Origin: Hymenobacter canadensis
GTDB taxonomy: Bacteria; Bacteroidota; Bacteroidia; Cytophagales; Hymenobacteraceae
Direction of reading: 5' to 3'
Length of the DNA: 64,000 bases
NCBI RefSeq assembly: GCF_027359925.1
Contig: NZ_CP114767.1
Coordinates: 1,860,001 to 1,924,000, forward strand
Shown: positions 1 to 64,000 of the stretch, in pieces
Layout: every line of letters begins with the position of its first letter
How positions within the stretch are numbered: position 1 is the stretch's first letter
Program-made: the position numbers and the translations under genes
The notes under the pieces: model-generated
The model's input: the letters and a program-made list of their open reading frames with translations, nothing else
Databases searched by the model: none
Told to the model about the DNA's origin: nothing

Positions 1-622
1 GCCGCACCGCCTCGTATTGCAGCACCAGCTCCGGCTGGGCCAGCTGCTGAGCCTTCACAAACGGGTCCAGTTGGGTTTCCAGCAGCTCCGAGGCCGCCAG
101 CACCAGCTCCGGCAGCGTCTCGGTAGCCGCCTTGGTGCCCGTCTCAATCTGCCGCGCCTCGCCCTGCGTGGCCAGCAGCTCCGCCAGATCCGTTTGCAGC
201 GTCTGGCGCACCTGCGGGTCGTAGCCCGCATCGGCCAGCTCCGTCTTGTCAATGGTGCCCACCGCTTCGTCCACCTTCTGCAGGTAGCGCAGCAGGTCGG
301 CCTCCTTGCCGGTCACCAGCTTGCTGAGCGGCATTTTCAGCTCCCCGCGCAGCGCCGCGTCCTTCGTCAGAGCCACCACCAGCAGCCGCAGAATCTCGGC
401 TTTTTGCGCCGCCTCGGCCTTCACCACCTTCCGGTCCCGCGTCACGCCCGTCGTGGAGTGATCCTGCGCCGCCGCCGCCGCCTCAATGCGGGCCACCAGC
501 GCCGCCAGCGCATCGCGGCCCTGTGCAATTTTCTTAATCGCCACCAGCGGCGCCCCCGCTTCCGCCAGGAAGCGCAGCACCGCCTCATACATCGTCACTT
601 GGTTTTGTTGTTTGGTAGTCAT
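1..622 (-). CDS. Hypothetical protein, 3' end outside window
   Basis: The minus-strand frame opens with ATG at 620-622 (MTTKQQNQVTMYEAVLRF) and runs off the left edge without a stop, so about 207 N-terminal residues are visible. The protein is soluble, rich in Ala, Leu, Glu and Lys and looks almost entirely helical. It has a stretch of basic and acidic residues around residues 55-70 (VTRDRKVVKAEAAQKAE) and no signal peptide or membrane segment. It resembles uncharacterised helical proteins of Cytophagales, but I recognise no family with confidence. No partner gene is visible, because the downstream side lies outside the window. Confidence 0.6.
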   Translation of the reverse strand, partial: MTTKQQNQVTMYEAVLRFLAEAGAPLVAIKKIAQGRDALAALVARIEAAAAAQDHSTTGVTRDRKVVKAEAAQKAEILRLLVVALTKDAALRGELKMPLSKLVTGKEADLLRYLQKVDEAVGTIDKTELADAGYDPQVRQTLQTDLAELLATQGEARQIETGTKAATETLPELVLAASELLETQLDPFVKAQQLAQPELVLQYEAVR

Positions 623-821
623 AAATAAGCGTAAAGGGGGTAAATGAAGGATTTCCGGCCGGTCAGAGCCAGCGGCAAAAGCTACTATTTTTTCATATAA
701 CAAAATACCTATACTCCCGCTGCCACCACCTTTTTTTACCATCTCCCCGCTTCCCCCCGCCGCCACCCATTACCTACCACCTGCCAGACGGTGTGGCCAG
801 TCGCACAGAAAGAACATCGAC

Positions 822-943
822 AGAACGTCATTCCGAGCTTGCCGAGGAACCGAAGGAAGGCGAAGCCAATCTCGCGTGCTGACGTTGCAGTAGTAATACA
901 ACGTCAGCACGCGAGATTCCTCGCGGGGCTCGGAATGACGTTC
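822..943. repeat. Inverted repeat, family A (GTCATTCCGAG type)
   Basis: The outer arms read agaacgtcattccgag and ctcggaatgacgttct. Inside, gacgttg on the left faces caacgtcagcacgcgagatt on the right. The element sits between the first gene and the 21-bp minisatellite, in a 744-bp stretch with no firmly supported gene. Related copies occur at 23773, 33844, 35578 and 52641. The bases from 623 to 821 show nothing further. Confidence 0.85.
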
Positions 944-977
944 TACGTAGGGCATCTCGTCAACTATCCAACACCCG

Positions 978-1340
978 CTAGGCAGCACTTACCGCCTGCC
1001 AGATAGCATCCACCGCTTGCCAGACGTCATCTTCTGCCTGCCAGATAGCATCCACTGCTTGCCAGATAGCATCCACCGCCTGCCAGATAGCATCCACTGC
1101 CTGCCAGCCACCACCTACCACCTGCCAGATACCATCTACCGCCTGCCAGTTATCATCTACCACCTGCCAGACATCATCTACCGCCTGCCACCCACCACCT
1201 ACTGCCTGACAGGCGTCATCTACCACCTGCCAGATACCACCTACCGAAAGACATAGGCCACTACCCAGGAAAACCAGGCCGCTCCCAAATCCACTACCGC
1301 TGCCGCCGCCGTACCTTGTGCCCCCTTTCTCTGCCAACAC
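978..1340 (-). CDS. Possible heptapeptide-repeat protein (doubtful)
   Basis: A minus-strand frame opens at a GTG (1338-1340) and closes at TAG (978-980), giving 120 aa. After a Gly/Ser-rich N-terminus it consists of about 12 heptads of the form W-Q-(A/V)-V-(D/G)-x-x, encoded by a 21-bp minisatellite. Among the units the wobble changes are mostly synonymous (GCG/GCA, GTG/GTA, CAG/CAA, GAT/GAC) and the TGG codon is almost invariant, which would fit selection on protein. However, the plus strand is also open, there is no clear promoter, and a 21-bp minisatellite is open on both strands by construction. I treat it as a candidate only. Confidence 0.25.
   Translation of the reverse strand: MLAEKGGTRYGGGSGSGFGSGLVFLGSGLCLSVGGIWQVVDDACQAVGGGWQAVDDVWQVVDDNWQAVDGIWQVVGGGWQAVDAIWQAVDAIWQAVDAIWQAEDDVWQAVDAIWQAVSAA
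996..1247. repeat. 21-bp minisatellite, 12 units
   Basis: Twelve consecutive 21-bp units have the consensus ctgccagatagcatccaccgc, with no gaps and substitutions in most units. The 5' units match each other best (gatagcatccac) and the 3' units carry diverged centres such as gttatcatctac. There are no unique spacers, so this is not a CRISPR array. The phase of 21 keeps one reading frame open on each strand. Confidence 0.9.
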
Positions 1341-1366
1341 CGCAAAACGCCTCTTTTCGGCGCTTT

Positions 1367-1852
1367 ATGATTCTACGCCTACACGATATCCGGGCTCAGT
1401 ACGAGCCTACGCTGCAGCTGCTCCGCTTCCAGTGGCACCCCACACAACCCGGCCTCCGCCACTTCCGGGCCAGCATGAACCGTGTGGCCCAGCTCGTGGA
1501 GCAGGGCACCGTGCATACCACCATCCTCGACCTGCACCAGCTCCCCAACCTCGACCTAGAGCAGCAGTTCTGGCTTACCACCAACTGGCTGCCGCGCGTG
1601 TCGGTGCCCGCCATCCGGCAGATTGCCCTCGTGCTGCCCACCGGCAACATGTACAACCAGATGGTGGTGGAAAGCCTCATCCGCGTCAGCCGCCACTTCA
1701 TCCACTACGACATCCAGTTCTTCGCCAACGTCGAAAGCGCCCTCGACTGGTCCCTCGGCGACGCCCACACCCACGCCCTGCCCCGGCTGCTGCACACCTG
1801 GCACCACGCCCCCACCCAGCCCCAGCCCGCCACCCTCTCCCCAGCGAGCTAG
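1367..1852 (+). CDS. Hypothetical protein, possible STAS/SpoIIAA-like fold
   Basis: 161 aa from ATG 1367 (MILRLHDIRAQYEP); an upstream in-frame ATG-like start at 1316 would add 17 low-quality residues and is rejected. The protein is soluble, with no signal peptide. The pattern of strands and helices (TTILDLHQL, IRQIALVLPTG, MYNQMVVESLIRVSR, DIQFFANVESALDW) is like the STAS/SpoIIAA-like single-domain proteins common in Hymenobacter, where the last strand and helix carry a 'F-x-x-x-x-x-A-L-x-W-L' ending. That assignment is inference from the pattern; no function is known. It stands alone, followed by repeats. Confidence 0.6.
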   Translation: MILRLHDIRAQYEPTLQLLRFQWHPTQPGLRHFRASMNRVAQLVEQGTVHTTILDLHQLPNLDLEQQFWLTTNWLPRVSVPAIRQIALVLPTGNMYNQMVVESLIRVSRHFIHYDIQFFANVESALDWSLGDAHTHALPRLLHTWHHAPTQPQPATLSPAS

Positions 1853-1865
1853 GCCCCACCCTGTC

Positions 1866-1984
1866 CAGACGCAACACTTGGCGTCTCGCCGTTAGCTTCG
1901 CTGCACTTCGTTTGCTGACGTTGTTCTGCTCCAGCATCTGGCGTCAGTTGTTCAACGGCGAGACGCGAAGTGTCGCGTCTCTAC
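1866..1984. repeat. Inverted repeat, family D (gagacgcgacac type)
   Basis: The left arm, cagacgcaacacttggcgtctcgccgtt, faces a right arm ending gagacgcgaagtgtcgcgtctctac. Internally gacgttgttctgctcc is followed by a second half-copy with caacggcgagacgcg. The element begins 14 bases after the stop of the upstream gene. The same family recurs at 7687, 9604 and in the 28546-28880 cluster. Confidence 0.75.
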
Positions 1985-2002
1985 ATCGCCCAACGTCGCC
2001 AG

Positions 2003-2042
2003 GCTCCCCCTCGCCACTAGGAGAGGGGGCCGGGGGGTGAGG
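2003..2042. repeat. Family F hairpin (ctccccctc / gagagggggcc)
   Basis: A short GC-rich inverted repeat of the form gctccccctc...gagagggggccggggggtgagg. Nearly the same text recurs at about 28550, 28786 and 46479, always between genes. It may act as a transcription stop for the upstream gene, though no T-run follows. From 2043 to 2156 I see nothing beyond a weak AT-rich patch. Confidence 0.6.
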
Positions 2043-2156
2043 CCCCGTTGCCCCGTCATTCGTAAGCCAGAGAGGCGAGTCGTTCCGGCAATCTGCTATA
2101 TTGCTTTAGCATTGCCCCGCGCAGGCTAAACAGTTGGTACCTAAGCCTTCTGCCCG

Positions 2157-2504
2157 ATGACGACCTTCCCTCTAGTATCCGGCGCCCTGGTGCTGGCTCA
2201 CCTGGCCATTGCGGGGTGGGTGCTGCGCTGGCTGTGGCGCAGCTACCGGCCGGCCCCCGGCGCGCCCAGCCGCATTGTGGCCCAGGGCACCATCGTTGCG
2301 CTGGAAACCGACGGCCTGCGCTGGCTGGAGGAGTTTCCGGTGGTGCGCTTCCAGGGCGGGCAAGGGCAGTGGCTCACGCTGCGCTGCCACCGCAAATGCC
2401 GCGCCGCCCGCTTCATCACCGGCCAGAAAGTCACGGTGCGTTACCCCGCTCCCGCACCCGAGCAGTTCGTTATTCTTAGCCGCCTGGGTTTGCTGCTGGG
2501 CTAG
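2157..2504 (+). CDS. Small membrane protein, DUF3592-like
   Basis: 115 aa. An N-terminal hydrophobic segment (residues about 5-28) is followed by a basic stretch (RSYRPAPGAPSR). A beta-rich domain then follows, with VAQGTIVALE, EFPVVRFQ and GQKVTVRYPAPAPEQFVI. The order 'x-G-x-V-x-x-x-E ... x-x-P-V-V-x-F ... G-x-x-V-x-V-x-Y-x-P-x-x-P' is what DUF3592-type membrane-anchored proteins show. Function is unknown. The gene converges on the next one and shares a bidirectional terminator with it. Confidence 0.65.
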   Translation: MTTFPLVSGALVLAHLAIAGWVLRWLWRSYRPAPGAPSRIVAQGTIVALETDGLRWLEEFPVVRFQGGQGQWLTLRCHRKCRAARFITGQKVTVRYPAPAPEQFVILSRLGLLLG

Positions 2505-2531
2505 CAGCCTTGGCACCCAGCTAGTCAGGCG

Positions 2532-2582
2532 TGCCAAGGCCCCCCGCCACCAGCCCAAGAGCAGTAGCGGGGGGCCTTGGCA
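2532..2582. terminator. Bidirectional hairpin terminator between convergent genes
   Basis: Perfect 16-bp stem: tgccaaggccccccgc at 2532-2547 pairs with gcggggggccttggca at 2567-2582, with a 19-nt loop. It lies between the stop at 2504 (plus) and the stop at 2592 (minus), so it can serve both genes. Confidence 0.75.
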
Positions 2583-2591
2583 TTCCTGGCG

Positions 2592-2933
2592 TTAGCGCTG
2601 GCGGCGGTACGGCAGAAACTGGTGGGGCTCAAACACGTCGGCCGTGGCGCCTACGCCGCCGTGGGCTACATAGAAAGCAGCCATAGCCGTTTCCAGTGCC
2701 TTCCGGTCGTCCAGCGGCATATCCGCAAACACATCGTGGGCATCGAGCGGGGCCGCCAGCGCACTCAGGCGGCAGCGGTCTACCCCAAACGGGTGCTCAA
2801 TGAAGAGCCGGCTGCCATCCTGGGCCAACTGATCGTGCTGGTAGCGCCAGGCAGCGCTGAAGGGGGGCCGGCTGGCGCTCTGCGCCGGGTCGGTGGGGGC
2901 AAAGCCGAGGCCTCGCAGATACAGGTCGTTCAT
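2592..2933 (-). CDS. Hypothetical protein
   Basis: 113 aa from ATG at 2931-2933 (MNDLYLRGLGFAPTDPAQ). It is soluble, with no signal peptide. Visible features are an N-terminal 'DLYLRGLGF' start, a central WRYQHDQLAQDGSRLFIEHP segment that looks like alternating strands, and a C-terminal Ala-rich helix (DDRKALETAMAAFYVAH). I do not recognise the family. It is followed upstream by a repeat-filled gap and a second small gene on the same strand, so the two may be co-transcribed, although about 160 bases of repeats separate them. Confidence 0.55.
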   Translation of the reverse strand: MNDLYLRGLGFAPTDPAQSASRPPFSAAWRYQHDQLAQDGSRLFIEHPFGVDRCRLSALAAPLDAHDVFADMPLDDRKALETAMAAFYVAHGGVGATADVFEPHQFLPYRRQR

Positions 2934-2939
2934 GGTTCT

Positions 2940-3096
2940 TGGCGCTTGGTTGTTCGTTGTCAGTTATTTGTTGTCAGTTGTCAGCAGGTGGCAGAAAGTG
3001 TTGGTGGTTGCTGGCTGTCTATCATCGATTGCAGCACAGCCTCAGTCCCGAGAATCAGCCCTGACAACTGACAACGAGCAACTGACAACTAAGCTC
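2940..3096. repeat. Inverted repeat, ttgtcagttgtcag word family
   Basis: The left arm at about 2950-2984 has direct repeats of ttgtcagttgt. The right arm at about 3061-3093 has ctgacaactgacaacgagcaactgac, its complement. The loop of about 75 bases is unrelated. It lies just behind the gene ending at 3098 and just before the start at 2933, so it may act as a processing or termination signal. Confidence 0.65.
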
Positions 3097-3097
3097 C

Positions 3098-3355
3098 CTA
3101 CTCTTCCGCCGCCCAGTTCACCTGGCGCAGCAGCACCCGAAACTCGGCTTCGGAAGCCAGCCGGCCCTGAAAGCTGTAGAGCAGCTGGCTGTCCACGTTT
3201 TCAAGCAGCGTCAGCTCGCCGTCGTCGTAGAGCACGATGGTTTCGAGGCCGCAGGCGCTGGGGCGGCTGAAGCGGGCCTGCCGGGGCGGCGAGGCAAAGC
3301 GCGTGAAGCCCAGCGCCTGGAGCAGCTCGGCGGAGGGCTGGTAGAAAGAAGACAT
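3098..3355 (-). CDS. Hypothetical protein
   Basis: 85 aa from ATG 3353-3355 (MSSFYQPSAELLQALGF). A longer frame from 3385 is open but adds no sensible start. The sequence looks like a small beta-sandwich: ETIVLYDDGELTLLENV, then QLLYSFQGRLASEAEFRVLLRQ. This kind of short beta-rich protein is frequent in Hymenobacter as a lone gene of unknown function. It is divergent from the SulP transporter gene, with a GC-rich palindrome between them. Confidence 0.55.
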   Translation of the reverse strand: MSSFYQPSAELLQALGFTRFASPPRQARFSRPSACGLETIVLYDDGELTLLENVDSQLLYSFQGRLASEAEFRVLLRQVNWAAEE

Positions 3356-3498
3356 GAGCGAAAACCCGTAAATGGGACACCCCACCGGAAAATGGGGCGA
3401 GAAGGTAGCGCGGCCGCCGGCCGGCCCAAAGCGGCGGCGGGCAGCAGCAAATGGTGCCCCACCGGGGCAGGCGTTTCCCTCAAGGTACGCTTAATTAT

Positions 3499-3553
3499 CC
3501 CGGCACCGGGGCCCGGCGGGCGGGCGGGTCACCTGCCGGGCCCCGGTGCCGGG
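3499..3553. promoter_or_regulatory. Perfect 19-bp GC-only palindrome in divergent region
   Basis: cccggcaccggggcccggc (3499-3517) is the exact reverse complement of 3535-3553, with a 17-nt loop gggcgggcgggtcacct. It lies between the divergent starts at 3355 (minus) and 3713 (plus). A TACCTTTG -7-like box follows at 3563-3570. The hairpin could be an operator, an attenuator or a folded leader; its sequence resembles no other repeat in the window. Confidence 0.6.
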
Positions 3554-3712
3554 CGTCGTTCGTACCTTTGCGCCTGCTTATGCACCTTACTTCCTGCCGT
3601 ATTTTCAAGCTCACCCCACCCTGAGGACTGGCCTGCTTACCCTGCGCCGCCGCTTCCTGCCCGGAAGTGGGCGGCTTTTGTTTTGCCCAAATCCGTCAAT
3701 TCCCAGCTGTTT

Positions 3713-5248
3713 ATGTTTCAGGTTCAGCCCTATCTGGCTCACTATAAAATCAACGTCAAAAACGAAATTCTCGCCGGCCTGACCACCGCGCTGGCTCTGG
3801 TGCCGGAGGTGGTGGCCTTCGCTTTGCTGGCCCACATCAGCCCGCTGGTGGGCATTGGCTCGGCCTTCGTCATCTGCCTTATCACGAGCATATTTGGGGG
3901 CCGGCCGGGCATGATTTCGGGTGCGGCCGGCTCGGTGGCCGTCGTCATTGTGGCCCTGGTGGCCCAGCACGGCGTGGAATACCTGTTCCTGGCCGTGGCC
4001 CTGATGGGCGTGCTGCAGATTGCCGTGGGGCTGCTGCGCTTCGGCAAGTTCATCCGGCTGGTGCCGCAGCCGGTGGTGTACGGCTTCGTCAACGGGCTGG
4101 CCATCATCATCTTCATGGCCCAGCTAGAGCAGTTCAAGGTACCCGGCGCGGACGGCCAGCAGCAGTGGCTGCAAGGCACTCCGCTGCTGCTGATGCTCGG
4201 GCTGGTAGCCCTCACGATGGCCATCGTCTACTTACTGCCCAAGCTCACGAAGGCCGTGCCCGCTTCGCTGGTGGCCATTATCGTGGTATCGGCGCTGGTG
4301 ATTGGGGGCAACCTCGACACCAAATCGGTGGGCGACATTGCTTCCATCAATGGTGGGCTGCCCACGTTGCACTGGCCGCAGGTGCCCCTGAGCTGGGCTA
4401 CGCTGGCGCTGGTGCTGCCCTACTCCGTCATCATGGCGCTGGTGGGCCTCACCGAAAGCCTGCTGACCCTGACCGTGGTGGACGAAATGACCGACACCCG
4501 CGGCCACGGCAACCAGGACTGCGTGGCCCAGGGCCTGGCCAACGTGGCCTCGGGCCTCACCGGCGGCATGGGCGGCTGCGCCATGATCGGGCAGACGATG
4601 GTGAACCTGGAATCCCGGGGGCGCGGGCGGCTGTCGGGCGTGGTGGCGGCCGGGGCGCTGGCGCTGTTCGTGGTGGCCGGCTCCTCCCTCATCGAGCAGC
4701 TGCCGCTGGCTGCGCTGGTGGGCGTGATGTTCATGGTGGTGATTGGCACCTTCGAGTGGGCCAGTTTGCGCATTCTGCGCCGCATGCCCCGCGCCGACGT
4801 GCTGGTGATGCTGCTCGTGACGCTGGTGACAGCCATTTCGCAGAACCTGGCGCTGGCCGTGCTGCTGGGCGTGGTGATTTCGGCGCTGGTATTCGCCTGG
4901 GAAAACGCCAGGCGCATCCGGGCCCGCAAGCACACCGACGCCGCCGGCACCCGCCACTACGAAATCTACGGCCCACTCTTCTTCGGCTCGGTGCAGGCCT
5001 TCACCGATAAGTTCGACGTGCAGCAGGACCCGGCGCAGGTGGTCATCGACTTCCGCGAAAGCCGGGTGGCCGATATGTCGGGCATTGATGCGCTGCACAA
5101 GCTCACGGAGCGCTACCACCGCCAGGGCAAAACCCTGCACCTGCGCCACCTCAGCCCCGACTGCCGCCAGCTGCTCCGCAACGCCGGCGCCCTCATCGAA
5201 GTCAACATCCAGGAAGACCCCGAATACCGGGTGGTAACGGCCGAGTAA
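3713..5248 (+). CDS. SulP-family inorganic anion transporter with STAS domain
   Basis: 511 aa from ATG 3713 (MFQVQPYLAHYKINVKNEI); the frame is open further upstream but that part covers the promoter and palindrome. The N-terminal three quarters is a multi-pass membrane domain with the SulP hallmarks near the start (ILAGLTTALALVPEVVAFA, GLVGIGSAF-like LVGIGSAFVICL). The last ~90 residues form a cytoplasmic STAS domain (VVIDFRESRVADMSGIDAL). SulP proteins move sulfate, bicarbonate, chloride or dicarboxylates across the inner membrane; the substrate cannot be read from sequence. It lies 17 kb from the sulfate-assimilation operon, so a sulfate role is possible but unproven. Confidence 0.88.
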   Translation: MFQVQPYLAHYKINVKNEILAGLTTALALVPEVVAFALLAHISPLVGIGSAFVICLITSIFGGRPGMISGAAGSVAVVIVALVAQHGVEYLFLAVALMGVLQIAVGLLRFGKFIRLVPQPVVYGFVNGLAIIIFMAQLEQFKVPGADGQQQWLQGTPLLLMLGLVALTMAIVYLLPKLTKAVPASLVAIIVVSALVIGGNLDTKSVGDIASINGGLPTLHWPQVPLSWATLALVLPYSVIMALVGLTESLLTLTVVDEMTDTRGHGNQDCVAQGLANVASGLTGGMGGCAMIGQTMVNLESRGRGRLSGVVAAGALALFVVAGSSLIEQLPLAALVGVMFMVVIGTFEWASLRILRRMPRADVLVMLLVTLVTAISQNLALAVLLGVVISALVFAWENARRIRARKHTDAAGTRHYEIYGPLFFGSVQAFTDKFDVQQDPAQVVIDFRESRVADMSGIDALHKLTERYHRQGKTLHLRHLSPDCRQLLRNAGALIEVNIQEDPEYRVVTAE

Positions 5249-5285
5249 AACATTCCCTTTTTCAGGCACTGATGCCTGCTTCAGA

Positions 5286-5322
5286 ATAGCGCGCGCCCAA
5301 TCTGGCCCGCGCTATTTTTTTT
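5286..5322 (+). terminator. Rho-independent terminator after the SulP gene
   Basis: Stem atagcgcg (5286-5293) pairs with cgcgctat (5308-5315) and is followed directly by eight T. It starts 37 bases after the SulP stop codon. Confidence 0.85.
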
Positions 5323-5569
5323 GTTTCTCCGTGGCTTTCCGCCTCCTGCTCTGCTGCCAGCGCTGATTTCCGGCCATTTGCCCCTGAGCCGGCAAAGCCC
5401 TTTTTTGCTTGCCACCGCACCATACATCCCTGTTCTGAGGGCCTGGAATGGCATTTGGAGAGCTGCGCGGCGTCACCTTAAGATGGCACCGCAATTTTAT
5501 GTAATTATTACGCGCCTAAGTGATACTTTTAAAACCTGCACATCCCTCACTATTTCCCGCTCCCGCTAC

Positions 5570-7654
5570 ATGTCCGCTGTTTCTATTCGCTTTGCTGCTC
5601 TCGCCCTAATTAGTTCCCTACCCATTTCCAGCCGGCCCGCGGCAGCGCAGTCGGCCCCGGCGGCCACTCACATCGGCACCATTCAGGGCACGGGTGCGGC
5701 CGCCACGCCCGGCACCTACACCATTGAGGGCGTCGTGACGGGCGTATATCCGGGGCTGAGCCCGGGGGGCTTCTACGTGCAGGAAGCCTCCGCCGCCACC
5801 GACTCCAACCCCGCCACCTCCGACGCCCTCTACGTGGTGCAGCCAGAGGCCACCGTGAAAGTCGGCGACAACGTGCGCGTGACGGGCACCGTGCTGGAAA
5901 GCGCCGACGCACCCTCCTACACCCAGGCCGTGCTGACGCAGCCCACCGTGGAAGTGCTCTGGCCCAAAAACCAGCTCCCCGATTTCTCCGTGCTGCCCGC
6001 CGGCCAGTATTCCTCCGCCGATCTGGAACGGTTTGAGGGCATGCGGGTGCAGTTTCCGGTGCCGCTTACGGTGGCCGATGTGTACAGCCTCAAGCAGCGC
6101 GGCGAGCTGATCCTGACCACCGGCGGCACGCTCTACCAGCCCACCCAGTTCATCGACCCCAACGACAACCCCGCCACCGGCACCGCCAGCACCGGCACCA
6201 GCAACCTGGCCGCCGTCAATGCCTACCAGACGGCCAACCTCGAACGGTCGCTGGTGCTGGATGACGGCACGGCCGCCAAGCCTACCACCATGCCCTTCAT
6301 CGACCCGGTGCTGGGCACCGTGCGGGTGGGCAGCACCGTGGCACGGCTGCGCGGCATCATGGGCTTCAGCTACGGCAAGTGGCGCATTCAGCCCCTGCCC
6401 GGCTCCGATGCGCCCTCGTTCAATGTGCGCCGCCCAGCCGTGCCCACCTTCGGCCGCCTCGACCTGAAGATTGCCAGCTACAACGTACTCAACTACTTCA
6501 ACGGCGACGGCGCGGGCGGCGGCTACCCCACGCCCCGCGGCGCCAAAACCGCCGAGGACTTCGCCCGCCAGCGGGCCAAAATCATTGCCGGACTCATTGC
6601 CATGAACGCAGACATCATCGGGCTGAGTGAGATAGAAAACGACGGTTTCGGACCGGAATCGGCGGTGCAGGACCTCCTGAACGGCCTCAACCAGGTGGCC
6701 GGCGCCGGTACCTATGCCTTTATCAACGACGGCGGCGCCACCCAGCAGCCCAACAACACCGACGTTATCCGGTGCGCCATTCTCTACAAGCCGGCCGCAG
6801 TAGCGCCGCTGAGGGCCGCCATGGTGGCTACCGTGCCCGGCATGTTTGAGCGCCCACCGCTGGCCCAACTGTTCACCACCCGTCGCACCGCCCGCCCCGA
6901 CACGCTGGCGCTGGTGATCAACCACTTCAAATCCAAGAGCAGCGGCAAGGGCGTGGATGCCGACCAGAACGACGGCCAGGGCGGCTCCAACGACCGGCGC
7001 CGCACCCAGGCCCGGGAGCTGGTGCAGTTTCTGAACAAAACCGTGAAGCCGGCCGGGGCCCGCCGCGTCATCTGCATCGGCGACTACAACTCCAACTACG
7101 AGGAAGACCCGCTCGATATTCTGCGCGCCGCCGGCCTGGTGGTCGTGACGCCGCCCACCAGCGCCTCCTACGTCTTCAAAGGCCTCACCGGCTCCCTCGA
7201 CCACTGCATCGTGACGCCCAACCTGGTGGGCTTCATTGATGTGCGCAAGTGGAACATCAACTCCGGCGAGCCGAATGCCCTGCAGTATGATGCCGCCGGC
7301 GCCGGCACTGACACCAAAAGCCCCTTCCGCTCTTCCGACCACGACCCGGTGCTGATTGGCGTGAACTTCAAGGGCCTCGCGCCGGCCAGCGTCAGCGCCT
7401 CGCGCCTATACATGTACCCCAACCCGGAAGGCGGCGCCCGCGCCTTTGCCCTCCCGGAGCTGCCCGCCACCACCGGCCCGATTTCGCTGGAAGTGAACCT
7501 GCCGCAGGGCGCGCCCATGCTCCGGCTGCAGGGGCCACAGGCGCTGCTTCAGTCGCAGCTCAACCGCGCCACGGCCCACTTGGCGCCCGGCCTCTACGTG
7601 CTCCGCATCAAAGGCCAAGGCGTAGACGCCACCCAGCGCGTGATGAAGGAGTAG
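5570..7654 (+). CDS. T9SS-exported endonuclease/exonuclease/phosphatase
   Basis: 694 aa from ATG 5570 (MSAVSIRFAALALISS), chosen because it opens a signal peptide ending near AAAQSAPAAT. Next comes an OB-like nucleic-acid-binding domain (residues about 30-290: GVVTGVYPG, GFYVQEAS, VKVGDNVRVTGTV). The EEP nuclease domain covers about 300-600, with KIASYNVLNYF, IIGLSEIEN, LVINHFKSKSS, CIGDYNSNYEEDP and FRSSDHDPVLIGV, the metal-binding and catalytic motifs of the ExeM/NucH group. The last ~80 residues are a type A T9SS sorting domain (YMYPNPEGG ... GLYVLRI). It probably degrades extracellular DNA. A TACTTTTA -7-like box lies at 5524-5531. Confidence 0.88.
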   Translation: MSAVSIRFAALALISSLPISSRPAAAQSAPAATHIGTIQGTGAAATPGTYTIEGVVTGVYPGLSPGGFYVQEASAATDSNPATSDALYVVQPEATVKVGDNVRVTGTVLESADAPSYTQAVLTQPTVEVLWPKNQLPDFSVLPAGQYSSADLERFEGMRVQFPVPLTVADVYSLKQRGELILTTGGTLYQPTQFIDPNDNPATGTASTGTSNLAAVNAYQTANLERSLVLDDGTAAKPTTMPFIDPVLGTVRVGSTVARLRGIMGFSYGKWRIQPLPGSDAPSFNVRRPAVPTFGRLDLKIASYNVLNYFNGDGAGGGYPTPRGAKTAEDFARQRAKIIAGLIAMNADIIGLSEIENDGFGPESAVQDLLNGLNQVAGAGTYAFINDGGATQQPNNTDVIRCAILYKPAAVAPLRAAMVATVPGMFERPPLAQLFTTRRTARPDTLALVINHFKSKSSGKGVDADQNDGQGGSNDRRRTQARELVQFLNKTVKPAGARRVICIGDYNSNYEEDPLDILRAAGLVVVTPPTSASYVFKGLTGSLDHCIVTPNLVGFIDVRKWNINSGEPNALQYDAAGAGTDTKSPFRSSDHDPVLIGVNFKGLAPASVSASRLYMYPNPEGGARAFALPELPATTGPISLEVNLPQGAPMLRLQGPQALLQSQLNRATAHLAPGLYVLRIKGQGVDATQRVMKE

Positions 7655-7686
7655 GAAACTATCTGAGCTTATTCCGGAAGCCACCA

Positions 7687-7800
7687 GCACGGTGTAGAGA
7701 CGCAATATTTTGCGTCTCTACACCGTGCTGGTGTTGTTTGGCGGGGGCGGTTCCGAGCCGTTCAACGACGAGACGCAAAATATTGCGTCTCTACACCGTT
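7687..7800. repeat. Paired palindromes, family D (gagacgcaatattttgcgtctc)
   Basis: A tight palindrome, gtgtagagacgcaatatt with its complement, spans about 7687-7728. About 38 bases later comes a second one (gagacgcaaaatattgcgtctctac, 7766-7795). The spacer has gttccgagccgttcaacgacgag, also found in the family D copy at 9604. It separates convergent genes and may act as a terminator. Confidence 0.75.
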
Positions 7801-7847
7801 TACTACTATCTCAAACCGCTGGTGGCAACCGTCGGACCGGCACCGTG

Positions 7848-8237
7848 CTACCCTACCAGCTGCCCGAACAGCCGTTCCAGCGCGGCGGCCGGGTCCTGGC
7901 AGAGGCCGGGGTGCACGGCGGAGGTTTGCAGCACCGTGCTGCGCGTGGCCGTGAGCCAACGGAACCGCTCGGCCACCCCAAACTGCCCGATGGGCCCACC
8001 CTGGCGGCGCCCCTCACAGATTCGCTCGAACGCGCCCAGGCGAGCCTGCAGCTCTTCCAGGTCGAGGGCGGGGCCGCCGAGGGCGCGCAGGCGGGCTTCG
8101 TCGAGGTGGAAGCGGCACTGCAGAAACCCCAGCGGGCGGCAGTAGAGCACCACCCCAATGTTGCAGAACTCTTCGCGCTCTACGCGCGGTACCACGCGCA
8201 GCACGGCATACTCAAATAAGTGCTTCACGGGCAGCAT
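7848..8237 (-). CDS. DUF3037 family protein
   Basis: 129 aa from ATG 8235-8237 (MLPVKHLFEYAVLRVVPRV). The opening 'YAVLRVVPRVEREEFCNIGVVLYC' pattern, split here as VLRVVPRVEREEF then NIGVVLYCR, is diagnostic for DUF3037. It overlaps the end of the HipA-like kinase gene by 26 bases on the same strand, the usual arrangement for this pair. The two are therefore translated together and presumably act together. The role of DUF3037 is unknown; association with a HipA-type kinase suggests a regulatory or toxin-antitoxin-like pair, which is inference. Confidence 0.85.
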   Translation of the reverse strand: MLPVKHLFEYAVLRVVPRVEREEFCNIGVVLYCRPLGFLQCRFHLDEARLRALGGPALDLEELQARLGAFERICEGRRQGGPIGQFGVAERFRWLTATRSTVLQTSAVHPGLCQDPAAALERLFGQLVG

Positions 8238-9006
8238 TGGCTTCCTGAACAAAGGTTTCTGATGCGGCCAGGCGGTTTTCCAGGAACTGCACGTAGGCTT
8301 CGCGCTGCTGCGCGATGGTGCGGTCGGGCTCCAGCAGCCACTCGTCGGGCACCAGCGCCACGATGGCGCGCAGCACGTCCGGCGTGAGGCGGGCGCGGCC
8401 TTCGGCGTCCACGGCGTTTAGCTCTGAGGCCTGGGGCAGCAGCACGTGGTCTTTCACCTGCGGAAAGGACCGCGGCTTGGTTTGCTCAGCCCAGTTGGGG
8501 GCGGTGTGATGCACGTAGAGGGCCGCGCCGTGGTCAATCAGCCACAGCTCTTTGTGCCAGAGCAGCAGGTTGGTGTTGCGGGCCGTGCGGTCTACGTTCA
8601 GCGTGAGGGCGTCGAGCCACACCACCTGCGAGGCCAGGCGCGCGTCCACGGTGGTCACCAGCGGGTCGAAGGTGCTGGCGCGGGCCAGGTAGTGCAGGGC
8701 CAGGTTGAGGCCGGTGCTGGCCCGGAGCAAATCCTGGATTTCCTCGTCGGGCTCGGTGCGGCCAAACGCTTCGTCGAGGCGGATAAACACCAGCTCGGGC
8801 AGCTTCATGCCCAGCGCGCGGGCCAGCTCGCCCACAATCAGCTCGGCCACCAAGGCCTTGGGGCCCTGCCCCGCCCCCCGGAATTTCACCACGTACAGGA
8901 AGCCGTCGTCGGCCTCCACCAGCGCCGGCAAGGAGCCGCCCTCGCGCAGCGGGGTCACGTAGCGCGTCACATCAACGGTTCTCAGCGAAAGGTCACTTGC
9001 CAGCAT
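8212..9006 (-). CDS. HipA-like kinase (HipA_2 type)
   Basis: 264 aa from ATG 9004-9006 (MLASDLSLRTVDVTRY). Kinase-type residues are visible: a Lys in VVKFRG (about residue 41), a catalytic-loop pattern NVDRTARNTN (138-146, with D139, R140 and N146), and a metal-binding DHG in LWLIDHGAAL (about 158-160). It is shorter than classical HipA (about 440 aa) and lacks the N-terminal HipA domain, as in the stand-alone HipA_2 family. It precedes and overlaps the DUF3037 gene. No HipB-like DNA-binding antitoxin is adjacent. A GTCCTTTG sequence upstream (9037-9044, minus) is a weak -7 candidate. Confidence 0.82.
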   Translation of the reverse strand: MLASDLSLRTVDVTRYVTPLREGGSLPALVEADDGFLYVVKFRGAGQGPKALVAELIVGELARALGMKLPELVFIRLDEAFGRTEPDEEIQDLLRASTGLNLALHYLARASTFDPLVTTVDARLASQVVWLDALTLNVDRTARNTNLLLWHKELWLIDHGAALYVHHTAPNWAEQTKPRSFPQVKDHVLLPQASELNAVDAEGRARLTPDVLRAIVALVPDEWLLEPDRTIAQQREAYVQFLENRLAASETFVQEANAAREALI

Positions 9007-9060
9007 ACTGGGTCGGGGTTTAAGCGGGTTGGGGCGCAAAGGACGCACAAAAGTGGCACA

Positions 9061-9558
9061 CTAGCCGCCGGTTTTGCCCGCTACTCCGTGGCCGGCGCCG
9101 GCAGCTGGCGCGGCCGCCGGGGCCAGCACCAAACTCACCGAGTTGATGCAGTAGCGCAAACCGGCCGGCGCCGGCCCATCGGGGAAAACGTGGCCGAGGT
9201 GGCCGCCGCACACGTTGCAGCTGGCCTCGATGCGTTGCATTTGGTGGCTGTCGTCGGGGAGGTAGCAGATGGCGGCGGGCGTGGCGGGCTGGGTGAAGCT
9301 GGGCCAGCCGGAAATAGCGTGGTACTTGGTGGCCGAGTCGAAAAGCAGGCTGTGGCAGCCCGCGCAGTGGTAGCGGCCGGGCTCGTAGGCGCGGCAGTAG
9401 GCGTTGCGGTAGGGCGGCTCGGTGCCGCGGCCGCGCAGCACGGCGTACTGGGCGGGCGTCAGGCGCTGCTGCCACGCCTCCTCGGTCAGTTCCACCCGCC
9501 GGGGCGGCTCAGGGTTGGCGTAGCGGGCAAAAATTAGCACGTCTTTCCAGCGCAGCAT
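9061..9558 (-). CDS. msrB: Peptide-methionine (R)-S-oxide reductase
   Basis: 165 aa from ATG 9556-9558. Reduces methionine-R-sulfoxide in proteins. Two zinc-binding CxxC pairs (C65-C68 in HCAGCH, C114-C117 in CNVCGGHLGHVF), the GWPSF motif at 84-88 and the catalytic Cys in RYCINS (C137) are all present. There is no signal peptide, so it is likely cytoplasmic. The C-terminus carries a short Ala/Gly/Pro tail absent from most homologues. It lies just upstream of the HipA-like gene on the same strand with a 54-base gap, possibly co-transcribed. Confidence 0.93.
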   Translation of the reverse strand: MLRWKDVLIFARYANPEPPRRVELTEEAWQQRLTPAQYAVLRGRGTEPPYRNAYCRAYEPGRYHCAGCHSLLFDSATKYHAISGWPSFTQPATPAAICYLPDDSHQMQRIEASCNVCGGHLGHVFPDGPAPAGLRYCINSVSLVLAPAAAPAAGAGHGVAGKTGG

Positions 9559-9603
9559 AACACGAGTTGAGGGTTGATGTGGATTATCGGAACCACAGAA
9601 CGG

Positions 9604-9765
9604 GGTAGAGACGCAATATTTTGCGTCTCGTCGTTGAACGGCTCGGAACCGCGCCCGCTAAACAACATCAGCAACTGCGCCTCGTCGTTGAACGACTCGG
9701 AACCGCGCCCGCTAAACAACATCAGCAACGACGAGACGCAAGATATTGCGTCTCTACGCCGTCCT
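9604..9765. repeat. Family D repeat with internal 54-bp duplication
   Basis: The outer arms are gtagagacgcaatatt on the left and agatattgcgtctctac on the right. Between them a 54-bp segment, starting ctcgtcgttgaacgg at 9627, repeats at 9681 with one change in the first 20 bases (aacggc to aacgac). Confidence 0.8.
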
Positions 9766-9776
9766 GATGGGCCTTG

Positions 9777-11105
9777 CTAACCAGCTACTTTCGCTAATGC
9801 AGCCGCTATTTCGGCAAACAACGGCCGGCTGGCTACCTCTGGCTGCAGGCACTGGTCGCGGAGCTGCTGCAAGCGCTGCAGACCCGGTTCCTCGGCGGCC
9901 GACGGGACGCAGTGCGCCAGCAGTTCCTCCAGCAGGCAGCCAAACGCCCGGGCTTCCAGCTGCTGCAGGGCCCGCGCCGGGGCCGCCTGGGGTGCAAAGA
10001 AGCAGGCCGCGCCAAAGTCGCTGAGCAGGGCCGCGCCGGTGGCGGGGTACAGGATGTTGTGGGCGTATAGGTCGCCGTGCAGGATGCCGCGGCTGTGCAG
10101 GTGGGCCACCGCTGATGCGATACCGTGGGTGAGGCGCAGCACAGCCGGCAGCGTAAACGTGGTGCCGGGCGCGTACACGTCGCGGGTGCAGGTGGCGAAG
10201 CTGGGCGGGCCGGCCAGGTTGGTGAACTCCGGCGGAATCAGCTCCAGTACCAGCCCTTCGGCTCCGGCCGGGTGGCCGGTCAGGCGCCCATCCACGGGCA
10301 CCAGGCTGGGGTGGCGGCCGGCGCTGATGCAGGCTACCATTTCGGAGTGCGGCAGACCGTCGCTCGTCACGGCGCCCTTGAACACCTTCACGGCCACCTC
10401 GCGCGCTGGCTGCGCGCCGCCGGGCTGCCAACGGGCCTGCGAAATCACGCCCGACGCGCCTTCGCCCAGCTGCCGGCCCAGCACCAGCGTGTCCCAGGCA
10501 ATCGTGCCGATGGGGTGCTGCGCCAGCGCCGCATCTTCAGCGGCTTCGCTAAACGGGTTGCCGGCGTAGGCCAGCCACGACAGGCGCGGCAGCGCCAGCA
10601 GCCACGCGGGCAGCTCAGTGAGGCGGTTGGCAGCCAGGCGCAGCAGCTCCAAATTGGTGCACCGGGCCAGGGTTTCGGGCAGCCCGGTGAGGCAGTTGCC
10701 GGCCAGCATCAGCTTCTGCAGGTGCCGGCAGTTGCCGATTTCGGGGGGCAGCGCTTCGAGCTGGTTGTCGGTGAGGATGAGCCACTGCAGCGCCGGCGGC
10801 AGCGCCGCGCCGGGCAGCGTCCGGATGTGGTTGGCCTTGAAGCCGATCATGCTCAGTTGCGGGCACTCGCCCAGCACCTCGGGCACGGTGGTGAACTGGT
10901 TATCGGAGCAGAACAGGATACGCAGGTGGCGCAGGCGGCCGAAGTCCGGGGGCAACGCTGCCAGCGCGTTGCCCGACAGGTTGAGGACTTCCAACGTATC
11001 AGCCAGGGTGAAAATTTCGTGGGGAAACTCGGTCAGGTTTTCCGAGAGGTCAAGGCGCCGGGCGCCGGCCAGCTGGCCGCTGCGCAGCTCTTCAAGGGTA
11101 TGCAT
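9777..11105 (-). CDS. Leucine-rich repeat protein kinase
   Basis: 442 aa from ATG 11103-11105 (MHTLEELRSGQLAGARR). Residues about 20-190 are seven or eight LRRs of 22-23 residues (L-x-x-L-x-L-x-x-N-x-L-x-x-L-P), e.g. LEVLNLSGNALAALP. From about 200 an atypical protein kinase follows: Gly-rich loop LGEGASG, VAVKVFK (ATP-binding Lys), HGDLYAHNIL (catalytic loop with HGD instead of HRD) and SDFGAA. The C-lobe is short. This architecture (LRR plus kinase, cytoplasmic, no membrane segment) is known in Bacteroidota but its targets are not. It ends next to a family D repeat and is on the same strand as selO, 56 bases downstream of it. Confidence 0.85.
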   Translation of the reverse strand: MHTLEELRSGQLAGARRLDLSENLTEFPHEIFTLADTLEVLNLSGNALAALPPDFGRLRHLRILFCSDNQFTTVPEVLGECPQLSMIGFKANHIRTLPGAALPPALQWLILTDNQLEALPPEIGNCRHLQKLMLAGNCLTGLPETLARCTNLELLRLAANRLTELPAWLLALPRLSWLAYAGNPFSEAAEDAALAQHPIGTIAWDTLVLGRQLGEGASGVISQARWQPGGAQPAREVAVKVFKGAVTSDGLPHSEMVACISAGRHPSLVPVDGRLTGHPAGAEGLVLELIPPEFTNLAGPPSFATCTRDVYAPGTTFTLPAVLRLTHGIASAVAHLHSRGILHGDLYAHNILYPATGAALLSDFGAACFFAPQAAPARALQQLEARAFGCLLEELLAHCVPSAAEEPGLQRLQQLRDQCLQPEVASRPLFAEIAAALAKVAG

Positions 11106-11160
11106 GCCCCAAAGGTCGGTAGCGAACCGCAAACCGGCGCCCCGCTACCAACGCCCCGCC

Positions 11161-12759
11161 CTACGAGCTGCACGACAGCGTGGCGCTGCCGGGCTTGGTG
11201 CGGGCCCACTCGGGCCGCTTGGCGGCCAGGTCGTCGTGGCCGGGTTGCTCGGTGAAGGGCGTTTTCAGCACCTGCTGCAGCCGGTGCAGCGGGGCCAGGT
11301 CGCCGGCTTCAGCCGCCTCGATGGCCTGCTGCGCCAGGTAGTTGCGCAGCACGTACTTGGGGTTGGCGGCCAACATGCCTTCCTGAATAACCTCGGGCGC
11401 GGCCGTTTCCTGGCGCAGCCGCCCGGCGTATTGCACCAGCCATGCCCGCAGCGGCACGTGGGCCGCGCTGCCCGGCTCGATGTAGCAGGCCGCGGCCAGC
11501 AGTGTGTCCAGGGCGTCGTCATCTTCCTGCAGCAGCGCTGGCACGGCTTCCGACAGGCCCCGGAAAAACAGCGTCAGGTCGGCCTCGGCAGTTTGCAGCG
11601 CGGCGGGCAGGGCCTCCAGCAGCGCGTGGTCGGGGGCTGCGAAGGTGGCCAGACCGAGCTTGCGGGCCATCAGCTGGCGGTAGGTGGCGTTGAAGGTGGC
11701 GGCGTACTCATCGAGCAGCGGGCGTAGCGCCTGCGGGTCGGGCAGCAGGGGCCCCAGGGCCTGGGCCAGCGCCATCAGGTTCCAGAGCCCTATCCGCGGC
11801 TGCTGCCCGAAGGCGTAGCGGCGGCCGCCGAAGTCGGTGGTGTTGGGGGTCCAGTCGGGGTCGAAGGGCTCCAGCCAGCCGTAGGGGCCGTAGTCGATGG
11901 TGAGGCCTAGGATGCTCATGTTGTCGGTGTTGAGCACGCCGTGCACGAAGCCCACGGATTGCCAGTGCGCCACCATTACGGCGGTGCGGCGGCTTACTTC
12001 GGCAAACCAGCGCACATACACCTCCGGCGAGGGCGCGCCCAGCTCCGGAAAATACCGCGTAATCACGTAGTCAGCCAGCGCCTGCAGGTTGTCGATTTCG
12101 CCCAGCGCGGCCAGCAGCTGGAAGCTGCCGAAGCGCACGAACGTAGGCGCCACCCGCGCCACCACGGCGCCGGGCTCGGGCCGGGCGTTGCCGTCGTAGA
12201 ACATGTCGCGCACCACCTGGTCGCCGGTGGCTGCCAGGCTCAGGGCGCGGGTGGTGGGCACTCCGAGGTGGTACATGGCTTCGGAGCACAGAAACTCCCG
12301 TACCGAAGAGCGCAGCACGGCCCGGCCATCGGCGCGGCGCGAGTAGGGCGTGGGGCCGGCACCTTTCAGCTGCAGCTCCCACGGCGTGCCGTCGGTGGCC
12401 GTCAGCTCGCCCAGGCTCATGGCGCGGCCGTCGCCGAGCTGGCCGGCCCAGTTGCCGAACTGGTGCCCGCCGTAGCGCGCCGCAAACGGCTTCATGGTTT
12501 CGGTTACGAGGTTGCCGGCCAGCACGGCGGCGCCGGGGCCGCGCTCGGCCGGTTTCGCCAAGCCCAGAAACGCCGCCATTTCCTCGGACCAGGCCAGCAG
12601 GTGCGGATCGGCAACGGGCGTGGGCGCGGTGCGCGAGTAGTGGTAGCCCGGCACCTGGCGGGGGCTGTTGTCCAAGGAGGCGTCGCCGCGCAGCGTGTCG
12701 ACAAAAGAGTTCTGATAAACGGCCTTATCGGGCGTTGGGAAAGCAATAGGCTGAGGCAT
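11161..12759 (-). CDS. selO: Protein adenylyltransferase SelO
   Basis: 532 aa from ATG 12757-12759 (MPQPIAFPTPDKAVYQ); an in-frame start at 12798 is rejected as it adds residues with no counterpart. SelO is a pseudokinase-fold enzyme that transfers AMP to Ser, Thr and Tyr of target proteins. Family motifs: YGGHQFGNWAGQLGDGRA, ELQLKGAGPTPYSRRADGRA, VLRSSVREFLCSEAMYHLG, FVHGVLNTDNMSI and IDYGPYGW. The C-terminus ends CSS, matching the redox-active Cys (selenocysteine in some eukaryotes) of the family. It lies upstream of the LRR-kinase gene on the same strand. Confidence 0.95.
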   Translation of the reverse strand: MPQPIAFPTPDKAVYQNSFVDTLRGDASLDNSPRQVPGYHYSRTAPTPVADPHLLAWSEEMAAFLGLAKPAERGPGAAVLAGNLVTETMKPFAARYGGHQFGNWAGQLGDGRAMSLGELTATDGTPWELQLKGAGPTPYSRRADGRAVLRSSVREFLCSEAMYHLGVPTTRALSLAATGDQVVRDMFYDGNARPEPGAVVARVAPTFVRFGSFQLLAALGEIDNLQALADYVITRYFPELGAPSPEVYVRWFAEVSRRTAVMVAHWQSVGFVHGVLNTDNMSILGLTIDYGPYGWLEPFDPDWTPNTTDFGGRRYAFGQQPRIGLWNLMALAQALGPLLPDPQALRPLLDEYAATFNATYRQLMARKLGLATFAAPDHALLEALPAALQTAEADLTLFFRGLSEAVPALLQEDDDALDTLLAAACYIEPGSAAHVPLRAWLVQYAGRLRQETAAPEVIQEGMLAANPKYVLRNYLAQQAIEAAEAGDLAPLHRLQQVLKTPFTEQPGHDDLAAKRPEWARTKPGSATLSCSS

Positions 12760-12914
12760 GGAGAGGCAAGAGAAATGAGCGGCGGTCTGCCGCAACATAC
12801 GCGGGAAGCCGCAAGTTCGCTAACCCGAAAGTGCGCGCGTTGTTGAGGCCGGCCGCCAAAACGGCCCCGGCAGCGTCGTCGTGCCTTCTATCCATACCGG
12901 AACCCAGCAGCAGC

Positions 12915-13295
12915 TTAGGGCGCGGTGGTGAAGCCCAGGCGCTGTACGGTTTCGCCTTCAAAGTCGAACTCAATCAGCACGGCCGGCTCCTCTCCTACCA
13001 CCCAGCCGTCGTGGCCGGGCGCAATGGCCACGGCCTGCGGCGCCACAAACTGCTCCACCTGCCCATCGGCGTACTGAATATGAAACTCGCCCCGGGCCAG
13101 AAACCCCACGTGCGCGTGCTGGCACAGGGCCGTGCCCACCACCGGCTGCATATCCTTCGACCACCGGAAGCCCACCGGATACACCACCCGCTTTACCCGC
13201 GCCGCGCCAGTGCGCACTACATCAATAGCAACGCCGCCCACCACCCGGTGGTCGGCTCCCTTCAGCGGGCCCATAAGAGAATCTGACTGCGACAT
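12915..13295 (-). CDS. Cupin-domain protein
   Basis: 126 aa from ATG 13293-13295 (MSQSDSLMGPLKGADHR). A single cupin barrel is indicated by CQHAHVGFLARGEFHIQYADG, a variant of the cupin motif 1 (G(X)5HXH(X)3-4E(X)6G), and by a second motif near PGHDGWVVGEEPAVLIEFDF. It could bind a metal and a small ligand; no substrate can be read. It lies upstream of selO on the same strand, separated by 155 bases. Confidence 0.75.
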   Translation of the reverse strand: MSQSDSLMGPLKGADHRVVGGVAIDVVRTGAARVKRVVYPVGFRWSKDMQPVVGTALCQHAHVGFLARGEFHIQYADGQVEQFVAPQAVAIAPGHDGWVVGEEPAVLIEFDFEGETVQRLGFTTAP

Positions 13296-13461
13296 AACAG
13301 GTGACTTTTAACTGGTGAGAAACAACACAGAAAGAACAGACGGCAGGCCCCCGGCCGGGCGCGGCGGCTTTCCGTCCTTCCGGAATCAAAGTACTCAATC
13401 CTCTATAAATCAGCCGGCCTTATTTCTCACTGAACCCAGCCACCAACCTGGCCTAAACGGC

Positions 13462-13494
13462 GTCGGCCCCACCTCCAAAGGAAGCGGGGCCGAC
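13462..13494 (-). terminator. Hairpin after the small secreted protein gene
   Basis: gtcggcccc (13462-13470) pairs with ggggccgac (13486-13494). It sits 34 bases past the stop codon at 13528 on the minus strand. There is no clear T-run, so it may be a weak or Rho-assisted terminator. The rest of 13296-13527 shows nothing else. Confidence 0.45.
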
Positions 13495-13527
13495 ATTGTC
13501 AGGGCAAATTAGCGGCGGCAGAGCCGG

Positions 13528-13854
13528 CTAGCGGCCGGGGAAGCGCTTCACTGGCTCACGGCGGCCGTAGCCGTATTGGTCGTTGCGGCGCTTCTGGTCG
13601 TCGCGGCCGTAACGGCCGTCGCGCTGGCACTTGTCGTTGTCGCGGCGGTTGTCGTAACCGCGGCGGTCCTGGTACTTCTTGTCTTTGCCTTTCTTGTCGT
13701 AGCGTTTATCGTCTCTGGGACCTCTGTCGTGGTCATGGTCGCGGTCGGATTTCCGCTCCCAGCGGTCATCGTCAACACGGGAAGCAAGGGGCGCGGCAGC
13801 GGCGGAAGTAGCCAGCAATATTGCGGCGGCAAAGGACAGCAGGAGCGTTTTCAT
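13528..13854 (-). CDS. Small secreted protein rich in charged residues
   Basis: 108 aa from ATG 13852-13854 (MKTLLLSFAAAILLATSA). A clear signal peptide (about residues 1-21, cut after TSAAAA) precedes a mature region made almost only of Arg, Asp, Lys, Tyr, Gly and His (for example RDHDHDRGPRDDKRYDKKGK). The region is likely disordered. Such short secreted proteins with Asp/Arg/Tyr-rich tails are common in Hymenobacter and have no known function. A longer frame from 14028 is open but its N-terminal part is not signal-like and covers the upstream non-coding DNA. Confidence 0.65.
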   Translation of the reverse strand: MKTLLLSFAAAILLATSAAAAPLASRVDDDRWERKSDRDHDHDRGPRDDKRYDKKGKDKKYQDRRGYDNRRDNDKCQRDGRYGRDDQKRRNDQYGYGRREPVKRFPGR

Positions 13855-14063
13855 GGGAAGGGAGGTTACAGGGTGAGTACCGTTTGGGCCAGGAAGCCGG
13901 GCGCGGGCAGCAGCCTGCGCCGAAGCGTCTGGCGGGGCATTTGCAAGCATGGTGCCAATGTGGCCGGCGGCGGCCACTCCCCTGCCCGCGGTGGCTCTTC
14001 TTTCTGGCCGCCCCGGTGCACCTCCCAACGCAACAAAGCGGCCTAAAATCAGCCAGCGGCCAC

Positions 14064-14108
14064 AAAAAAAAGCGGAGAAGCTCCGGCCGCCAAGCCTGCT
14101 TCTCCGCT
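14064..14108 (-). terminator. Rho-independent terminator of asnA
   Basis: On the minus strand a stem of 11 bp (agcggagaagc at 14071-14081 with gcttctccgct at 14098-14108) is followed by eight T (A-run at 14064-14071). It lies about 105 bases downstream of the asnA stop codon. The remainder of 13855-14212 shows no other feature. Confidence 0.85.
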
Positions 14109-14212
14109 TCGCTGTTGGAGGTAGCGAACCTATGCAAGTTTCCGGAACGATGCGCGCCTGACTCCGGCGGGCGCCACTTGCGTATCGCCCCGAAAACCGT
14201 TTTCAGGGTGCC

Positions 14213-15220
14213 CTACAACAGCCCTACCCCGGCCCCGGCAAGTTCGGCGCGCACAGCCTCCGGCCAGATGCTCACCTGCACTTCGCCGATGTGGCCTTTG
14301 CGCAGCATGAACATGCACACCCGGCTCTGCCCGATGCCGCCGCCGATGCTCTGCGGCAGTTCGTCCTTCAGCAGGCGCGAGTGAAACGACAGCTCCTGCC
14401 GGTCTTCGCAGCCGCGCAACGCCAGCTGGCGCACCAGCGCGTGCTTATCCACCCGAATGCCCATCGACGATACCTCGAAGGAGGTTTGCAGAATGGGGTG
14501 CCAGAGCAGAATGTCGCCGTTGAGGCCGCGGTAGCCGTCGGCGGTTTCGGTGCTCCAGTCGTCGTAGTCGGGGGCACGGCCGTCGTGGGCTTCGCCGTGG
14601 CTCAGCTCGCCACCAATGCCCACCAGGAACACCGCGCCGTACTGCTTCACCACCTCATGCTCGCGCTCCTTGGGCGTCAGCGTCGGGTACTGGCGCAGCA
14701 GGTCTTCGGCGTGCATAAACGTGATTTTAGCGGGCAGCACCGGCGTAATTTCCGGGTAGGTTTCGGCTATGCGGGCCTCGGTGGTGCGCAGGGCCTCGTA
14801 GATGCGCTCCACGGTGGCGTGTAGAAACTCCGGCGTGCGCTGCTCGGCGCTAATGTGCTTTTCCCAGTCCCACTGGTCCACGTAGATGGAGTGGATGGGC
14901 GAGTAGTCCTCGTCGGGGCGCAGGGCGCGCATGTCGGTGAGCAGGCCGCGGCCGGCCTCGATGCCGAGCTCCTGCAGGCGCACCCGTTTCCACTTGGCCA
15001 ACGAGTGCACCACCACGGCGCGGCGCTCGTCCAGGGCTTTGATGGGGAAGCCCACCGGCCTCTCAATCCCGTTCAGGTCGTCGTTGATGCCGGTGCCATC
15101 GAGCACGGCAATCGGCGAGGATACTTTCACAAGGTGCAGCTGCGACGACAATTCCCGGGAGAAGGTGTCTTTCACAAAGCTGATGGCTTCTTCGGTTTTG
15201 AGCATTTCGGGGGCAGTCAT
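14213..15220 (-). CDS. asnA: Aspartate-ammonia ligase
   Basis: 335 aa from ATG 15218-15220 (MTAPEMLKTEEAISFVK). Converts aspartate and ammonia to asparagine using ATP. It has the class II aminoacyl-tRNA-synthetase-like fold typical of the family, with DGTGINDDLNGIERPV near residue 45, HSIYVDQWDWEK, LPAKITFMHAEDL, and the C-terminal LPQSIGGGIGQSRVCMF and LRKGHIGEVQVS. Length matches other AsnA proteins (about 330-350 aa). Its upstream side is a 450-base AT-rich gap; it has its own terminator downstream. No asparagine-dependent regulator (AsnC) is next to it. Confidence 0.95.
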   Translation of the reverse strand: MTAPEMLKTEEAISFVKDTFSRELSSQLHLVKVSSPIAVLDGTGINDDLNGIERPVGFPIKALDERRAVVVHSLAKWKRVRLQELGIEAGRGLLTDMRALRPDEDYSPIHSIYVDQWDWEKHISAEQRTPEFLHATVERIYEALRTTEARIAETYPEITPVLPAKITFMHAEDLLRQYPTLTPKEREHEVVKQYGAVFLVGIGGELSHGEAHDGRAPDYDDWSTETADGYRGLNGDILLWHPILQTSFEVSSMGIRVDKHALVRQLALRGCEDRQELSFHSRLLKDELPQSIGGGIGQSRVCMFMLRKGHIGEVQVSIWPEAVRAELAGAGVGLL

Positions 15221-15380
15221 GATGCGTTTTTATTTAAGTGACGTGAATTATTTTATTTAAAAAAGGCACGCGTTTTCCAGCCTCCCCATCGGGAGTTTTT
15301 AATTTTCAGAAATTAAGCGTGCCGAAAAAATTACGGCACCAGCCCAGCCGGCAAAATCAAGCAGCCGGTTCGGCAGGCAC

Positions 15381-15417
15381 AAAAAAAAGCCTTCCGGATA
15401 AGGGAAGGCTGCTTAAA
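15381..15417 (-). terminator. Rho-independent terminator, minus strand
   Basis: On the minus strand agccttcc (15403-15410) pairs with ggaaggct (15388-15395) and the A-run at 15381-15388 becomes eight T. It would end transcripts of the PD-(D/E)XK gene at 15668, leaving a 250-nt 3' tail. A second A-run at 15415-15421 could make it bidirectional. Confidence 0.75.
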
Positions 15418-15420
15418 AAA

Positions 15421-15660
15421 ATCAGTGGTTGATTTTTTATATCTCGAATGGAGCAATAGCCTTCCTGTCTCGAATCGGATTATTATTCGAGTTATTATTA
15501 GGAAGATTATTGCTGAAAAGGCGCATGGTCAGGTGCTGTTTTTGTCAGATGTATGCAAGTATAAAAATCTATAACAGCAACTCCTAAAATAATCTGACTT
15601 AATTTTCTAATTCAGGTGAATTACTTCTTATAATACTATTAGGCTTTCTGATTTTCTATG
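15421..15660. other. AT-rich non-coding segment
   Basis: About 240 bases are far lower in GC than anything around them, with short repeats such as ctcgaatggag, tctcgaatcgg and ttattcgag. There is no open frame of note. It could be an AT-rich 3' tail of the gene ending at 15668, a protein-binding site, or a remnant of transferred DNA. Confidence 0.45.
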
Positions 15661-15667
15661 CATCGGC

Positions 15668-16378
15668 CTATTCAGTGCCCAGCAAGGCGTCGCGCACGTC
15701 ACGCACGGCGCCGGCCACCGCAGCTGGCACGGGCGTGTCGGGCTGTAGCTGCCGGAGCAGGCGCAGATACTTGGCGCGGCCCTCCGAGAGCATGAAGCGC
15801 GGCACCTCGTACACGAACAAACTGAAGGGCTCCACCTTCTGCACCCCTACCAGCACAAACCGGTCGGCGCGCAGGGCGTCGGCGTAGAAGGCGGCCTGCC
15901 GGTCGTAGTCGTAGCCGCTGCACTGCGCCACAAAGTGCTGATGGTCGCGGGCCAGGGTGGTTTTGAAGTCGATGATAGTGTAGGGCTGGCCGGGCTGATC
16001 CACGATGAGGTCGGCGCGGAGCTTGCAGAGCGTGCCGGTCACGGCTTCGGTGAACACACAACTGGGCTCGGCAATGCCAGTTTGCAGCCACTCGCTCACC
16101 TGCGGGTTCAGCTGCACGCCTTCCACCATCCACCACACCAGCGTGTCGTTGATGCCGGGCAGGCCGGGCTCGTAGAGGTCGGGCTCGAGCAGCGCGGTGT
16201 GGAAGGCCGTGCCCAGCCCCAGCGCACCGCTGGACGTGGTGGGGCGCGGCGGCCGGCCGTTCAGCGCGTCGCGCAGGCGGGACAGGTCGGAGTTGGCAAT
16301 GGCGGGCAGGGCGCGGTAATCGTCGTAGGGTACGCGCAGCAAATCGGGGCGCGGGGTGGTAGCAGCAGAATCAATCAC
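15668..16378 (-). CDS. PD-(D/E)XK nuclease-like protein
   Basis: About 236 aa, taking GTG at 16376-16378 as start (MIDSAATTPRPDLLRVPYD); the frame continues upstream to 16591 without an ATG and those residues are not protein-like. The start is uncertain. PD-(D/E)XK signs are 'LRADLIVDQPGQPYTIIDFK' (catalytic Asp, then the D-F-K motif) and the RecB-like Q-x-x-x-Y in RQAAFYADAL. Homologues are annotated as exodeoxyribonuclease VIII-like or RecB-like single-domain nucleases. It is not next to a recombination or restriction gene, so its role is open. Confidence 0.7.
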   Translation of the reverse strand: MIDSAATTPRPDLLRVPYDDYRALPAIANSDLSRLRDALNGRPPRPTTSSGALGLGTAFHTALLEPDLYEPGLPGINDTLVWWMVEGVQLNPQVSEWLQTGIAEPSCVFTEAVTGTLCKLRADLIVDQPGQPYTIIDFKTTLARDHQHFVAQCSGYDYDRQAAFYADALRADRFVLVGVQKVEPFSLFVYEVPRFMLSEGRAKYLRLLRQLQPDTPVPAAVAGAVRDVRDALLGTE

Positions 16379-16550
16379 GGGAACAGAACAGCGCAGCCAA
16401 AGAAAAGGCTCCGCATTGAGGGGTTTGGGAGGAAGCAGTATAGGTATTTTTACGGTAGGAAGCCGCCCGAGGCCGGTGCCACCACTGCCTACGCGGGCCT
16501 GAACCGGGCCAGACCAGTTCCGCCACCATCCCCACCCGCGGCACTCCAGG

Positions 16551-17168
16551 CTACTCCAAGCAGCGGGCCAACACGCGGGCCGGGGCCCCATCAGCGCCGG
16601 CTATTTTCAGGGGCAGGCACAGCAGCTCGTAGCGGCCGGGCGCGGCGTGCTGCAGGGCCAGGCCTTCGATGATGCTGATGCCGGCGTCGAGCAGGGCGTG
16701 GTGGGTATCGGCCGGGCCCACCGATATGTAGTCGACCCCGACGCAGACGACGCCCTGGTCGCGGAGCCACTCGGCGGCATCGGCGCGAAGGCGCACGAAA
16801 TCGGGGTCGAAGGGCCGGGTGGCCCAGTCGTGGCGGGAGTTGCGGGTTTTGAACAGCACCCGGTCGTGGGGTTGCAGCTGCAGGTGCTCCACGGCGGCCC
16901 GCGTGATAAACCGCTCGTCGTCGACCTCCACCAGCAGCGCCGGACCCATCAGGGTGCTTAGGTCCAGCTGCGTGACGTCGGGGCCGTCGGGCAGGAAATG
17001 GCGCGGGGCATCCACGTGGGTGCCGGTGTGCACGCTGAGGCTCATTTCCGTGACGTTGGCGGCGGCGCCGTCGGCCATGCTCAGGGTTTTGCGGATGCGC
17101 ACCGGGGCGTTGTCGGGCCAGTAGGCCATGCCGTCGGAAATAGTGGTCGTGAAGTCAAGCCAGGACAT
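16551..17168 (-). CDS. Cyclase-family metal-dependent hydrolase
   Basis: 205 aa from ATG 17166-17168 (MSWLDFTTTISDGMAYWP). The zinc/manganese-binding HTGTHVDAPRHF motif (about residues 46-58) and GVDYISVGP typify the kynurenine formamidase/cyclase family, which opens formamides or cyclic substrates. It lies between a glucosidase gene and the PD-(D/E)XK gene, all on the minus strand. It may be a kynurenine formamidase, but no tryptophan-catabolism genes are near, so the substrate is unknown. Confidence 0.82.
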   Translation of the reverse strand: MSWLDFTTTISDGMAYWPDNAPVRIRKTLSMADGAAANVTEMSLSVHTGTHVDAPRHFLPDGPDVTQLDLSTLMGPALLVEVDDERFITRAAVEHLQLQPHDRVLFKTRNSRHDWATRPFDPDFVRLRADAAEWLRDQGVVCVGVDYISVGPADTHHALLDAGISIIEGLALQHAAPGRYELLCLPLKIAGADGAPARVLARCLE

Positions 17169-17173
17169 AGTTG

Positions 17174-17299
17174 TAGGGCTTAGGGATTAGGGCTTGGGGC
17201 TTAGGAAACTAGGAATTGGGACTTCGGGAATAGGGCTTGGGCTCGGAAAGTGAAACATTCCATGTCCTAAGCCCCAAGCCCTAATTCCTAAGCCCTAAA
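17174..17299. repeat. Inverted repeat, ttagggcttggg word family
   Basis: The left arm at about 17174-17207 (tagggcttagggattagggc...) and the right arm at about 17266-17299 (cctaagccccaagccctaat...) are almost perfect complements over 30 bp. The whole gap between two minus-strand genes is this element, beginning right after the stop of the glucosidase gene. It probably forms a hairpin at the 3' end of its mRNA. Confidence 0.75.
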
Positions 17300-17300
17300 T

Positions 17301-19946
17301 CTATTCTTCCAGATGGCGGTACTGCAGGAGCTTGGCAATGAGGCCGGTCCAGCCGGTTTGGTGGCTGGCGCCGAGGCCCTGGCCGGTATCGCCGTGGAAG
17401 TATTCGTGGAAGAGCAGGTAGTCCTGAAAGTGAGGGTCGGTTTGCAACTGCCGGTCGTCGCCGAAAGCGGGGCGGTGGCCCTGCTCGTCGCGCAGAAACA
17501 GCTTGGTGAGGCGCTCGGTGAGGGCCTGGGCAATTTCCTGCAGCGTGTGCATGTGGCCGGAGTTGGTCGGATACTCCACCTTGAACTCGGGCCCATAGTA
17601 GTGGTAGAACCGCTGCAGCGACTCGATAATCAGGAAGTTCATGGGCATCCAGATGGGGCCGCGCCAGTTGCTGTTGCCCCCAAACAGCGACGTGGTGGAC
17701 TCGCCCGGCTCGTAGGCCACCACGGCATCTGGGCCATCTTCCACCTGCAGCCGAAACGGGTGCTGGAGGTGGTAGCGCGACAGCGCCCGCACGCCGTAGT
17801 CGGACAGGAACTCGGCCTCATCGAGCATGCGGCGCAACAGCAGCTTCATGCGGTGGCCGCGCAGCAGCGAGAGCAGGTGGCGCTGGCCTTTGCCGGGCTC
17901 CTGCCAGCGGCTCACGAGGGCCGCCAGGTGCGGGCGCTGGTCGAGAAACCAGTTGAGGCGGCGCACAAACTGCGGCGCCCCGCGCAAGGCGTCCTCATCC
18001 AGCACCTCCACCGCAAACAGCGGAATCAGCCCCACCATGGACCGGATGCGCAGACTGATGCGGCCTTTATCGGGCGTGTTGAGCACGTCGTAGTAGAACT
18101 CGTCCTGTTCGTCCCACATGTCAATCTCGCCCTCCGAGAAGCTGCTCATGGCGTGTGCGATGTAGAGGAAGTGCTCGAAGAACTTGCTGGCCATGTCCTG
18201 ATACACCGGGTTGGTCTTGGACAGCTCCAGCGCAATGCGCATCATGTTGAGGGCAAACATGGCCATCCAGCTGGTGCCATCGGCCTGCTCGATATGGCCA
18301 CCGGTGGGCAGCGGCGCGCTTCTATCAAACACGCCGATGTTATCGAGGCCCAGGAAGCCGCCCTCGAATACGTTGCGGTTGTGGCGGTCCTTACGGTTCA
18401 CCCACCACGTGAAGTTCAGCAGCAGCCGGTGAAACATGCTTTCCAGAAAGGCCGTGTCGGGGTTGCCGCTGTGCTTGAGGCACATTTTGTAGACCCGCCA
18501 GGTGGCGTAGGCGTGCACCGGTGGGTTCACGTCTTCCAGCTTCCACTCATAGGCCGGCAGCTGGCCACTGGGGTGCATGTACCAGTCCTGGCAGAGCAGG
18601 CGCAGCTGCTGCTTGGCGAAATCCACATCCACCAGGGCCAGCGGAATGCAGTGAAAAGCTAAGTCCCAGGCCGCGTACCACGGGTACTCCCACTTGTCGG
18701 GCATGGAGACGATGTCGGCGTTGCTGAGGTGGCGCCAGCCACTGTTGCGGCCGTGCCGGCGTTCGGGCGGCGGGGGCGGCATGGCCGGGTCGCCGTCGAG
18801 CCACTGGGGCACGTCGTAGTAGTAGAACTGCTTGCTCCAGAGCATGCCGGCCAGGGCCTGGCGCTGCACGTTGCGGGCGTCGGCGCTAGCCAGGTCGTGC
18901 TGCAGGTCGGCGTAGAACTGGTCGGCCTCAGCTTTGCGCTGGCTTATCAGCGCTTCAAACTCTTCAAACGGCGCCGCGAGGCCGGGCGCGGCCAGCCGCA
19001 CGCGCACCGTGCGGCTCTCGCCGGGCGGCACGCTGAGGGTGTAGTGCGCGGCGGCCTTGGTGCCTTCCCGGGTTGGGTTGACAGCTTTTGCCACGCCCTG
19101 CACCACATATTCGTGGATGCCGTCTTTGCAGTAGGGGGCGGGATTGGGCGCTTCGTACAGGCGGGCCGTGTTGGTTTCGTTGTCGCAGAACAGCAGCGCG
19201 CAGGGCTGGTCGGCAGGCTGGTCGCAGTAGAGCTCCAGGACCGGCAGCTTGGCGTGGTCTACGCAGATGCGGTGGTCATCGGTGGCGGCCAGGCGGGGCT
19301 TGTAGGCGTCGTTGCCCCAGCTCCAGGTGTTGCGAAACCAGAGCTGCGGCAGCACGTGCACGGGCGCTTCGTGGGGGCCTCGGTTGTGCACTGTAATCTG
19401 CATGAGCAGGTCGGCGGGGCCGGCCTTGGCGTAGTCGAGAAAGACGTCGAAATACCGGTCCTCGCGGAAAATGCAGGTATCGGTCAGCTCAAATTCGGGC
19501 TTCTGGCGGTTGCGGCGGGCGTTTTCGCTCACCAGCCAGTCGTACGGAAACGCGTGCTGCGGATACTTGTAGAGCATCCGCATGTAGGAGTGGGTGGGCG
19601 TGTTGTCGAGGTAGTAATACAGCTCTTTCACGTCCTCGCCGTGGTTGCCTTCGGGGCTGCTGAGGCCAAACAGGCGTTCCTTCAGGATGGCATCCTGCCC
19701 GTTCCAGAGGCCCAAACCCAGGCACAGCAGCTGCTGGTCGTCGCAGACGCCGCCGAGGGCATCCTCGCCCCAGCGGTAGGCCAGGCTGCGGGCCATGTCG
19801 TGGGTGGTGTAGTTCCAGGGCTGGGCGTCGTCTGAGTAGTCTTCGCGCACGGTGCCCCACTGCCGGTCGCTCACGTAGGGCCCGAACTGGTGCCAGCGTT
19901 GTTGGCCCTCTTTCAGCTCCTTCTGTCGGCGCTTTTCCTCGTTCAT
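17301..19946 (-). CDS. GH63-like glucosidase (MGH1-type)
   Basis: 881 aa from ATG 19944-19946 (MNEEKRRQKELKEGQQRW); a longer in-frame start at 20084 is within the intergenic inverted repeat and is rejected. No signal peptide, so cytoplasmic. Conserved blocks of mannosylglycerate hydrolase/GH63-like (alpha/alpha)6-barrel proteins are visible: QLWFRNTWSWGN, KWEYPWYAAWDLAFHCIPLA, GGFLGLDNIGVFDRS, DGTSWMAMFALNMMRIALEL, GNSNWRGPIWMPMNFLIIES and YFHGDTGQGLGASHQTGWTG. The D-x-x-F/D-L pair at WDLAF and the later acidic residues are candidate catalytic residues. It is preceded by an SDR gene annotated as glucose-dehydrogenase-like, so the two may act on related sugars. Confidence 0.85.
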   Translation of the reverse strand: MNEEKRRQKELKEGQQRWHQFGPYVSDRQWGTVREDYSDDAQPWNYTTHDMARSLAYRWGEDALGGVCDDQQLLCLGLGLWNGQDAILKERLFGLSSPEGNHGEDVKELYYYLDNTPTHSYMRMLYKYPQHAFPYDWLVSENARRNRQKPEFELTDTCIFREDRYFDVFLDYAKAGPADLLMQITVHNRGPHEAPVHVLPQLWFRNTWSWGNDAYKPRLAATDDHRICVDHAKLPVLELYCDQPADQPCALLFCDNETNTARLYEAPNPAPYCKDGIHEYVVQGVAKAVNPTREGTKAAAHYTLSVPPGESRTVRVRLAAPGLAAPFEEFEALISQRKAEADQFYADLQHDLASADARNVQRQALAGMLWSKQFYYYDVPQWLDGDPAMPPPPPERRHGRNSGWRHLSNADIVSMPDKWEYPWYAAWDLAFHCIPLALVDVDFAKQQLRLLCQDWYMHPSGQLPAYEWKLEDVNPPVHAYATWRVYKMCLKHSGNPDTAFLESMFHRLLLNFTWWVNRKDRHNRNVFEGGFLGLDNIGVFDRSAPLPTGGHIEQADGTSWMAMFALNMMRIALELSKTNPVYQDMASKFFEHFLYIAHAMSSFSEGEIDMWDEQDEFYYDVLNTPDKGRISLRIRSMVGLIPLFAVEVLDEDALRGAPQFVRRLNWFLDQRPHLAALVSRWQEPGKGQRHLLSLLRGHRMKLLLRRMLDEAEFLSDYGVRALSRYHLQHPFRLQVEDGPDAVVAYEPGESTTSLFGGNSNWRGPIWMPMNFLIIESLQRFYHYYGPEFKVEYPTNSGHMHTLQEIAQALTERLTKLFLRDEQGHRPAFGDDRQLQTDPHFQDYLLFHEYFHGDTGQGLGASHQTGWTGLIAKLLQYRHLEE

Positions 19947-19999
19947 TGGATGGAATTTCTGAGTGATAAAGGCACCGTATCGTCGTGCCGCTGGCCCTG

Positions 20000-20165
20000 G
20001 TCTGCGCCGACGAAGTCGGCAAGACCGGTGGCCGGCCCACCGCCCCGGTCTCCGACCGGAGGACGCGCAGCGGCCATGCCGCATGGCGCCGCCCGAGTTC
20101 TACGCCAGTCTGGAGACTGGCCCGATTCGGAGGCCACCGGTCTTGCCGACTTCGTCGGCGCAGAC
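20000..20165. repeat. Perfect 34-bp inverted repeat with 98-nt centre
   Basis: gtctgcgccgacgaagtcgg... (20000-20033) and its exact complement (20132-20165) flank a centre with its own palindromes: ccggtctccgaccgg, gccatgccgcatggc, and gccagtctggagactggc. It lies between the glucosidase start and the SDR stop on the same strand. It is unlike the A, B, C or D families. Confidence 0.85.
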
Positions 20166-20205
20166 CGGGGCTAGTGCGGCCAGCCGCCAGCCGCCGACCG
20201 TCTGC

Positions 20206-21024
20206 TCAGCCGTTGTCGGCGAAGCCGGGGTAGAGCGTCATGCCGCCATCGGCGAAGAGCGTGATACCGGTCACGTAGTCCGACTCGTCGGAGGCCAGCC
20301 ACACGGCCACGTGGCCGATGTCGGCTGGCTCGCCGACGCGGCCGTAGGGAATGAGCGTGAGCAGGTTTTTCTCCTCCTGCGGCGTGTCGCGGGCCGAGTG
20401 GTTGATGGGCGTGGCAATGGCGCCAGGGCCGATGCTGTTCACCCGGATGCGGTGCGGGGCCAGCTCCTGGGCCATGGTCTTCATCAGCTGCATGACGCCG
20501 CCCTTGCTAGTGGCGTAGTTGACGTGGCCGGCCCAGGGAATGAGTTCGTGCACCGAGCTCATGCAAATGATTTTGCCGGTGGCTTTGGAAATTTCCGGCT
20601 GCGGACCGCGCCGCACAAACTCGCGGGCGGCCTCGCGGGCGCACAGAAACTGCCCGGTCAGGTTCACGCCAATGACTTTCTGCCACTGCTCCAGGGTCAT
20701 GTCCAGCAGCGGGGCATCGTCCTGGATACCGGAGTTGTTGACGAGGATGTGGAGCGTGCCGGCCTGCTCGCGGATCTGGTCGAACATGCGCAGCACGTCC
20801 TCTTCCCGGCTCACATCGGCCTGCACGGCCGTGGCCTGGCCGCCGGCCTGCTCTATTTCGCGCACCACTTCGGCCGCATCATTGGCACTGCGCGAGTAGT
20901 TGACGAACACCCGGGCGCCCTCGGCGGCCAGAGATTTAGCCACCCCGGCCCCGATGCCGGAGCTACCGCCCGTGACGAGGGCTACCTGGTTTTGGAGGCG
21001 CTTGGAAGAAGAAGGTGCAGGCAT
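20206..21024 (-). CDS. SDR oxidoreductase, glucose 1-dehydrogenase-like
   Basis: 272 aa from ATG 21022-21024 (MPAPSSSKRLQNQVALVTGG); the longer upstream open frame is in non-coding DNA. Classical SDR features: TGGSSGIGAG NAD(P) loop, NNSG, catalytic Ser in ICMSSVHE, Y-x-x-x-K in YATSKGG, and PGAIATPIN. The C-terminal LFADGGMTLYPGFADNG matches the glucose/ribitol dehydrogenase group, which oxidises glucose or a related sugar. The gene is divergent from the sulfur operon and upstream of the glucosidase on the same strand. Confidence 0.85.
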   Translation of the reverse strand: MPAPSSSKRLQNQVALVTGGSSGIGAGVAKSLAAEGARVFVNYSRSANDAAEVVREIEQAGGQATAVQADVSREEDVLRMFDQIREQAGTLHILVNNSGIQDDAPLLDMTLEQWQKVIGVNLTGQFLCAREAAREFVRRGPQPEISKATGKIICMSSVHELIPWAGHVNYATSKGGVMQLMKTMAQELAPHRIRVNSIGPGAIATPINHSARDTPQEEKNLLTLIPYGRVGEPADIGHVAVWLASDESDYVTGITLFADGGMTLYPGFADNG

Positions 21025-21443
21025 AGTTGGCAGGCAAGGTGTACCCTGTAAGACTAGAATGCGCGGCCGTAGGTTACATGAAGTTTCCGCTACCACCGCT
21101 GAAAAGCAGTTTTCTGAGGTCAGTTTTCGCCCAAAAGCCGCCAGCATTTCTCTCCCTGAACGGGGCCTGCCGGGGCTGTTTCGGCGACGCCGTTCGAGAG
21201 GCTGTGGCCAGCTCAGCCGCTGTGGCAAACTGCCCGGCCAGACGTAGGGCATGGCAGCAGATTCTGCGCTTTGCAAGGCTGCCTGCGCGTCATTTTTTCA
21301 GGCATTTGCCGCACATCCTGCATCACTCTTCACAGTCCGAACACCTTTATTATTTCCTGTTCAAAATACTGAAAACAAACGCATTAACTCATAATACAAA
21401 ATCTCAGCACCGCACTGTAAAAGCCCTCATCACAAAATATAAT

Positions 21444-21475
21444 TTGGAAGTGTAAAATTTCAACTTCTACCTTTG
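21444..21475 (+). promoter_or_regulatory. Bacteroidota-type promoter of the sulfate operon
   Basis: TTG at 21444-21446 and TACCTTTG at 21468-21475, with 21 bases between, match the TTTG-N19-21-TAnnTTTG consensus of the main Bacteroidota sigma factor. The riboswitch begins 30 bases downstream. The region between the SDR start (21024) and here contains no gene; its last 150 bases are AT-rich. Confidence 0.75.
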
Positions 21476-21504
21476 TGCCACCAATTCTTTACCCCCCGAA
21501 AGGA

Positions 21505-21602
21505 TTGTTTTTATACAGAGGCGTGGAGAGACAGGCTCGACGAAACGCCGGCAACCAGCGGACCTTCCGAAACGGTGCCAAGTCCTGACCATATAAAAAC
21601 AA
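21505..21602 (+). promoter_or_regulatory. SAM-I (S-box) riboswitch
   Basis: The P1 stem is perfect over 11 bp: ttgtttttata (21505-21515) with tataaaaacaa (21592-21602). Inside is the S-box core: agaggcgtggagagacag, then gctcgacgaaacgccggcaa and cc, then a variable arm and ggtgccaagtcctga. These match the SAM-I consensus (GUGGAGGGACUGGCCCGAUGAAACCCGGCAACC ... GGUGCCAAUUCCUG) in order. S-box RNAs bind S-adenosylmethionine and turn off sulfur-amino-acid genes. Here the 3' P1 strand ends 6 bases before a GTG that opens a short Cys/Met-rich frame, so P1 formation could hide the A-rich initiation region of that frame. Confidence 0.93.
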
Positions 21603-21608
21603 CAAGCC

Positions 21609-21707
21609 GTGAAATCCTTGTTCAACACCGCCACCGTTTCCGCTACCTTCTGTGCCGTACAGCATGGATGTTGTGGTATGCGAGGCATGGGCTGTTGTCA
21701 GGGCTAG
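21609..21707 (+). CDS. Possible Cys/Met-rich leader peptide, 32 aa
   Basis: GTG 21609-21611 to TAG 21705-21707. The translation is short with a basic start (MKSLFNTATVSATFCAVQ) and the ending HGCCGMRGMGCCQG: five Cys, including two Cys-Cys pairs, and two internal Met within the last 18 residues. It begins 7 bases past the SAM riboswitch, is preceded in frame by TAA, and has an A-rich upstream region as expected for Bacteroidota initiation. The gap to cysH is 205 bases and contains potential hairpins. The gene has no recognised homologue; a sulfur-sensing leader peptide is the obvious reading, but translation is unproven. Confidence 0.55.
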   Translation: MKSLFNTATVSATFCAVQHGCCGMRGMGCCQG

Positions 21708-21912
21708 GCACGCTCCCGTTTTCCTGGTTTGTGCGCCGCCTGCCGCTGAGCTGACTTGCGCGTTTTCGCCGTTGGCCAGGGGAACCGCACGCCCTTTTCT
21801 GTTGCGCCGAAAACCGCGCTGCGCCGCTGCGTAGGCCGTTTTCGCCGAAACCATCTTCCGGCCGGAATGCCCTTGCCCCAGGCGGGCCCCTTCCTCCTCA
21901 CCCTTCCTGCTC

Positions 21913-22698
21913 ATGTCCGTAGCTGATGCTGCGCCGGCCGCCCACGCCTTGCTGGACCGCCTGCGCCCTCACCTGGTGGCCGCCTACGCCCTGGAGCGGC
22001 TGCGTCTGGTGGCCGACACCTTCCCCGGTCAGGCCGTTTTTTCCACCTCTTTCGGGCTGGAAGACCAGATTATCAGCCACCTGATTTTCACCCACGACCT
22101 GCCCATTGCGGTGTTCACCCTCGATACCGGTCGCAACTTCCAGGAAACCTATTCCACCTGGAACAAGACGCTGATCCGGTACCAGAAGCCCATTGCGGTG
22201 TACGCCCCGCAGCGCGAGGACCTGGAAAACCTGCTTCTGCAGAAAGGCCCGAACTCGTTCTACGAGAGCGTGGACAACCGCAAGGAGTGCTGCCACATCC
22301 GCAAGGTGGAGCCCCTCAGCCGGGCCCTGGCCGGCCGCGGGGCCTGGGTCACCGGCATCCGGGCCGAACAATCCCAGAACCGGCAGACCATGGACCCGCT
22401 GGAGTGGGACGCGGCGCACAACCTCGTCAAGATCCACCCGCTCTTCGACTGGACCTGGGAGCAGGCGCTGGCCTTCGTGCAGCGGGAGGGCATTCCGGTG
22501 AACCCGCTGCATCAGCAGGGTTTCGTGAGCATCGGCTGCGCCCCCTGCACCCGCGCCATCAAGCCCGGCGAGGATTTCCGGGCCGGCCGCTGGTGGTGGG
22601 AGGACCTCGCGGCCAAGGAGTGCGGCCTGCACGCCACCACTCATCACGACGGCCCCGACCCGGTGGTGGAGCCGGTACCAAACCACATGTCATCCTGA
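21913..22698 (+). CDS. cysH: Adenylylsulfate/phosphoadenylylsulfate reductase
   Basis: 261 aa from ATG 21913. Reduces activated sulfate to sulfite in the cytoplasm. Cys pairs at 126-127 (ECCHIRK) and 209/212 (GCAPC) are the [4Fe-4S] ligands of the APS-reductase type, which needs no CysC; none is in the window. FSTSFGLEDQI carries the PP-loop-like start and LDTGRNFQETY is conserved. The reactive Cys lies in KECGLH (C237). First structural gene behind the riboswitch. The last four codons and the stop (ATG TCA TCC TGA) lie inside an intergenic repeat, so the C-terminal end was probably replaced by repeat insertion. Confidence 0.93.
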   Translation: MSVADAAPAAHALLDRLRPHLVAAYALERLRLVADTFPGQAVFSTSFGLEDQIISHLIFTHDLPIAVFTLDTGRNFQETYSTWNKTLIRYQKPIAVYAPQREDLENLLLQKGPNSFYESVDNRKECCHIRKVEPLSRALAGRGAWVTGIRAEQSQNRQTMDPLEWDAAHNLVKIHPLFDWTWEQALAFVQREGIPVNPLHQQGFVSIGCAPCTRAIKPGEDFRAGRWWWEDLAAKECGLHATTHHDGPDPVVEPVPNHMSS

Positions 22699-22821
22699 GC
22701 GGAGCGAAGGACCTTACCCCGCCAGAACAGCTCTGCGCCCTCTGCGTCCTTTCCGAGCTAAAAACAGCTGAACGACCATCGTGCAAACGTAATAAGGTCC
22801 TTCGCAAGCTCAGGATGACAT
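22687..22821. repeat. Inverted repeat, family C (gtcatcctgagcggagcg)
   Basis: The outer arms are atgtcatcctgagc and gctcaggatgacat, with inner arms gaaggacctta and taaggtccttc. The centre is a non-palindromic insert. The left arm overlaps the last codons and stop of cysH. A full-length perfect copy of this family lies at 63838-63943. Confidence 0.85.
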
Positions 22822-22845
22822 TCAAAACCTAAAATCCAGAAGTAT

Positions 22846-23754
22846 ATGAGTACCACTTTCGATTACCTCGACCGGCTGGAAGCCGAAGCCATCCACATCC
22901 TGCGGGAGGTGGCGGGGCAGTTTGAGCGGCCGGCCCTGCTGTTTTCGGGCGGTAAGGATTCCATTGTGCTGACGCGCCTGGCCGAAAAGGCCTTCCGCCC
23001 CGGCCGCTTCCCCTTTCCGCTGGTGCACGTGGATACCGGCCACAACTTCCCCGAAGTGCTGCAGTACCGCGACCTGCTGGCCGCCCAGCTGGGCGAAAAG
23101 CTGGTGGTGCGCAAAGTGGAGGACACCATTCAGCGCCAGCGCCTGCGCGAGCCGGGCGGCAAGTTCCCCAGCCGCAACCCGCTGCAGACCTATACGCTGC
23201 TGGAGGTGATTGAGGAGTTCGAGTTCGACGCCTGCATCGGCGGGGCGCGGCGCGACGAGGAGAAGGCCCGGGCCAAGGAGCGCATCTTCTCGGTGCGCGA
23301 CGAGTTTGGCCAGTGGGACCCCAAGCGCCAGCGCCCCGAGCTCTGGAATATCTACAACGGCCGCATCCAGAAGGGCGAAAACGTGCGCGTGTTCCCCATT
23401 TCCAACTGGACGGAGCTGGACGTGTGGCGCTATATCCAGCGCGAAAACATTCCGCTGCCCGACATCTACTTCGGCCACGAGCGCACCTGCGTGGTGCTGC
23501 CCTCGGGCCAACTGCTGGGCCTTTCGGAGCATTTGCAGCTGGATGCCGAAGACGAAATCGTGACCCGGCAGGTGCGCTTCCGCACCGTGGGCGACTCCAC
23601 CTGCACGGCCGCCGTGGAAAGCGACGCCGCCACCGTGGAGGACATCATCCAGGACCTGCTGCTGGCCAAAGTAAGCGAGCGGGGCGCCACCCGCCTCGAT
23701 GATAACATCTCCGAAGCCGGCATGGAAGACCGCAAGCGCAACGGGTATTTCTAA
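22846..23754 (+). CDS. cysD: Sulfate adenylyltransferase subunit 2
   Basis: 302 aa from ATG 22846 (MSTTFDYLDRLEAEAIHI). With CysN it forms ATP sulfurylase, making APS from sulfate and ATP. It shows the PP-loop motif FSGGKDSIVLTRLAEKAF (residues about 31-48), VDTGHNFPEVLQYRD, CIGGARRDEEKARAKER and TCTAAVESDAATVEDII. Length is standard (about 300 aa). It lies 24 bases after the family C repeat and is in the same operon as cysH and cysN; family A and C repeats fill the gaps on either side. Confidence 0.95.
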   Translation: MSTTFDYLDRLEAEAIHILREVAGQFERPALLFSGGKDSIVLTRLAEKAFRPGRFPFPLVHVDTGHNFPEVLQYRDLLAAQLGEKLVVRKVEDTIQRQRLREPGGKFPSRNPLQTYTLLEVIEEFEFDACIGGARRDEEKARAKERIFSVRDEFGQWDPKRQRPELWNIYNGRIQKGENVRVFPISNWTELDVWRYIQRENIPLPDIYFGHERTCVVLPSGQLLGLSEHLQLDAEDEIVTRQVRFRTVGDSTCTAAVESDAATVEDIIQDLLLAKVSERGATRLDDNISEAGMEDRKRNGYF

Positions 23755-23772
23755 GTGGTGAGCTTCTATTAA

Positions 23773-23898
23773 GACCGTCATTCCGAGTGAAGGCGAAGCC
23801 GGAGCCGAGGAATCTCGCTAGAGGGTAATCTAATTACTACCACAACATCAGCACGCGAGATTCCTCGACTCCGCTCCGCTGCGCTCGGAATGACGGTC
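23773..23898. repeat. Inverted repeat, family A
   Basis: The perfect terminal arms are gaccgtcattccgag and ctcggaatgacggtc. The inner arms are cgaggaatctcg and cgagattcctcg, and the centre has a near-palindromic ctaattactacc. It separates cysD and cysN. Confidence 0.85.
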
Positions 23899-23937
23899 TG
23901 AAAACTCACCATTTCACCAACTCACCATCTCACCTCA

Positions 23938-25227
23938 ATGGACTTACTTCGATTTATTACCTGCGGCAGCGTGGATGACGGCAAGAGCACCCTGATCGGG
24001 CGGCTGCTGTACGATTCGGAATCCGTGTCGCTGGACGTGCTGGCGGCGCTGGAGAAGCGGCAGGCTTCCAACGGCACCGTGGACCTGGCTTTGCTGACGG
24101 ACGGCCTGCGGGCCGAGCGCGAGCAGGGCATCACCATCGACGTGGCCTACAAGTACTTCACCACCCCACGCCGCAAGTTCATCATCACCGATGCACCCGG
24201 CCACGTGCAGTACACCCGCAACATGGTAACGGGCGCCAGCAATGCCGACCTGGCCATTGTGCTGGTGGATGCGCGCCAGGGCGTGATTGAGCAAACCCGC
24301 CGCCACACCCTGATTGCGGCCCTGCTGGGCATCCGCCACTTCGTGCTGGCCGTGAATAAGATGGACCTGGTGAACTACGACGAGGCCGTTTTCGACCGCA
24401 TTGCCACCGACTACGCCGAGCTCACCAACCACTTCAACCTGCCCGCCGCCACGGCCATTCCGCTCAGCGCTTTGCAGGGCGACAACGTGGTGAAGCCCAG
24501 CCAGCACCTGCCCTGGTACACCGGCCCGAGCCTGCTGGCGCACCTGGAAAGCGTGCCCGGCGCGGTGGAAACCAAGTTTGCCCCGCGCTTCCAGGTGCAG
24601 TACGTGATTCGGCCCCAGACGCCCGAGCTGCCCGATTACCGCGGCTACGCCGGCCAGGTGCTGAGTGGTGAGTACCGCCGGGGCCAGCGCGTGCGGGTGT
24701 ACCCGTCGGGCCTGGAATCGGAAATCGAGGCCATCGAAGTCAACCAGCAGGAAGTGGAGGTGGCTCACGCGCCCCAGCCCGTGGTTATCCGGCTGCGCGA
24801 CGACGTGGACGTGAGCCGGGGCGACGCTCTGGTGCCGGCCGGCCCGCAGGCGCCCACCCTCACCCGCGAGCTGGAAGCCACCCTGTGCTGGATGAGCGAG
24901 CAGCCCCTCTGGCCCGGCCGCAAGCTGCTGGTGCAGCACCATTCCACCCTCACGAAGGCGGCCGTTTCGGCCATCCTCTACAAGGTGAACGTGCACACCT
25001 TCGCCAAAGCAGCTGCCGAGCAGGCCCAGCTCAACGACATCGTGCGCATCCGTCTCAAAACGGCCCTGCCCCTGGCCCTCGACCTCTACCAGGAAAATCG
25101 CGCCACCGGCTCCTTCATCCTGGTGGATGAGCTGACCGGCGACACCCTGGCCGCCGGCCTCGTGGAAGCTGCCAACTCCGACTACTTCACCACCCCGGTG
25201 CAGCCCCCGGTAGCCTTTTCCATTTAG
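23938..25227 (+). CDS. cysN: Sulfate adenylyltransferase subunit 1 (GTPase)
   Basis: 429 aa from ATG 23938 (MDLLRFITCGSVDDGKST). EF-Tu-like GTPase that drives the CysD reaction. It has the P-loop GSVDDGKSTLIGRLL, the DAPGHVQYTRNMVTG switch II region and NKMDLV, followed by two beta-barrel domains. No APS kinase (CysC) domain is fused at the C-terminus, unlike CysNC proteins, in line with the APS-reductase type of CysH. It ends at 25227 and is followed by the minisatellite-bearing repeat. Confidence 0.95.
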   Translation: MDLLRFITCGSVDDGKSTLIGRLLYDSESVSLDVLAALEKRQASNGTVDLALLTDGLRAEREQGITIDVAYKYFTTPRRKFIITDAPGHVQYTRNMVTGASNADLAIVLVDARQGVIEQTRRHTLIAALLGIRHFVLAVNKMDLVNYDEAVFDRIATDYAELTNHFNLPAATAIPLSALQGDNVVKPSQHLPWYTGPSLLAHLESVPGAVETKFAPRFQVQYVIRPQTPELPDYRGYAGQVLSGEYRRGQRVRVYPSGLESEIEAIEVNQQEVEVAHAPQPVVIRLRDDVDVSRGDALVPAGPQAPTLTRELEATLCWMSEQPLWPGRKLLVQHHSTLTKAAVSAILYKVNVHTFAKAAAEQAQLNDIVRIRLKTALPLALDLYQENRATGSFILVDELTGDTLAAGLVEAANSDYFTTPVQPPVAFSI

Positions 25228-25245
25228 GCAGGTGACCAATAAAAG

Positions 25246-25648
25246 AGAACGTCATGCTGAGCGAAGCCGAAGGCGCAGTCGAAGGCGCAGTCGAAGGCGC
25301 AGTCGAAGGCGCAGTCGAAGGCGCAGTCGAAGGCGCAGTCGAAGGCGCAGTCGAAGGCGCAGTCGAAGGCGCAGTCGAAGGCGCAGTCGAAGGCGCAGTC
25401 GAAGGCGCAGTCGAAGGCGCAGTCGAAGGCGCAGTCGAAGGCGCAGTCGAAGGCGCAGTCGAAGGCGCAGTCGAAGGCGCAGTCGAAGGCGCAGTCGAAG
25501 GCGCAGTCGAAGGCGCAGTCGAAGGCGCAGTCGAAGGCGCAGTCGAAGCATCTCTACCGCAATGGTAACCCTGATGTCTGATTAGTCCTGCAACGAAGCG
25601 GTAGAGATGCTTCGACTGCGGCTGCGCCTTCGCTCAGCATGACGTTCT
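25246..25648. repeat. Family B repeat containing a 12-bp minisatellite
   Basis: The outer arms are agaacgtcatgctgagcgaag and cttcgctcagcatgacgttct. Around the centre, gcatctctaccgc faces gcggtagagatgc. The left arm is expanded by the 12-mer array, while the right arm has a single cttcgactgcggctgcgc. It separates cysN and cobA. Confidence 0.9.
25268..25543. repeat. 23 perfect copies of the 12-mer cgaaggcgcagt
   Basis: 276 bases make exactly 23 copies with no substitution. The array begins within the left arm of a family B repeat. All frames without stops (Arg-Ser, Glu-Gly-Ala-Val, Arg-Leu) are by-products. Identity of all copies points to a young or actively homogenised expansion. Confidence 0.97.
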
Positions 25649-25685
25649 GTTTTACCTAAGCACCAAGCACTAACAACTAAGCACT

Positions 25686-26447
25686 ATGACAACGCCCCGC
25701 CTTACGGTACTCGGTGCCGGCCCCGGCGACCCGGAGCTGCTCACGCTCAAAGGGGCGCGAGTGCTGGCCGAAGCCGATGTGATTCTCTACGACGCCCTGG
25801 CCAACCGCGCCCTGCTACAGCACGCCCGCCCCGAGGCCGTGCTGGTGCCGGTGGGCAAGCGGCGCGGCATGCGCAGCCACTCGCAGGACGACATCAACGC
25901 CCTGATTGTAGACTACGCCCGCCGCTACGGCCACGTGGTGCGCCTCAAGGGCGGCGACCCGTTCGTGTTCGGGCGCGGCCGGGAGGAAATGCTCTACGCC
26001 GAAGCCCACGGCCTGCTCACGGACTACGTGCCCGGCATCAGCAGCGCGGTGGCCGCGGCCGGGGCGGCGGGCATCCCGGTCACGCACCGGGGCCTGAGCG
26101 AAGGATTCCGGGTGATTACGGCCACCACCGCCACCGGCGAGCTGGCCGGCAGCATCCGGGAAGCCGCCCGCGACGCCCGCGGCACCACCGTGATTCTGAT
26201 GGGCCTGGGCGAGCTGTCGCGCATCGTGCGGGCGTTCTGTGAGCAGGGCCACGCCGGGATGCCGGCCGCCATCATCCAGAACGGCACCCTGCCCCACGCC
26301 CGCCTGGTCACAGGCCCGGTAGCCGAGCTGCCCGCCCGCGCCGCCGCCGCCGAAATCGGGGCCCCGGCCATCATCATCATCGGCGAGGTAACGCGCCTGG
26401 CCACCCCGCAGAAGCTGGCGCTGCTGCCGGCGCTGTACGCGGCCTGA
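25686..26447 (+). CDS. cobA: Uroporphyrinogen-III C-methyltransferase
   Basis: 253 aa from ATG 25686 (MTTPRLTVLGAGPGDPEL). Adds two methyl groups from SAM to uroporphyrinogen III, giving precorrin-2, first step to siroheme. Family motifs: GAGPGDPELLTLKG, VPVGKRRGMRSHSQDDIN, RLKGGDPFVFGRGREE and PGISSAVAAAGAAGIPVTHRG. A stand-alone SUMT domain, without the CysG dehydrogenase/chelatase part, which instead sits in the fusion at 34042. Placed between cysN and cysJ, so siroheme is made alongside its user, CysI. The start follows a short copy of the word-family sequence caccaagcactaac. Confidence 0.95.
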   Translation: MTTPRLTVLGAGPGDPELLTLKGARVLAEADVILYDALANRALLQHARPEAVLVPVGKRRGMRSHSQDDINALIVDYARRYGHVVRLKGGDPFVFGRGREEMLYAEAHGLLTDYVPGISSAVAAAGAAGIPVTHRGLSEGFRVITATTATGELAGSIREAARDARGTTVILMGLGELSRIVRAFCEQGHAGMPAAIIQNGTLPHARLVTGPVAELPARAAAAEIGAPAIIIIGEVTRLATPQKLALLPALYAA

Positions 26448-26469
26448 ACCTGAGCAGAACGTCACAAAC

Positions 26470-26650
26470 AGAACGTCATGCTGAGCATGTGGCGCATCAA
26501 GCCAGCGTCCGGAGGCGAAGTCGAAGCATCTCTACCGCTGGCTAATCAGATAGCAGCACCCATAACCGCGCCATAGCCTAGGGTTTGAACCCTGGGCTAC
26601 TGAACCGCCACAACGAAGCGGTAGAGATGCTTCGGCAAGCTCAGCATGAC
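26470..26650. repeat. Family B repeat with nested family E hairpin
   Basis: Arms agaacgtcatgctgagc and gctcagcatgac. The left arm has an inserted module gagcatgtggcgcatcaagc shared with the family A copy at 33844. In the centre, tagcctagggtttgaaccct followed by gggcta (26574-26600) is a family E hairpin. The repeat's last bases supply an ATG (26646) in frame with cysJ. Confidence 0.85.
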
Positions 26651-26699
26651 TTCTTCCTTCTCTGACGCGCCCAACCCACTGCCCCAACCACTACGTCCT

Positions 26700-28544
26700 A
26701 TGTCACTTCTTTCTGCCTCCCCCACGCTTCCCGTCGGCCTCAACGACCAGGCTTTGCAGCAGCTCACCACGGGCCTCACCGATCCGCAGCTGATCTGGCT
26801 GAGCGGCTACCTCTACGGCCGGGCCGGCGTGGCAGCGGCTCCCGTTGCGGCCGTGGCCCCGGCTCCTGCCGTGGCGGAAGCCGCCGCGGCTAGTCGGCTC
26901 ACCATTCTGTTTGGCTCCCAGACCGGCAACAGCAAGAAAGCCGCCGGCCTGGTGGCCGAGGCGGCCCGCCGCTGGGGCCTGCAGCCGCAGGTGCGCGACA
27001 TGAACGACTACCCCACCAAGGACCTCAAAACCGAGCAGCTGCTGCTAGTGGTGGTGAGCACCCAGGGCGAGGGCGACCCGCCCATGGCGGCCGAGGAGCT
27101 GCATCAGTTCCTGCTCAGCAGCCGCGCCCCCAAGCTGCCCGACCTGCAGTACGCCGTGCTGGCCCTGGGCGACAAAAGCTACCTGCAATACTGCCAGACC
27201 GGCTTCGAGTTCGACCAGCGCCTGGCCGAACTGGGCGGCCGCCGCCTCGTGGAGCGCCTCGACTGCGACGTGACCTTCGAGGACGAAACCCGCCAGTGGG
27301 CCGAGCAGGTCCTCACCCGAATTGCCGAGCTGCAGCCCGCCCCCGCGCCGGTAGCCGCCGGGGTGGCCGTAACGGCCAGCGTGGGCACCAGCTACGCGCC
27401 GGCAGTGGCCCCGCCGCCCGCCGCCGTAGAGTACAACGCCCGTAACCCCTTCGCGGCGGAGCTGCTGGAAAAGATTCAGCTCAACGGCCGGGGCTCTACC
27501 AAGGAAACCTACCACCTGGAGTTTTCCCTGGCTGATTCGGGCCTGACCTACGAGCCCGGCGACGCCCTGCTGGTGCAGCCCCGCAACCGCCCCGCCCTGG
27601 TGCAGGAAGTGCTGCAGGCCGCCCACCTGCCCGAAGCCGCCCCGGTGCGCCTCGAAGCAGAGGAGCTGGACCTGACCACGGCCCTCACGGAGCGGCTGGA
27701 GCTGTCGGTACTCACCCGCGACGTGCTGGAGCGCTACGCCGCCATAGCTCCGCAGCACGCCAGAATCCGCGAAATTCTGGCCGACAAGCCGAACCTGGGG
27801 GCCTACCTCTACGGCCGCGACGTGGCCGATTTGCTGACCGAGTTTCCGGTGGAGTTGTCGGGGCAGCAGCTGGCGGCGGTACTGCGGCCGTTGCCGGCCC
27901 GGGCCTACTCCATTGCCTCCTCGCTGGCGGCCCACCCCGAGGAAGTACACCTGACGGTGAGTGCCGTGCGCTACGAAACGAACGGCCGCGCCAAGCACGG
28001 CGCCTGCTCCGGCTACCAGGCCGACCACCTGGCCGTGGGCGAGCACGCCCGCGTTTGGGTCGACCGCAACGAGTACTTCAAGCTGCCCCCGGATGCCGCC
28101 ACCGACATCATCATGGTGGGCCCCGGCACCGGGGTGGCGCCTTTCCGGGCCTTCGTGGAGGAGCGGGCCGAAACCGGGGCCACCGGCCGCAACTGGCTGC
28201 TGTTCGGCAACCCCCACTTCACCACCGACTTCCTCTACCAGACCGAGTGGCAGCAGCACCTCAAGCGCGGCACCCTCGACCGCCTCGACCTGGCCTTCTC
28301 CCGCGACCAAACCCAGAAAATCTACGTGCAGCACCGCCTGCTGGAACAGAGCCGCCGCGTGTACGACCAGCTCGAAAGCGGCGGCCACTTCTACGTCTGC
28401 GGCGACAAGAACCGCATGGCCTCCGACGTGCAGCAGGCCCTGCTCCAGATCATCCGGCAGGAAAGCGGCCACGACGCCGACTACGCCGCCGAGTACCTGC
28501 GCCAGCTCAAAAAGTCGCGCCGGTTCCTGGAGGACGTGTATTAG
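26700..28544 (+). CDS. cysJ: NADPH-dependent sulfite reductase flavoprotein
   Basis: 614 aa from ATG 26700 (MSLLSASPTLPVGLNDQ); the in-frame ATG at 26646 lies in a repeat and is rejected. Delivers electrons from NADPH to CysI. Order: N-terminal segment, an Ala/Pro linker, flavodoxin-like FMN domain (residues about 65-205: TILFGSQTGNSKKAAGL, VVVSTQGEGDPP, LALGDKSYLQYCQTGFEFD), FAD domain with RAYSIASSLAA, and NADP domain with GPGTGVAPFRAFVEER and FYVCGDKNRMASDV near the C-terminus. These match the cysJ family throughout. It is followed by a large repeat cluster and a TonB-receptor gene before its partner cysI. Confidence 0.93.
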   Translation: MSLLSASPTLPVGLNDQALQQLTTGLTDPQLIWLSGYLYGRAGVAAAPVAAVAPAPAVAEAAAASRLTILFGSQTGNSKKAAGLVAEAARRWGLQPQVRDMNDYPTKDLKTEQLLLVVVSTQGEGDPPMAAEELHQFLLSSRAPKLPDLQYAVLALGDKSYLQYCQTGFEFDQRLAELGGRRLVERLDCDVTFEDETRQWAEQVLTRIAELQPAPAPVAAGVAVTASVGTSYAPAVAPPPAAVEYNARNPFAAELLEKIQLNGRGSTKETYHLEFSLADSGLTYEPGDALLVQPRNRPALVQEVLQAAHLPEAAPVRLEAEELDLTTALTERLELSVLTRDVLERYAAIAPQHARIREILADKPNLGAYLYGRDVADLLTEFPVELSGQQLAAVLRPLPARAYSIASSLAAHPEEVHLTVSAVRYETNGRAKHGACSGYQADHLAVGEHARVWVDRNEYFKLPPDAATDIIMVGPGTGVAPFRAFVEERAETGATGRNWLLFGNPHFTTDFLYQTEWQQHLKRGTLDRLDLAFSRDQTQKIYVQHRLLEQSRRVYDQLESGGHFYVCGDKNRMASDVQQALLQIIRQESGHDADYAAEYLRQLKKSRRFLEDVY

Positions 28545-28545
28545 G

Positions 28546-28880
28546 TGCCTCACCCCCCGGCCCCCTCTCCAGGGGGAGAGGGAGAGCCTGACGGCACGAT
28601 GTAGAGACGCGACACCTCGCGTCTCCCGCCAGAACGGCTGGCTCTGCACGAATCAGTGCCTACTGTAGAGACGCGACACTTCGCGTCTACCGCCAACGAG
28701 CCCTTAGAATGGCTGGCACAGAGCCAGTCAGAACAATATCAGCAACGAGGAGACGCAAAATATTGCGTCTCTACAACGCCCAGCCCCCCCGGCCCCCTCT
28801 CCCCCTGGAGAGGGGGCGGGGGGGGTGAGGCAACCCGCCAGAACGAAGCGGTAGAGATGCTTCGGCAAGCTCAGCATCAC
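28546..28880. repeat. Cluster of family F, D and half B repeats
   Basis: In order: family F ccccggccccctctcc (about 28553), a family D gagacgcgacacctcgcgtctc (about 28604), a second D gagacgcgacacttcgcgtc (about 28669), a D pair ending gagacgcaaaatattgcgtctc (about 28750), a second F (about 28786-28830), and a right half of family B (gcggtagagatgcttcggc, 28841-28880). No gene is present in 28545-29038; the remainder shows only short palindromes. Confidence 0.8.
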
Positions 28881-29038
28881 GCCCCTTTTCACCCCATCTC
28901 TTCATTAACTCATCAATAATGGCCGTTTTTCCAAGACGATGTTGTAGCCGGTAACGGCCGCTGCGCTCCGGGCGCGGAGGCTGCGCCGGCATGACGTCAG
29001 CTTCTTCCCGGGTTCTTTTTCTTCTTGAAGAACACTCA

Positions 29039-31960
29039 ATGAAACATCTTCTTTCCACTTCCTTCCTAGTACCGGCGCTGGTTGCAGCCAGCGCCACCGG
29101 CCTGCACGCCCAGGAGGCCCTGATTTCGGTGAGCGGCACCGTGCGCGAAAAAGCCACCGGCGAGCCGCTGCCAGGTGTGAGCATCATTGTGAAAGGCGGC
29201 ACCACCGGCACGCTCAGCGACGGCAACGGCCAGTTTGCGCTGAAAGCCAAGCTGCGGTTTCCGTTTACGCTGGTGTTCAACACGCTGGGCTACGAGTCGA
29301 GGGAGCTGGAAATTGCCAGCGGCAGCCAGCCCATCAGCGTGCAGCTGGAGTCGAAGGCCGTGTCGATGAACGAGGTGGTGGTGTCGGCGTCGCGGGTGGA
29401 GGAAAGCCGACTGACCTCGCCGGTGGCTATTGAGAAGCTCGACATCCGGGCCATCAAGGAAACGCCCGCCCCCAGCTTCTACGACGCGCTGGAAAACGTG
29501 AAGGGCGTGCAGATGACTACCTCCTCGCTCACGTTCAAAGTACCCAACACCCGCGGCTTCAACATCCCCAACAACTTCCGCTTTATGCAGTTGGTGGACG
29601 GCGTGGACATGCAGGCGGCTACCCTGGGCGTGCCGCTGGGCAACGCCATCGGGCCGACGGAGCTGGACGTGGCCTCGGTGGAAATTACGCCTGGCGCGGC
29701 CTCGGCGCTCTACGGCATGAACGCCATCAACGGCATGGCCAACCTCACCACCAAAAGCCCCTTCAACTACCAGGGCCTGAGTGTGTACCAGAAAGTGGGC
29801 GTAAACCACGTGGACGGCACCGACCGCAACCCGAGCGTGCTGACGGAAACGGCCGTGCGCTGGGCCCAGAGTCTGGGCACCACCGGCCGCTGGGCCTACA
29901 AGGTGAACGGTAGCTTCCTGCGCGGCACCGACTGGCTCTCGAACACCCAGAACGACCAGAACCCGCAGAACCTGAGCTCGGCCAACCCGCGCTTCCCGGA
30001 GCTGAGCGGCCCCAACAACCCCGCCGCCGACCTCTGGAACCGCTACGGCGACGACAACGCCGGCAACGTGAGCATCACCATTCCTTACCAGGGCCGCAAC
30101 GAAACCTTCAACGTGCGCCGCACCGGCTACTACGAGCGGGATTTGGTGAACCCCATCGTGCGCAACATCAAGGCCGATGCCAGCCTGCATTATAAGCTCA
30201 CCGAGAAGCTGGAGCTGAGCTACGGCTACCGGTTCGGGCTGATGGACGGCGTGTTTCAGCGCGGCAACAAGATTCAGCTCGACGGCGTGACGGTGCAGAA
30301 CCACAAGCTGGAGCTGAAGGGCGAGAACTTCACCGCCCGGGCCTACATGCTGGTCGAGAATACCGGCAACTCCTACAACCTCAACCCCCTGGCCCTCAAC
30401 CTGGACCTGCAGAACGGCACAACCGGCCTCACGGCGGCCGGCACCAGCTGGGGCGACAAATTCCGGCGGGAGCTGCTGAGCCAGGTGAACGGTGGCACCC
30501 CGCTGGCCCAGGCCATGCAGCAGGCCCGAGTGGTGGCCGATGCCGGCCGCGCCGTGCCCGGTACGCCCGCCTTCGACGCCCTGAAAGCCCAGATCGTGAA
30601 AACCAACAACTGGGACAGCGGCGTGAACGTGCCCGGCGCGCCCATCCCGGGCGGGGCCGCCCTCACCCAGCGCAGTCGCACCTACCACTCCGACGCCATC
30701 TGGAACCTGGGGCCCCGGGTGAAATTTGCCGATGTGCTGCTGGGGGCCGATGCCCGTCTGTACGAGGTGATTCCCGACGGTAACAACTTCGTGGATTTCA
30801 GCCGCCCGCTCACCGAGCGCACCCAGCCCGGCGGCCAGAACCAGTACTACAAGAAAATCGGGGGCTTCGGGCAGGCCACCAAACGCCTGCTGCAGGACCG
30901 CCTGAAACTCACGGCCTCGTTGCGGCTAGATTACAACCCCGAGTTTGCGCCCAAGCTGAACCCGCGGGTGGCGGCGGTGTACACGGCCGGCGGGCTGCAC
31001 AACTTCCGGGCCTCCTACCAGAACGGCTGGCGCTTCCCGTCGTTGTTTGAGGCGCTGTCGTTTGTGAACAACGGCAATGTGCGCCGGGTGGGCGGTCTGG
31101 CCCGCGTGAACGAGGGCCTGAACTACCTCGACAACTCCTACACGCTGGCCTCCATTTCGCGGTTCAACGCCGCCGTGAATGCCTACGTGGCCGCCAACGC
31201 CGGCACCACCGCTAGCCAGGCCGCCCTGCGTCCCGAAATCCGGGGTGTGCTGCAGGTCGGCAACCTGCCCACCGAGCAGCCCGAGCAGATTAACGCCTAT
31301 GAGGTGGGTTACCGCAGTGTGCTGCTCGACAACCGTCTTTCCATTGATGCCGACGCGTATGTGAATATCTACTCCGGCTTCCTGGGCCAGGTGGAAGTGA
31401 GCGTACCCAAAAATGCCGCCGGCCAGCAGGTGCAAGTGGGTTCCGACGATGCCGTGCTGGCCGCCCTCAACAGCAACCGCGCCGCCCGCCAGGACCGGTA
31501 CCGGGTGTACACCAACGCCCGCAACAACTACCATAGCTACGGCTCCACGCTGGGCGCCACCTACAACTTCTACCAGAAATACACCGTGGGCGGCAACGTC
31601 AGCTACAACGCCCTGTCGGCCAACAACGCCCCCGACATCTTCGTGACGGGTTTCAACACCCCGCACTGGGTCACCAACGTGAGCTTCGGCAACCGCGAAA
31701 TTGTGCGCAACGTGGGCTTCAACCTAGTGTGGCGCCACCAAAGCTCCTTTGTCTGGGAAAGCCCCTTGGCCAACGGCCGCGTGCCCGCTTACCAGAACCT
31801 CGACGCGCAGGTGAACGTGCGCGTACCCGCCCTCAAATCGACAGTGAAAGTGGGCGGCACCAACTTGCTCAACAACCGCTACATCCAATACGCCGCTGGC
31901 CCCACCATCGGCGGCCTGTACTACGTGGCCCTGACGTTTGATAACACCGTGTTGCGGTAG
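29039..31960 (+). CDS. TonB-dependent receptor in the sulfur operon
   Basis: 973 aa from ATG 29039 (MKHLLSTSFLVPALVAAS), which opens a signal peptide ending near GLHAQ. Residues about 25-110 are a carboxypeptidase-regulatory-like domain (VSGTVREKATGEPLPGVS). Then come a plug domain (DALENVKGVQM, RFMQLVDGVDMQ) and a 22-strand-type barrel ending in a C-terminal aromatic (VALTFDNTVLR). It imports a substrate across the outer membrane with TonB energy. No SusD partner, so not a classic glycan SusCD pair. It sits between cysJ and cysI, suggesting a sulfur-containing or siderophore-like ligand; this is inference from position only. Confidence 0.88.
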   Translation: MKHLLSTSFLVPALVAASATGLHAQEALISVSGTVREKATGEPLPGVSIIVKGGTTGTLSDGNGQFALKAKLRFPFTLVFNTLGYESRELEIASGSQPISVQLESKAVSMNEVVVSASRVEESRLTSPVAIEKLDIRAIKETPAPSFYDALENVKGVQMTTSSLTFKVPNTRGFNIPNNFRFMQLVDGVDMQAATLGVPLGNAIGPTELDVASVEITPGAASALYGMNAINGMANLTTKSPFNYQGLSVYQKVGVNHVDGTDRNPSVLTETAVRWAQSLGTTGRWAYKVNGSFLRGTDWLSNTQNDQNPQNLSSANPRFPELSGPNNPAADLWNRYGDDNAGNVSITIPYQGRNETFNVRRTGYYERDLVNPIVRNIKADASLHYKLTEKLELSYGYRFGLMDGVFQRGNKIQLDGVTVQNHKLELKGENFTARAYMLVENTGNSYNLNPLALNLDLQNGTTGLTAAGTSWGDKFRRELLSQVNGGTPLAQAMQQARVVADAGRAVPGTPAFDALKAQIVKTNNWDSGVNVPGAPIPGGAALTQRSRTYHSDAIWNLGPRVKFADVLLGADARLYEVIPDGNNFVDFSRPLTERTQPGGQNQYYKKIGGFGQATKRLLQDRLKLTASLRLDYNPEFAPKLNPRVAAVYTAGGLHNFRASYQNGWRFPSLFEALSFVNNGNVRRVGGLARVNEGLNYLDNSYTLASISRFNAAVNAYVAANAGTTASQAALRPEIRGVLQVGNLPTEQPEQINAYEVGYRSVLLDNRLSIDADAYVNIYSGFLGQVEVSVPKNAAGQQVQVGSDDAVLAALNSNRAARQDRYRVYTNARNNYHSYGSTLGATYNFYQKYTVGGNVSYNALSANNAPDIFVTGFNTPHWVTNVSFGNREIVRNVGFNLVWRHQSSFVWESPLANGRVPAYQNLDAQVNVRVPALKSTVKVGGTNLLNNRYIQYAAGPTIGGLYYVALTFDNTVLR

Positions 31961-31965
31961 CACTC

Positions 31966-32092
31966 CGCCGTCCCAGGGCTGAAGCCCTGGGCTACGCAGC
32001 GCCCTGGCAGCACTGAATGCGGAAACCAGCTGCCTTACACAGCGCCCAGCCAAACCGCTACCTAGCCCAGGGCTTCAGCCCTGGGGCCACCG
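31966..32092. repeat. Inverted repeat, family E (cagggcttcagccctggg)
   Basis: Two mirror copies of the hairpin: cccagggctgaagccctgggc (31974 on) and gcccagggcttcagccctgg (32069 on), with a non-palindromic centre that includes cagcgccctgg and acagcgcccag. It fills the gap between the TonB receptor and cysI. Confidence 0.85.
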
Positions 32093-32110
32093 AAAACCAG
32101 CACCATCACC

Positions 32111-33826
32111 ATGGCCGATATCCCCAAACTTTCCGAAGTCGAGCACGTCAAGGAAGCCAGCAACTACCTGCGCGGCACCCTGGCCGAAAGCCTCGTGAAC
32201 CCGCTCACCGGCGCGCTCTATCCCGACGATACCCACCTGATCAAGTTCCACGGCTCCTACCAGCAGACCGACCGGGACCTGGACTCGGAGCGCAAGCGCC
32301 AGAAGCTGGAGCCGCTCTACTCGCTCATGATTCGGGTGCGGGTGCCGGGCGGCGTGGCCTCGCCCGCGCAGTGGCAGCGCATGGATGAGCTGGCCGACGA
32401 GTACGGCAACGGCACCCTCAAGCTCACCACCCGCCAGGCCTTCCAGCTCCACGGCGTGCTCAAGCGCGACCTAAAAAAGACCATCCAGGGCTTCAACGAG
32501 GCCCTGCTGGACAGCATTGCGGGCTGCGGCGACGTGAACCGCAACGTGATGTGCAACCCCAACCCGCACGAGAGCCCCCTGCACGCCGCGGTGTTCGAGG
32601 TGTCGAAGCAGATCAGCGCCCACCTCACGCCCCGCACCTCGGCCTACTGGGACTTGTGGCTGAACGGGGAGCCGCAGTTCACCAGCGCCCCCAACGAAGG
32701 CGAGGAGGACGCCGAGCCCATCTACGGCAAAACCTACCTGCCCCGCAAGTTCAAGATTGCCCTGGCCATTCCGCCCTACAACGACACCGACATCTTCGCC
32801 AACGACCTGGGCCTCATTGCCATTGAGGAGCGTGGCCGGCTGGTGGGCTTCAACGTGGCCGTGGGTGGCGGCATGGGCATGACGTTCGGCATGCCCGACA
32901 CCTACCCCCGCCTGGCCGACATCATCGGCTTCGTGCCCGCCGATAAAGTGGTGGACGCCTGCGAGAAAATCGTGACGATTCAGCGCGACTGGGGCAACCG
33001 GAAAAACCGCAAGTTCTCCCGCCTCAAGTACACCGTGGACCGCGTGGGCCTCGACGTATTCAAACAGGAGCTGGACCAACGGCTGGGCTTCACGGTGGAA
33101 CCCGCCCGCCCCTACCAGTTCCGCAGCTCCGGCGACGCTTACGGCTGGTCCATCCAGGCCGATGGCAGGGCCCACATCACACTGTTCGTGGAAGGCGGCC
33201 GCATCCTCGACCGGGACGGCTACACCCTCAAAACCGCCTTGCGCGAAATTGCCGCCTTCCACACCGGCGACTTCCGCCTGACCGGCAACCAGAACCTGAT
33301 CATCGCCAAAATTGCCCCCGAGCACCGGCTGAGCGTGCAGGCCCTGCTGCAGCAGCACGGCGTGGCGGTGGAAGCCAGCAAGGAATACACGGCCCTGCGG
33401 CGCGGGGCGCTGGCCTGCGTGGCACTGCCCACTTGCACGCTGGCCTTCGCGGAGGCCGAGCGGTATCTTCCGGAATTATTGGATAGATTGGACCGTGTGA
33501 TTCGCCAACAGGGTCTGGCTCAGGACGATATTCTGCTGCGGATGACGGGCTGCCCCAACGGCTGCGCCCGCCCCTATCTCGGCGAAATCGGGCTGGTGGG
33601 CCGGGCCATGGGCCGCTACAACCTCTACCTCGGTGCCGCTTTCAACGGAGAGCGGATGAACAAGCTCTACAAGGAAATGCTGGACGAAGACGGCATCGTG
33701 CGGGAGCTCACGCCCCTGCTCGCCGACTACGCCCAGAACCGCCAGCCCGCCGAGCGGTTTGGTGATTTCGTCATCCGCCAGGGCTACGTGCAGCCCACCG
33801 TAAGCGGCCTGACGTTTCACGAGTAG
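32111..33826 (+). CDS. cysI: Sulfite reductase hemoprotein
   Basis: 571 aa from ATG 32111 (MADIPKLSEVEHVKEASN). Reduces sulfite to sulfide with six electrons at a siroheme-[4Fe-4S] centre. Conserved blocks: IKFHGSYQQTDRD, MIRVRVPGGV, LKLTTRQAFQLHGVLK, NRNVMCNPNP, RLKYTVDRVG and LTGNQNLIIA. The cluster ligands are two Cys in CVALPTCTLAF (C-x5-C) and two in TGCPNGCARP (C-x3-C). Length is typical for CysI. It is separated from cysJ by the TonB-receptor gene and followed by the fusion gene that completes siroheme synthesis. Confidence 0.95.
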   Translation: MADIPKLSEVEHVKEASNYLRGTLAESLVNPLTGALYPDDTHLIKFHGSYQQTDRDLDSERKRQKLEPLYSLMIRVRVPGGVASPAQWQRMDELADEYGNGTLKLTTRQAFQLHGVLKRDLKKTIQGFNEALLDSIAGCGDVNRNVMCNPNPHESPLHAAVFEVSKQISAHLTPRTSAYWDLWLNGEPQFTSAPNEGEEDAEPIYGKTYLPRKFKIALAIPPYNDTDIFANDLGLIAIEERGRLVGFNVAVGGGMGMTFGMPDTYPRLADIIGFVPADKVVDACEKIVTIQRDWGNRKNRKFSRLKYTVDRVGLDVFKQELDQRLGFTVEPARPYQFRSSGDAYGWSIQADGRAHITLFVEGGRILDRDGYTLKTALREIAAFHTGDFRLTGNQNLIIAKIAPEHRLSVQALLQQHGVAVEASKEYTALRRGALACVALPTCTLAFAEAERYLPELLDRLDRVIRQQGLAQDDILLRMTGCPNGCARPYLGEIGLVGRAMGRYNLYLGAAFNGERMNKLYKEMLDEDGIVRELTPLLADYAQNRQPAERFGDFVIRQGYVQPTVSGLTFHE

Positions 33827-33843
33827 TCAGCACGAACAACACT

Positions 33844-33988
33844 AGAACGTCATTCCGAGCAGCGCGAGGAATCTCGCGTGCTGACGTTGCCAGCGTAATC
33901 CTAACGACAGGATTACCATTGCACGCGAGATTCCTCGACTGCGCTCCGTACACTGGCTTGATGCGCCACATGCTCGGAATGACGTTCT
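33844..33988. repeat. Inverted repeat, family A with shared module
   Basis: The arms are agaacgtcattccgagc and gctcggaatgacgttct. The right arm carries, just inside, cttgatgcgccacatgctc, the complement of the gagcatgtggcgcatcaag module found in the family B copy at 26470. The inner arms cacgcgagattcctcg and cgaggaatctcgcgtg are complementary. Confidence 0.85.
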
Positions 33989-34041
33989 GTTAGTGCTGTT
34001 CTGCCTTCCTTTCCATCCGACCCCAACCATCACCAACCACC

Positions 34042-35556
34042 ATGCCCCTTTCCTCCAACAACGCCCTGCCCCAGCCCGAGCCGCCGCCCGCGGTGCCCGA
34101 TGGCAACCGGCTGTTTCCGGTGTTTCTGAAGCTGGAACAGCTGCACGTGCTGCTGGTGGGCGGCGGGGCCGTGGGCTTCGAGAAGCTCTCGGCCATGCTG
34201 GCTAACAGCCCCAACGCGGCCATTACGGTGGTAGCCACCTGGTTCGGGCCCGAGCTGCGGGTACTGGCCGGCCAGCACCCCGCCGTGCAGCTGCGCGAGC
34301 AGCCCTACGACCCCACCCACCTAGTCGGCCACGACTTGGTGATTGTAGCCACTGACGACAAGGCGCTCAACCTGCAGATCAAGGCCGAAGCCACCCGCCA
34401 GCGCCTGCTCTGCAACGTGGCCGACACGCCCGCCGCCTGCGACTTCTACCTGGGCTCCATCGTGCAGAAAGGCGACCTAAAAATTGCCATCAGCACCAAC
34501 GGCAAGTCGCCCACCATTGCCAAGCGCCTGCGCGAAATGCTCACCCACAGCCTCCCCGACGAGCTACACGACGTGCTCCAGCGCATGGCCCAGATTCGGG
34601 AGAAGGTGGGCGGCGACTTTGCCCACAAAGTGAAGTCGCTGAACGCCGTGACGGCCGAGCTGACCGGCGGGCCAGCCTACGAATCACCAGCCGCGGCGCG
34701 GTGGCGCAAAATTGCCACCGGGGCCCTGCTGGCGTTTGCGGCCATGCTGGTGTTCAATATCCTGAGCTACTACTTCACCTGGACGCAGGTCTGGACCGCG
34801 GCCTCCAACGCCGAAACGTTCTGGCTGTTCGTGGCCATCGGCTTCGGCGCACAGCTCATTGACGGGTTGCTGGGCATGGGTTACGGGGTAGTCACGGCCA
34901 TCAGCCTGATGAGTATGAATATTGCCCCGGCGGCTGTGAGTGCCAGCATCCACACCGCCGAAATGTTTGCCTCCGGCGCCTCCGGCTACCACCACTACCG
35001 CTTCGGCAACGTGAACAAGCGCCTGTTCAAAGTGCTCCTGATTCCGGGCGTTCTGGGCGCCATTACGGGCGCGTATCTGCTGTCGAAATTCGGGGAGACG
35101 TACGCCGGCTACGTGAAGCCGTTTCTGGCGGTGTACCTGCTGCTGCTGGGTATCCGCATCATCAGCAAGGCGTTTGCTAAGCCCGGCCCGCGCAAAAAGC
35201 ACAAGAAGCTGGGCGTGCTGGCGGCGGCCGGCGGCTTCCTCGATTCGTTTGGCGGGGGCGGCTGGGGGCCGCTGGTGACCAGCACGCTCATTGCCGGGGG
35301 CCGCACGCCGCAGTACGTTATCGGCTCGGTGAGCGTCACGGAGTTTTTCGTCACGTTTGCCAGCGCCGTCACGTTCTTCGCCACCATCGGCATCTCGCAC
35401 TGGCAGATTATCCTGGGCCTCATCATCGGGGGCGTGGCCGCCGCGCCCCTGGCCGCCCGCCTGGCCGGCCGCCTGCCCGTGCGCTGGATGTTCGTGGGCG
35501 TGGGCCTGATGGTGATTGTGTGGAGCCTATGGGCGCTGCGCAAGGTGTTTATTTGA
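34042..35556 (+). CDS. Fusion: precorrin-2 dehydrogenase + TSUP transporter
   Basis: 504 aa from ATG 34042 (MPLSSNNALPQPEPPPAV). Residues about 20-215 are a siroheme-synthase N-terminal domain: LHVLLVGGGAVGFEKL (NAD-binding), DLVIVATDD, LLCNVADTPAACDFYLGSI and IAISTNGKSPTIAKRLRE, which oxidises precorrin-2 to sirohydrochlorin (and in CysG also inserts iron). From about 225 to 504 follow eight or nine membrane segments of the TSUP/TauE family (GFGAQLIDGLLGMGYGVV, GGFLDSFGGGGWGPLV), which moves sulfite, sulfate or similar anions. It supplies siroheme for CysI and an outlet or inlet for the sulfur species in one chain. It is the last gene of the operon. Confidence 0.88.
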   Translation: MPLSSNNALPQPEPPPAVPDGNRLFPVFLKLEQLHVLLVGGGAVGFEKLSAMLANSPNAAITVVATWFGPELRVLAGQHPAVQLREQPYDPTHLVGHDLVIVATDDKALNLQIKAEATRQRLLCNVADTPAACDFYLGSIVQKGDLKIAISTNGKSPTIAKRLREMLTHSLPDELHDVLQRMAQIREKVGGDFAHKVKSLNAVTAELTGGPAYESPAAARWRKIATGALLAFAAMLVFNILSYYFTWTQVWTAASNAETFWLFVAIGFGAQLIDGLLGMGYGVVTAISLMSMNIAPAAVSASIHTAEMFASGASGYHHYRFGNVNKRLFKVLLIPGVLGAITGAYLLSKFGETYAGYVKPFLAVYLLLLGIRIISKAFAKPGPRKKHKKLGVLAAAGGFLDSFGGGGWGPLVTSTLIAGGRTPQYVIGSVSVTEFFVTFASAVTFFATIGISHWQIILGLIIGGVAAAPLAARLAGRLPVRWMFVGVGLMVIVWSLWALRKVFI

Positions 35557-35577
35557 TTTCGCTATACAGGACAAACA

Positions 35578-35680
35578 AGAACGTCATTCCGAGCAGCGCG
35601 AGGAATCTCGCTAGTGTGGTAGACAATACTATTGCAACATCAGCACGCGAGATTCCTCGCGCTGCTCGGAATGACGTTCT
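35578..35680. repeat. Inverted repeat, family A
   Basis: The arms agaacgtcattccgagcagc and gctgctcggaatgacgttct are perfect; the inner arms are gcgaggaatctcgc and gcgagattcctcgc. The centre, tagtgtggtagacaatac, is close to the one in the copy at 52641. It closes the sulfur operon. Confidence 0.85.
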
Positions 35681-35704
35681 CATCATCTCACTTCTCACCT
35701 CTGT

Positions 35705-36340
35705 TCACAGCAACCGGATGATGAAGTTTTTGAGCGGGTTCTTCTTGATTAGCACAACCAGCTCGCCGTTGGCGTACTGATACTCATCTTCGCGGCCGTC
35801 GCGCTCGGCCTTGTACTTGCCGGCGGCGGTGCGCTGGACCGTGAAAAAGTCACCGAAATACTCCGCAAAGGCGCGCGTCTGGCCCTGGGGCTCTCCGAAA
35901 AACATATCCGTGACGGTGTAGCGGATCGGCTGCTTTTCGGTGGCGCGGTAGTGATGCTTGTACTGGTCGGCCACGATGTCGTAATGGTCGCCCTTCCACT
36001 CGGTGCGGGAGGCAAAGTCGCCCTGGTTGGTGTGGGCTTCCACGGTGGAAAGCAGCAGCTGGCCGTTGCGCACCCGGTTCACCACCTGATAGTAGATCTT
36101 CAGGTTATACACCAGAAAATTCACCTTCACGTCGCTAGTGAGCGTGAATACGGCATCGGTGGTGGCGGTCTGGGGGGCGCGGGTGGCCGTCATAGTACCT
36201 ACGCGCACGCCCGCTACCTCAATGGCGTAGCGGCGCGTTTCGGGCGGCGCGGGCCGGGCGGCTGGGGCCTGCGCCAGCACCGGACCAGCCAGCAGCCACA
36301 GCGCCCAGGCCAACCCCAGCCAATAGCCCCGCCCGATCAT
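35705..36340 (-). CDS. Secreted DUF6134-family protein
   Basis: 211 aa from ATG 36338-36340 (MIGRGYWLGLAWALWLLA). The signal peptide ends near GPVLAQ. The rest is beta-rich: RRYAIEVAGVRVGTMTATR, YYQVVNRVRNGQLLLSTVEA, YDIVADQYKHHYRATE, AEYFGDFFTVQR. This is the pattern of DUF6134, envelope proteins of unknown function in Bacteroidota; a periplasmic or surface role is inference. It converges on the end of the sulfur operon and is followed on the same strand by the DUF547 gene with a gap of 33 bases, so the two are likely co-transcribed. Confidence 0.72.
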   Translation of the reverse strand: MIGRGYWLGLAWALWLLAGPVLAQAPAARPAPPETRRYAIEVAGVRVGTMTATRAPQTATTDAVFTLTSDVKVNFLVYNLKIYYQVVNRVRNGQLLLSTVEAHTNQGDFASRTEWKGDHYDIVADQYKHHYRATEKQPIRYTVTDMFFGEPQGQTRAFAEYFGDFFTVQRTAAGKYKAERDGREDEYQYANGELVVLIKKNPLKNFIIRLL

Positions 36341-36373
36341 GCGGCGCGGCTAAACCGCTGATTGCACGCCGGC

Positions 36374-37177
36374 CTACTGCTCATTCAGGTTCCAGTTGTA
36401 GTCCAGGAAGTCGATTTTGGCGTTGGCGTCGAGCTTGGTGGTGGAGTACTTGTTCACCCACTTCACCACCGACTGGCCGTTCTCGTTCCAGTCACTTTTG
36501 TACCAGTCGAAGTACTTGGAGAGCTGGGCGCTGCTCTTGCTGATCTTATTTTTGGTGGGGTTATTCACAAAGTCGCGGCCTTGGTCGTCGAGCTGGCTGT
36601 CGAGTTTGGCGGCGGTGTAGGCCTCGTTGCGCAAACTGGGGCACGATACCGAGGCGCACACCAGTGCGAAGTGAATGCGCGGGTCGTTGTAGTTTTTGCG
36701 CAGGTTGCCGTGCTCGATTTCGTCGAGGCTCATCTTCTTGCCGCCGATGCTGAAAAACTTGGCCGCCCAGGGCGTCGTCACGAACGGAATCTTGATTTTC
36801 GAGCCGATATCCTTGATGCTTTGCACCGGGTAGTGGTCCAGAATCAGGCGGATGGTGTAGGCGTTGTAGGCGTTGATCCAGTAGGCCATCTGCTCCTGCT
36901 TGTTCCACGAAGCTGCCGGGGCATTCTTGCTCAGCAGCGCCAGATACTGGTTGAATTCCTTTTCGTCGGCCTTGAAGCCTTTGTAGTTCACCTGGCCTTT
37001 GCTGTTGACGTGCTTCTTGAGCAGCTTATCGAAGGCCGAATGGTCCGGGGCGGCGGCGGCAGCGGCGACGGCCGTAGCCGGGTGGGCGGCCACAGCGGCC
37101 ACCGGTACAGCCAGGGCCGCGCATGCGGCCATGCTGAGGGCGAGAAAAGTGTGAGCAGGCAAGTGAGGTCGTTTCAT
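36374..37177 (-). CDS. Secreted DUF547 protein
   Basis: 267 aa from ATG 37175-37177 (MKRPHLPAHTFLALSMAA). A signal peptide and an Ala-rich linker (residues 1-45) precede a DUF547 domain, with the hallmarks MAYWINAYNAYTIRLIL, LDEIEHGNLRK, IHFALVCASVSCPSLRNEAY and FVNNPTKN. DUF547 contains a conserved Cys and His (here in CASVSCPSL and IHFAL) and resembles papain-like folds, but its reaction is not established. It starts 33 bases before, and on the same strand as, the DUF6134 gene, and is divergent from the BamA/TamA-like barrel gene. Confidence 0.85.
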   Translation of the reverse strand: MKRPHLPAHTFLALSMAACAALAVPVAAVAAHPATAVAAAAAAPDHSAFDKLLKKHVNSKGQVNYKGFKADEKEFNQYLALLSKNAPAASWNKQEQMAYWINAYNAYTIRLILDHYPVQSIKDIGSKIKIPFVTTPWAAKFFSIGGKKMSLDEIEHGNLRKNYNDPRIHFALVCASVSCPSLRNEAYTAAKLDSQLDDQGRDFVNNPTKNKISKSSAQLSKYFDWYKSDWNENGQSVVKWVNKYSTTKLDANAKIDFLDYNWNLNEQ

Positions 37178-37290
37178 GATCTGAAGGAGTTGGCTGGAAT
37201 ATACGTGCGACTTATCACAAAAAGATTTCAGCCGCGGCAAACTCAACCGCCCAAAACCTACGTACGCCTGTTTCACCCCCTTCCACCTTC

Positions 37291-38385
37291 ATGCTGCTGA
37301 CCTCCGTGCTGCTGGCCCTGGCCACGCAGGCCCCGGCACCGCCCGACAGCACCACCCGCCGGTTGTCGGTGCTGCCGCTCCCGCTCGTCTACTACACCCC
37401 GGAAACCCGGCTGGCCTACGGGGCCGCGCTGGTGTTCACCGTGCGCTTCCCACAGGATTCCGCCTTTGCCGATGCCCGGCCCTCGCAGTTTACGCTGGGC
37501 GCCGCCTACACCCAAAACCGGCAGCTGCTGCTGTACCTGCCGTTTCAGGTGTTCTACCAGCACAACACCTACTACGCCTACGGCGAGGCCGGCTACTACC
37601 GCTACAACTACTATTTCTACGGCGTGGGCGAGCAGGCCGTGCCGCGCGAGCTATACGGCGTCAACTTTCCGCGGGTGCGGCTCAACGCCTTCCGGCGGGT
37701 GGCCCCGGCGTTGGCCGCCGGCAAGCTCTACGCCGGGTTGCGCTATCAGCTGGAAGACTACGACGTGACGACCACCGAAGCCGGCGGGCAGCTGGCCAGC
37801 GGCCGCGTGCCGGGCGGCCTGGGCAGCCGGCTGCAAGGCGGTGGCCTGGGCGTGTTCTTCGACTCGCGCGACAACCTCTTCTTCCCGACCAAAGGCGTAG
37901 TAGCCGACCTGACCGGCATGATTCGCAACCGCGCCGACCACACCGGCCCACTGGGCACCACCCACTTCAGCCGCTACTCGGCCGATGTATCGTCGTACCA
38001 CAGCCTGAACCGACGGGCAGTGCTGGCTCTGAACTACTTTGCCAGCTTCACGGCCGGCACGGCCCCGTTCAACGCGCTGTCGTTGCTGGGCGGCACGCGC
38101 CGGATGCGCGGTTACTATGAGGGCCGGTTCCGCGACCAGCACGCGGCCCTGCTGCAAACCGAGCTGCGCCTGGCCGTATACAAACGGCTGGGGGCCGTAG
38201 CTTTCGGCTCCGTAGGTGCCCTGGGCGACGCCACCGACGGCTTGCGGCTGCGCCAGCCCAAAGGCGCATATGGCGCCGGCCTGCGCTTCACCCTCAACCG
38301 CCGCGACCACCTCAACCTGCGCCTCGATTACGGCCTCGGGCGGGAGTCCAGCGGGTTCTACCTGACCGTCGGAGAAGCATTTTGA
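37291..38385 (+). CDS. BamA/TamA-family outer-membrane barrel
   Basis: 364 aa from ATG 37291 (MLLTSVLLALATQAPAPP), with a short signal peptide. There are no POTRA domains in front of the barrel. The second half has the bacterial surface-antigen pattern: GLGVFFDSRDNLFFPTKG, NYFASFTAGTAPFNALSLLGG, RRMRGYYEGRFRDQHAALLQTELR and a C-terminal strand ending in Phe. The motif RGY-(x)-G-R-F-R-D matches the (V/I)RG(Y/F) motif of Omp85 proteins. Stand-alone Omp85-like barrels of this size occur in Bacteroidota with unknown cargo. Confidence 0.8.
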   Translation: MLLTSVLLALATQAPAPPDSTTRRLSVLPLPLVYYTPETRLAYGAALVFTVRFPQDSAFADARPSQFTLGAAYTQNRQLLLYLPFQVFYQHNTYYAYGEAGYYRYNYYFYGVGEQAVPRELYGVNFPRVRLNAFRRVAPALAAGKLYAGLRYQLEDYDVTTTEAGGQLASGRVPGGLGSRLQGGGLGVFFDSRDNLFFPTKGVVADLTGMIRNRADHTGPLGTTHFSRYSADVSSYHSLNRRAVLALNYFASFTAGTAPFNALSLLGGTRRMRGYYEGRFRDQHAALLQTELRLAVYKRLGAVAFGSVGALGDATDGLRLRQPKGAYGAGLRFTLNRRDHLNLRLDYGLGRESSGFYLTVGEAF

Positions 38386-38392
38386 CGATTTT

Positions 38393-38433
38393 CAGCGCTG
38401 CTTTCGCCTTTCCGAATTAGGGCGAAACAGCGC
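38393..38433 (+). terminator. Hairpin after the barrel gene
   Basis: cagcgctgctttcgcc and ggcgaaacagcgcc are near-complementary (one bulge) with a 13-nt loop. It starts 8 bases after the stop codon. There is no T-run, so it is a weak candidate. Confidence 0.5.
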
Positions 38434-38479
38434 CGGCCTCAAAACTCACTGCCCCTTCCGCTGCGTACATCTGCCTTCC

Positions 38480-39172
38480 ATGACCATCAGCATCATCATT
38501 CCTACCTATAATGAGGCCGCCAACATTGGCCGACTGGTGCAGGAGCTACGCCACTACGGCTCAGCCGGAGCCACCGAAATACTGGTTGTGGACGCCCACA
38601 GCCCCGACGGTACCGCCGAGCTGGCCCGGCAGGCCGGCGCCACCGTGCTGGCGGCTCCCCGCCCCGGCCGTGCCGCCCAGATGAACCACGGCGCCGCCCA
38701 CGCCACCGGCGACATCTTTTACTTCGTGCACGCCGACGTGCAGATTCATCCCGACTTTGCAGCCACCATCCGGCAGGCCGTGGCCGATGGCTACCCCGCC
38801 GGCTGCTACCGCTTCCGCTTCGATTCTGAGCACCCGCTGCTGCGCTTCAACAGCTACGGCACCCGTTTCGAAGGCATCATGAGCCGCGGCGGCGACCAGA
38901 CGCTGTTTGTCACCCGGGAATTGTTCGGGCAGCTGGGGGGCTTCCGGGAGCGGTTTGTGGTGATGGAGGACTTCGACATCATCCAGCGCATCCGGCGGGT
39001 GGCGCGCTTCCTGATTGTGCCGCAGGACGTGGTGGTGTCGGCCCGCAAGTACGAGCACAACAGCTGGCTGCGGGTGCAGGTGGCCAACCTGACGGCGTTT
39101 TCGCTGTACTTTCTGAAGGTGTCGCCGGTCCGGATTGCGCGCACCTACAAGGCCATGATCAACCACCGCTGA
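38480..39172 (+). CDS. Family 2 glycosyltransferase, TIGR04283-like
   Basis: 230 aa from ATG 38480 (MTISIIIPTYNEAANIGR). GT-A fold: SIIIPTYNEA, EILVVDAHSPDGT (DXD-like D), GDIFYFVHADVQIHPDF (metal-binding DAD), VMEDFDIIQRIRR. The pattern matches TIGR04283, a family named from arsenosugar clusters that also has members in other settings. It is cytoplasmic and membrane-associated at most. It is the first of four consecutive genes, each overlapping or nearly touching the next (here the stop TGA and next ATG share a base), so they form one operon. Confidence 0.82.
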   Translation: MTISIIIPTYNEAANIGRLVQELRHYGSAGATEILVVDAHSPDGTAELARQAGATVLAAPRPGRAAQMNHGAAHATGDIFYFVHADVQIHPDFAATIRQAVADGYPAGCYRFRFDSEHPLLRFNSYGTRFEGIMSRGGDQTLFVTRELFGQLGGFRERFVVMEDFDIIQRIRRVARFLIVPQDVVVSARKYEHNSWLRVQVANLTAFSLYFLKVSPVRIARTYKAMINHR

Positions 39173-40161
39173 TGCCGGCGCCCGTTCTCGTAACCGGGGC
39201 CAATGGCTTCCTGGGCCGCCACCTAGTGGCCGAGCTGTACCGGCGTGGCCTGCCCGTGCGGGCGCTGATGCGGCCCGGCACGCCCCCGCCCTTCCCGGCC
39301 GCCTGGGCCGTAGACTACCGCTTCGCCGACCTCACCCAGCCCGCCACCCTCGCCGGCCTCGCCGACGGCTGCGCGGCCATTGTGCACGCCGCCGCGCTGG
39401 CCCAGGTGAACCCCGCCCGCAACCCCGCCGTGTGGGCCGTGAACGACGGTGGCACGGCCGCCCTGCTGGAGCTGGCCCGGCAGGCCAGCGTGGAGCGCTT
39501 CGTGTACGTGGGCACGGCCAACGTCTTCGGCTTCGGCACGCTAACCAACCCCGGCGACGAAACGCGCCCCTACGCCGGCGCCCGTTACGGCCTCGACTAC
39601 ATGGACAGCAAGCGCGCCGCCACCGACCAGGTGCTGCGCGCCGTGGCCGAGTGGCAGCTGCCGGCCGTGCTGGTGCACCCCACCTTCATGCTGGGCCCGC
39701 AGGATGCCCGGCCCACCTCCAACGCCCTGCTGCTGGAGCTGTACCGCGGCCGGCTGCCCGGCTATCCGCCCGGCGGCAAAAACTACGTGCACGTACACGA
39801 CGTGGCCGTGGCTACCATCAACGCCCTGACCATGGGCCGCGTAGGCGAATCCTACATTCTCGGCAACGCAAACCTGAGCTACCGCGACGCCTTCCGGCAG
39901 CTAGCCGGCGTGCTGGGCGTGGCGCCGCCGCGCTGGCCCATTCCGGGCGGGCTGGCGCGCCTATATGGGGCGTTTGCGGAAATGCAGGCGCGCCTTACGG
40001 GCCGGCCGGGCCAGCTCAATGCCGCCATGGCGGCCGTCGCCAACGACGGCCATTATTTCAGCGTGCAGAAGGCCCGGCAGGAGCTGGCGCTGCCGCAAAC
40101 GCCTATCGGGCAGGCCGCCGCCGAGGCCTTCGCGTGGTTTAAAGCCCATCAGTATGTTTAA
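39172..40161 (+). CDS. NAD-dependent epimerase/dehydratase
   Basis: 329 aa from ATG 39172. Extended SDR: VTGANGFLGRHLVAELYRRG (GxxGxxG NAD loop), YVGTANVFG, YMDSKRAATDQ (Y-x-x-x-K) and VHPTFMLGPQDARPTSN. It is typical of nucleotide-sugar epimerases or flavonol-reductase-like enzymes; the substrate is not readable. Starts on the stop of the GT gene (TGATG) and overlaps the next gene by 8 bases, so the products are likely made together. Confidence 0.82.
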   Translation: MPAPVLVTGANGFLGRHLVAELYRRGLPVRALMRPGTPPPFPAAWAVDYRFADLTQPATLAGLADGCAAIVHAAALAQVNPARNPAVWAVNDGGTAALLELARQASVERFVYVGTANVFGFGTLTNPGDETRPYAGARYGLDYMDSKRAATDQVLRAVAEWQLPAVLVHPTFMLGPQDARPTSNALLLELYRGRLPGYPPGGKNYVHVHDVAVATINALTMGRVGESYILGNANLSYRDAFRQLAGVLGVAPPRWPIPGGLARLYGAFAEMQARLTGRPGQLNAAMAAVANDGHYFSVQKARQELALPQTPIGQAAAEAFAWFKAHQYV

Positions 40162-41059
40162 CGATCAACCGGCATCCGCCGACTTATATTCCGCTCCTTC
40201 TCCCTCTGCTGCCGGGCTGCCTCAGCTGCCGCAGCCGCTGCCGCACACCGGGGAGTTTGCGGGCCGAGTGGCCATTGTCACGGGCTCAGAATCGGGCATC
40301 GGGCGCGAAACGGCGCGGGCGTTGTGCGCCGCCGGGGCCGCCGTGGTGCTCAATGGGCGCCAGGCCGAGCGCCTGGAGCTCACGCGCCAGCAGCTAACCG
40401 CCGCCGGCTACCTGGTGGCCGCCTGCGTGGCCGACGTAACCAACTACGCCGCCTGCGAAACGCTGGTGGCCACGGCTATCCGGGAGTTTGGCCGGCTGGA
40501 TATCCTGGTGGCCAATGCCAGTATCTCGCAGCGCGCCTACTTCGCCGATATGCAGCCCGACGTGTTCCGCCAGGTGCTCGACAGCAATGTATACGGCGCT
40601 GTTTTTCCGCTGAAGGCCGCTCTGCCGCACCTGCTCAGCAGCCGGGGCAGCGTCACGTTCATCTCCTCGATTTCGGCCCTGAACGGCATGCCCAGCGGCT
40701 CGGCCTACTGCGCCGGCAAAGCGGCCCTCACCAACCTGGCCCACACCCTGCGCCTGGAGCTGGACGGCACCGGCGTGCACTTCGGCGTGGTGCATATCGG
40801 CTTCACCCAGAACGACGACGACAAGCGCGTGCTCGACGCCCAGGGCCAGCCGGTGCCCATTGCGCACCGGCCGCCGCGCTGGCAGAAAACCCAGGCCGAG
40901 GTGGCGGCCATCATCGTGCGGCACATCCGGCGGCGGCGGCAGCGCACCGTCATTTCGGCGCTGGGCTGGCTGATTGCCATCGTGCACACCTACGCGCCCC
41001 GCCTCGGCGACTGGGTGGTACTCACCACGATGCGCCGGATGCGCAACTTCTACGAGTGA
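40154..41059 (+). CDS. SDR-family oxidoreductase
   Basis: 301 aa from ATG 40154 (MFNDQPASADLYSAPSPS), overlapping the previous gene by 8 bases; the longer frame from 39965 is a shadow of the epimerase. SDR motifs: VTGSESGIGRETARALC, LDILVANASISQRAY, catalytic Ser in FISSISALNG, Y-x-x-x-K in AYCAGKAAL. The C-terminal part (RRRRQRTVISALGWLI) is basic and hydrophobic and may dock to the membrane, as in several acyl- or lipid-type SDRs. Third of the four-gene operon. Confidence 0.85.
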   Translation: MFNDQPASADLYSAPSPSAAGLPQLPQPLPHTGEFAGRVAIVTGSESGIGRETARALCAAGAAVVLNGRQAERLELTRQQLTAAGYLVAACVADVTNYAACETLVATAIREFGRLDILVANASISQRAYFADMQPDVFRQVLDSNVYGAVFPLKAALPHLLSSRGSVTFISSISALNGMPSGSAYCAGKAALTNLAHTLRLELDGTGVHFGVVHIGFTQNDDDKRVLDAQGQPVPIAHRPPRWQKTQAEVAAIIVRHIRRRRQRTVISALGWLIAIVHTYAPRLGDWVVLTTMRRMRNFYE

Positions 41060-41201
41060 GCAACTAAACCGAACCGGCCGCGGGCTGCGTACGTGCGTCA
41101 GCAAACAGGTCACCCAGCCATGGCTGCCGCTGACTGTCGGCTACCGCCTAACTTGCCAGTGCCCCGCCCCGCTTTACCACCCACACTACTACCTGTTTCA
41201 T

Positions 41202-41894
41202 TTGCCCGCTACGCCCGCTCGTGCCGCCATTCTGCTTTTCACCCGCCCGGCGGGTGAGGAAGCCGCGCACAAGTCGTTTGGGCGAGGGCGACGGGCGGCT
41301 GCGGCCATTGCGGCGCAGCTGATTGCGCGCGCCAGCGCCACCGCCCGGCAGGCCGGCGTCGATTTTGTGTGCGTGGAGTCGGGCGAACAGGGCGGGCGCA
41401 CCTTCGGGCAGCGGCTGGCGTCGGCGCTGGCGTATGGGTTTGAATTGGGCTACGAGCAGCTGGTAGTTATCGGCAACGACTGCCCGCAGCTGACGCCTGC
41501 CCTGGTGCGGCAGGCCGTGCGCGCCCTGCACACCACCGACGCCGTGCTGGGCCCGGCCCTCGATGGGGGCGTGTACCTGCTGGGGCTGCACCGCCGCTTT
41601 TTCGAGGCTGAAGCCTGGGTTGCGCTGCCTTGGAAGACTGCCGCCCTAGGGCACGCGCTGCGCCGCTGCCTGCACCGGGCCGGCGCGACCGTGGCCACCC
41701 TGCGCCCCCTCGCCGACGTGGACACGGCCCACGATTTTGCCGGCCTGCTGGCCTGGCTGCCCGCCAATACCTTTCGCAACCATCTACACACCATTCTGGC
41801 CGCCGAGAAGCCGGCCCGACCCATGCTCCGGCTTCGGCCGATGCTACTGGCCGAAGCGACCACGCTGCCGCAGCGCGGCCCGCCAACTCTCTGA
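41202..41894 (+). CDS. DUF2064 protein, TIGR04282-like glycosyltransferase
   Basis: About 230 aa from TTG 41202 (MPATPARAAILLFTRPA); the frame is open back to 40974 without a good ATG, and the first 70 residues there read like a shadow of the SDR, so the true start is uncertain. Core: AILLFTRPAGEEAAHKSFG, TFGQRLASALAYGFELGY, LVVIGNDCPQLTPALVRQAV, VLGPALDGGVYLLGL, PLADVDTAHDF. This is the pattern of TIGR04282/DUF2064, small GT-A-like proteins that pair with TIGR04283 in arsenosugar clusters. Neither ArsM nor ArsS was seen in this window, so another glycosylated product is possible. Confidence 0.72.
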   Translation: MPATPARAAILLFTRPAGEEAAHKSFGRGRRAAAAIAAQLIARASATARQAGVDFVCVESGEQGGRTFGQRLASALAYGFELGYEQLVVIGNDCPQLTPALVRQAVRALHTTDAVLGPALDGGVYLLGLHRRFFEAEAWVALPWKTAALGHALRRCLHRAGATVATLRPLADVDTAHDFAGLLAWLPANTFRNHLHTILAAEKPARPMLRLRPMLLAEATTLPQRGPPTL

Positions 41895-41999
41895 AAACTG
41901 CCGAAAGTTGCCGGCCAGCCAGCTGCAAGCGTCCTGCAAGGGGCGCCTTGTGGCGGCTGGCGCGGCTGGGTTTTGTTTTTCAGTTTGTTGATTTCGTAG

Positions 42000-44900
42000 A
42001 TGAAAATTTTTTTCTATTTGTTGCTTTTCCTGCTGCTGGGCGGGCCGGTTTCCAGTGCCCTGGCGCAGTCGGTTGACCTGGTGGTGTCCATCGTGGACGT
42101 CTCGACGCGCAAGCCGGTGGCGGACCAGCTGGTACACCTCGATAACGCCGCCGTGGGCTTCAGCGCCCAGCAAACCACCAACGCCCAGGGCCAGACCCGG
42201 TTCCGGGGGCTGAGCACTGCCGGCACCTACGCCGTGAGCACCGAGGTGTCGGACCGGTTTCAGGCCGTGCGCGAAACGGGCCTCACGCTGCGCACCAACT
42301 CCAGCCCCAGCGTGACGCTGGTGCTGCCGCTGGCCAGCGCCCAAACCCTGGCAGGCGTGACGGTGCGGGCGCCCAACAACGCCACCACCCTCAACACCCA
42401 AAACGCCGAGGTAGCCTCGCAGCTGTCGGCACGGGAGCTGCGCGAGATTCCCATTGAGGCCCGCGACATCACGCGCGCCCTCTACCGACTGCCCAACGTG
42501 ACGCAGGCCACGGGCTTTTTCGCGGAAGCGCCCAACGTGAGCATCAACGGCGCTAACGGCCTCTACACCAACTACCTCATCGACGGCCTCGACAACAATG
42601 AGAACTTCCTGGGCGGGCAGCGCTTTGCCATGCCGGTGGGCTTCGCCCAGAACCTGAACGTGCTGACCAACAACTTCAGCACCGAGTTCGGCAACTCGGC
42701 CAACGGCATCGTCAACATCACCACCAAATCGGGCTCCAACGACCTGACGGCCGAGGCCTTCTACCTGACCCGGCCCGGCCCAAGCATCGACGGCAAGACC
42801 GATTTCGCGCAGCGCGACCTGTCCGGCAACCAGGTGAAAGGCGGCTTCCAGCGCCAGCAGTTCGGCTTTGGCGTGGGCGGCGCGCTGGTGAAAGACAAGA
42901 CGTTTTTCTACCTGAACGCCGAGCAGACTTTCGATTTCAAGGACAACGTGCTGACCTCGCCCGACCTCGGCGTGGCGGCCACCGTGCGCGGCCAGAACCG
43001 CTTCACCTACCTGTCTGGCAAGCTCGACCAGCGCTGGACCGAGCGGTTCCGCTCGTCGTTGCGGGCCAATGTGGGCCTTGTGAACATTGAGCGCCAGGGC
43101 GGCGGCCTTGATGGCGGCGTAGCCTTCCCCTCGACCGGCAACCGCCAGGACCGCAACTCCCTCAACATCGCCTCGCAGAACGTGTACGTGGGCAACAACT
43201 TCACCTCGCAAACCGATGTGCAGTACGCCCGCTTCCGCTGGAACTACGCCAGCGCCGACAACCCCGACAGCCCCGACGTGACGGTATTGGGCCCGACGCG
43301 GCAGGTGCTGGCGGTGCTCGGCCACCCCGGCTATCTGTTCGACTCGCACCAGAGCACCTGGCAGGCCCAGCAGAAGTTCACGCTGCTGCGTGGCCGCAAT
43401 ACCTTTAAGGGCGGCTTCGGGATTATCAGCACCGAACACTCGCTGTTCGGCGGCGGCAACCCCAACGGCAGCTACACCGTGCAGCTCACCCAGGCCCAGC
43501 TTGATGCGCTGCGGGCCCGCAACCTCGGGCCCGGCCTGGGCATCAACGACATTCCGGCCAACGTGCAGGTGAACAACTACAGCGTGGAGCTGCGCCCGGC
43601 CTCGTTCGGCACCACGCAGAACCTGTACAACATCTACGTGGAAGACCTGTATGCCGTGACGGACCGCCTGAACGTGACGCTGGGCGTGCGCTACGACTAC
43701 GACAACCTCTCGAAGGGCGGCGGCGCCAACGGTGACCGGAACAACGTGGCCCCGCGCGCCAACTTCAACCTGCAGCTCACCGACCGCAGCAGCCTGCGCG
43801 GCGGCTACGGCCTGTTCTACGACAAGATCCTGTACACCGTGTACAGCGACGCATTGCAGCAGAACACCACTTCCGCCGACTACAAAACCCAGCTTCGCGA
43901 GCTGGTGCGGGTGGGCGCGCTGCCCGCCAGCACCAACGTCGACCGGATTACGTTCGATGGCAACCAGAGCGGCAGCGTGGCCGGCGTAACGTATCTGCAG
44001 GGCCCTTCGGGCTCTACGCTGCAAAGCCAGCGGGCCGGCGTTTCGAGCGGGGAGCGGCGGATTCTCAACCCCAACGGCTACCAGAACCCGTATTCGCACC
44101 AGAGCACGCTGGGCTACCAGTATCAGGTGAACACCAAGTCGCTGTTTTACGTGGATCTGGTGTACAACCGCAGCTACGACCTGTTCCGGCTGCGCAACGT
44201 CAACAGCGTGTCAGAGTACCCGCAGACCGACCCCAACAACGTGACCGTGCGCACCGAAACTCAGGCCAACGCCACCCGCCCCGTACCGATTCTGGCCGAT
44301 GGCAGCGCCGTAATTGGCGGGCAGCGCGTAACGGGCGTGGCCCGCAACGTGGTGATGACGGAATCGGAAGGCCGCTCGCGCTACATGGGCGCCAGCTTCA
44401 ACCTGCAGAAGGATGCCGCTGAGGACAAGTACGGCTACCGGGTGTCCTACACGCTGTCGAACCTGAAAAACGACACCGAAGACGTGAACTTCCGCGCCGC
44501 TGACGGCAACAACTACGGCCAGGAATTCGCCAACTCCATCAACGACCGTACGCACGTCATCAACGCCATTGGCAGCTACTACCCGGTGCGGGCCCTGCGC
44601 CTCACGGTGGCTTCGCTGCTGCAAAGCGGCCAGCCCGTAAACCGCGTCACGGGCGGCTACCCGGTGCCAGGCAGCAACCCCGCGGTGCTCACCAACGACC
44701 TGAACGGCGACGGCAGCTCGTTCAGCACCGCCTACCAGGGCAACGCCGACCGTTTCCCCGGCGAAGGCCGCAACTCCGACCGTCTGCCCTGGTCGAAGAC
44801 GTTTGACGTGGGCGCGCAGTACTCGCTGCACTTCGGCGAGAAAACCAGCCGCGTGGAGCTGACCGCCGACGTGTTCAACGTGCTCAACACCCAGAATCTG

Positions 44901-45026
44901 AGCGGCTACGCCAACAACGCCACCCAAAGCAACCAGATTCAGGTGGGCGCGGCCGGCTCGGGCATCGTGCGCCGCAACGCCAGCGCCCCGCGCCAGTTCC
45001 AGTTCGGGCTGCGCTACGCGCTGTAG
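42000..45026 (+). CDS. TonB-dependent receptor, Oar-like
   Basis: 1008 aa from ATG 42000 (MKIFFYLLLFLLLGGPVS) with a signal peptide ending near SALAQS. A carboxypeptidase-regulatory-like domain (SIVDVSTRKPVADQLVHLD, residues about 28-115) is followed by a plug (ITRALYRLPNVTQATGFF, YLIDGLDNNENFLGG, FGNSANGIVNITTKSGSN) and a barrel ending in an aromatic-rich strand (RQFQFGLRYAL). The IVNITTKSGSN and YLIDG motifs are of the Oar/OmpA-like receptor group. It takes up an unknown ligand. It precedes the ABC transporter genes on the same strand and probably serves them, with a family B repeat in the gap. Confidence 0.88.
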   Translation: MKIFFYLLLFLLLGGPVSSALAQSVDLVVSIVDVSTRKPVADQLVHLDNAAVGFSAQQTTNAQGQTRFRGLSTAGTYAVSTEVSDRFQAVRETGLTLRTNSSPSVTLVLPLASAQTLAGVTVRAPNNATTLNTQNAEVASQLSARELREIPIEARDITRALYRLPNVTQATGFFAEAPNVSINGANGLYTNYLIDGLDNNENFLGGQRFAMPVGFAQNLNVLTNNFSTEFGNSANGIVNITTKSGSNDLTAEAFYLTRPGPSIDGKTDFAQRDLSGNQVKGGFQRQQFGFGVGGALVKDKTFFYLNAEQTFDFKDNVLTSPDLGVAATVRGQNRFTYLSGKLDQRWTERFRSSLRANVGLVNIERQGGGLDGGVAFPSTGNRQDRNSLNIASQNVYVGNNFTSQTDVQYARFRWNYASADNPDSPDVTVLGPTRQVLAVLGHPGYLFDSHQSTWQAQQKFTLLRGRNTFKGGFGIISTEHSLFGGGNPNGSYTVQLTQAQLDALRARNLGPGLGINDIPANVQVNNYSVELRPASFGTTQNLYNIYVEDLYAVTDRLNVTLGVRYDYDNLSKGGGANGDRNNVAPRANFNLQLTDRSSLRGGYGLFYDKILYTVYSDALQQNTTSADYKTQLRELVRVGALPASTNVDRITFDGNQSGSVAGVTYLQGPSGSTLQSQRAGVSSGERRILNPNGYQNPYSHQSTLGYQYQVNTKSLFYVDLVYNRSYDLFRLRNVNSVSEYPQTDPNNVTVRTETQANATRPVPILADGSAVIGGQRVTGVARNVVMTESEGRSRYMGASFNLQKDAAEDKYGYRVSYTLSNLKNDTEDVNFRAADGNNYGQEFANSINDRTHVINAIGSYYPVRALRLTVASLLQSGQPVNRVTGGYPVPGSNPAVLTNDLNGDGSSFSTAYQGNADRFPGEGRNSDRLPWSKTFDVGAQYSLHFGEKTSRVELTADVFNVLNTQNLSGYANNATQSNQIQVGAAGSGIVRRNASAPRQFQFGLRYAL

Positions 45027-45044
45027 TCAGGCAAAACAGATGTG

Positions 45045-45163
45045 CGTGTCATGCTGAGCGCAGCGGAGCGGAGTCGAAGCATCTCTACCGCTTCGTCCTC
45101 ACGATTGAGTTAGTCGGAGGTAGAGATGCTTTGACTCCGCTCCGCTGCGTTCAGCATGACACG
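45045..45163. repeat. Inverted repeat, family B
   Basis: Arms cgtgtcatgctgagcgcagcg and cgctgcgttcagcatgacacg (one mismatch), with gagtcgaagcatctctacc and ggtagagatgctttgactc inside. It fills the gap before the binding-protein gene. Confidence 0.85.
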
Positions 45164-45188
45164 TTCTTTGACATTACCTTCCCAACGA

Positions 45189-46415
45189 ATGAAAAAATAC
45201 CTTTTCCTCTTTCTTCCATTTCTCTCCGCCTGCAACCCCACCGACAAGGCGCGGGAGCCGCAGCAGGTGCTCACCCAGACTTGGCCGCAGATAGAAGCGG
45301 CCGCCAAAGGCCAGACGGTGAGCATGCTGATGTGGATGGGCGACCCGCTCATCAACCGCTACATGAGCACCTACGTGAAGCCCGAGCTGCAGCGCCGCTA
45401 CGGCATCGAGCTGGAAATTGCGGCCAGCCAGGGCGCGCAGCTGGTCCAGACGCTGGCAGCCGAGCAGCAGGCCGGGCAGCCCAGCGAGGCCGATCTGGTG
45501 TGGATCAACGGCGAGACGTTTTACCAGCTGCGGCAGGTAGATGCCCTGCTGGGGCCCTTCGTGGACAAGCTGCCCAATGCCCAGCTGCTGGATCTGCAGA
45601 ACCCGTTCATCAATACCGATTTTCAGCAGCCGGTGGCGGGCATGGAAGCGCCCTGGGGCAACGTGCAGTTCAACTTCATCTACGACTCGGCGCGGGTAGC
45701 GCGGCCGCCCCGCTCGTTTGCCGAGCTGCCGGCCTTCGTGCAGGCCCACCCTGGCCAGTTCACCATCCCGAACGAATTCACGGGCATGACGCTGCTCAAG
45801 TCGTGGATGATGGCGCTGTCGGGCAAGCCGGAGCTGTTTCGGGGCAAGTTTGACGAGGCCGTGTACCGGAAGTGGTCGGGCGCGCTGTGGCGGCAGATCA
45901 ACACCAGCCGGCCGTATTTCTGGAAGCAGGGCCAGACGTTTCCGGAGCAGCTGGCGCCGCTGCACCAGCTGTTCGCCAACGGCGAGGTGGCCTTCACCTT
46001 TTCCAACAACGACGCCGAGGTGGACAATAAGGTGAACCAGAAGGTGTTTCCGGCTACGGCCCGCGCCTATGTGCCGCTGCCGGGCACCATCCAGAACTCG
46101 CACTACCTGGGCGTGGTGCGCGGCGCCCGCCACCCCGAGGCGGCGCTAGTGGCCATCAACTTCCTGATTTCGCCGGAAGCCCAGCTGCGCAAAATGGACC
46201 CCAACGTGTGGGGCGACCATACCGTGCTGAACCTGCAGGCGCTGCCCGCGGCGCAGCGGCAGCAGTTTGAGCAGCTGCCTTCGCGCCGCTACGCGCCCCG
46301 CCGCCAGAACATCCAGGGCCAGGCCCTCATGGAGCCCGACCCAGAGTACATGACGCGCCTGTTCAAGGATTTCCGCACCTACGTTATCGAAAAGCAGCCG
46401 GTTCCGGCCGGGTAG
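45189..46415 (+). CDS. ABC substrate-binding lipoprotein, YnjB-like
   Basis: 408 aa from ATG 45189 (MKKYLFLFLPFLSACNPT). The lipobox FLSAC gives a lipidated Cys at position 15. Family 1 extracellular solute-binding features: SMLMWMGDPLINRYMSTY, RYGIELEIAASQGAQLVQT, EADLVWINGETFYQL, MEAPWGNVQFNFIYD, PNEFTGMTLLKSWMM, GEVAFTFSNNDAEVDNKV and YLGVVRGARHPEAALVAINF. This order matches E. coli YnjB, whose ligand is not settled. It lies just before the two permease genes and is the periplasmic part of the system. Confidence 0.85.
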   Translation: MKKYLFLFLPFLSACNPTDKAREPQQVLTQTWPQIEAAAKGQTVSMLMWMGDPLINRYMSTYVKPELQRRYGIELEIAASQGAQLVQTLAAEQQAGQPSEADLVWINGETFYQLRQVDALLGPFVDKLPNAQLLDLQNPFINTDFQQPVAGMEAPWGNVQFNFIYDSARVARPPRSFAELPAFVQAHPGQFTIPNEFTGMTLLKSWMMALSGKPELFRGKFDEAVYRKWSGALWRQINTSRPYFWKQGQTFPEQLAPLHQLFANGEVAFTFSNNDAEVDNKVNQKVFPATARAYVPLPGTIQNSHYLGVVRGARHPEAALVAINFLISPEAQLRKMDPNVWGDHTVLNLQALPAAQRQQFEQLPSRRYAPRRQNIQGQALMEPDPEYMTRLFKDFRTYVIEKQPVPAG

Positions 46416-46425
46416 AACGATTGTC

Positions 46426-46606
46426 GAACGTCATGCTGAGCGAAGCGAAGCATCTCGACCGCCAAACTACTCCAATCGTCAGGCTCCCCCTCTCCTTTTC
46501 AGAGAGGGGGCCGGGGGGTGAGGCGCAATCGTTGCTCTGAAGCGGGCGAGATGCTTCGGCAACTTCAGCACGCGAGATTCCTCGGCTACGCTCGGAATGA
46601 CGTTCT
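46426..46606. repeat. Hybrid B/A repeat with nested family F
   Basis: The left arm is family B (gaacgtcatgctgagcgaag, gcatctcgacc). A family F hairpin (ctccccctctccttttcaga...) sits in the centre at 46481-46522. The right part begins as family B (gagatgcttcggcaacttcagc) and then switches to family A (cacgcgagattcctcgg, ctcggaatgacgttc) after the shared text tcagca. Confidence 0.85.
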
Positions 46607-46633
46607 TTTAAACCTAAAACTCTCCCACTTTTA

Positions 46634-47491
46634 TTGAAACCCGCTAACCGCTCCTGGCTTTTGCTGATGTATGCCCTGTTGGTGGCCGGCCTGCCGCTGG
46701 CCGGGCTCGGCTATGCGGCCTTGGGCAGCGTGGGCGTGGTGGGGCCGCTGGCTACGGGCTTCACCGGCCAACACTGGCAGGCCCTCCTTCACGATACCGG
46801 CCTGCTCTACGCGGCGTTGTACAGCCTCTGGATTGCCACGGCCGTGGTGGGCGTTTCGGTGGCGTTGGCGCTGGGGCTGGTGCTGCACGCGCAGCGCACG
46901 CTGCGGCGGTGGCCGCTGCCGGGCCTGCTCTACGTGCCCCTGATTATGCCGGCGCTGGTAGTGGCGTTCTACCTGTTTCAGCTGCTGAGCGGGGCCGGCT
47001 GGCTTTCCCGGATCAGCTTCCGGCTGGGTTTGACCGGCAGCCCCGAGGCGTTTCCGGAGCTGGTGCAGGATGCCGCCGGACTGGGCATAATTCTGGCCCA
47101 CGTGCTGCTGCTGTTCCCGTTCCTGACGCTGCTGCTCCAAACCATCTACCACGAAAGCCGCCTCGACGACTACCGCCAGCTCACCCTGACGCTGGGGGCC
47201 CGCCCTGGGCAGTTCCGGTGGCGGGTGGCAGTGCCGATGCTGCTGCGCCGGGCAGCCCCCACCCTGCTGCTCAGCTTCATTGCCACGCTCGGCGCCTACG
47301 ATATTCCGCTGCTGCTGGGCCGCCCCTACCCCCAGATGCTGAGCGTGTACATCGCCACCCGCCTCCAGCGCTTCGACCTGCGCGAGCTGCCCGGCGCCTA
47401 CCTGGCGGGCTTCCTGGTGGCGGTAGGGCTGCTGCTGCTCATTGCGCTGCTGCTCCGGGTGTTGCGGGTAGCCCAAGCTGAAAGAAGCTGA
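46634..47491 (+). CDS. ABC permease, YnjC-like, first
   Basis: About 285 aa from TTG 46634 (MKPANRSWLLLMYALLVAG); ATG 46667 (MYALLVAGLPLA) is an alternative 11 residues in. Six membrane segments; the EAA loop (DDYRQLTLTLGARPGQFRWR) binds the ATPase. Together with the second permease it forms the channel. Two separate permease genes fit the iron/thiamine-type and YnjC-like transporters, where E. coli has one fused chain. Confidence 0.8.
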   Translation: MKPANRSWLLLMYALLVAGLPLAGLGYAALGSVGVVGPLATGFTGQHWQALLHDTGLLYAALYSLWIATAVVGVSVALALGLVLHAQRTLRRWPLPGLLYVPLIMPALVVAFYLFQLLSGAGWLSRISFRLGLTGSPEAFPELVQDAAGLGIILAHVLLLFPFLTLLLQTIYHESRLDDYRQLTLTLGARPGQFRWRVAVPMLLRRAAPTLLLSFIATLGAYDIPLLLGRPYPQMLSVYIATRLQRFDLRELPGAYLAGFLVAVGLLLLIALLLRVLRVAQAERS

Positions 47492-47588
47492 CACAGCCAG
47501 CCACGCGCTGCATCTGAGTTTCCAAAGCGTCATCAAACCCAGCCAGCCCGCTCCCTTCATCACCCCATCACCCCATCACTAAATAACA

Positions 47589-48350
47589 ATGCGCTCCAAA
47601 CTGCTCGTTCTCCTATTAGCTGGCCTGTTCCTGCTGCCGTTTGGGCTGCTGGGGCTGCTGGCTGTAGGCGAGGGCTGGCGGTTTCCCGACGCGCTGCCCC
47701 CCGCTTACTCGCTGGCGGCTTTGCGCGGCCTGCTCTCCGCCGACAACGACCTGCTGGCCGGCCTGGGCCGCAGCCTGCTGCTGGCGGGTTCGGTGGCGGT
47801 GGTGGCTACGGCCGGGGGCTTCGGGGTGGCACGTGCTGTGGCCCGCACTGGCGGCGGGCAACGCTGGCTGCTGCTCAGCTACCTGCCCTACGCCCTACCG
47901 CCGGTGCTGCTGGCGGTGCTGGTGCAGCCGTTTATCATCCGGATGCACCTTTCGGGCTCGGTGGGCGGCGTGCTGCTGGGGCTACTGCTGGTGGCGCTGC
48001 CGTTTGCCACCCTGCTGCTAGGCAGCTTCTGGACCCGCCAGGCCACCGAATACGAGCAGCTGGCCCGCACCCTGGGCTGCACGCCCCGGCAGGCGCTGCG
48101 GCTGGTGCTGTTGCCTCTGGCCTGGCCGCTGCTGCGCACCACCCTGGTCCAGACGTTTCTGCTCAGCTGGTTTGACTTCGGCCTGACCAACCTGCTGAGC
48201 GTGGGCAAAGTGCGTACGCTCACGGTGCAGGTGTTCACCTACGTGGGCGAGGCCAACGCCCCGCTGGCGGCTGTGGCCTCGCTGCTGCTGCTGCTGCCGC
48301 CGGCCCTGCTGCTGCTGGCCAACAAATCTGCCCTGCTCCGAAAGCCGTAG
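47589..48350 (+). CDS. ABC permease, second
   Basis: 253 aa from ATG 47589 (MRSKLLVLLLAGLFLLPF). Six membrane segments, with EAA loop EYEQLARTLGCTPRQALR. It starts 98 bases after the first permease. The gap holds two catcacccc copies and no structure of note. It ends before the two GATase-like genes. Confidence 0.8.
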   Translation: MRSKLLVLLLAGLFLLPFGLLGLLAVGEGWRFPDALPPAYSLAALRGLLSADNDLLAGLGRSLLLAGSVAVVATAGGFGVARAVARTGGGQRWLLLSYLPYALPPVLLAVLVQPFIIRMHLSGSVGGVLLGLLLVALPFATLLLGSFWTRQATEYEQLARTLGCTPRQALRLVLLPLAWPLLRTTLVQTFLLSWFDFGLTNLLSVGKVRTLTVQVFTYVGEANAPLAAVASLLLLLPPALLLLANKSALLRKP

Positions 48351-48425
48351 TTTAAGACTGGCTGCGGGCCCGCATCGTCGGGACCTGCTGCTCCCGGCCA
48401 ACCAGTATCTCACGCCCTGCCTGCT

Positions 48426-49046
48426 ATGCTCAACGCGCTTCTCGTCTCCAATGGTCTAGTCGGACTAAACAAATACTACGTTTCCAATGAGCTGGTGCAC
48501 TATACCACCAGCCTCGTCACCCACGATTTCGCCCCCGACCTGCTGGCCTATGACCTGCTGGTGGTACCCAACGGTTCCGACCACGTGGCTATGCTCAAAA
48601 TAAAGGACCAGGTGCGCGCCTTTCTCGACGCGGGCAGGGCTCTGGTATGCTGCGACGGGTTTTTCACCGCCTGGGTGCCCGGCAATCAGTGGCTAATGGA
48701 CAACTCCCGGCGCACCCTCGACGTGCGCTACACCCCCGGCCCCGACCGCCACGGCCTGCTGCAGGGCCTCGACCTGGATGAGCTGAATTTTTCGCACGGT
48801 ATGAGCGGCTGGTGGTCGTGCGGCTACATTGAGGCGGCTCCCGGCGCCGACGTGCTGCTGGCCGACACCTGGCAGCGCCCCATCGTGGTACTCGATGAGG
48901 TAAGCACCGCGGGCCGGATGCTGCTTACGGCCAGCGGCCCGCTGGCCGACGTCACGTACGCCGGCCAGGCCGATACGGCGCTGGTGGGCCTCTACCGCAA
49001 TTTCCTCCGTGTTCTTTCCCCTGAAACGATTCCCGCGCATGGCTAA
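48426..49046 (+). CDS. GATase1-like hypothetical protein, first of a pair
   Basis: 206 aa from ATG 48426 (MLNALLVSNGLVGLNKYY). It looks like a class I glutamine-amidotransferase/ThuA-like alpha/beta fold: YDLLVVPNGSDHVAMLK, VRAFLDAGRALVCCDGFFTA, GMSGWWSCGYIEA, TAGRMLLTASGPLADV. The CCDG turn lies where a GATase nucleophile elbow would be. It shares the order of elements with the next gene. Overlap with that gene is 8 bases, so the two are coupled. The fold assignment is by eye, and function is unknown. Confidence 0.65.
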   Translation: MLNALLVSNGLVGLNKYYVSNELVHYTTSLVTHDFAPDLLAYDLLVVPNGSDHVAMLKIKDQVRAFLDAGRALVCCDGFFTAWVPGNQWLMDNSRRTLDVRYTPGPDRHGLLQGLDLDELNFSHGMSGWWSCGYIEAAPGADVLLADTWQRPIVVLDEVSTAGRMLLTASGPLADVTYAGQADTALVGLYRNFLRVLSPETIPAHG

Positions 49047-49692
49047 GATAGGCTTGATTTTCAACGGTGTTTGGTCGCACTACGCGCTGGCCACCGCCCC
49101 CAAATACCGCGACCTCTACCAGCTGCTCTACGTGCACGACCTCGACGCCGCCGCCGTGCAGGACCTAGCGGCCCTAGTCGTTCCATTCCAGTCCAACCAG
49201 TCCGTGCTCACGGAAAAGCAGGCAGTTATCTACGACTTTCTGGCCGCCGGCAAGAAGGTATTCGTGGAAGGCGACTCCTCCACCGCCTGGCTGGACGCGC
49301 AGTGGGAAGACCGCCCCGTGAACAACTACTGGTGGGTGACGGACCCCACCGCCCCGCCCGTGTCAGCCACCGACTACAGCCACCCGGTTTACCAGGGCCT
49401 CACGCCGCGCCAAGCCTGCTGGCACACCCACGGCGTGTATACGCGCGTCCCGGAATCGGCCGAAATCCTGCAAACCAATTCTCAGGGCGAGGTTATTACC
49501 TGGCAGACGCACGCGCACGGCGGCACGCTGCTGGCCACCACCCTCGACCCCATCGTGGAGCACGGCGTGCAGCAGATCACCCACCTCGACCACTACGTAG
49601 ACCGCCTCACCGAATGGCTCTGCGGCGTGCGCCCCGCCCCCGGCCGCATGAGCATCGACGCGGCTGCCTACGGCCCCACCGCCCGCGTATGA
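49039..49692 (+). CDS. GATase1-like hypothetical protein, second of a pair
   Basis: 217 aa from ATG 49039 (MAKIGLIFNGVWSHYALA), 8 bases inside the previous gene. Related to it: LAALVVPFQSNQSVLTEKQ, IYDFLAAGKKVFVEGDSSTAWL, and GGTLLATTLDPIVEHGVQQI. The Cys of the first protein's elbow (VCCDG) is replaced here (FVEGDSS), so at most one of the two has a Cys nucleophile. Its stop TGA overlaps the ATG of the ATPase. Possible role: a subunit of a modification enzyme or a binding partner of the transporter; unproven. Confidence 0.65.
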   Translation: MAKIGLIFNGVWSHYALATAPKYRDLYQLLYVHDLDAAAVQDLAALVVPFQSNQSVLTEKQAVIYDFLAAGKKVFVEGDSSTAWLDAQWEDRPVNNYWWVTDPTAPPVSATDYSHPVYQGLTPRQACWHTHGVYTRVPESAEILQTNSQGEVITWQTHAHGGTLLATTLDPIVEHGVQQITHLDHYVDRLTEWLCGVRPAPGRMSIDAAAYGPTARV

Positions 49693-50432
49693 GCATGCTA
49701 CTCACGGTAGCCGGCCTGTCCCGGCAGTTTGGTTCGCAGCCCGTGCTGCGCGACATTTCCCTGGAGCTGCGCGAGGGCGAGGTACTCGCGGTGCTGGGGC
49801 GCTCGGGCTGCGGCAAAACCACGTTGCTCAAAATTCTGGCCGGCCTCGAAACGCCCGACACCGGCACGCTCACCCTGCACGGCCAGGACCTGCGTCCGGT
49901 ACCGCCCAACGAGCGGCAGATGGTGTACCTCTACCAGGAGCCGCTGCTGTTTCCGCACCTCACGGTGTTCGAGAACGTAGCGTTCGGGCTGCGCATCCGC
50001 AATGTAAAAGAGCCCGAAATCAACACCCAGGTGACGGCGCTGCTGGCCGAGCTGGAGTTGAGTGAGCACGCCCAAAAAGCGCCGCACCAGCTCTCGGGCG
50101 GGCAGCGGCAGCGCGTGTCGTTCGGGCGGGCGCTCATCATCCGGCCGCGCCTGCTGCTGCTTGATGAGCCTTTTGGCAACCTCGATGCCCAGACCCGCAC
50201 CGCCATGCAGGAGCTGTTTATCCGCGTCAGCCGCCAGCACCAGATTACCTCGCTTTTCGTCACCCACGACAGCCGCGAGGCCCTCACCGTGGGCACCCGG
50301 CTAGCGTACCTCGACCGGGGCGTGCTCACCAGCTTTGCCACCGTAGCCGACTTTATCCAGGACCCACGCACCAATATTGCCGCCGAACTGTCTTTCTGGG
50401 ACACTATCCAGCGCACTGCATTTAGTGCCTAG
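49689..50432 (+). CDS. ABC transporter ATP-binding protein, YnjD-like
   Basis: 247 aa from ATG 49689 (MSMLLTVAGLSRQFGSQ); the longer frame from 49071 is a shadow of the preceding gene. Walker A GRSGCGKTTLLK, Q-loop YLYQEPLLFPH, signature LSGGQRQRVSFGRAL, Walker B LLLLDEPFGNLD and switch His FVTHDS are complete. It powers the importer formed with the two permeases. It starts on the stop of the previous gene (ATGA) and its own stop lies inside a hairpin. Confidence 0.93.
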   Translation: MSMLLTVAGLSRQFGSQPVLRDISLELREGEVLAVLGRSGCGKTTLLKILAGLETPDTGTLTLHGQDLRPVPPNERQMVYLYQEPLLFPHLTVFENVAFGLRIRNVKEPEINTQVTALLAELELSEHAQKAPHQLSGGQRQRVSFGRALIIRPRLLLLDEPFGNLDAQTRTAMQELFIRVSRQHQITSLFVTHDSREALTVGTRLAYLDRGVLTSFATVADFIQDPRTNIAAELSFWDTIQRTAFSA

Positions 50433-50490
50433 TTGTTCGTGCTTAGTGCTTAGATCAAACGACCTAGGCACCAAGCACGAGCAACTAGGC
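50427..50490 (+). repeat. Hairpin of the cctagttgttcgtgcttag family
   Basis: gcctagttgttcgtgcttag (50427 on) pairs over about 27 bp (24 matches) with ctaggcaccaagcacgagca (50464 on). The stop codon of the ATPase gene is in its left arm. It stands between the ATPase and the radical SAM gene and may lower read-through into the latter. Confidence 0.75.
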
Positions 50491-50509
50491 GCTAACAACT
50501 AAGCCCTAC

Positions 50510-51445
50510 ATGAAAACCGACTTCACGCACTGCGAATCCATCTATTGGGTGTTCACCCAGCTCTGCAACGACAAGTGCGACCATTGCTACAACGACTCGG
50601 GCCCGCAGGGTACGCGCATCAGTGTGCAGGACTGCTTCCGCATCATCGACAACCTGCCCGAGCGGGTTGACCGCCTGATTCTGTCGGGCGGGGAGCCGCT
50701 GGCCGACCGGGTGAAGCTATATTCCATTCTGGAGGCGCTGCAGGCCAAATACCAGGGCCGCACCCAGATTATGCTCCAGACCAACGGCGACCTGCTCACG
50801 CCCGAAATCCTGGATCTGCTGATTGCCAAGGGCGTCACCCGCTTCGACATTGCCAGCATTGACCGCTACCACAAAGCCGCTGGAGCCCGCCTGATGACGC
50901 TGGCCGACCTGTTTGAGAGCCGCGGCGTGAATGGCGACGACCACGACCCGCTCATCGACAAAGAGCACCTGCTGGTAGAAGGCCACCGCCTGAGTTGGGG
51001 CTACTGGGGCGCCACCGAGGAAATGTGGCTGGGCGGCAACTGGGCCCGCGGCCGGGCCATGGAGAAAAACATCTGGCTGCGCGACCCCAGCCACAACTTC
51101 TGCGCCATCCTGTCGGGGGCCAAGGGCTTCCTGGGCGGCACCGATCTGCCGCAGGAAATCAGCATCCAGCTCTGGAAAATCAACCCCTGCTGCCCCGGCA
51201 CCAAGTTCCCGCTCGGCGATGCGCGCCGCGAAAAAGTAGCCGACGTGCTGCTGCGCGCCTCCCGGTCCGAAATTATGCAGCGCCTCAACCAGGGCGAACC
51301 CTGGAAAATGGGCGAATCCATCGGCGTGTCGGAAGCCCACGCCCTGGCCCGCACCGAGGACCTGCAGAACGTGTGCCGCTGGTGCGATGAGTTCTTCGAG
51401 CAGCACGTGGAAGAGGTAGTAGCTGCCATCCCACTCCCGGCCTGA
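50510..51445 (+). CDS. Radical SAM protein of unknown substrate
   Basis: 311 aa from ATG 50510 (MKTDFTHCESIYWVFTQL). The SAM cluster motif CNDKCDHC (C19, C23, C26), GGE in LILSGGEPLADR, and further Cys in NFCAIL, INPCCPG and NVCRWCDEF, which may bind an auxiliary cluster. No SPASM or B12 domain is evident. The protein is not ArsS. It closes the cluster of receptor, importer and GATase-like genes and is followed by a terminator. The substrate could be the imported ligand or one of the GATase-like partners. Confidence 0.82.
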   Translation: MKTDFTHCESIYWVFTQLCNDKCDHCYNDSGPQGTRISVQDCFRIIDNLPERVDRLILSGGEPLADRVKLYSILEALQAKYQGRTQIMLQTNGDLLTPEILDLLIAKGVTRFDIASIDRYHKAAGARLMTLADLFESRGVNGDDHDPLIDKEHLLVEGHRLSWGYWGATEEMWLGGNWARGRAMEKNIWLRDPSHNFCAILSGAKGFLGGTDLPQEISIQLWKINPCCPGTKFPLGDARREKVADVLLRASRSEIMQRLNQGEPWKMGESIGVSEAHALARTEDLQNVCRWCDEFFEQHVEEVVAAIPLPA

Positions 51446-51466
51446 CCATTCTCTGATTTTTAACGC

Positions 51467-51513
51467 AGCAAAAAGCCCCGCACAGCTACTCCAGCGTTGC
51501 GGGGCTTTTTGCT
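51467..51513 (+). terminator. Strong Rho-independent terminator
   Basis: Perfect 16-bp stem agcaaaaagccccgca (51467-51482) with tgcggggctttttgct (51498-51513) and T-rich 3' half. It ends the receptor-importer-radical SAM cluster 21 bases after its last stop. Confidence 0.9.
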
Positions 51514-51585
51514 GTATACCTTAAGCCCGAAAACAGGCTTATAGCGCGGATTCATGTTGGTGTGCGGCTGGCCGGCAACTGTAAA

Positions 51586-51605
51586 CGCGAAGCAGAGACT
51601 TCGCG
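51586..51605. repeat. Short palindrome cgcgaagcagagacttcgcg
   Basis: Arms cgcgaag and cttcgcg with a short centre, followed by ctaccgcc. It stands alone between the terminator and the tRNA gene and appears to be a reduced copy of the repeat vocabulary seen elsewhere. The rest of 51514-51690 shows nothing more. Confidence 0.5.
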
Positions 51606-51693
51606 CTACCGCCCGGATATCAACCCGAGAATCGTGCTATGTTGTCCGTTTCGCGCCAACGCATCCCAGGCCAGACCTCAATTCCGGAGCACG

Positions 51694-51730
51694 AAAAAGC
51701 CCTCACCTGCACAATGCAGATGAGGGCTTT
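51694..51730 (-). terminator. Rho-independent terminator of tRNA-Lys
   Basis: On the minus strand aaagccctca (51730-51721) pairs with tgagggcttt (51705-51696), and the T-run (a at 51694-51698) follows. It is 2 bases past the tRNA 3' end. Confidence 0.9.
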
Positions 51731-51732
51731 GG

Positions 51733-51806
51733 TGATCCCGCTGGGATTCGAACCCAGGACCCATACATTAAAAGTGTATTGCTCTACCAGCTGAGCTACA
51801 GAATCA
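51733..51806 (-). tRNA. tRNA-Lys (anticodon TTT)
   Basis: 74 nt. Read on the minus strand the acceptor arms are TGATTCT and GGGATCA, the D-arm has AGCTCAGCTGGTAGAGC, the anticodon loop CTTTTAA gives TTT, and the T-arm is GGGTTCGAATCCC. No CCA is encoded beyond CC at the 3' end, then the terminator. Confidence 0.93.
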
Positions 51807-51885
51807 GTTACTTTGCACGCAAATCGCGGCTTATTTGCTGATTGTGGCACAAAAGTAGTCGGCCGCCTTTTATTCTCCAAACGTT

Positions 51886-52602
51886 TTGCTGAAAAAACTC
51901 TTCCTTTTTTTTACTAGTTCGTTGCTGACTGCCGGCTCGGCCATGGCGCAGCCGGGGGCGCAAGAGCTCCAGAAAGCTGATTCGGCGTTTGTTGCCGGTG
52001 CTTACACTCCTGCTTATCAGTTATATCGACAGGTTCTGCGCCGGCATAATATCGCCTCGCCCCGCATGCTGCTGCGCATGGCCTACGTGCAGGATGGCCT
52101 GGGCCACTATCCGGCGGCTCTTTACTACCTGAGCATGGCCTACAAGCGCCAGCCCAGCCTCGCTACGTGGCGCAAGATGGCCGCCCTCGCCCGCGACCGG
52201 CGCCTGACCGGATACCCCGACACCTGGCGCCAGGACCTGCGCCTGCTGGTGCAACGCTACTACTATCCGGGTTTGCAGGTGCTGCTGATTGGGGCCGTGG
52301 CGGGAGGTATGCTGCTGATTCTGCGCCGCCGGCGGCTTAGCCGTGGCTGGTGGGTTTTGTACGGGACGTATCTGCTGCTGACCGGCGGCTATCTGCTGCG
52401 GCTGGCGCCGGAGCGGGCGGCGCTGGTGGCCCGCCCCCGCGCCGCGCTGATGAGCGGCCCCAGTGCCGGCGCCTCCTGGCTCACCACCGCCGCCGCCGGC
52501 GACCGGCTCCTCGTGCAAGGGCGCCAGGACACCTGGTACCGCGTGCAGTGGCAAGGCCATGATGCTTACATCCGCACCCAGGATTTGCTGCTGGTGCAGT
52601 GA
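51886..52602 (+). CDS. SH3 and TPR-like membrane protein
   Basis: 238 aa from TTG 51886 (MLKKLFLFFTSSLLTAGS); a CTG one codon on and an ATG at residue 20 are alternatives, the latter cutting the signal peptide. The signal peptide ends near AMAQP. Residues about 25-105 form two TPR-like helical pairs (KADSAFVAGAYTPAYQLYRQ, LGHYPAALYYLSMAYKRQP). Two membrane segments follow (about 130-148 and 158-176), then a C-terminal SH3-like domain (LTTAAAGDRLLVQGRQDTW ... YRVQWQGHDAYIRTQDLLLV). This matches BatE-like aerotolerance proteins in layout, but no Bat gene is near. Confidence 0.75.
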   Translation: MLKKLFLFFTSSLLTAGSAMAQPGAQELQKADSAFVAGAYTPAYQLYRQVLRRHNIASPRMLLRMAYVQDGLGHYPAALYYLSMAYKRQPSLATWRKMAALARDRRLTGYPDTWRQDLRLLVQRYYYPGLQVLLIGAVAGGMLLILRRRRLSRGWWVLYGTYLLLTGGYLLRLAPERAALVARPRAALMSGPSAGASWLTTAAAGDRLLVQGRQDTWYRVQWQGHDAYIRTQDLLLVQ

Positions 52603-52640
52603 AGTGTTTTTTGGTGATGGGGTAATGGAGGGATGAAGTA

Positions 52641-52743
52641 AGAACGTCATTCCGAGCGGAGCGAGGAATCTCGCTAGTGTGGTAAACAATGCCACTCCAA
52701 CATCAGCACGCGAGATTCCTCGCTCTGCTCGGAATGACGTTCT
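52641..52743. repeat. Inverted repeat, family A, touching an SDR stop
   Basis: Arms agaacgtcattccgagc and gctcggaatgacgttct. The complementarity extends outward on both sides through gatgaagta (left) and tacttcatc (right), the right side being the last codons and stop of the SDR gene. Confidence 0.85.
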
Positions 52744-53549
52744 TACTTCATCTCCCCTTCCTCCTCTTTGCGGAAGTGGCTCAGCACCAGCTTATCGGTG
52801 AGGGCGGGGAGCCACTTGTTGAGGAAGACGGTGAGTTTGCCCTGACTGGTGAGTACCAGGTCGCGGCGGCGGTGCTGCACGGCGTGCAGGATGTGCTGGG
52901 CCACTTCCTCGCTGCTCATCATCTTCTGCTCGTCGCGCGGCGACTCGCCCTGCTGCGAGCCGTCGGCGGCCAGCGCCACCTGCCGGATGTTGGAGGCCGT
53001 GAAGCCCGGGCAGGCCAGCAGCACGTGCACGCCCTGCGGCAGCAACTCGGTGCGCAGGGCTTCCAGGAAGCCGTGCATGGCAAACTTGGAGGCCGAGTAG
53101 CCGGTGCGGCCCGGCAGCCCCCGGTAGCCAGCAATGCTGCTGATGCCCACCACCGAGCCCTTGCTGGCCAGCAGGTGCGGCAGCGCGCCTTTGGTAGTGT
53201 ACACCGTGCCGAAGAAGTTTGTTTGCATCAGGCGCTCAATCACGCCCAGGTCTACGTCCTGGAACCGGGCGCGCATGCTGATACCAGCGTTGTTAAGCAG
53301 CACATCGAGGCGGCCGAAAGCCGTGATGGTTTCGGCGACGGCGCGCAGGGCGTCGGCGGCCACGCCCACGTCGGCGCGCACGGTAAGGTGGCGGATGCCC
53401 AGGCGGGCCAGCTCCTGCGCGGTTTCCTGCAGGCGGGCTTCGTCGCGGCCCGTTACCACTACCTGCGCGCCGGCCTGCCCGAAGGCCACGGCGCAGGCCC
53501 GGCCGATGCCGGAAGTACCACCGGTAATCAATACAACTTTGTCTTTCAT
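52743..53549 (-). CDS. SDR-family oxidoreductase
   Basis: 268 aa from ATG 53547-53549 (MKDKVVLITGGTSGIGRA). SDR motifs: TGGTSGIGRACAV, LDVLLNNAGIS, catalytic Ser in VVGISSIAG, Y-x-x-x-K in GYSASKFAMHGF, PGFTASNI. The C-terminus is acidic (RKEEEGEMK). It is like the uncharacterised SDRs of Bacteroidota that act on fatty acids or ketoacyl groups. A TAGTTTTG -7 box lies 42 bases upstream. Its stop is at the very edge of the family A repeat. Confidence 0.88.
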   Translation of the reverse strand: MKDKVVLITGGTSGIGRACAVAFGQAGAQVVVTGRDEARLQETAQELARLGIRHLTVRADVGVAADALRAVAETITAFGRLDVLLNNAGISMRARFQDVDLGVIERLMQTNFFGTVYTTKGALPHLLASKGSVVGISSIAGYRGLPGRTGYSASKFAMHGFLEALRTELLPQGVHVLLACPGFTASNIRQVALAADGSQQGESPRDEQKMMSSEEVAQHILHAVQHRRRDLVLTSQGKLTVFLNKWLPALTDKLVLSHFRKEEEGEMK

Positions 53550-53590
53550 CTGGAAGCGCCGCGGTGAAATCTGCCGGGGCAGGCGGCCGG

Positions 53591-53598
53591 CAAAACTA
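53591..53598 (-). promoter_or_regulatory. Bacteroidota -7 box before the SDR gene
   Basis: Reading the minus strand, TAGTTTTG matches TAnnTTTG exactly. No TTG is found at the standard 19-21 spacing, so it rests on the -7 box and position alone. Confidence 0.5.
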
Positions 53599-53766
53599 CC
53601 GAATTTCACGCCTTTATGGCGGCGCAAACCTGCTTTCTGCCGCTGCTGGAGGCCGGCTTGCTTAATCCTCTTCTATATTGGATTGCCGGTGTGAAAAATT
53701 GTATTTTGTTTCCGCAATGTACCTACATTTACCTGCCTCTTCTTCAGCCTTTTCCTGCTGCTTTAT

Positions 53767-55995
53767 ATGATTGCACCTCTACTTATTCGGCGCAGTGCGT
53801 CTGTTTTTCTGGGTAGCTTGCTGGGCCTTCTGCCGCTGGGTGGCGCGGCCTGGGCGCAGTGCCCGGCCACGACCAGTGCCTGCACGCCCGGCGCGGCTCC
53901 GGCCAGCAACTTGCCCTTCGGGATGGGCATTTTCAACGTGACGCTGGGCACCATCAACAGCACCACCGGCGGCGTACAGGAAGGCTTTCAGGACTACTCC
54001 TGCACGGTGGGCACGACGCTCACGGTGGGCCAGAACTACCCCATCAGCATCCGGACCAACGCCAACGCCAACGAGAACGTGCGCGTGTGGCTGGATGTCA
54101 ACAACGACGGCACCCTGAACCCGACCACCGAGTTGGTATTCAGCTCCAACGCGGCCCGGGTGCATACCGGCACCATCTCGCTGCCCACCTCTACGGTGCT
54201 GGGCACGCGCCTGCGCCTGCGGGTGGCCGCCGACTACGTGAATGCGCCCATTCCGGGCACGTGCACCACGCCGCAGTATTCGCAGACCGAAGACTACGCC
54301 GTGACGGTGCAGGCCAACGTGGCGGCGCCCGTAGCCGAGTTTGTGGCCGACCAGACGCTCACCTGCTCGGGCTGCGTGCAGTTCACCGACCAGAGCCAGA
54401 ACGCGCCCACCGGCTGGCTCTGGAACTTCGGCGACAACACCACCAGCACCCAGCAAAGCCCCAACCACTGCTACAGCACGCCGGGCACCTACACCGTCAC
54501 GCTCACGGCTACCAACGCTGCGGGCAGCAACGTGCGCACCCGCGCCAGCTACATCGTGTATGACAATGCCGTGCCGGTGGCGGCCTCCTGCACGCCGGCC
54601 ACCACGGCCTTCTGCTGCGGCTACGGCATCACGCAGTTCACGCTGGGCCCGCTCAGCAAATCCTCGCAGAACGGCCAAGCCGGCTACGAAGATTTCACCT
54701 GCACCAGCCGGGCGCAGCTCACCGAGGGCAATTCCTACCCCATTAGCTTTGGCACCGCTACCAACCCGCAGGATATCCGGGTGTGGCTGGACCTCAATAA
54801 CGACGGCCAGTTCACGGCCAATGAGCTGCTGTACACGGCCCTGAACCGCATCAATCCCGCCGGCTCGGTGCAGATTCCGGCTACGGCCGTGAAGAACGTG
54901 CCGCTGCGCCTGCGGGTGCTGGCTGACTTTGTGGGGGGCGCCGCCACGGCCTGCGCGGCACCGCAGCTGGGCCAGATTGAAGATTATACCGTGACGGTGC
55001 GCAACAACACCAACCCGCCAGTGGCCGCCTTCAGCTCCAACCACGTGCCCGGCAACTGCCAGAACCCTGTGCAGTTCACCGACCAGAGCCAAAACGCGCC
55101 CACCAGCTGGCTCTGGAACTTCGGCGACAACACCACCAGCACCCAGCAAAGCCCCAGCCACCAGTACGCCACCGGCGGCGCGTTCACCGTCACGCTCACC
55201 ACCACGAATGCATATGGCACCAACACCGTCAGCAAGGCCAATGCCGTGGTGCTGATGGTGCCCTGCGTGCGCTACTGTGAGGCCACGGGCACTACGCCCA
55301 ACATCTGGCTGACCACCGTGACCATGCGCCGCGACGGAGCCATCGACTTCACCAATACCTCGGGCGCCAACGCCAACGGCTACGGCAACTTCGTGGACAA
55401 GGTGGTACCGCTCTTCCAGGGCACCAACACGTTTCTGGACCTGAGTGTGAATGCCAATTTCCAGCACCTGCTCTGGGCCTGGGTTGACTGGAACCGCAAC
55501 GGCACGTTTGAGGCCTCCGAGCTGATTGCCAATACCGCCACCTCCGCCACCACCCTCACCACGGGCTTCACGGTGCCCACCAATGCGGCTTTCCGGGGCC
55601 TGACACGCATGCGGGTGATGGTGCGGCTCAATAACCTGCCGGCCCCCAACCCCTGCCAGGTGAACCAGAATAACTCGGAAGCCGAGGACTACTCGGTGCT
55701 GGTGAGCCAGCCGCAGGCCTCGGCAGAGGCCCGCACGCTGCCGGCCCTGAGCGTGTTCCCGAACCCTACGGCCGATGGCCGCCTGCACCTGCGCCTGCCC
55801 GACCCAACAGCCGCCGGCACTTACGCCGTGCGGGTGGAAAACCTGCTGGGCGCTTTGGTGCAGGAAACCAGCCTGCGCCTGAGCCCCAGCCAGGATGCCG
55901 AGCTGAACCTGGCCGGCCTGCCCCGCGGCCTGTATGTGCTGCGCCTGCAGAACGCCGACGGCCAGACCGCCGTGCGCCGCGTGCAGCTGCAATAA
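53767..55995 (+). CDS. GEVED/PKD surface protein with T9SS domain
   Basis: 742 aa from ATG 53767 (MIAPLLIRRSASVFLGSL). Signal peptide ending near AWAQC. Then alternating units: GEVED domain (QDYSCTVGTTLTVG ... VRVWLDVNNDGTL ... QTEDYAVTVQ), PKD domain (VQFTDQSQNAPTGWLWNFGD), a second GEVED, a second PKD almost identical to the first (FTDQSQNAPTSWLWNFGDN), a third GEVED-like (HLLWAWVDWNRNGTF), and a C-terminal T9SS type A domain (LSVFPNPTADGRL ... GLYVLRLQNADGQTAVRR). It is probably exported and cell-surface bound or released. Confidence 0.85.
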   Translation: MIAPLLIRRSASVFLGSLLGLLPLGGAAWAQCPATTSACTPGAAPASNLPFGMGIFNVTLGTINSTTGGVQEGFQDYSCTVGTTLTVGQNYPISIRTNANANENVRVWLDVNNDGTLNPTTELVFSSNAARVHTGTISLPTSTVLGTRLRLRVAADYVNAPIPGTCTTPQYSQTEDYAVTVQANVAAPVAEFVADQTLTCSGCVQFTDQSQNAPTGWLWNFGDNTTSTQQSPNHCYSTPGTYTVTLTATNAAGSNVRTRASYIVYDNAVPVAASCTPATTAFCCGYGITQFTLGPLSKSSQNGQAGYEDFTCTSRAQLTEGNSYPISFGTATNPQDIRVWLDLNNDGQFTANELLYTALNRINPAGSVQIPATAVKNVPLRLRVLADFVGGAATACAAPQLGQIEDYTVTVRNNTNPPVAAFSSNHVPGNCQNPVQFTDQSQNAPTSWLWNFGDNTTSTQQSPSHQYATGGAFTVTLTTTNAYGTNTVSKANAVVLMVPCVRYCEATGTTPNIWLTTVTMRRDGAIDFTNTSGANANGYGNFVDKVVPLFQGTNTFLDLSVNANFQHLLWAWVDWNRNGTFEASELIANTATSATTLTTGFTVPTNAAFRGLTRMRVMVRLNNLPAPNPCQVNQNNSEAEDYSVLVSQPQASAEARTLPALSVFPNPTADGRLHLRLPDPTAAGTYAVRVENLLGALVQETSLRLSPSQDAELNLAGLPRGLYVLRLQNADGQTAVRRVQLQ

Positions 55996-56165
55996 GCGAG
56001 GTGATGAGGTAAAAGTGATGGGGTGATGAGGTAGAAGAAGCGGGCCAGTATGGTCGTGCGGTGGCAGACAGCCCCTCACGCCAACCGTTTTTCTCCATCA
56101 CCTCATCACCGCTTTACTTCATTCCCCCGCGCCTTCCTCACTCCACTCCTTCATTACCTCATCAC
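55996..56165. repeat. Inverted repeat, ccatcacctcatcac word family
   Basis: The left side gatgaggtaaaagtgatggg and gtgatgaggtagaagaagcg faces the right side ccatcacctcatcaccgctt, with a unique centre. It fills the gap between the two large surface proteins. Short copies of the same words occur upstream of genes at 23938, 47589 and 52615. Confidence 0.65.
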
Positions 56166-56170
56166 TTTAT

Positions 56171-59100
56171 ATGCGCCAAACTGTACTCCGCGCCATTTAT
56201 TTACTGCTGCTGCTGGTGGGGCTGAGCCCCGGCCGGGCCGTGGCTTCGCATTTGCTGGGCGGCGAGATGCGCTACCAGTATCTGGATGCCAACGGCCCGG
56301 CCACGGCCCGCTACCGCTACCGCGTGACGGTGCTCGTGTACCTGAACTGGGAGTGCCCGCCGGCCGGCGGCTCATCCAGCACCCAGTCCAACGTGCCCGA
56401 CGGGCGCTGCAATATCTTCCTCAACATCTACGACAAAGCCACCCGGCAGCGCATTGCCAGCACCGAAGGCAACAATGTGTTTCCCTGCACACAGGTGAGC
56501 TGCTCGACGCTGCAGAACCCCATCCAGAACGACCAGCAGCAGGCGGGCACGTTCCGGCTGCCCCGCATTTCCAACCCCAGCATCACGCCGCCGCAGCCCG
56601 GTGGGTGCAGCATTCCGGCTGGCTCGGTGCCGCCGGTGCGCCTGGCCCGCTACGAAGCCGTCGTGAACCTGCCTTTGGCGTTTGATGGCTACGTCGCCGT
56701 GTACACCGACGGCACGCGCAATTTCAATATCGACAACCTGCAGAATCCCAGCAACCAGAACCAGACGCTGTTTGTGGAAATGGCACCGCCGCTGCTGCCC
56801 AACTCCTCCCCTACCTTCTCCGATACGGCCGTAGTCGTTATCTGCCAGGGCGACACTAGCATCCTCGTCAACAACGCCGTAGACCCCGACGGCGACCGGC
56901 TGATTTATTCGTTCAGCACGCCCTACAACGGCAACCAGGGCGCGGCGCCCACTTTCGTTGCGCCGCCCAGCGTCACGTATGCTAACACGGGCGGCTACTC
57001 GGCCACCACGCCATTTGGCAGCGGCCCCGGCAACTATGCGTTTCTCAACGCCAGCAACGGCATCAGCCGCTACGCCACCTCCCGCGTGGGCCGCTACGTG
57101 GTGGCGGTGGAAGTCAAGGAATATCGCACCATCAACGGCGCGGAAGTGCTGATCGGCTCCACGAGGCGCGAAATCCAGCTGGTGTCACGTACCTGTTCGC
57201 CGAATAACTCGCCGCAGTTTACGGCCGCCACCACCGCGCAGCCGCGTTTGTTTACCGTTGAGGAAGGCCAGTCGGTCAGCTTCAACCTCGGCGCCACCGA
57301 CCCCGACGGCAACCCCATCAACCTGCGCGTCAATAGCGTGCTGCTCGATGGCAGCGGCCCCTTCAATGCCACCTTTGCCGGCAGCCAGGGCACCGTATTG
57401 CCGGGCGCCGTGAGCGGCAGCGCCACCGTGCAGGGCACGGGCGCCGTCAATGGTCAGTTTGTGTTCGACAGCCAGTGCGGCAACGGCCGCGCCACGCCCT
57501 ACGACGTGGTGGTGACCGCCACTGACGTGGCGTGCGGCGCGAAAAGCGTGGCCGACGTGTTCCAGATTCAGGTGACGAAAGCATTTGGTCCAAACAGCAT
57601 CAGCGGCAACGACGTCATCTGCGACCGGGCCGTGGCTCAGCAGTATACGGCGGGTGGCCCTGCGGCCAGTTCCTACCGCTGGACCGTGCAGGGCGGCACC
57701 ATTCAGGGCCCGGCCACCAACAACACCGTGCAGGTTCTCTGGACCGGCACCGGCGCCGGCCGCCTGGTGCTGCGCGGCGTGTCGGCGTTCGGATGCCCCA
57801 CCGATTCGGTGGTGCGCGTAATTGACGTGCGGCCCGCCGGTGCGCTAGCCGTGACGCCCACCGCAGCCGCTATCTGCCCGGGCGGCTCCACCTCCCTCAC
57901 GGCTACCGGCGGCACTACCTACCAGTGGACTTCCAGCACCGGCCAGACGTTTACGGGCAGCACCATCACCGTTTCGCCCGCCGTAACCACCACCTACACG
58001 GTGTCTACTTTCGACGGCATCTGCACCACTACGCGCCAGGCCACCGTGACCGTCAACCCGGCGGCCGTGGCCAACGCCGGCGCCGATGTGGCTACCTGCT
58101 CCGGCGTGTCTACGTCGATTGGCACGGCCTCCCTGGCTGGCTACACCTACCAGTGGAGCCCGGCTACCGGCCTGAGCAATACCAGCGCCGCGCAGCCCAC
58201 CTTCGTGCTGAGCAACACCACCAGCACGCCCCAGACCTTCACCTACCTTGTGACGGCCACCACGGCCCAGGGCTGCGTAGCCCGCGACTCGGTGCGCATC
58301 ACGCTCAACCCCGCCGCCGTGGCTAATGCCGGGGCCGACCGCGCCGTGTGCTCCGGTACGCCTACTTCGATTGGCTCGGCCTCGCTCGTGGGCTACACCT
58401 ATCAGTGGAGCCCGGCCACCGGCCTGAGCAGCGCCACCGCCGCCAATCCCACGCTCACGCTGCCCAACGCCGGCAGCGCGCCGCAGATGTTCACCTACAT
58501 CGTAACGGCCACCACCGCCAACAGCTGCGTGAACCGCGACACGGTGCGCGTGACCATCAACCCAGCCGCCGTGGCTACGGCCGGCGCCGACCGGGCCGTG
58601 TGCTCGGGCGAAACCACCACGCTAGGGGCGGCTTCATTGGTTGGCTACACCTACCAGTGGAGCCCGGCTACCGGCCTGAGCAGCGCCACCGCCGCCAACC
58701 CCACCTTCACCCTGACCAACACCGGCACTACGGCGCAGGTACTCACCTACACCGTCACGGCTACTACGGCTGAGGGCTGCGTGGCCCAAAGCACGGTGCG
58801 CATCACGCTCAACCCGGCCGCCATTGCCAACGCCGGCCCCGACGCCACGCTCTGCGACCGGCAGTCGACGACGCTGGGCAGCGCGGCCCTCACCGGCTAC
58901 CGCTACCAGTGGAGCCCGGCCGCCAACCTGAGCAGCGCCACCACAGCCCGCCCGGTATTCACGGGCGTGAACACCACCCAAACGCCGCTCACGCTCACCT
59001 ACATCCTCACGGCTACCAGCGCGCAGAACTGCGTGGCCCGCGACACGGTGCGCATCCTCGTCAACCCACGGCCGCTGCCCGACAGCATCCAGGGCTCGGC

Positions 59101-60889
59101 CTCGGTGTGCCCCACGGTGCAGGGCATTGCCTACAGCATCCGGGCGCCGCGCTCCACGGCCTACCAGTGGCTTGTGACGGGCGGCACCATTGCCAGCGGC
59201 CAGGGCACGGCGGCCATCACCGTGAACTGGGGCGGGGCTTCCGCCACGGCCAGCGTGCGGGCGTTCCGGCTGAATGCTGAAGGCTGCTCGTCGGATACCG
59301 TACGGTTCCCGGTGCGCATCAATCAGCAGCTCGTGACGCAGCGGCCCACCGGCCCGCTGCGCGTGTGCCTCGCCGATGGCCCCTTCACCTACCAGACCCA
59401 GCTTACCAACGGTTCCACCTACGGCTGGCAGATTGTGGGCGGCACGCAGCTAAGCACCAGCCAGAACACGGTGCAGGTGAACTTCACCCGGCCCGGCATT
59501 GCCAAGCTGGTCGTGACGGAATCCAGCAACCCGGCCGGCGGCCGCTGCCTGGGCCAGAGCGACACGCTCTACGTGACGGTGCTGCCGTCGCCGGCCGCTA
59601 ACCTGGCCATCAGCGGTCCGGCCCGGGCCTGCGCCAGCCAGACGGCAGCGCAGTTCACCTTGGCCGGCACCGCCGGCTCCACCTACGCCTGGACCGTGAA
59701 CGGCACGCCCCAGACGGTTACGGCCGGCACCCTGAGCGTACCGACCGTCGTGGGCACCTACACCATCACGGCCCGCGAAACCAACACCAGCCTGTGCGCC
59801 GGTCCGGTGTTCACCAAAACCTTCGTGGTCGTGCCGCCGCTGGCTATTGCTGGTCCGGCCAGCTACTGCCCCGCCAGCCGCACCGGTTTGCGCTACAGCA
59901 CCGCGACCCTCAGCGGCGGCCAGTATCAGTGGACGATAACGGGCGGCACCATCACCAGCGGCCAGGGCACAGCCACCGTGACGGTTGACGTGCCGGCCGG
60001 TTCGGCCAACGCCACGCTCAGCGTATCGGAAACCACCAGTACCGCCTGCGCCGCCACCTTCACCATCCGCCCCGACAACGCCACCGTAGCGCTGAACGTG
60101 GCCTCGGTGGATTTGCAGGATGACCGCAAAATCAACCTCGTGCTCAACGTGCCCAACAACTCCGGCAACGCCAACCGCGTGCAGATTCTGCGCCGCGTGG
60201 CGGGCAGCACCTCGGCCTTCGCCACCGTGGGCAACGTGCCCAACACCGCCATCACCTTTACCGATACCAGCGTGGATGCCGATGCCGCCGCCTACGAGTA
60301 CCGCGTGGAGCTGACTAATGCCTGCGGCGACCTGCTGGCCAGCACCCAGCACACCACCATCCGAACCCTGGCCACGGCCGTGGAAGGTGGCACTGGCCGC
60401 GACGAAGGCAAGGTGAACGTAAGCTGGAACGCCTACCAGGGCTTTGCCGTGCAGCAGTACCGCCTCTACCGCCGGGCCGCCAACGGCACGGCCGAGCTGG
60501 TGCAGACCGTGGCCGGCACCACTACCAGCGTGCAGCTCACCACAGGCAGCGCCGGCTTCGACCAGTGCTTCCGGATTGAGGCCGTGGGCCCGGGCACGCT
60601 CACGTCCACTTCCAACGAAGCCTGCGTGCAGTTCGCCAACGACCTGGTGTTCTACAACGTGGTAACGCCCAACGGCGACAACCTCAACGACCAGTTCATC
60701 ATCAAAAACGTGGAGCTCTACCCCGGCAACTCGCTGGCCATCTTCAACCGTTGGGGCAAGGAAGTCTACAAAACCAGCAGCTACCGCAACACCTTCGACG
60801 CCAGCACCACCTCGGCCGGCGTCTACTACTACCTGCTGAAGCTGCCCGACGGCCGCTCCTTCAAAGGCTGGTTCGACGTGGTCAAATAG
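56171..60889 (+). CDS. Very large gliding-motility-type surface protein
   Basis: 1572 aa from ATG 56171 (MRQTVLRAIYLLLLLVGL). Signal peptide ending near AVASH. The N-terminal half begins HLLGGEMRYQYLDANGP and has Ig-like domains. Residues about 628-964 are four units of exactly 84 aa (252 bp; starting at 58055, 58307, 58559 and 58811), each with NPAAVANAGAD-like start and YTYQWSPATGLS. More PKD-like domains follow. The C-terminus is a T9SS type B (CHU_C) domain: VVTPNGDNLNDQFIIKNVEL, LAIFNRWGKEVYK and GVYYYLLKLPDGRSFKGW. Role: adhesion or gliding surface protein (inference). Confidence 0.85.
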   Translation: MRQTVLRAIYLLLLLVGLSPGRAVASHLLGGEMRYQYLDANGPATARYRYRVTVLVYLNWECPPAGGSSSTQSNVPDGRCNIFLNIYDKATRQRIASTEGNNVFPCTQVSCSTLQNPIQNDQQQAGTFRLPRISNPSITPPQPGGCSIPAGSVPPVRLARYEAVVNLPLAFDGYVAVYTDGTRNFNIDNLQNPSNQNQTLFVEMAPPLLPNSSPTFSDTAVVVICQGDTSILVNNAVDPDGDRLIYSFSTPYNGNQGAAPTFVAPPSVTYANTGGYSATTPFGSGPGNYAFLNASNGISRYATSRVGRYVVAVEVKEYRTINGAEVLIGSTRREIQLVSRTCSPNNSPQFTAATTAQPRLFTVEEGQSVSFNLGATDPDGNPINLRVNSVLLDGSGPFNATFAGSQGTVLPGAVSGSATVQGTGAVNGQFVFDSQCGNGRATPYDVVVTATDVACGAKSVADVFQIQVTKAFGPNSISGNDVICDRAVAQQYTAGGPAASSYRWTVQGGTIQGPATNNTVQVLWTGTGAGRLVLRGVSAFGCPTDSVVRVIDVRPAGALAVTPTAAAICPGGSTSLTATGGTTYQWTSSTGQTFTGSTITVSPAVTTTYTVSTFDGICTTTRQATVTVNPAAVANAGADVATCSGVSTSIGTASLAGYTYQWSPATGLSNTSAAQPTFVLSNTTSTPQTFTYLVTATTAQGCVARDSVRITLNPAAVANAGADRAVCSGTPTSIGSASLVGYTYQWSPATGLSSATAANPTLTLPNAGSAPQMFTYIVTATTANSCVNRDTVRVTINPAAVATAGADRAVCSGETTTLGAASLVGYTYQWSPATGLSSATAANPTFTLTNTGTTAQVLTYTVTATTAEGCVAQSTVRITLNPAAIANAGPDATLCDRQSTTLGSAALTGYRYQWSPAANLSSATTARPVFTGVNTTQTPLTLTYILTATSAQNCVARDTVRILVNPRPLPDSIQGSASVCPTVQGIAYSIRAPRSTAYQWLVTGGTIASGQGTAAITVNWGGASATASVRAFRLNAEGCSSDTVRFPVRINQQLVTQRPTGPLRVCLADGPFTYQTQLTNGSTYGWQIVGGTQLSTSQNTVQVNFTRPGIAKLVVTESSNPAGGRCLGQSDTLYVTVLPSPAANLAISGPARACASQTAAQFTLAGTAGSTYAWTVNGTPQTVTAGTLSVPTVVGTYTITARETNTSLCAGPVFTKTFVVVPPLAIAGPASYCPASRTGLRYSTATLSGGQYQWTITGGTITSGQGTATVTVDVPAGSANATLSVSETTSTACAATFTIRPDNATVALNVASVDLQDDRKINLVLNVPNNSGNANRVQILRRVAGSTSAFATVGNVPNTAITFTDTSVDADAAAYEYRVELTNACGDLLASTQHTTIRTLATAVEGGTGRDEGKVNVSWNAYQGFAVQQYRLYRRAANGTAELVQTVAGTTTSVQLTTGSAGFDQCFRIEAVGPGTLTSTSNEACVQFANDLVFYNVVTPNGDNLNDQFIIKNVELYPGNSLAIFNRWGKEVYKTSSYRNTFDASTTSAGVYYYLLKLPDGRSFKGWFDVVK

Positions 60890-60965
60890 GATCACGGATT
60901 ACAGCGGATTTGACGGATTTATCGGATTTTGTAGTCGATTCAAATTCGGAGTTTGCTAAAGCAAA

Positions 60966-60997
60966 AGAGGCTTGCCGCTTGGCAAGCCTCTTTTTTT
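60966..60997 (+). terminator. Rho-independent terminator of the large surface protein
   Basis: agaggcttgcc (60966-60976) pairs with ggcaagcctct (60981-60991), followed by a run of T. Confidence 0.9.
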
Positions 60998-61192
60998 ATC
61001 TGCTTAAAGAACTCGAACTGGTATCAGCCACAAGCAAAGAGTCTAAACTTGCCCCACCTATAAACAAAGAGCCCGAAAGCACCCCATCCACAAGCAAAGA
61101 CCCCAAACGTGCACCTTCCACAAAATCCGTGAAATCCGCTTACATCCGTGCTAATCCGTGATCCATCCGATGAATCCGTCTAAATCCGTGAT

Positions 61193-61200
61193 TACCTTTG
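61193..61200 (+). promoter_or_regulatory. Bacteroidota -7 box next to rlmD start
   Basis: TACCTTTG at 61193-61200 matches TAnnTTTG. The rlmD GTG begins 5 bases later, so transcription would start at or near the start codon (leaderless). No TTG at the -33 distance is apparent. Confidence 0.6.
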
Positions 61201-61204
61201 TCCG

Positions 61205-62614
61205 GTGAGAAAATCCGTTAAAAACATCCCGGCGGAGCTGCTCCGCGAAGTCGAAATCACCGACATGGTGGCCGAGGGCAAGTGCCTGGTGCGCCGCGAG
61301 AACCTGGTCATATTTGTGACGCAAGTGGCCCCCGGCGACGTGGTGGATCTGCGCGTGACCAAGGCCAAAAAGAACTTCCTGGAGGCCGTGCCCACGCACT
61401 TCCACAAGTATTCCGAGCTGCGAGTGCAGCCCTTCTGCGAGCATTTTGGCACCTGCGGGGGCTGCAAATGGCAGCACCTGGGCTACGAAACCCAGCTCCA
61501 GTTCAAACATCAGCAGGTGGCCGACACCCTGCAGCGCATCGGCAAGGTAGCCCTGCCCGAAATCCTGCCGATTCAGGCCTCCCCCGACCAGACCTACTAC
61601 CGCAACAAGCTGGAGTACACCTTCAGCCACAACGGCTGGCTGACCAACGAGCAGATTGCCAGCGGCCACAACTACGAGCGGCGCGTACTGGGCTTCCACA
61701 CCCCCGGCCGCTTCGATAAGATTCTCGACATCAACCACTGCTGGCTGCAGCCCGACCCCAGCAACCAGATCCGGCTGGCCGTGCGCGACTACGCCCTGGA
61801 GCACGACCTGCCCTTCAACAACCTTGTCACCCAGGAAGGCTTCCTGCGTAACCTCATCATCCGGACGGCCAACACCGGCGACCTGATGGTGATTCTGCAG
61901 TGCTACTACGCCCACGACGCACTGATTCCGCTGCTGGATTTCCTGCACGAGCGGTTTCCGCAAATCACCTCCCTCAACTACGTGCTCAACGACAAGGGAA
62001 ACGAAACCTTCCACGACCTGGAGGTGGTGTGCTACCAGGGCGAGCCGCACATTCACGAGGAAATGGAAGGCCTGCGCTTCCGCGTCGGCCCGAAATCCTT
62101 CTACCAGACCAACTCAGAGGGCGCCTTCAACCTCTACAAAATCACCCGCGACTTCGCCCAACTCACCGGCTCGGAGCTGGTGTATGACCTCTACACCGGC
62201 GCCGGCACCATCGCCAACTTCGTGGCCCGGCAGGCGAAACATGTAGTGGGCGTGGAGTATGTGGAATCGGCCGTGAAGGACGCCTACATCAACTCCGAAA
62301 TCAACGGCACCACCAACACCGAGTTCTACGCCGGCGACATGAAGGACGTGCTCAACGCCGAGTTCATCCAGAAGCACGGCCGCCCCGACGTGGTCATCAC
62401 TGACCCGCCCCGCGCCGGCATGCACCCCGACGTAGTGGCTCGCCTCCTCGAAATGCGCGCCCCCCGCATCGTCTACGTCAGCTGCAACCCCGGCACCCAG
62501 GCCCGCGACCTGGAGCTGCTGGACGAAGCGTATAAAGTAGTAAAAGTGCAGCCCGTGGACATGTTCCCCCACACCCACCACGTGGAGAATGTGGTACTGC
62601 TTGAGTTGCGGTAA
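61205..62614 (+). CDS. rlmD: 23S rRNA (uracil-5-)-methyltransferase
   Basis: 469 aa from GTG 61205 (MRKSVKNIPAELLREVEI). Methylates a uracil of 23S rRNA with SAM; the RlmD/RumA type uses a [4Fe-4S] cluster. It shows the Cys pattern CEHFGTCGGCKWQH, a TRAM-like N-terminal part (EITDMVAEGKCLVRRENLV), GPKSFYQTNSEGAFNLYKI, YDLYTGAGTIANFV, TDPPRAGMHPDVV and the catalytic SCNPGTQARDLELL. Length is typical. The -7 box five bases before the GTG suggests a leaderless mRNA. The gene downstream starts 17 bases after its stop, in text that looks like the end of a family C repeat. Confidence 0.93.
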   Translation: MRKSVKNIPAELLREVEITDMVAEGKCLVRRENLVIFVTQVAPGDVVDLRVTKAKKNFLEAVPTHFHKYSELRVQPFCEHFGTCGGCKWQHLGYETQLQFKHQQVADTLQRIGKVALPEILPIQASPDQTYYRNKLEYTFSHNGWLTNEQIASGHNYERRVLGFHTPGRFDKILDINHCWLQPDPSNQIRLAVRDYALEHDLPFNNLVTQEGFLRNLIIRTANTGDLMVILQCYYAHDALIPLLDFLHERFPQITSLNYVLNDKGNETFHDLEVVCYQGEPHIHEEMEGLRFRVGPKSFYQTNSEGAFNLYKITRDFAQLTGSELVYDLYTGAGTIANFVARQAKHVVGVEYVESAVKDAYINSEINGTTNTEFYAGDMKDVLNAEFIQKHGRPDVVITDPPRAGMHPDVVARLLEMRAPRIVYVSCNPGTQARDLELLDEAYKVVKVQPVDMFPHTHHVENVVLLELR

Positions 62615-62631
62615 CTGTCATCCTGAACGCC

Positions 62632-62994
62632 GTGCTGACCCACGAAAAACTGGATGTTTATGCGCGCTACAAAGGCAACTGGGAAAACTGGCTACGTAGC
62701 TCAGAAGGAATCTATAGTCTGCAAGCAGGCAAGCCCAGCTTGTTAACGGATGAAGATTGGTCTTTAATCGACAGGAGCGTACAGGACTTATATCTTATCC
62801 AGAACGGACTGGCGGCCAAATCTTATACAGAAGAGCTTGAGGCCAAAGTATCGGCTCTTTGCGAGGACTCCACAGTTATGCAAAAGATGCGAGAACTGGT
62901 CCCTTACCAGTATGGTCTCTGGAACCAGAAAATCTCGCCAGAACAATCTTTACTGATACGATTTATTGATTGGGTGTTTCGTTTGTTTGCCTGA
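62632..62994 (+). CDS. Hypothetical protein, lower-GC
   Basis: 120 aa, starting at GTG 62632 (MLTHEKLDVYARYKGNWE), which follows directly after the family C fragment gtcatcctgaacgcc; the start is uncertain. The protein is soluble and mostly helical, with DWSLIDRSVQDLYLIQNGL, YTEELEAKVSALCEDS and LIRFIDWVFRLF. Base composition and codon use are clearly AT-richer than those of rlmD. No known family. With the next gene it may be acquired DNA, or a small immunity-like pair; unproven. Confidence 0.5.
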   Translation: MLTHEKLDVYARYKGNWENWLRSSEGIYSLQAGKPSLLTDEDWSLIDRSVQDLYLIQNGLAAKSYTEELEAKVSALCEDSTVMQKMRELVPYQYGLWNQKISPEQSLLIRFIDWVFRLFA

Positions 62995-63063
62995 TACCTT
63001 CAGCCTGCTAGATTATGAATCACACCAACGGCACGAACACAGCAAGTATCTTATTATCACCGA

Positions 63064-63447
63064 ATGGACGATTTGAAGCAGCTGGTCCTAAACGGTCCTC
63101 TAATTTTGGATGAATTGATTGCTTGGATGGATGGCGGCTCCGTCACACTCAAGCTCATTGATAGTAATGGCAGCGCATTCAATGTAGAGTTCGGCCAGAC
63201 GATGTTGCTTGAAAAGCAGTCGTACGGGAATACACCGGGGAGCTTCCTGCTTAATGGGAAGGAAGTGCCTATTAGATCTGATAGCGAAAACACACTACTG
63301 AGGGCTTTGCGCAACATCCATTTCAAGGATTCTCTTCCAGCAGACCAGCAAACAGCCACCAGAGTATGGATTCAGGAACTAATAGATTTTGTTGAATCCG
63401 AAGAGTATTTGCGTATAGCAGCTCTTATGGGCCGATTACCCAGTTGA
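63064..63447 (+). CDS. Hypothetical protein, lower-GC
   Basis: 127 aa from ATG 63064 (MDDLKQLVLNGPLILDEL). Soluble, with strand-rich centre (SVTLKLIDSNGSAFNVEF, TMLLEKQSYGNTPG) and helical C-terminus (WIQELIDFVESEEYLRI). It has a more AT-rich codon choice than the flanking genes. It follows the previous hypothetical gene by 69 bases on the same strand. No family recognised. Confidence 0.55.
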   Translation: MDDLKQLVLNGPLILDELIAWMDGGSVTLKLIDSNGSAFNVEFGQTMLLEKQSYGNTPGSFLLNGKEVPIRSDSENTLLRALRNIHFKDSLPADQQTATRVWIQELIDFVESEEYLRIAALMGRLPS

Positions 63448-63458
63448 AGACAGAACAT

Positions 63459-63833
63459 ATGGACTACACCAACGACCCAGAACTGAACGGCAAATACCTC
63501 GGCACCATCACCAAGGACTTTGCTACCGTGTCCGATACGCTGAGTGAGGCTTCCTCGCAGATCCGCAAGCGGGATATTTCCAAGTATCCCATTTTCGTGT
63601 TTGCCCGCCAGGAGGTGCCGTTGGGCGGCCTGCTCATCAACGCCGACGAGCTGAACCTGGAGTGGCACGTATTCGCCAGCTACCTGGAGCTGTTCGTGCA
63701 GCAGGGCATCGTGGGCCAAGACGGCATCGAAGCCTTCCAAAGCACCTACCGCGACGCCGACGAGTACTGCTGCCTGTTCGTGCTGGACGAGGAGTTCACC
63801 AACTTCGTCTACATCCCCTACCCGGAAGATTGA
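63459..63833 (+). CDS. Conserved hypothetical protein
   Basis: 124 aa from ATG 63459 (MDYTNDPELNGKYLGTIT); a TTG at 63444 would add five residues. Returns to the GC-rich codon use of the rest. It looks like a small alpha/beta domain: YPIFVFARQEVPLGGLLINA, NLEWHVFASYLELFVQQGIV and CCLFVLDEEFTNFVYIPYPED. It is similar to uncharacterised proteins of other Cytophagales. Function unknown. Followed after 4 bases by a perfect palindrome that may terminate it. Confidence 0.65.
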   Translation: MDYTNDPELNGKYLGTITKDFATVSDTLSEASSQIRKRDISKYPIFVFARQEVPLGGLLINADELNLEWHVFASYLELFVQQGIVGQDGIEAFQSTYRDADEYCCLFVLDEEFTNFVYIPYPED

Positions 63834-63837
63834 CAAT

Positions 63838-63943
63838 CCTGTCATCCTGAGCGGAGCGAAGGACCTTATTACGCTAGAACGGCAATCGTAGTAACGACTC
63901 GTTCTAGCGTAATAAGGTCCTTCGCTCCGCTCAGGATGACAGG
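63838..63943. repeat. Perfect 44-bp palindrome, family C
   Basis: cctgtcatcctgagcggagc... (63838-63881) is the exact reverse complement of 63900-63943, with an 18-nt loop ggcaatcgtagtaacgac-like. It is the best-preserved copy of family C; the copy at 22687 is diverged. Confidence 0.95.
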
Positions 63944-63960
63944 GTTTCTATTCTACACCC

Positions 63961-64000
63961 CTACTCAAAGTGGTTGAACCCCTGGGCGCGGAGCGGGATT
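63961..64000 (-). CDS. Possible 3' end of a minus-strand gene
   Basis: Reading the minus strand, the last bases of the window give IPLRAQGFNHFE and a stop (cta at 63961-63963). It looks protein-like and is convergent with the previous gene, with the palindrome in between as expected for a shared terminator. Too short to identify. Confidence 0.35.
   Translation of the reverse strand, partial: IPLRAQGFNHFE

Follow-up and report, generated by a model that had tools for sequence, protein, structure and literature searches.

Short upstream frames rich in Cys codons have been described in several bacteria, among them the polycysteine ORFs that precede cys genes in mycobacteria (Canestrari 2020, as cited in PMC9094748 and PMC13236596), and for actinobacterial Cys-run leaders the accessible text reports no conserved terminators and suggests a role for Rho (PMC1262725). 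In Rhodobacterales, the uORFC-8-2 attenuator of cysS combines, according to the sections available, a conserved pair of Cys codons with what appears to be an intrinsic terminator (PMC8632094). Riboswitches can also act on upstream frames, and the Mbox and B12 riboswitches of Mycobacterium tuberculosis are described in the available excerpts as controlling uORFs, with Rho-dependent termination in the Mbox case (PMC12810186, PMC11260477). Bacteroidota are reported, in the part of the source at hand, to do without Shine-Dalgarno sequences, initiation depending instead on upstream A residues and mRNA structure (PMC6847099).

The locus described here lies in a 64-kb stretch of the Hymenobacter canadensis genome (the window), which contains a single SAM riboswitch by RF00162, situated upstream of the sulfur genes cysH-cysD-cysN as expected of SAM-I (Table 1). 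An original prediction, made from the sequence letters, had proposed a clear S-box aptamer, a GTG frame of 32 codons 6 bases behind it with a Cys/Met-rich end, and a gap of 205 bases to cysH, and each of these held. The aptamer matches the RF00162 covariance model above its gathering score (73.5 bits at 21508-21599), and SAM binding is predicted from this match. Its P1 consists of A/U pairs only (UUUUUAUA paired with UAUAAAAA), and the GTG of the leader ORF (21609-21707) lies 6 nt from the extended P1 and 9 nt from the Rfam end of the aptamer. The spacer at 21600-21608 and the A-rich 3' strand of P1 presumably form the initiation region of the frame, whose translation, MKSLFNTATVSATFCAVQHGCCGMRGMGCCQG, has five Cys (residues 15, 21, 22, 29 and 30) and two internal Met and matched nothing in Pfam or NCBIfam. 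All five Cys codons (at 21651, 21669, 21672, 21693 and 21696) are UGU, so that the window leader is a short ORF rich in end-product codons, five UGU in 32 codons, placed before cysH. The cysH start (21913) is 205 nt past the leader stop (21707) and about 310 nt from P1. Upstream of the aptamer is an element, TACCTTTG, of the form TAnnTTTG, which we liken to the Bacteroidota -7 consensus; within the 60 nt before P1, TAnnTTTG is present at 165 of 213 leader loci as against 4 of 142 control windows. About 130 nt separate this element from the window leader ORF, with the SAM aptamer between them. A search for sigma-70-like promoter sites in 21400-22000 gave three (0.1 in shuffles), one of which is on the + strand (21429-21458). 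Further downstream, between cysN and the CobA-like gene (25250-25560), there is a long tandem array in which several frames are open as GAVE or RRRS repeats.

Table 1. Features of the riboswitch, leader and cys region, in window coordinates.
Feature	Position	Strand	Basis or remark
Promoter-like element (TAnnTTTG)	21468-21475	+	sequence
SAM-I (S-box) riboswitch aptamer	21508-21599	+	RF00162, 73.5 bits against a gathering score of 44.4, E 2.6e-15
P1 strands of the aptamer	21508-21515 with 21592-21599	+	extendable by UUG/CAA, 21505-21507 with 21600-21602
Spacer, P1 3' strand to leader start codon	21600-21608	+	
Cys-rich leader ORF	21609-21707	+	GTG start, 32 codons, TAG stop
Possible hairpin just past leader stop (GCAC with GUGC, pyrimidine-rich loop)	21708-21737	+	alignment and folds, weak evidence
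Gap hairpin (GAAAAC 21809 with GUUUUC 21838)	21809-21843	+	folds of the window and five close relatives
cysH, phosphoadenylyl-sulfate reductase family	21913-22698	+	NF002537 254.9 bits, PF01507
cysD, sulfate adenylyltransferase subunit	22846-23754	+	TIGR02039 413.7 bits
cysN, sulfate adenylyltransferase GTPase subunit	23938-25227	+	TIGR02034 524.3 bits
Tetrapyrrole methylase (CobA-like), possibly in the cys operon	25686-26447	+	PF00590
Flavodoxin/FAD/NAD reductase (sulfite reductase flavoprotein-like), possibly in the cys operon	26646-28544	+	PF00258, PF00667, PF00175

The arrangement is far more general than this one locus and recurs across genera and families in the sequences compared. The H. 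canadensis genome has four S-boxes, three of which are followed, 9 nt past the aptamer, by a Cys-rich ORF; the leader before an ATP-grasp gene ends GCCCCCCRA and that before an O-acetylhomoserine (OAH) sulfhydrylase-like frame ends RGCCGACCCCC. The frame after the ATP-grasp gene presumably encodes a protein resembling flavin-dependent (LLM) monooxygenases. The fourth S-box, whose P1 is of the GATAAG type, lacks a leader; behind it comes a frame that we take, from a sequence motif read by eye, to be metH-like. In S-boxes of this GATAAG type (L032, L001, L003 and others), a segment resembling GCTCTTCTGACTT and complementary to the P1 3' strand, AGAAGATAAG, comes between that strand and the met genes, and these S-boxes seem to use a different, perhaps transcriptional, platform. 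The TGY-run pattern TGYTGYTGYTGY has 254 matches elsewhere in the genome compared with 72 for the reversed pattern, and S-box-free TGY runs were rejected as leaders, there being no convincing one in five fetched stretches.

Within the genus, a pattern comprising the aptamer tail, the 3' strand of P1 and CCRTG, allowing 3 mismatches, which asked for a start-like triplet and took no account of ORF content, matched 101 of 120 Hymenobacter genomes, and its reversed control matched none. Among the loci read, which included 30 returned with this pattern and 60 more hand-picked from the matches listed, all 94 distinct sites had an ORF behind P1, of 27-46 codons with 2-9 Cys; sites less than 200 nt from the end of a locus were excluded, and in two sites we moved the start by -1 or +3 nt. 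The last Cys lies 0-11 residues from the end, the stop codon usually follows the Cys run within a few codons, and the peptide outside the last 15 codons varies between gene classes. GTG is the start codon in 91 of these leaders and ATG in three; GTG may be a deliberately weak start. The GTG starts mostly stand in a CCGTG context, and the pattern favoured CCRTG and allowed ATG. In at least 15 Hymenobacter genomes, counted by eye among the matches listed, a pair of leader-type S-boxes on opposite strands face each other over a distance of about 16 kb (for example G030:C29:26364(+) and 42645(-); G040:C6; G110:C3).

Outside the genus, RF00162 matches were found in 79 of 80 genomes sampled from the family, 112 of 148 from the order and 167 of 198 from the phylum, and each search returned its best-scoring loci, 30 at most. 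The fetched loci include Cys-run leaders from other genera of Hymenobacteraceae, from six more families of the order (f2, f4, f5, f14, f15 and f22) and, at the level of the class, from another two families (L244, L245). In family f23, a pattern blind to Cys matched 50 of 201 genomes; an ATG ORF was found behind P1 in all 30 loci read, with at least two Cys near the end in 22 of 25 distinct leaders. A frame-blind scan for the aptamer tail, TATAAA and, 78-108 nt further on, TGYTGYTGY (one named genome per species) returned at least 120 loci, and in all 120 listed the TGY run was in frame with the first ATG/GTG ORF behind P1. By chance about one third would be expected in frame, because in the other frames TGY repeats read as Ala/Val or Leu. 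All 120 leaders are different. By their titles, 119 of the 120 loci listed belong to genera that we place in Bacteroidota, and one (L344) is named only 'bacterium'; they include Hymenobacter, Pontibacter, Adhaeribacter, Mucilaginibacter, Pedobacter, Daejeonella, Cyclobacterium, Marivirga, Thermoflexibacter, Saprospiraceae, Chitinophagales and Flavobacteriales, among others. By sequence comparison, the leader architecture is spread over Bacteroidota, mostly before sulfur-related genes. The original prediction had proposed conservation of the frame as its check, and the leader in all 94 genus sites and in frame in all 120 listed loci bears it out; loss of conservation, stops or frameshifts in relatives, which it had named as evidence against itself, were not seen in the sites read.

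The aptamer and the leader go together by the type of P1. A leader with at least two Cys in its last 15 residues follows 46 of 51 A/U-type P1s compared with 9 of 99 other P1s, among loci that were fetched by aptamer score or hand-picked from those lists (L170 and L207, at contig ends, and the duplicates L030, L187 and L219 were dropped). Four of the nine other P1s with a leader are A/U-rich variants by eye (L160, L162, L180, L186), and one further A/U-rich variant, L184, is without Cys and is counted among the 99. The five A/U-type P1s without a Cys leader are L164, L179, L181, L195 and L228. Three of these (L179, L181 and L195, all of genus g56 in family f5) have an ORF at the usual place with no Cys run, and L185, of the same family, ends CCCH. 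In L164 a structural gene rather than a leader stands at the same spacing, which is what would be expected of a translational switch.

The position of P1 fits such a switch acting on the leader. Six nt is the commonest gap between the end of the extended P1 and the leader start (114 of 214 leaders), which puts the end of P1 inside the ribosome footprint, with the P1 3' strand supplying an A-rich stretch. This agrees with the original prediction, which had placed an A-rich start region in or just past the P1 3' strand. Folding with and without P1, also proposed there, lowered the predicted openness of positions -18 to +12 from 0.60 to 0.41 when P1 was imposed, a modelled difference that arises largely by construction. 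Since P1 lies over the initiation region, and initiation without Shine-Dalgarno sequences depends on upstream A residues, SAM binding should block initiation at the leader, and the leader helix geometry fits a putative ligand-dependent occlusion of the uORF initiation region.

Taken together, the comparative data are best fitted by the SAM/cysteine two-input switch acting on leader translation that had been proposed for this locus, and we consider it very probable that the region is a composite 5' leader that integrates two sulfur signals, SAM and charged tRNA-Cys. When SAM is bound, the A/U-rich P1 would close and cover the A-rich region before the leader start, so that leader translation would be blocked. 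When SAM is low, the leader would be translated, and its UGU-rich Cys codons close to the stop would stall the ribosome if charged tRNA-Cys is short. We infer from this scheme the direction of the response, in which only low SAM together with low Cys would leave a stalled ribosome on the leader and allow expression of the downstream sulfur gene, and expression would stay low at high SAM, when the leader is not translated, as well as at high Cys, when the ribosome finishes the leader and is released.

A different reading of the same parts keeps a role for the leader and its Cys codons but has the aptamer control transcription, or the translation of cysH, by a route that does not pass through the leader. 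In its favour, terminators are a common means of action of S-boxes, and other S-boxes of Bacteroidota, those of the GATAAG type, seem to stand on a different platform. We consider it improbable for the window, where no terminator is found near the aptamer and P1 is only 6-9 nt from the leader start compared with about 310 nt from cysH; the association of the A/U-type P1 with the leader also argues against it.

The peptide itself bears on what the leader is for. Among leaders whose loci were chosen without regard to Cys, 125 of 132 carry at least two Cys in the last 15 residues; once the Cys-selected scan is added the count is 210 of 217. Over these 217 leaders (Cys-selected scan included), Cys makes up 40% of the last 12 residues compared with 3.8% elsewhere, and Met 8.5% compared with 1.5%, a 5.8-fold difference. 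Conservation was assessed in 134 equal-length pairs of 60-98.5% identity from 73 leaders not selected on Cys; these pairs share sequences and ancestry, and the equal length leaves out indels. In this set Cys was kept at 1364 of 1549 positions (88%) and Met at 370 of 470 (79%), and other residues at 1322 of 2221 positions in the last 15 codons (60%) and 2920 of 4740 before them (62%). The pN/pS ratio was 0.84 in the N-terminal part and 0.43 in the last 15 codons. The leader frame and its control codons are conserved while the rest drifts. Met is both enriched and kept near the leader end and may therefore be a further signal, and Trp, Gly and Arg may be near neighbours of the Cys codons. A first conservation count on 19 cysH leaders (N 0.88, C 0.37, four invariant Cys columns) was circular, because these leaders had been picked by a pattern containing those Cys, and it was dropped.

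The genes behind the leaders were classified by motif, in any frame, and 190 of 210 leaders have a member of one of seven classes no more than 1.5 kb downstream: OAH sulfhydrylase (53), CysH (42), amino-acid permease (42), ATP-grasp (33), sulfite reductase (9), MetX (7) and OsmC (4), with 20 unclassified. The OAH sulfhydrylase and MetX labels are presumed from sequence motifs; Pfam backs the ATP-grasp, permease, sulfite reductase and OsmC labels in a single representative of each class, as well as CysH in the window. A RimK-like ATP-grasp gene (as in L033 and L397) is a frequent target (33 of 210).

These data bear on the possibility that the leader is a small Cys-rich protein acting in trans (by binding metal, thiol or sulfide) and is simply a SAM-regulated gene. 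Cys-rich C-termini could indeed bind metals or thiols, and the Mbox-controlled uORF of M. tuberculosis is reported, in the portion of the source available, to have a homologue outside its riboswitch (PMC12810186). We hold a protein of this kind to be very unlikely, since the peptide is near neutral outside its last 15 codons (pN/pS 0.84) and differs between gene classes, the leader stands directly 5' of a sulfur-related gene at most loci (190 of 210 by motif), and the window leader has no Pfam or NCBIfam match. The use of the rare UGU codon is also not explained by protein function.

That codon use is strongly biased. In GTG-start leaders 549 of 747 Cys codons are UGU, compared with 20 of 362 in the longest frames that follow at those loci, and the share of T in other NNY codons of these loci is 0.24 in the frames and 0.41 in the leaders. 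UGU is the main Cys codon in 115 of 128 such leaders, and without the Cys-selected loci it accounts for 405 of 556 Cys codons. In the window, the leader uses UGU for 5 of 5 Cys compared with 2 of 36 in eight neighbouring genes (P 2.8e-5). In ATG-start leaders the numbers are 289 of 454 compared with 56 of 145 in the frames, and the Cys codons there do not clearly exceed the remaining leader codons in this bias (P 0.06). The original prediction had proposed checking whether the Cys codons are conserved with synonymous change; the residue was conserved, and synonymous change was rare, with 648 identical and 34 synonymous codons in 682 aligned comparisons from the 134 pairs, and constraint on them at the RNA level is therefore possible. 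That the UGYUGY run is an RNA element, bound by protein or paired, and not selected as codons would fit this rarity and the complementarity of the run region to a downstream segment in Mucilaginibacter, and UGU repeats could be bound or paired, but it is scarcely credible given a run that is in frame in all 120 frame-blind loci listed (of at least 120), a stop codon that usually comes soon after, Met codons that are interspersed and kept, and pairing with downstream sequence that is not enriched.

For the step from the leader to the sulfur genes, the RNA around and past the leader stop was examined. No intrinsic terminator was found in 21400-22000, and terminator-like sites over all leaders are modestly enriched (43.8% compared with 31.2% in shuffles). 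The window transcript 21484-21960 folds no better than shuffles (z -0.43; 35 of 100 shuffles as good). Over 217 leaders, the 60 nt directly behind the stop are more stably folded than their shuffles (z -0.77, sem 0.10; z -1.33 for the ATG-start leaders), unlike the 60 nt after them (z -0.14). A possible hairpin in this segment (Table 1) is suggested by an alignment, A2, of 18 of the 19 cysH sequences (L067 left out). The first 20 nt past the stop show no enriched pairing with the next 40 nt (z -0.08), and general pairing of the Cys run with downstream RNA was rejected (217 leaders, z -0.21 relative to shuffles), also giving z 0.21 (sem 0.09) when restricted to 24 nt past the stop.

The complementary pieces in the gap to cysH, proposed in the original prediction to form alternative hairpins, do exist, but the fold is no better than shuffles and the pairing is uneven in relatives; as a conserved switch these hairpins were rejected, and support for them does not reach past the close relatives. 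For the duplex of 21758 with 21808 the energy is -19.0 in the window; the five close relatives range from -14.9 to -8.0, with the weakest pairing in L068, and the hairpin at 21809-21843 is in the minimum-energy fold of all six sequences by eye, with a variant form in L068. A layout like that of a classical attenuator is seen in Mucilaginibacter and its kin, where a segment past the stop is complementary to both the Cys-codon region and a later segment (12 of 16 sequences, omitting L384, L386 and L344, whose sequence differs at this place, and L359, which closely resembles L264). In the 1:2 and 2:3 helices 95.2% and 92.8% of cells are paired, compared with at most 69.9% in slid versions; both helices are nearly invariant, compensatory changes are absent, and the pairing does not improve on that of shuffled letters. 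Hairpins that contain the control codons and exclude one another are consistent with these 12 Mucilaginibacter-type sequences, the columns of which barely vary, and they are not general over the 217 leaders. C exceeds G past the leader stop (skew 0.137 compared with -0.024 upstream), which is in line with Rho sites in a comparison that had no proper control. As a first guess, the last step would be Rho-dependent termination steered by the structure just past the leader stop.

We also consider it likely that the leaders form a Bacteroidota-wide dual-input class in which the riboswitch gates the loading of the ribosome that is itself the second sensor, P1 doubling as the place where the ribosome lands on a leader with rare UGU Cys codons, so that the sulfur assimilation genes would be expressed only at low SAM and low charged tRNA-Cys, with Met as a possible third signal. 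If this is true, two known RNA devices are joined in one gate, a small molecule permitting the start and the ribosome reading the charge of tRNA-Cys. An A-rich initiation region placed in P1 would also explain how translational riboswitches can work in Bacteroidota without Shine-Dalgarno sequences, as these are described in the accessible part of PMC6847099. The leaders yield a ready list of target genes, some of unclear role (the ATP-grasp enzyme and the amino-acid permease), and tests could make easy use of the strong UGU bias.

With the usual SAM-I riboswitches (RF00162), the Bacteroidota loci share the aptamer core and the control of sulfur genes, but here the first frame 6-9 nt behind P1 is a Cys-rich leader ORF and not a terminator or a structural gene. 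The mycobacterial polycysteine ORFs, as far as the available accounts go, are similar in being short, with a run of Cys codons near the stop and a position before a cys operon; they belong to Actinobacteria, are leaderless by the title of Canestrari 2020 and are presented in those accounts with no mention of a riboswitch. In contrast, the Bacteroidota leader ORF starts behind a SAM aptamer, and the window ORF is apparently not leaderless, with the aptamer upstream and about 130 nt to the promoter-like element. The uORFC-8-2 element, as described in the available sections, resembles the Bacteroidota leaders in its tandem Cys codons and is unlike them in its apparent intrinsic terminator, those sections mentioning no riboswitch (PMC8632094). 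The Mbox and B12 systems of M. tuberculosis offer a likeness that we propose for the Bacteroidota leaders, namely a riboswitch acting through uORF translation; they respond to other ligands, and the excerpts available describe neither amino-acid-specific stall codons nor a second metabolite input. Cys-run leaders and riboswitch-controlled uORFs are each known; for a SAM riboswitch joined to a Cys leader we found no earlier account among the entries listed from the open-licence literature, which is no proof of absence in print, and it is this combination that we regard as the new part of the arrangement.
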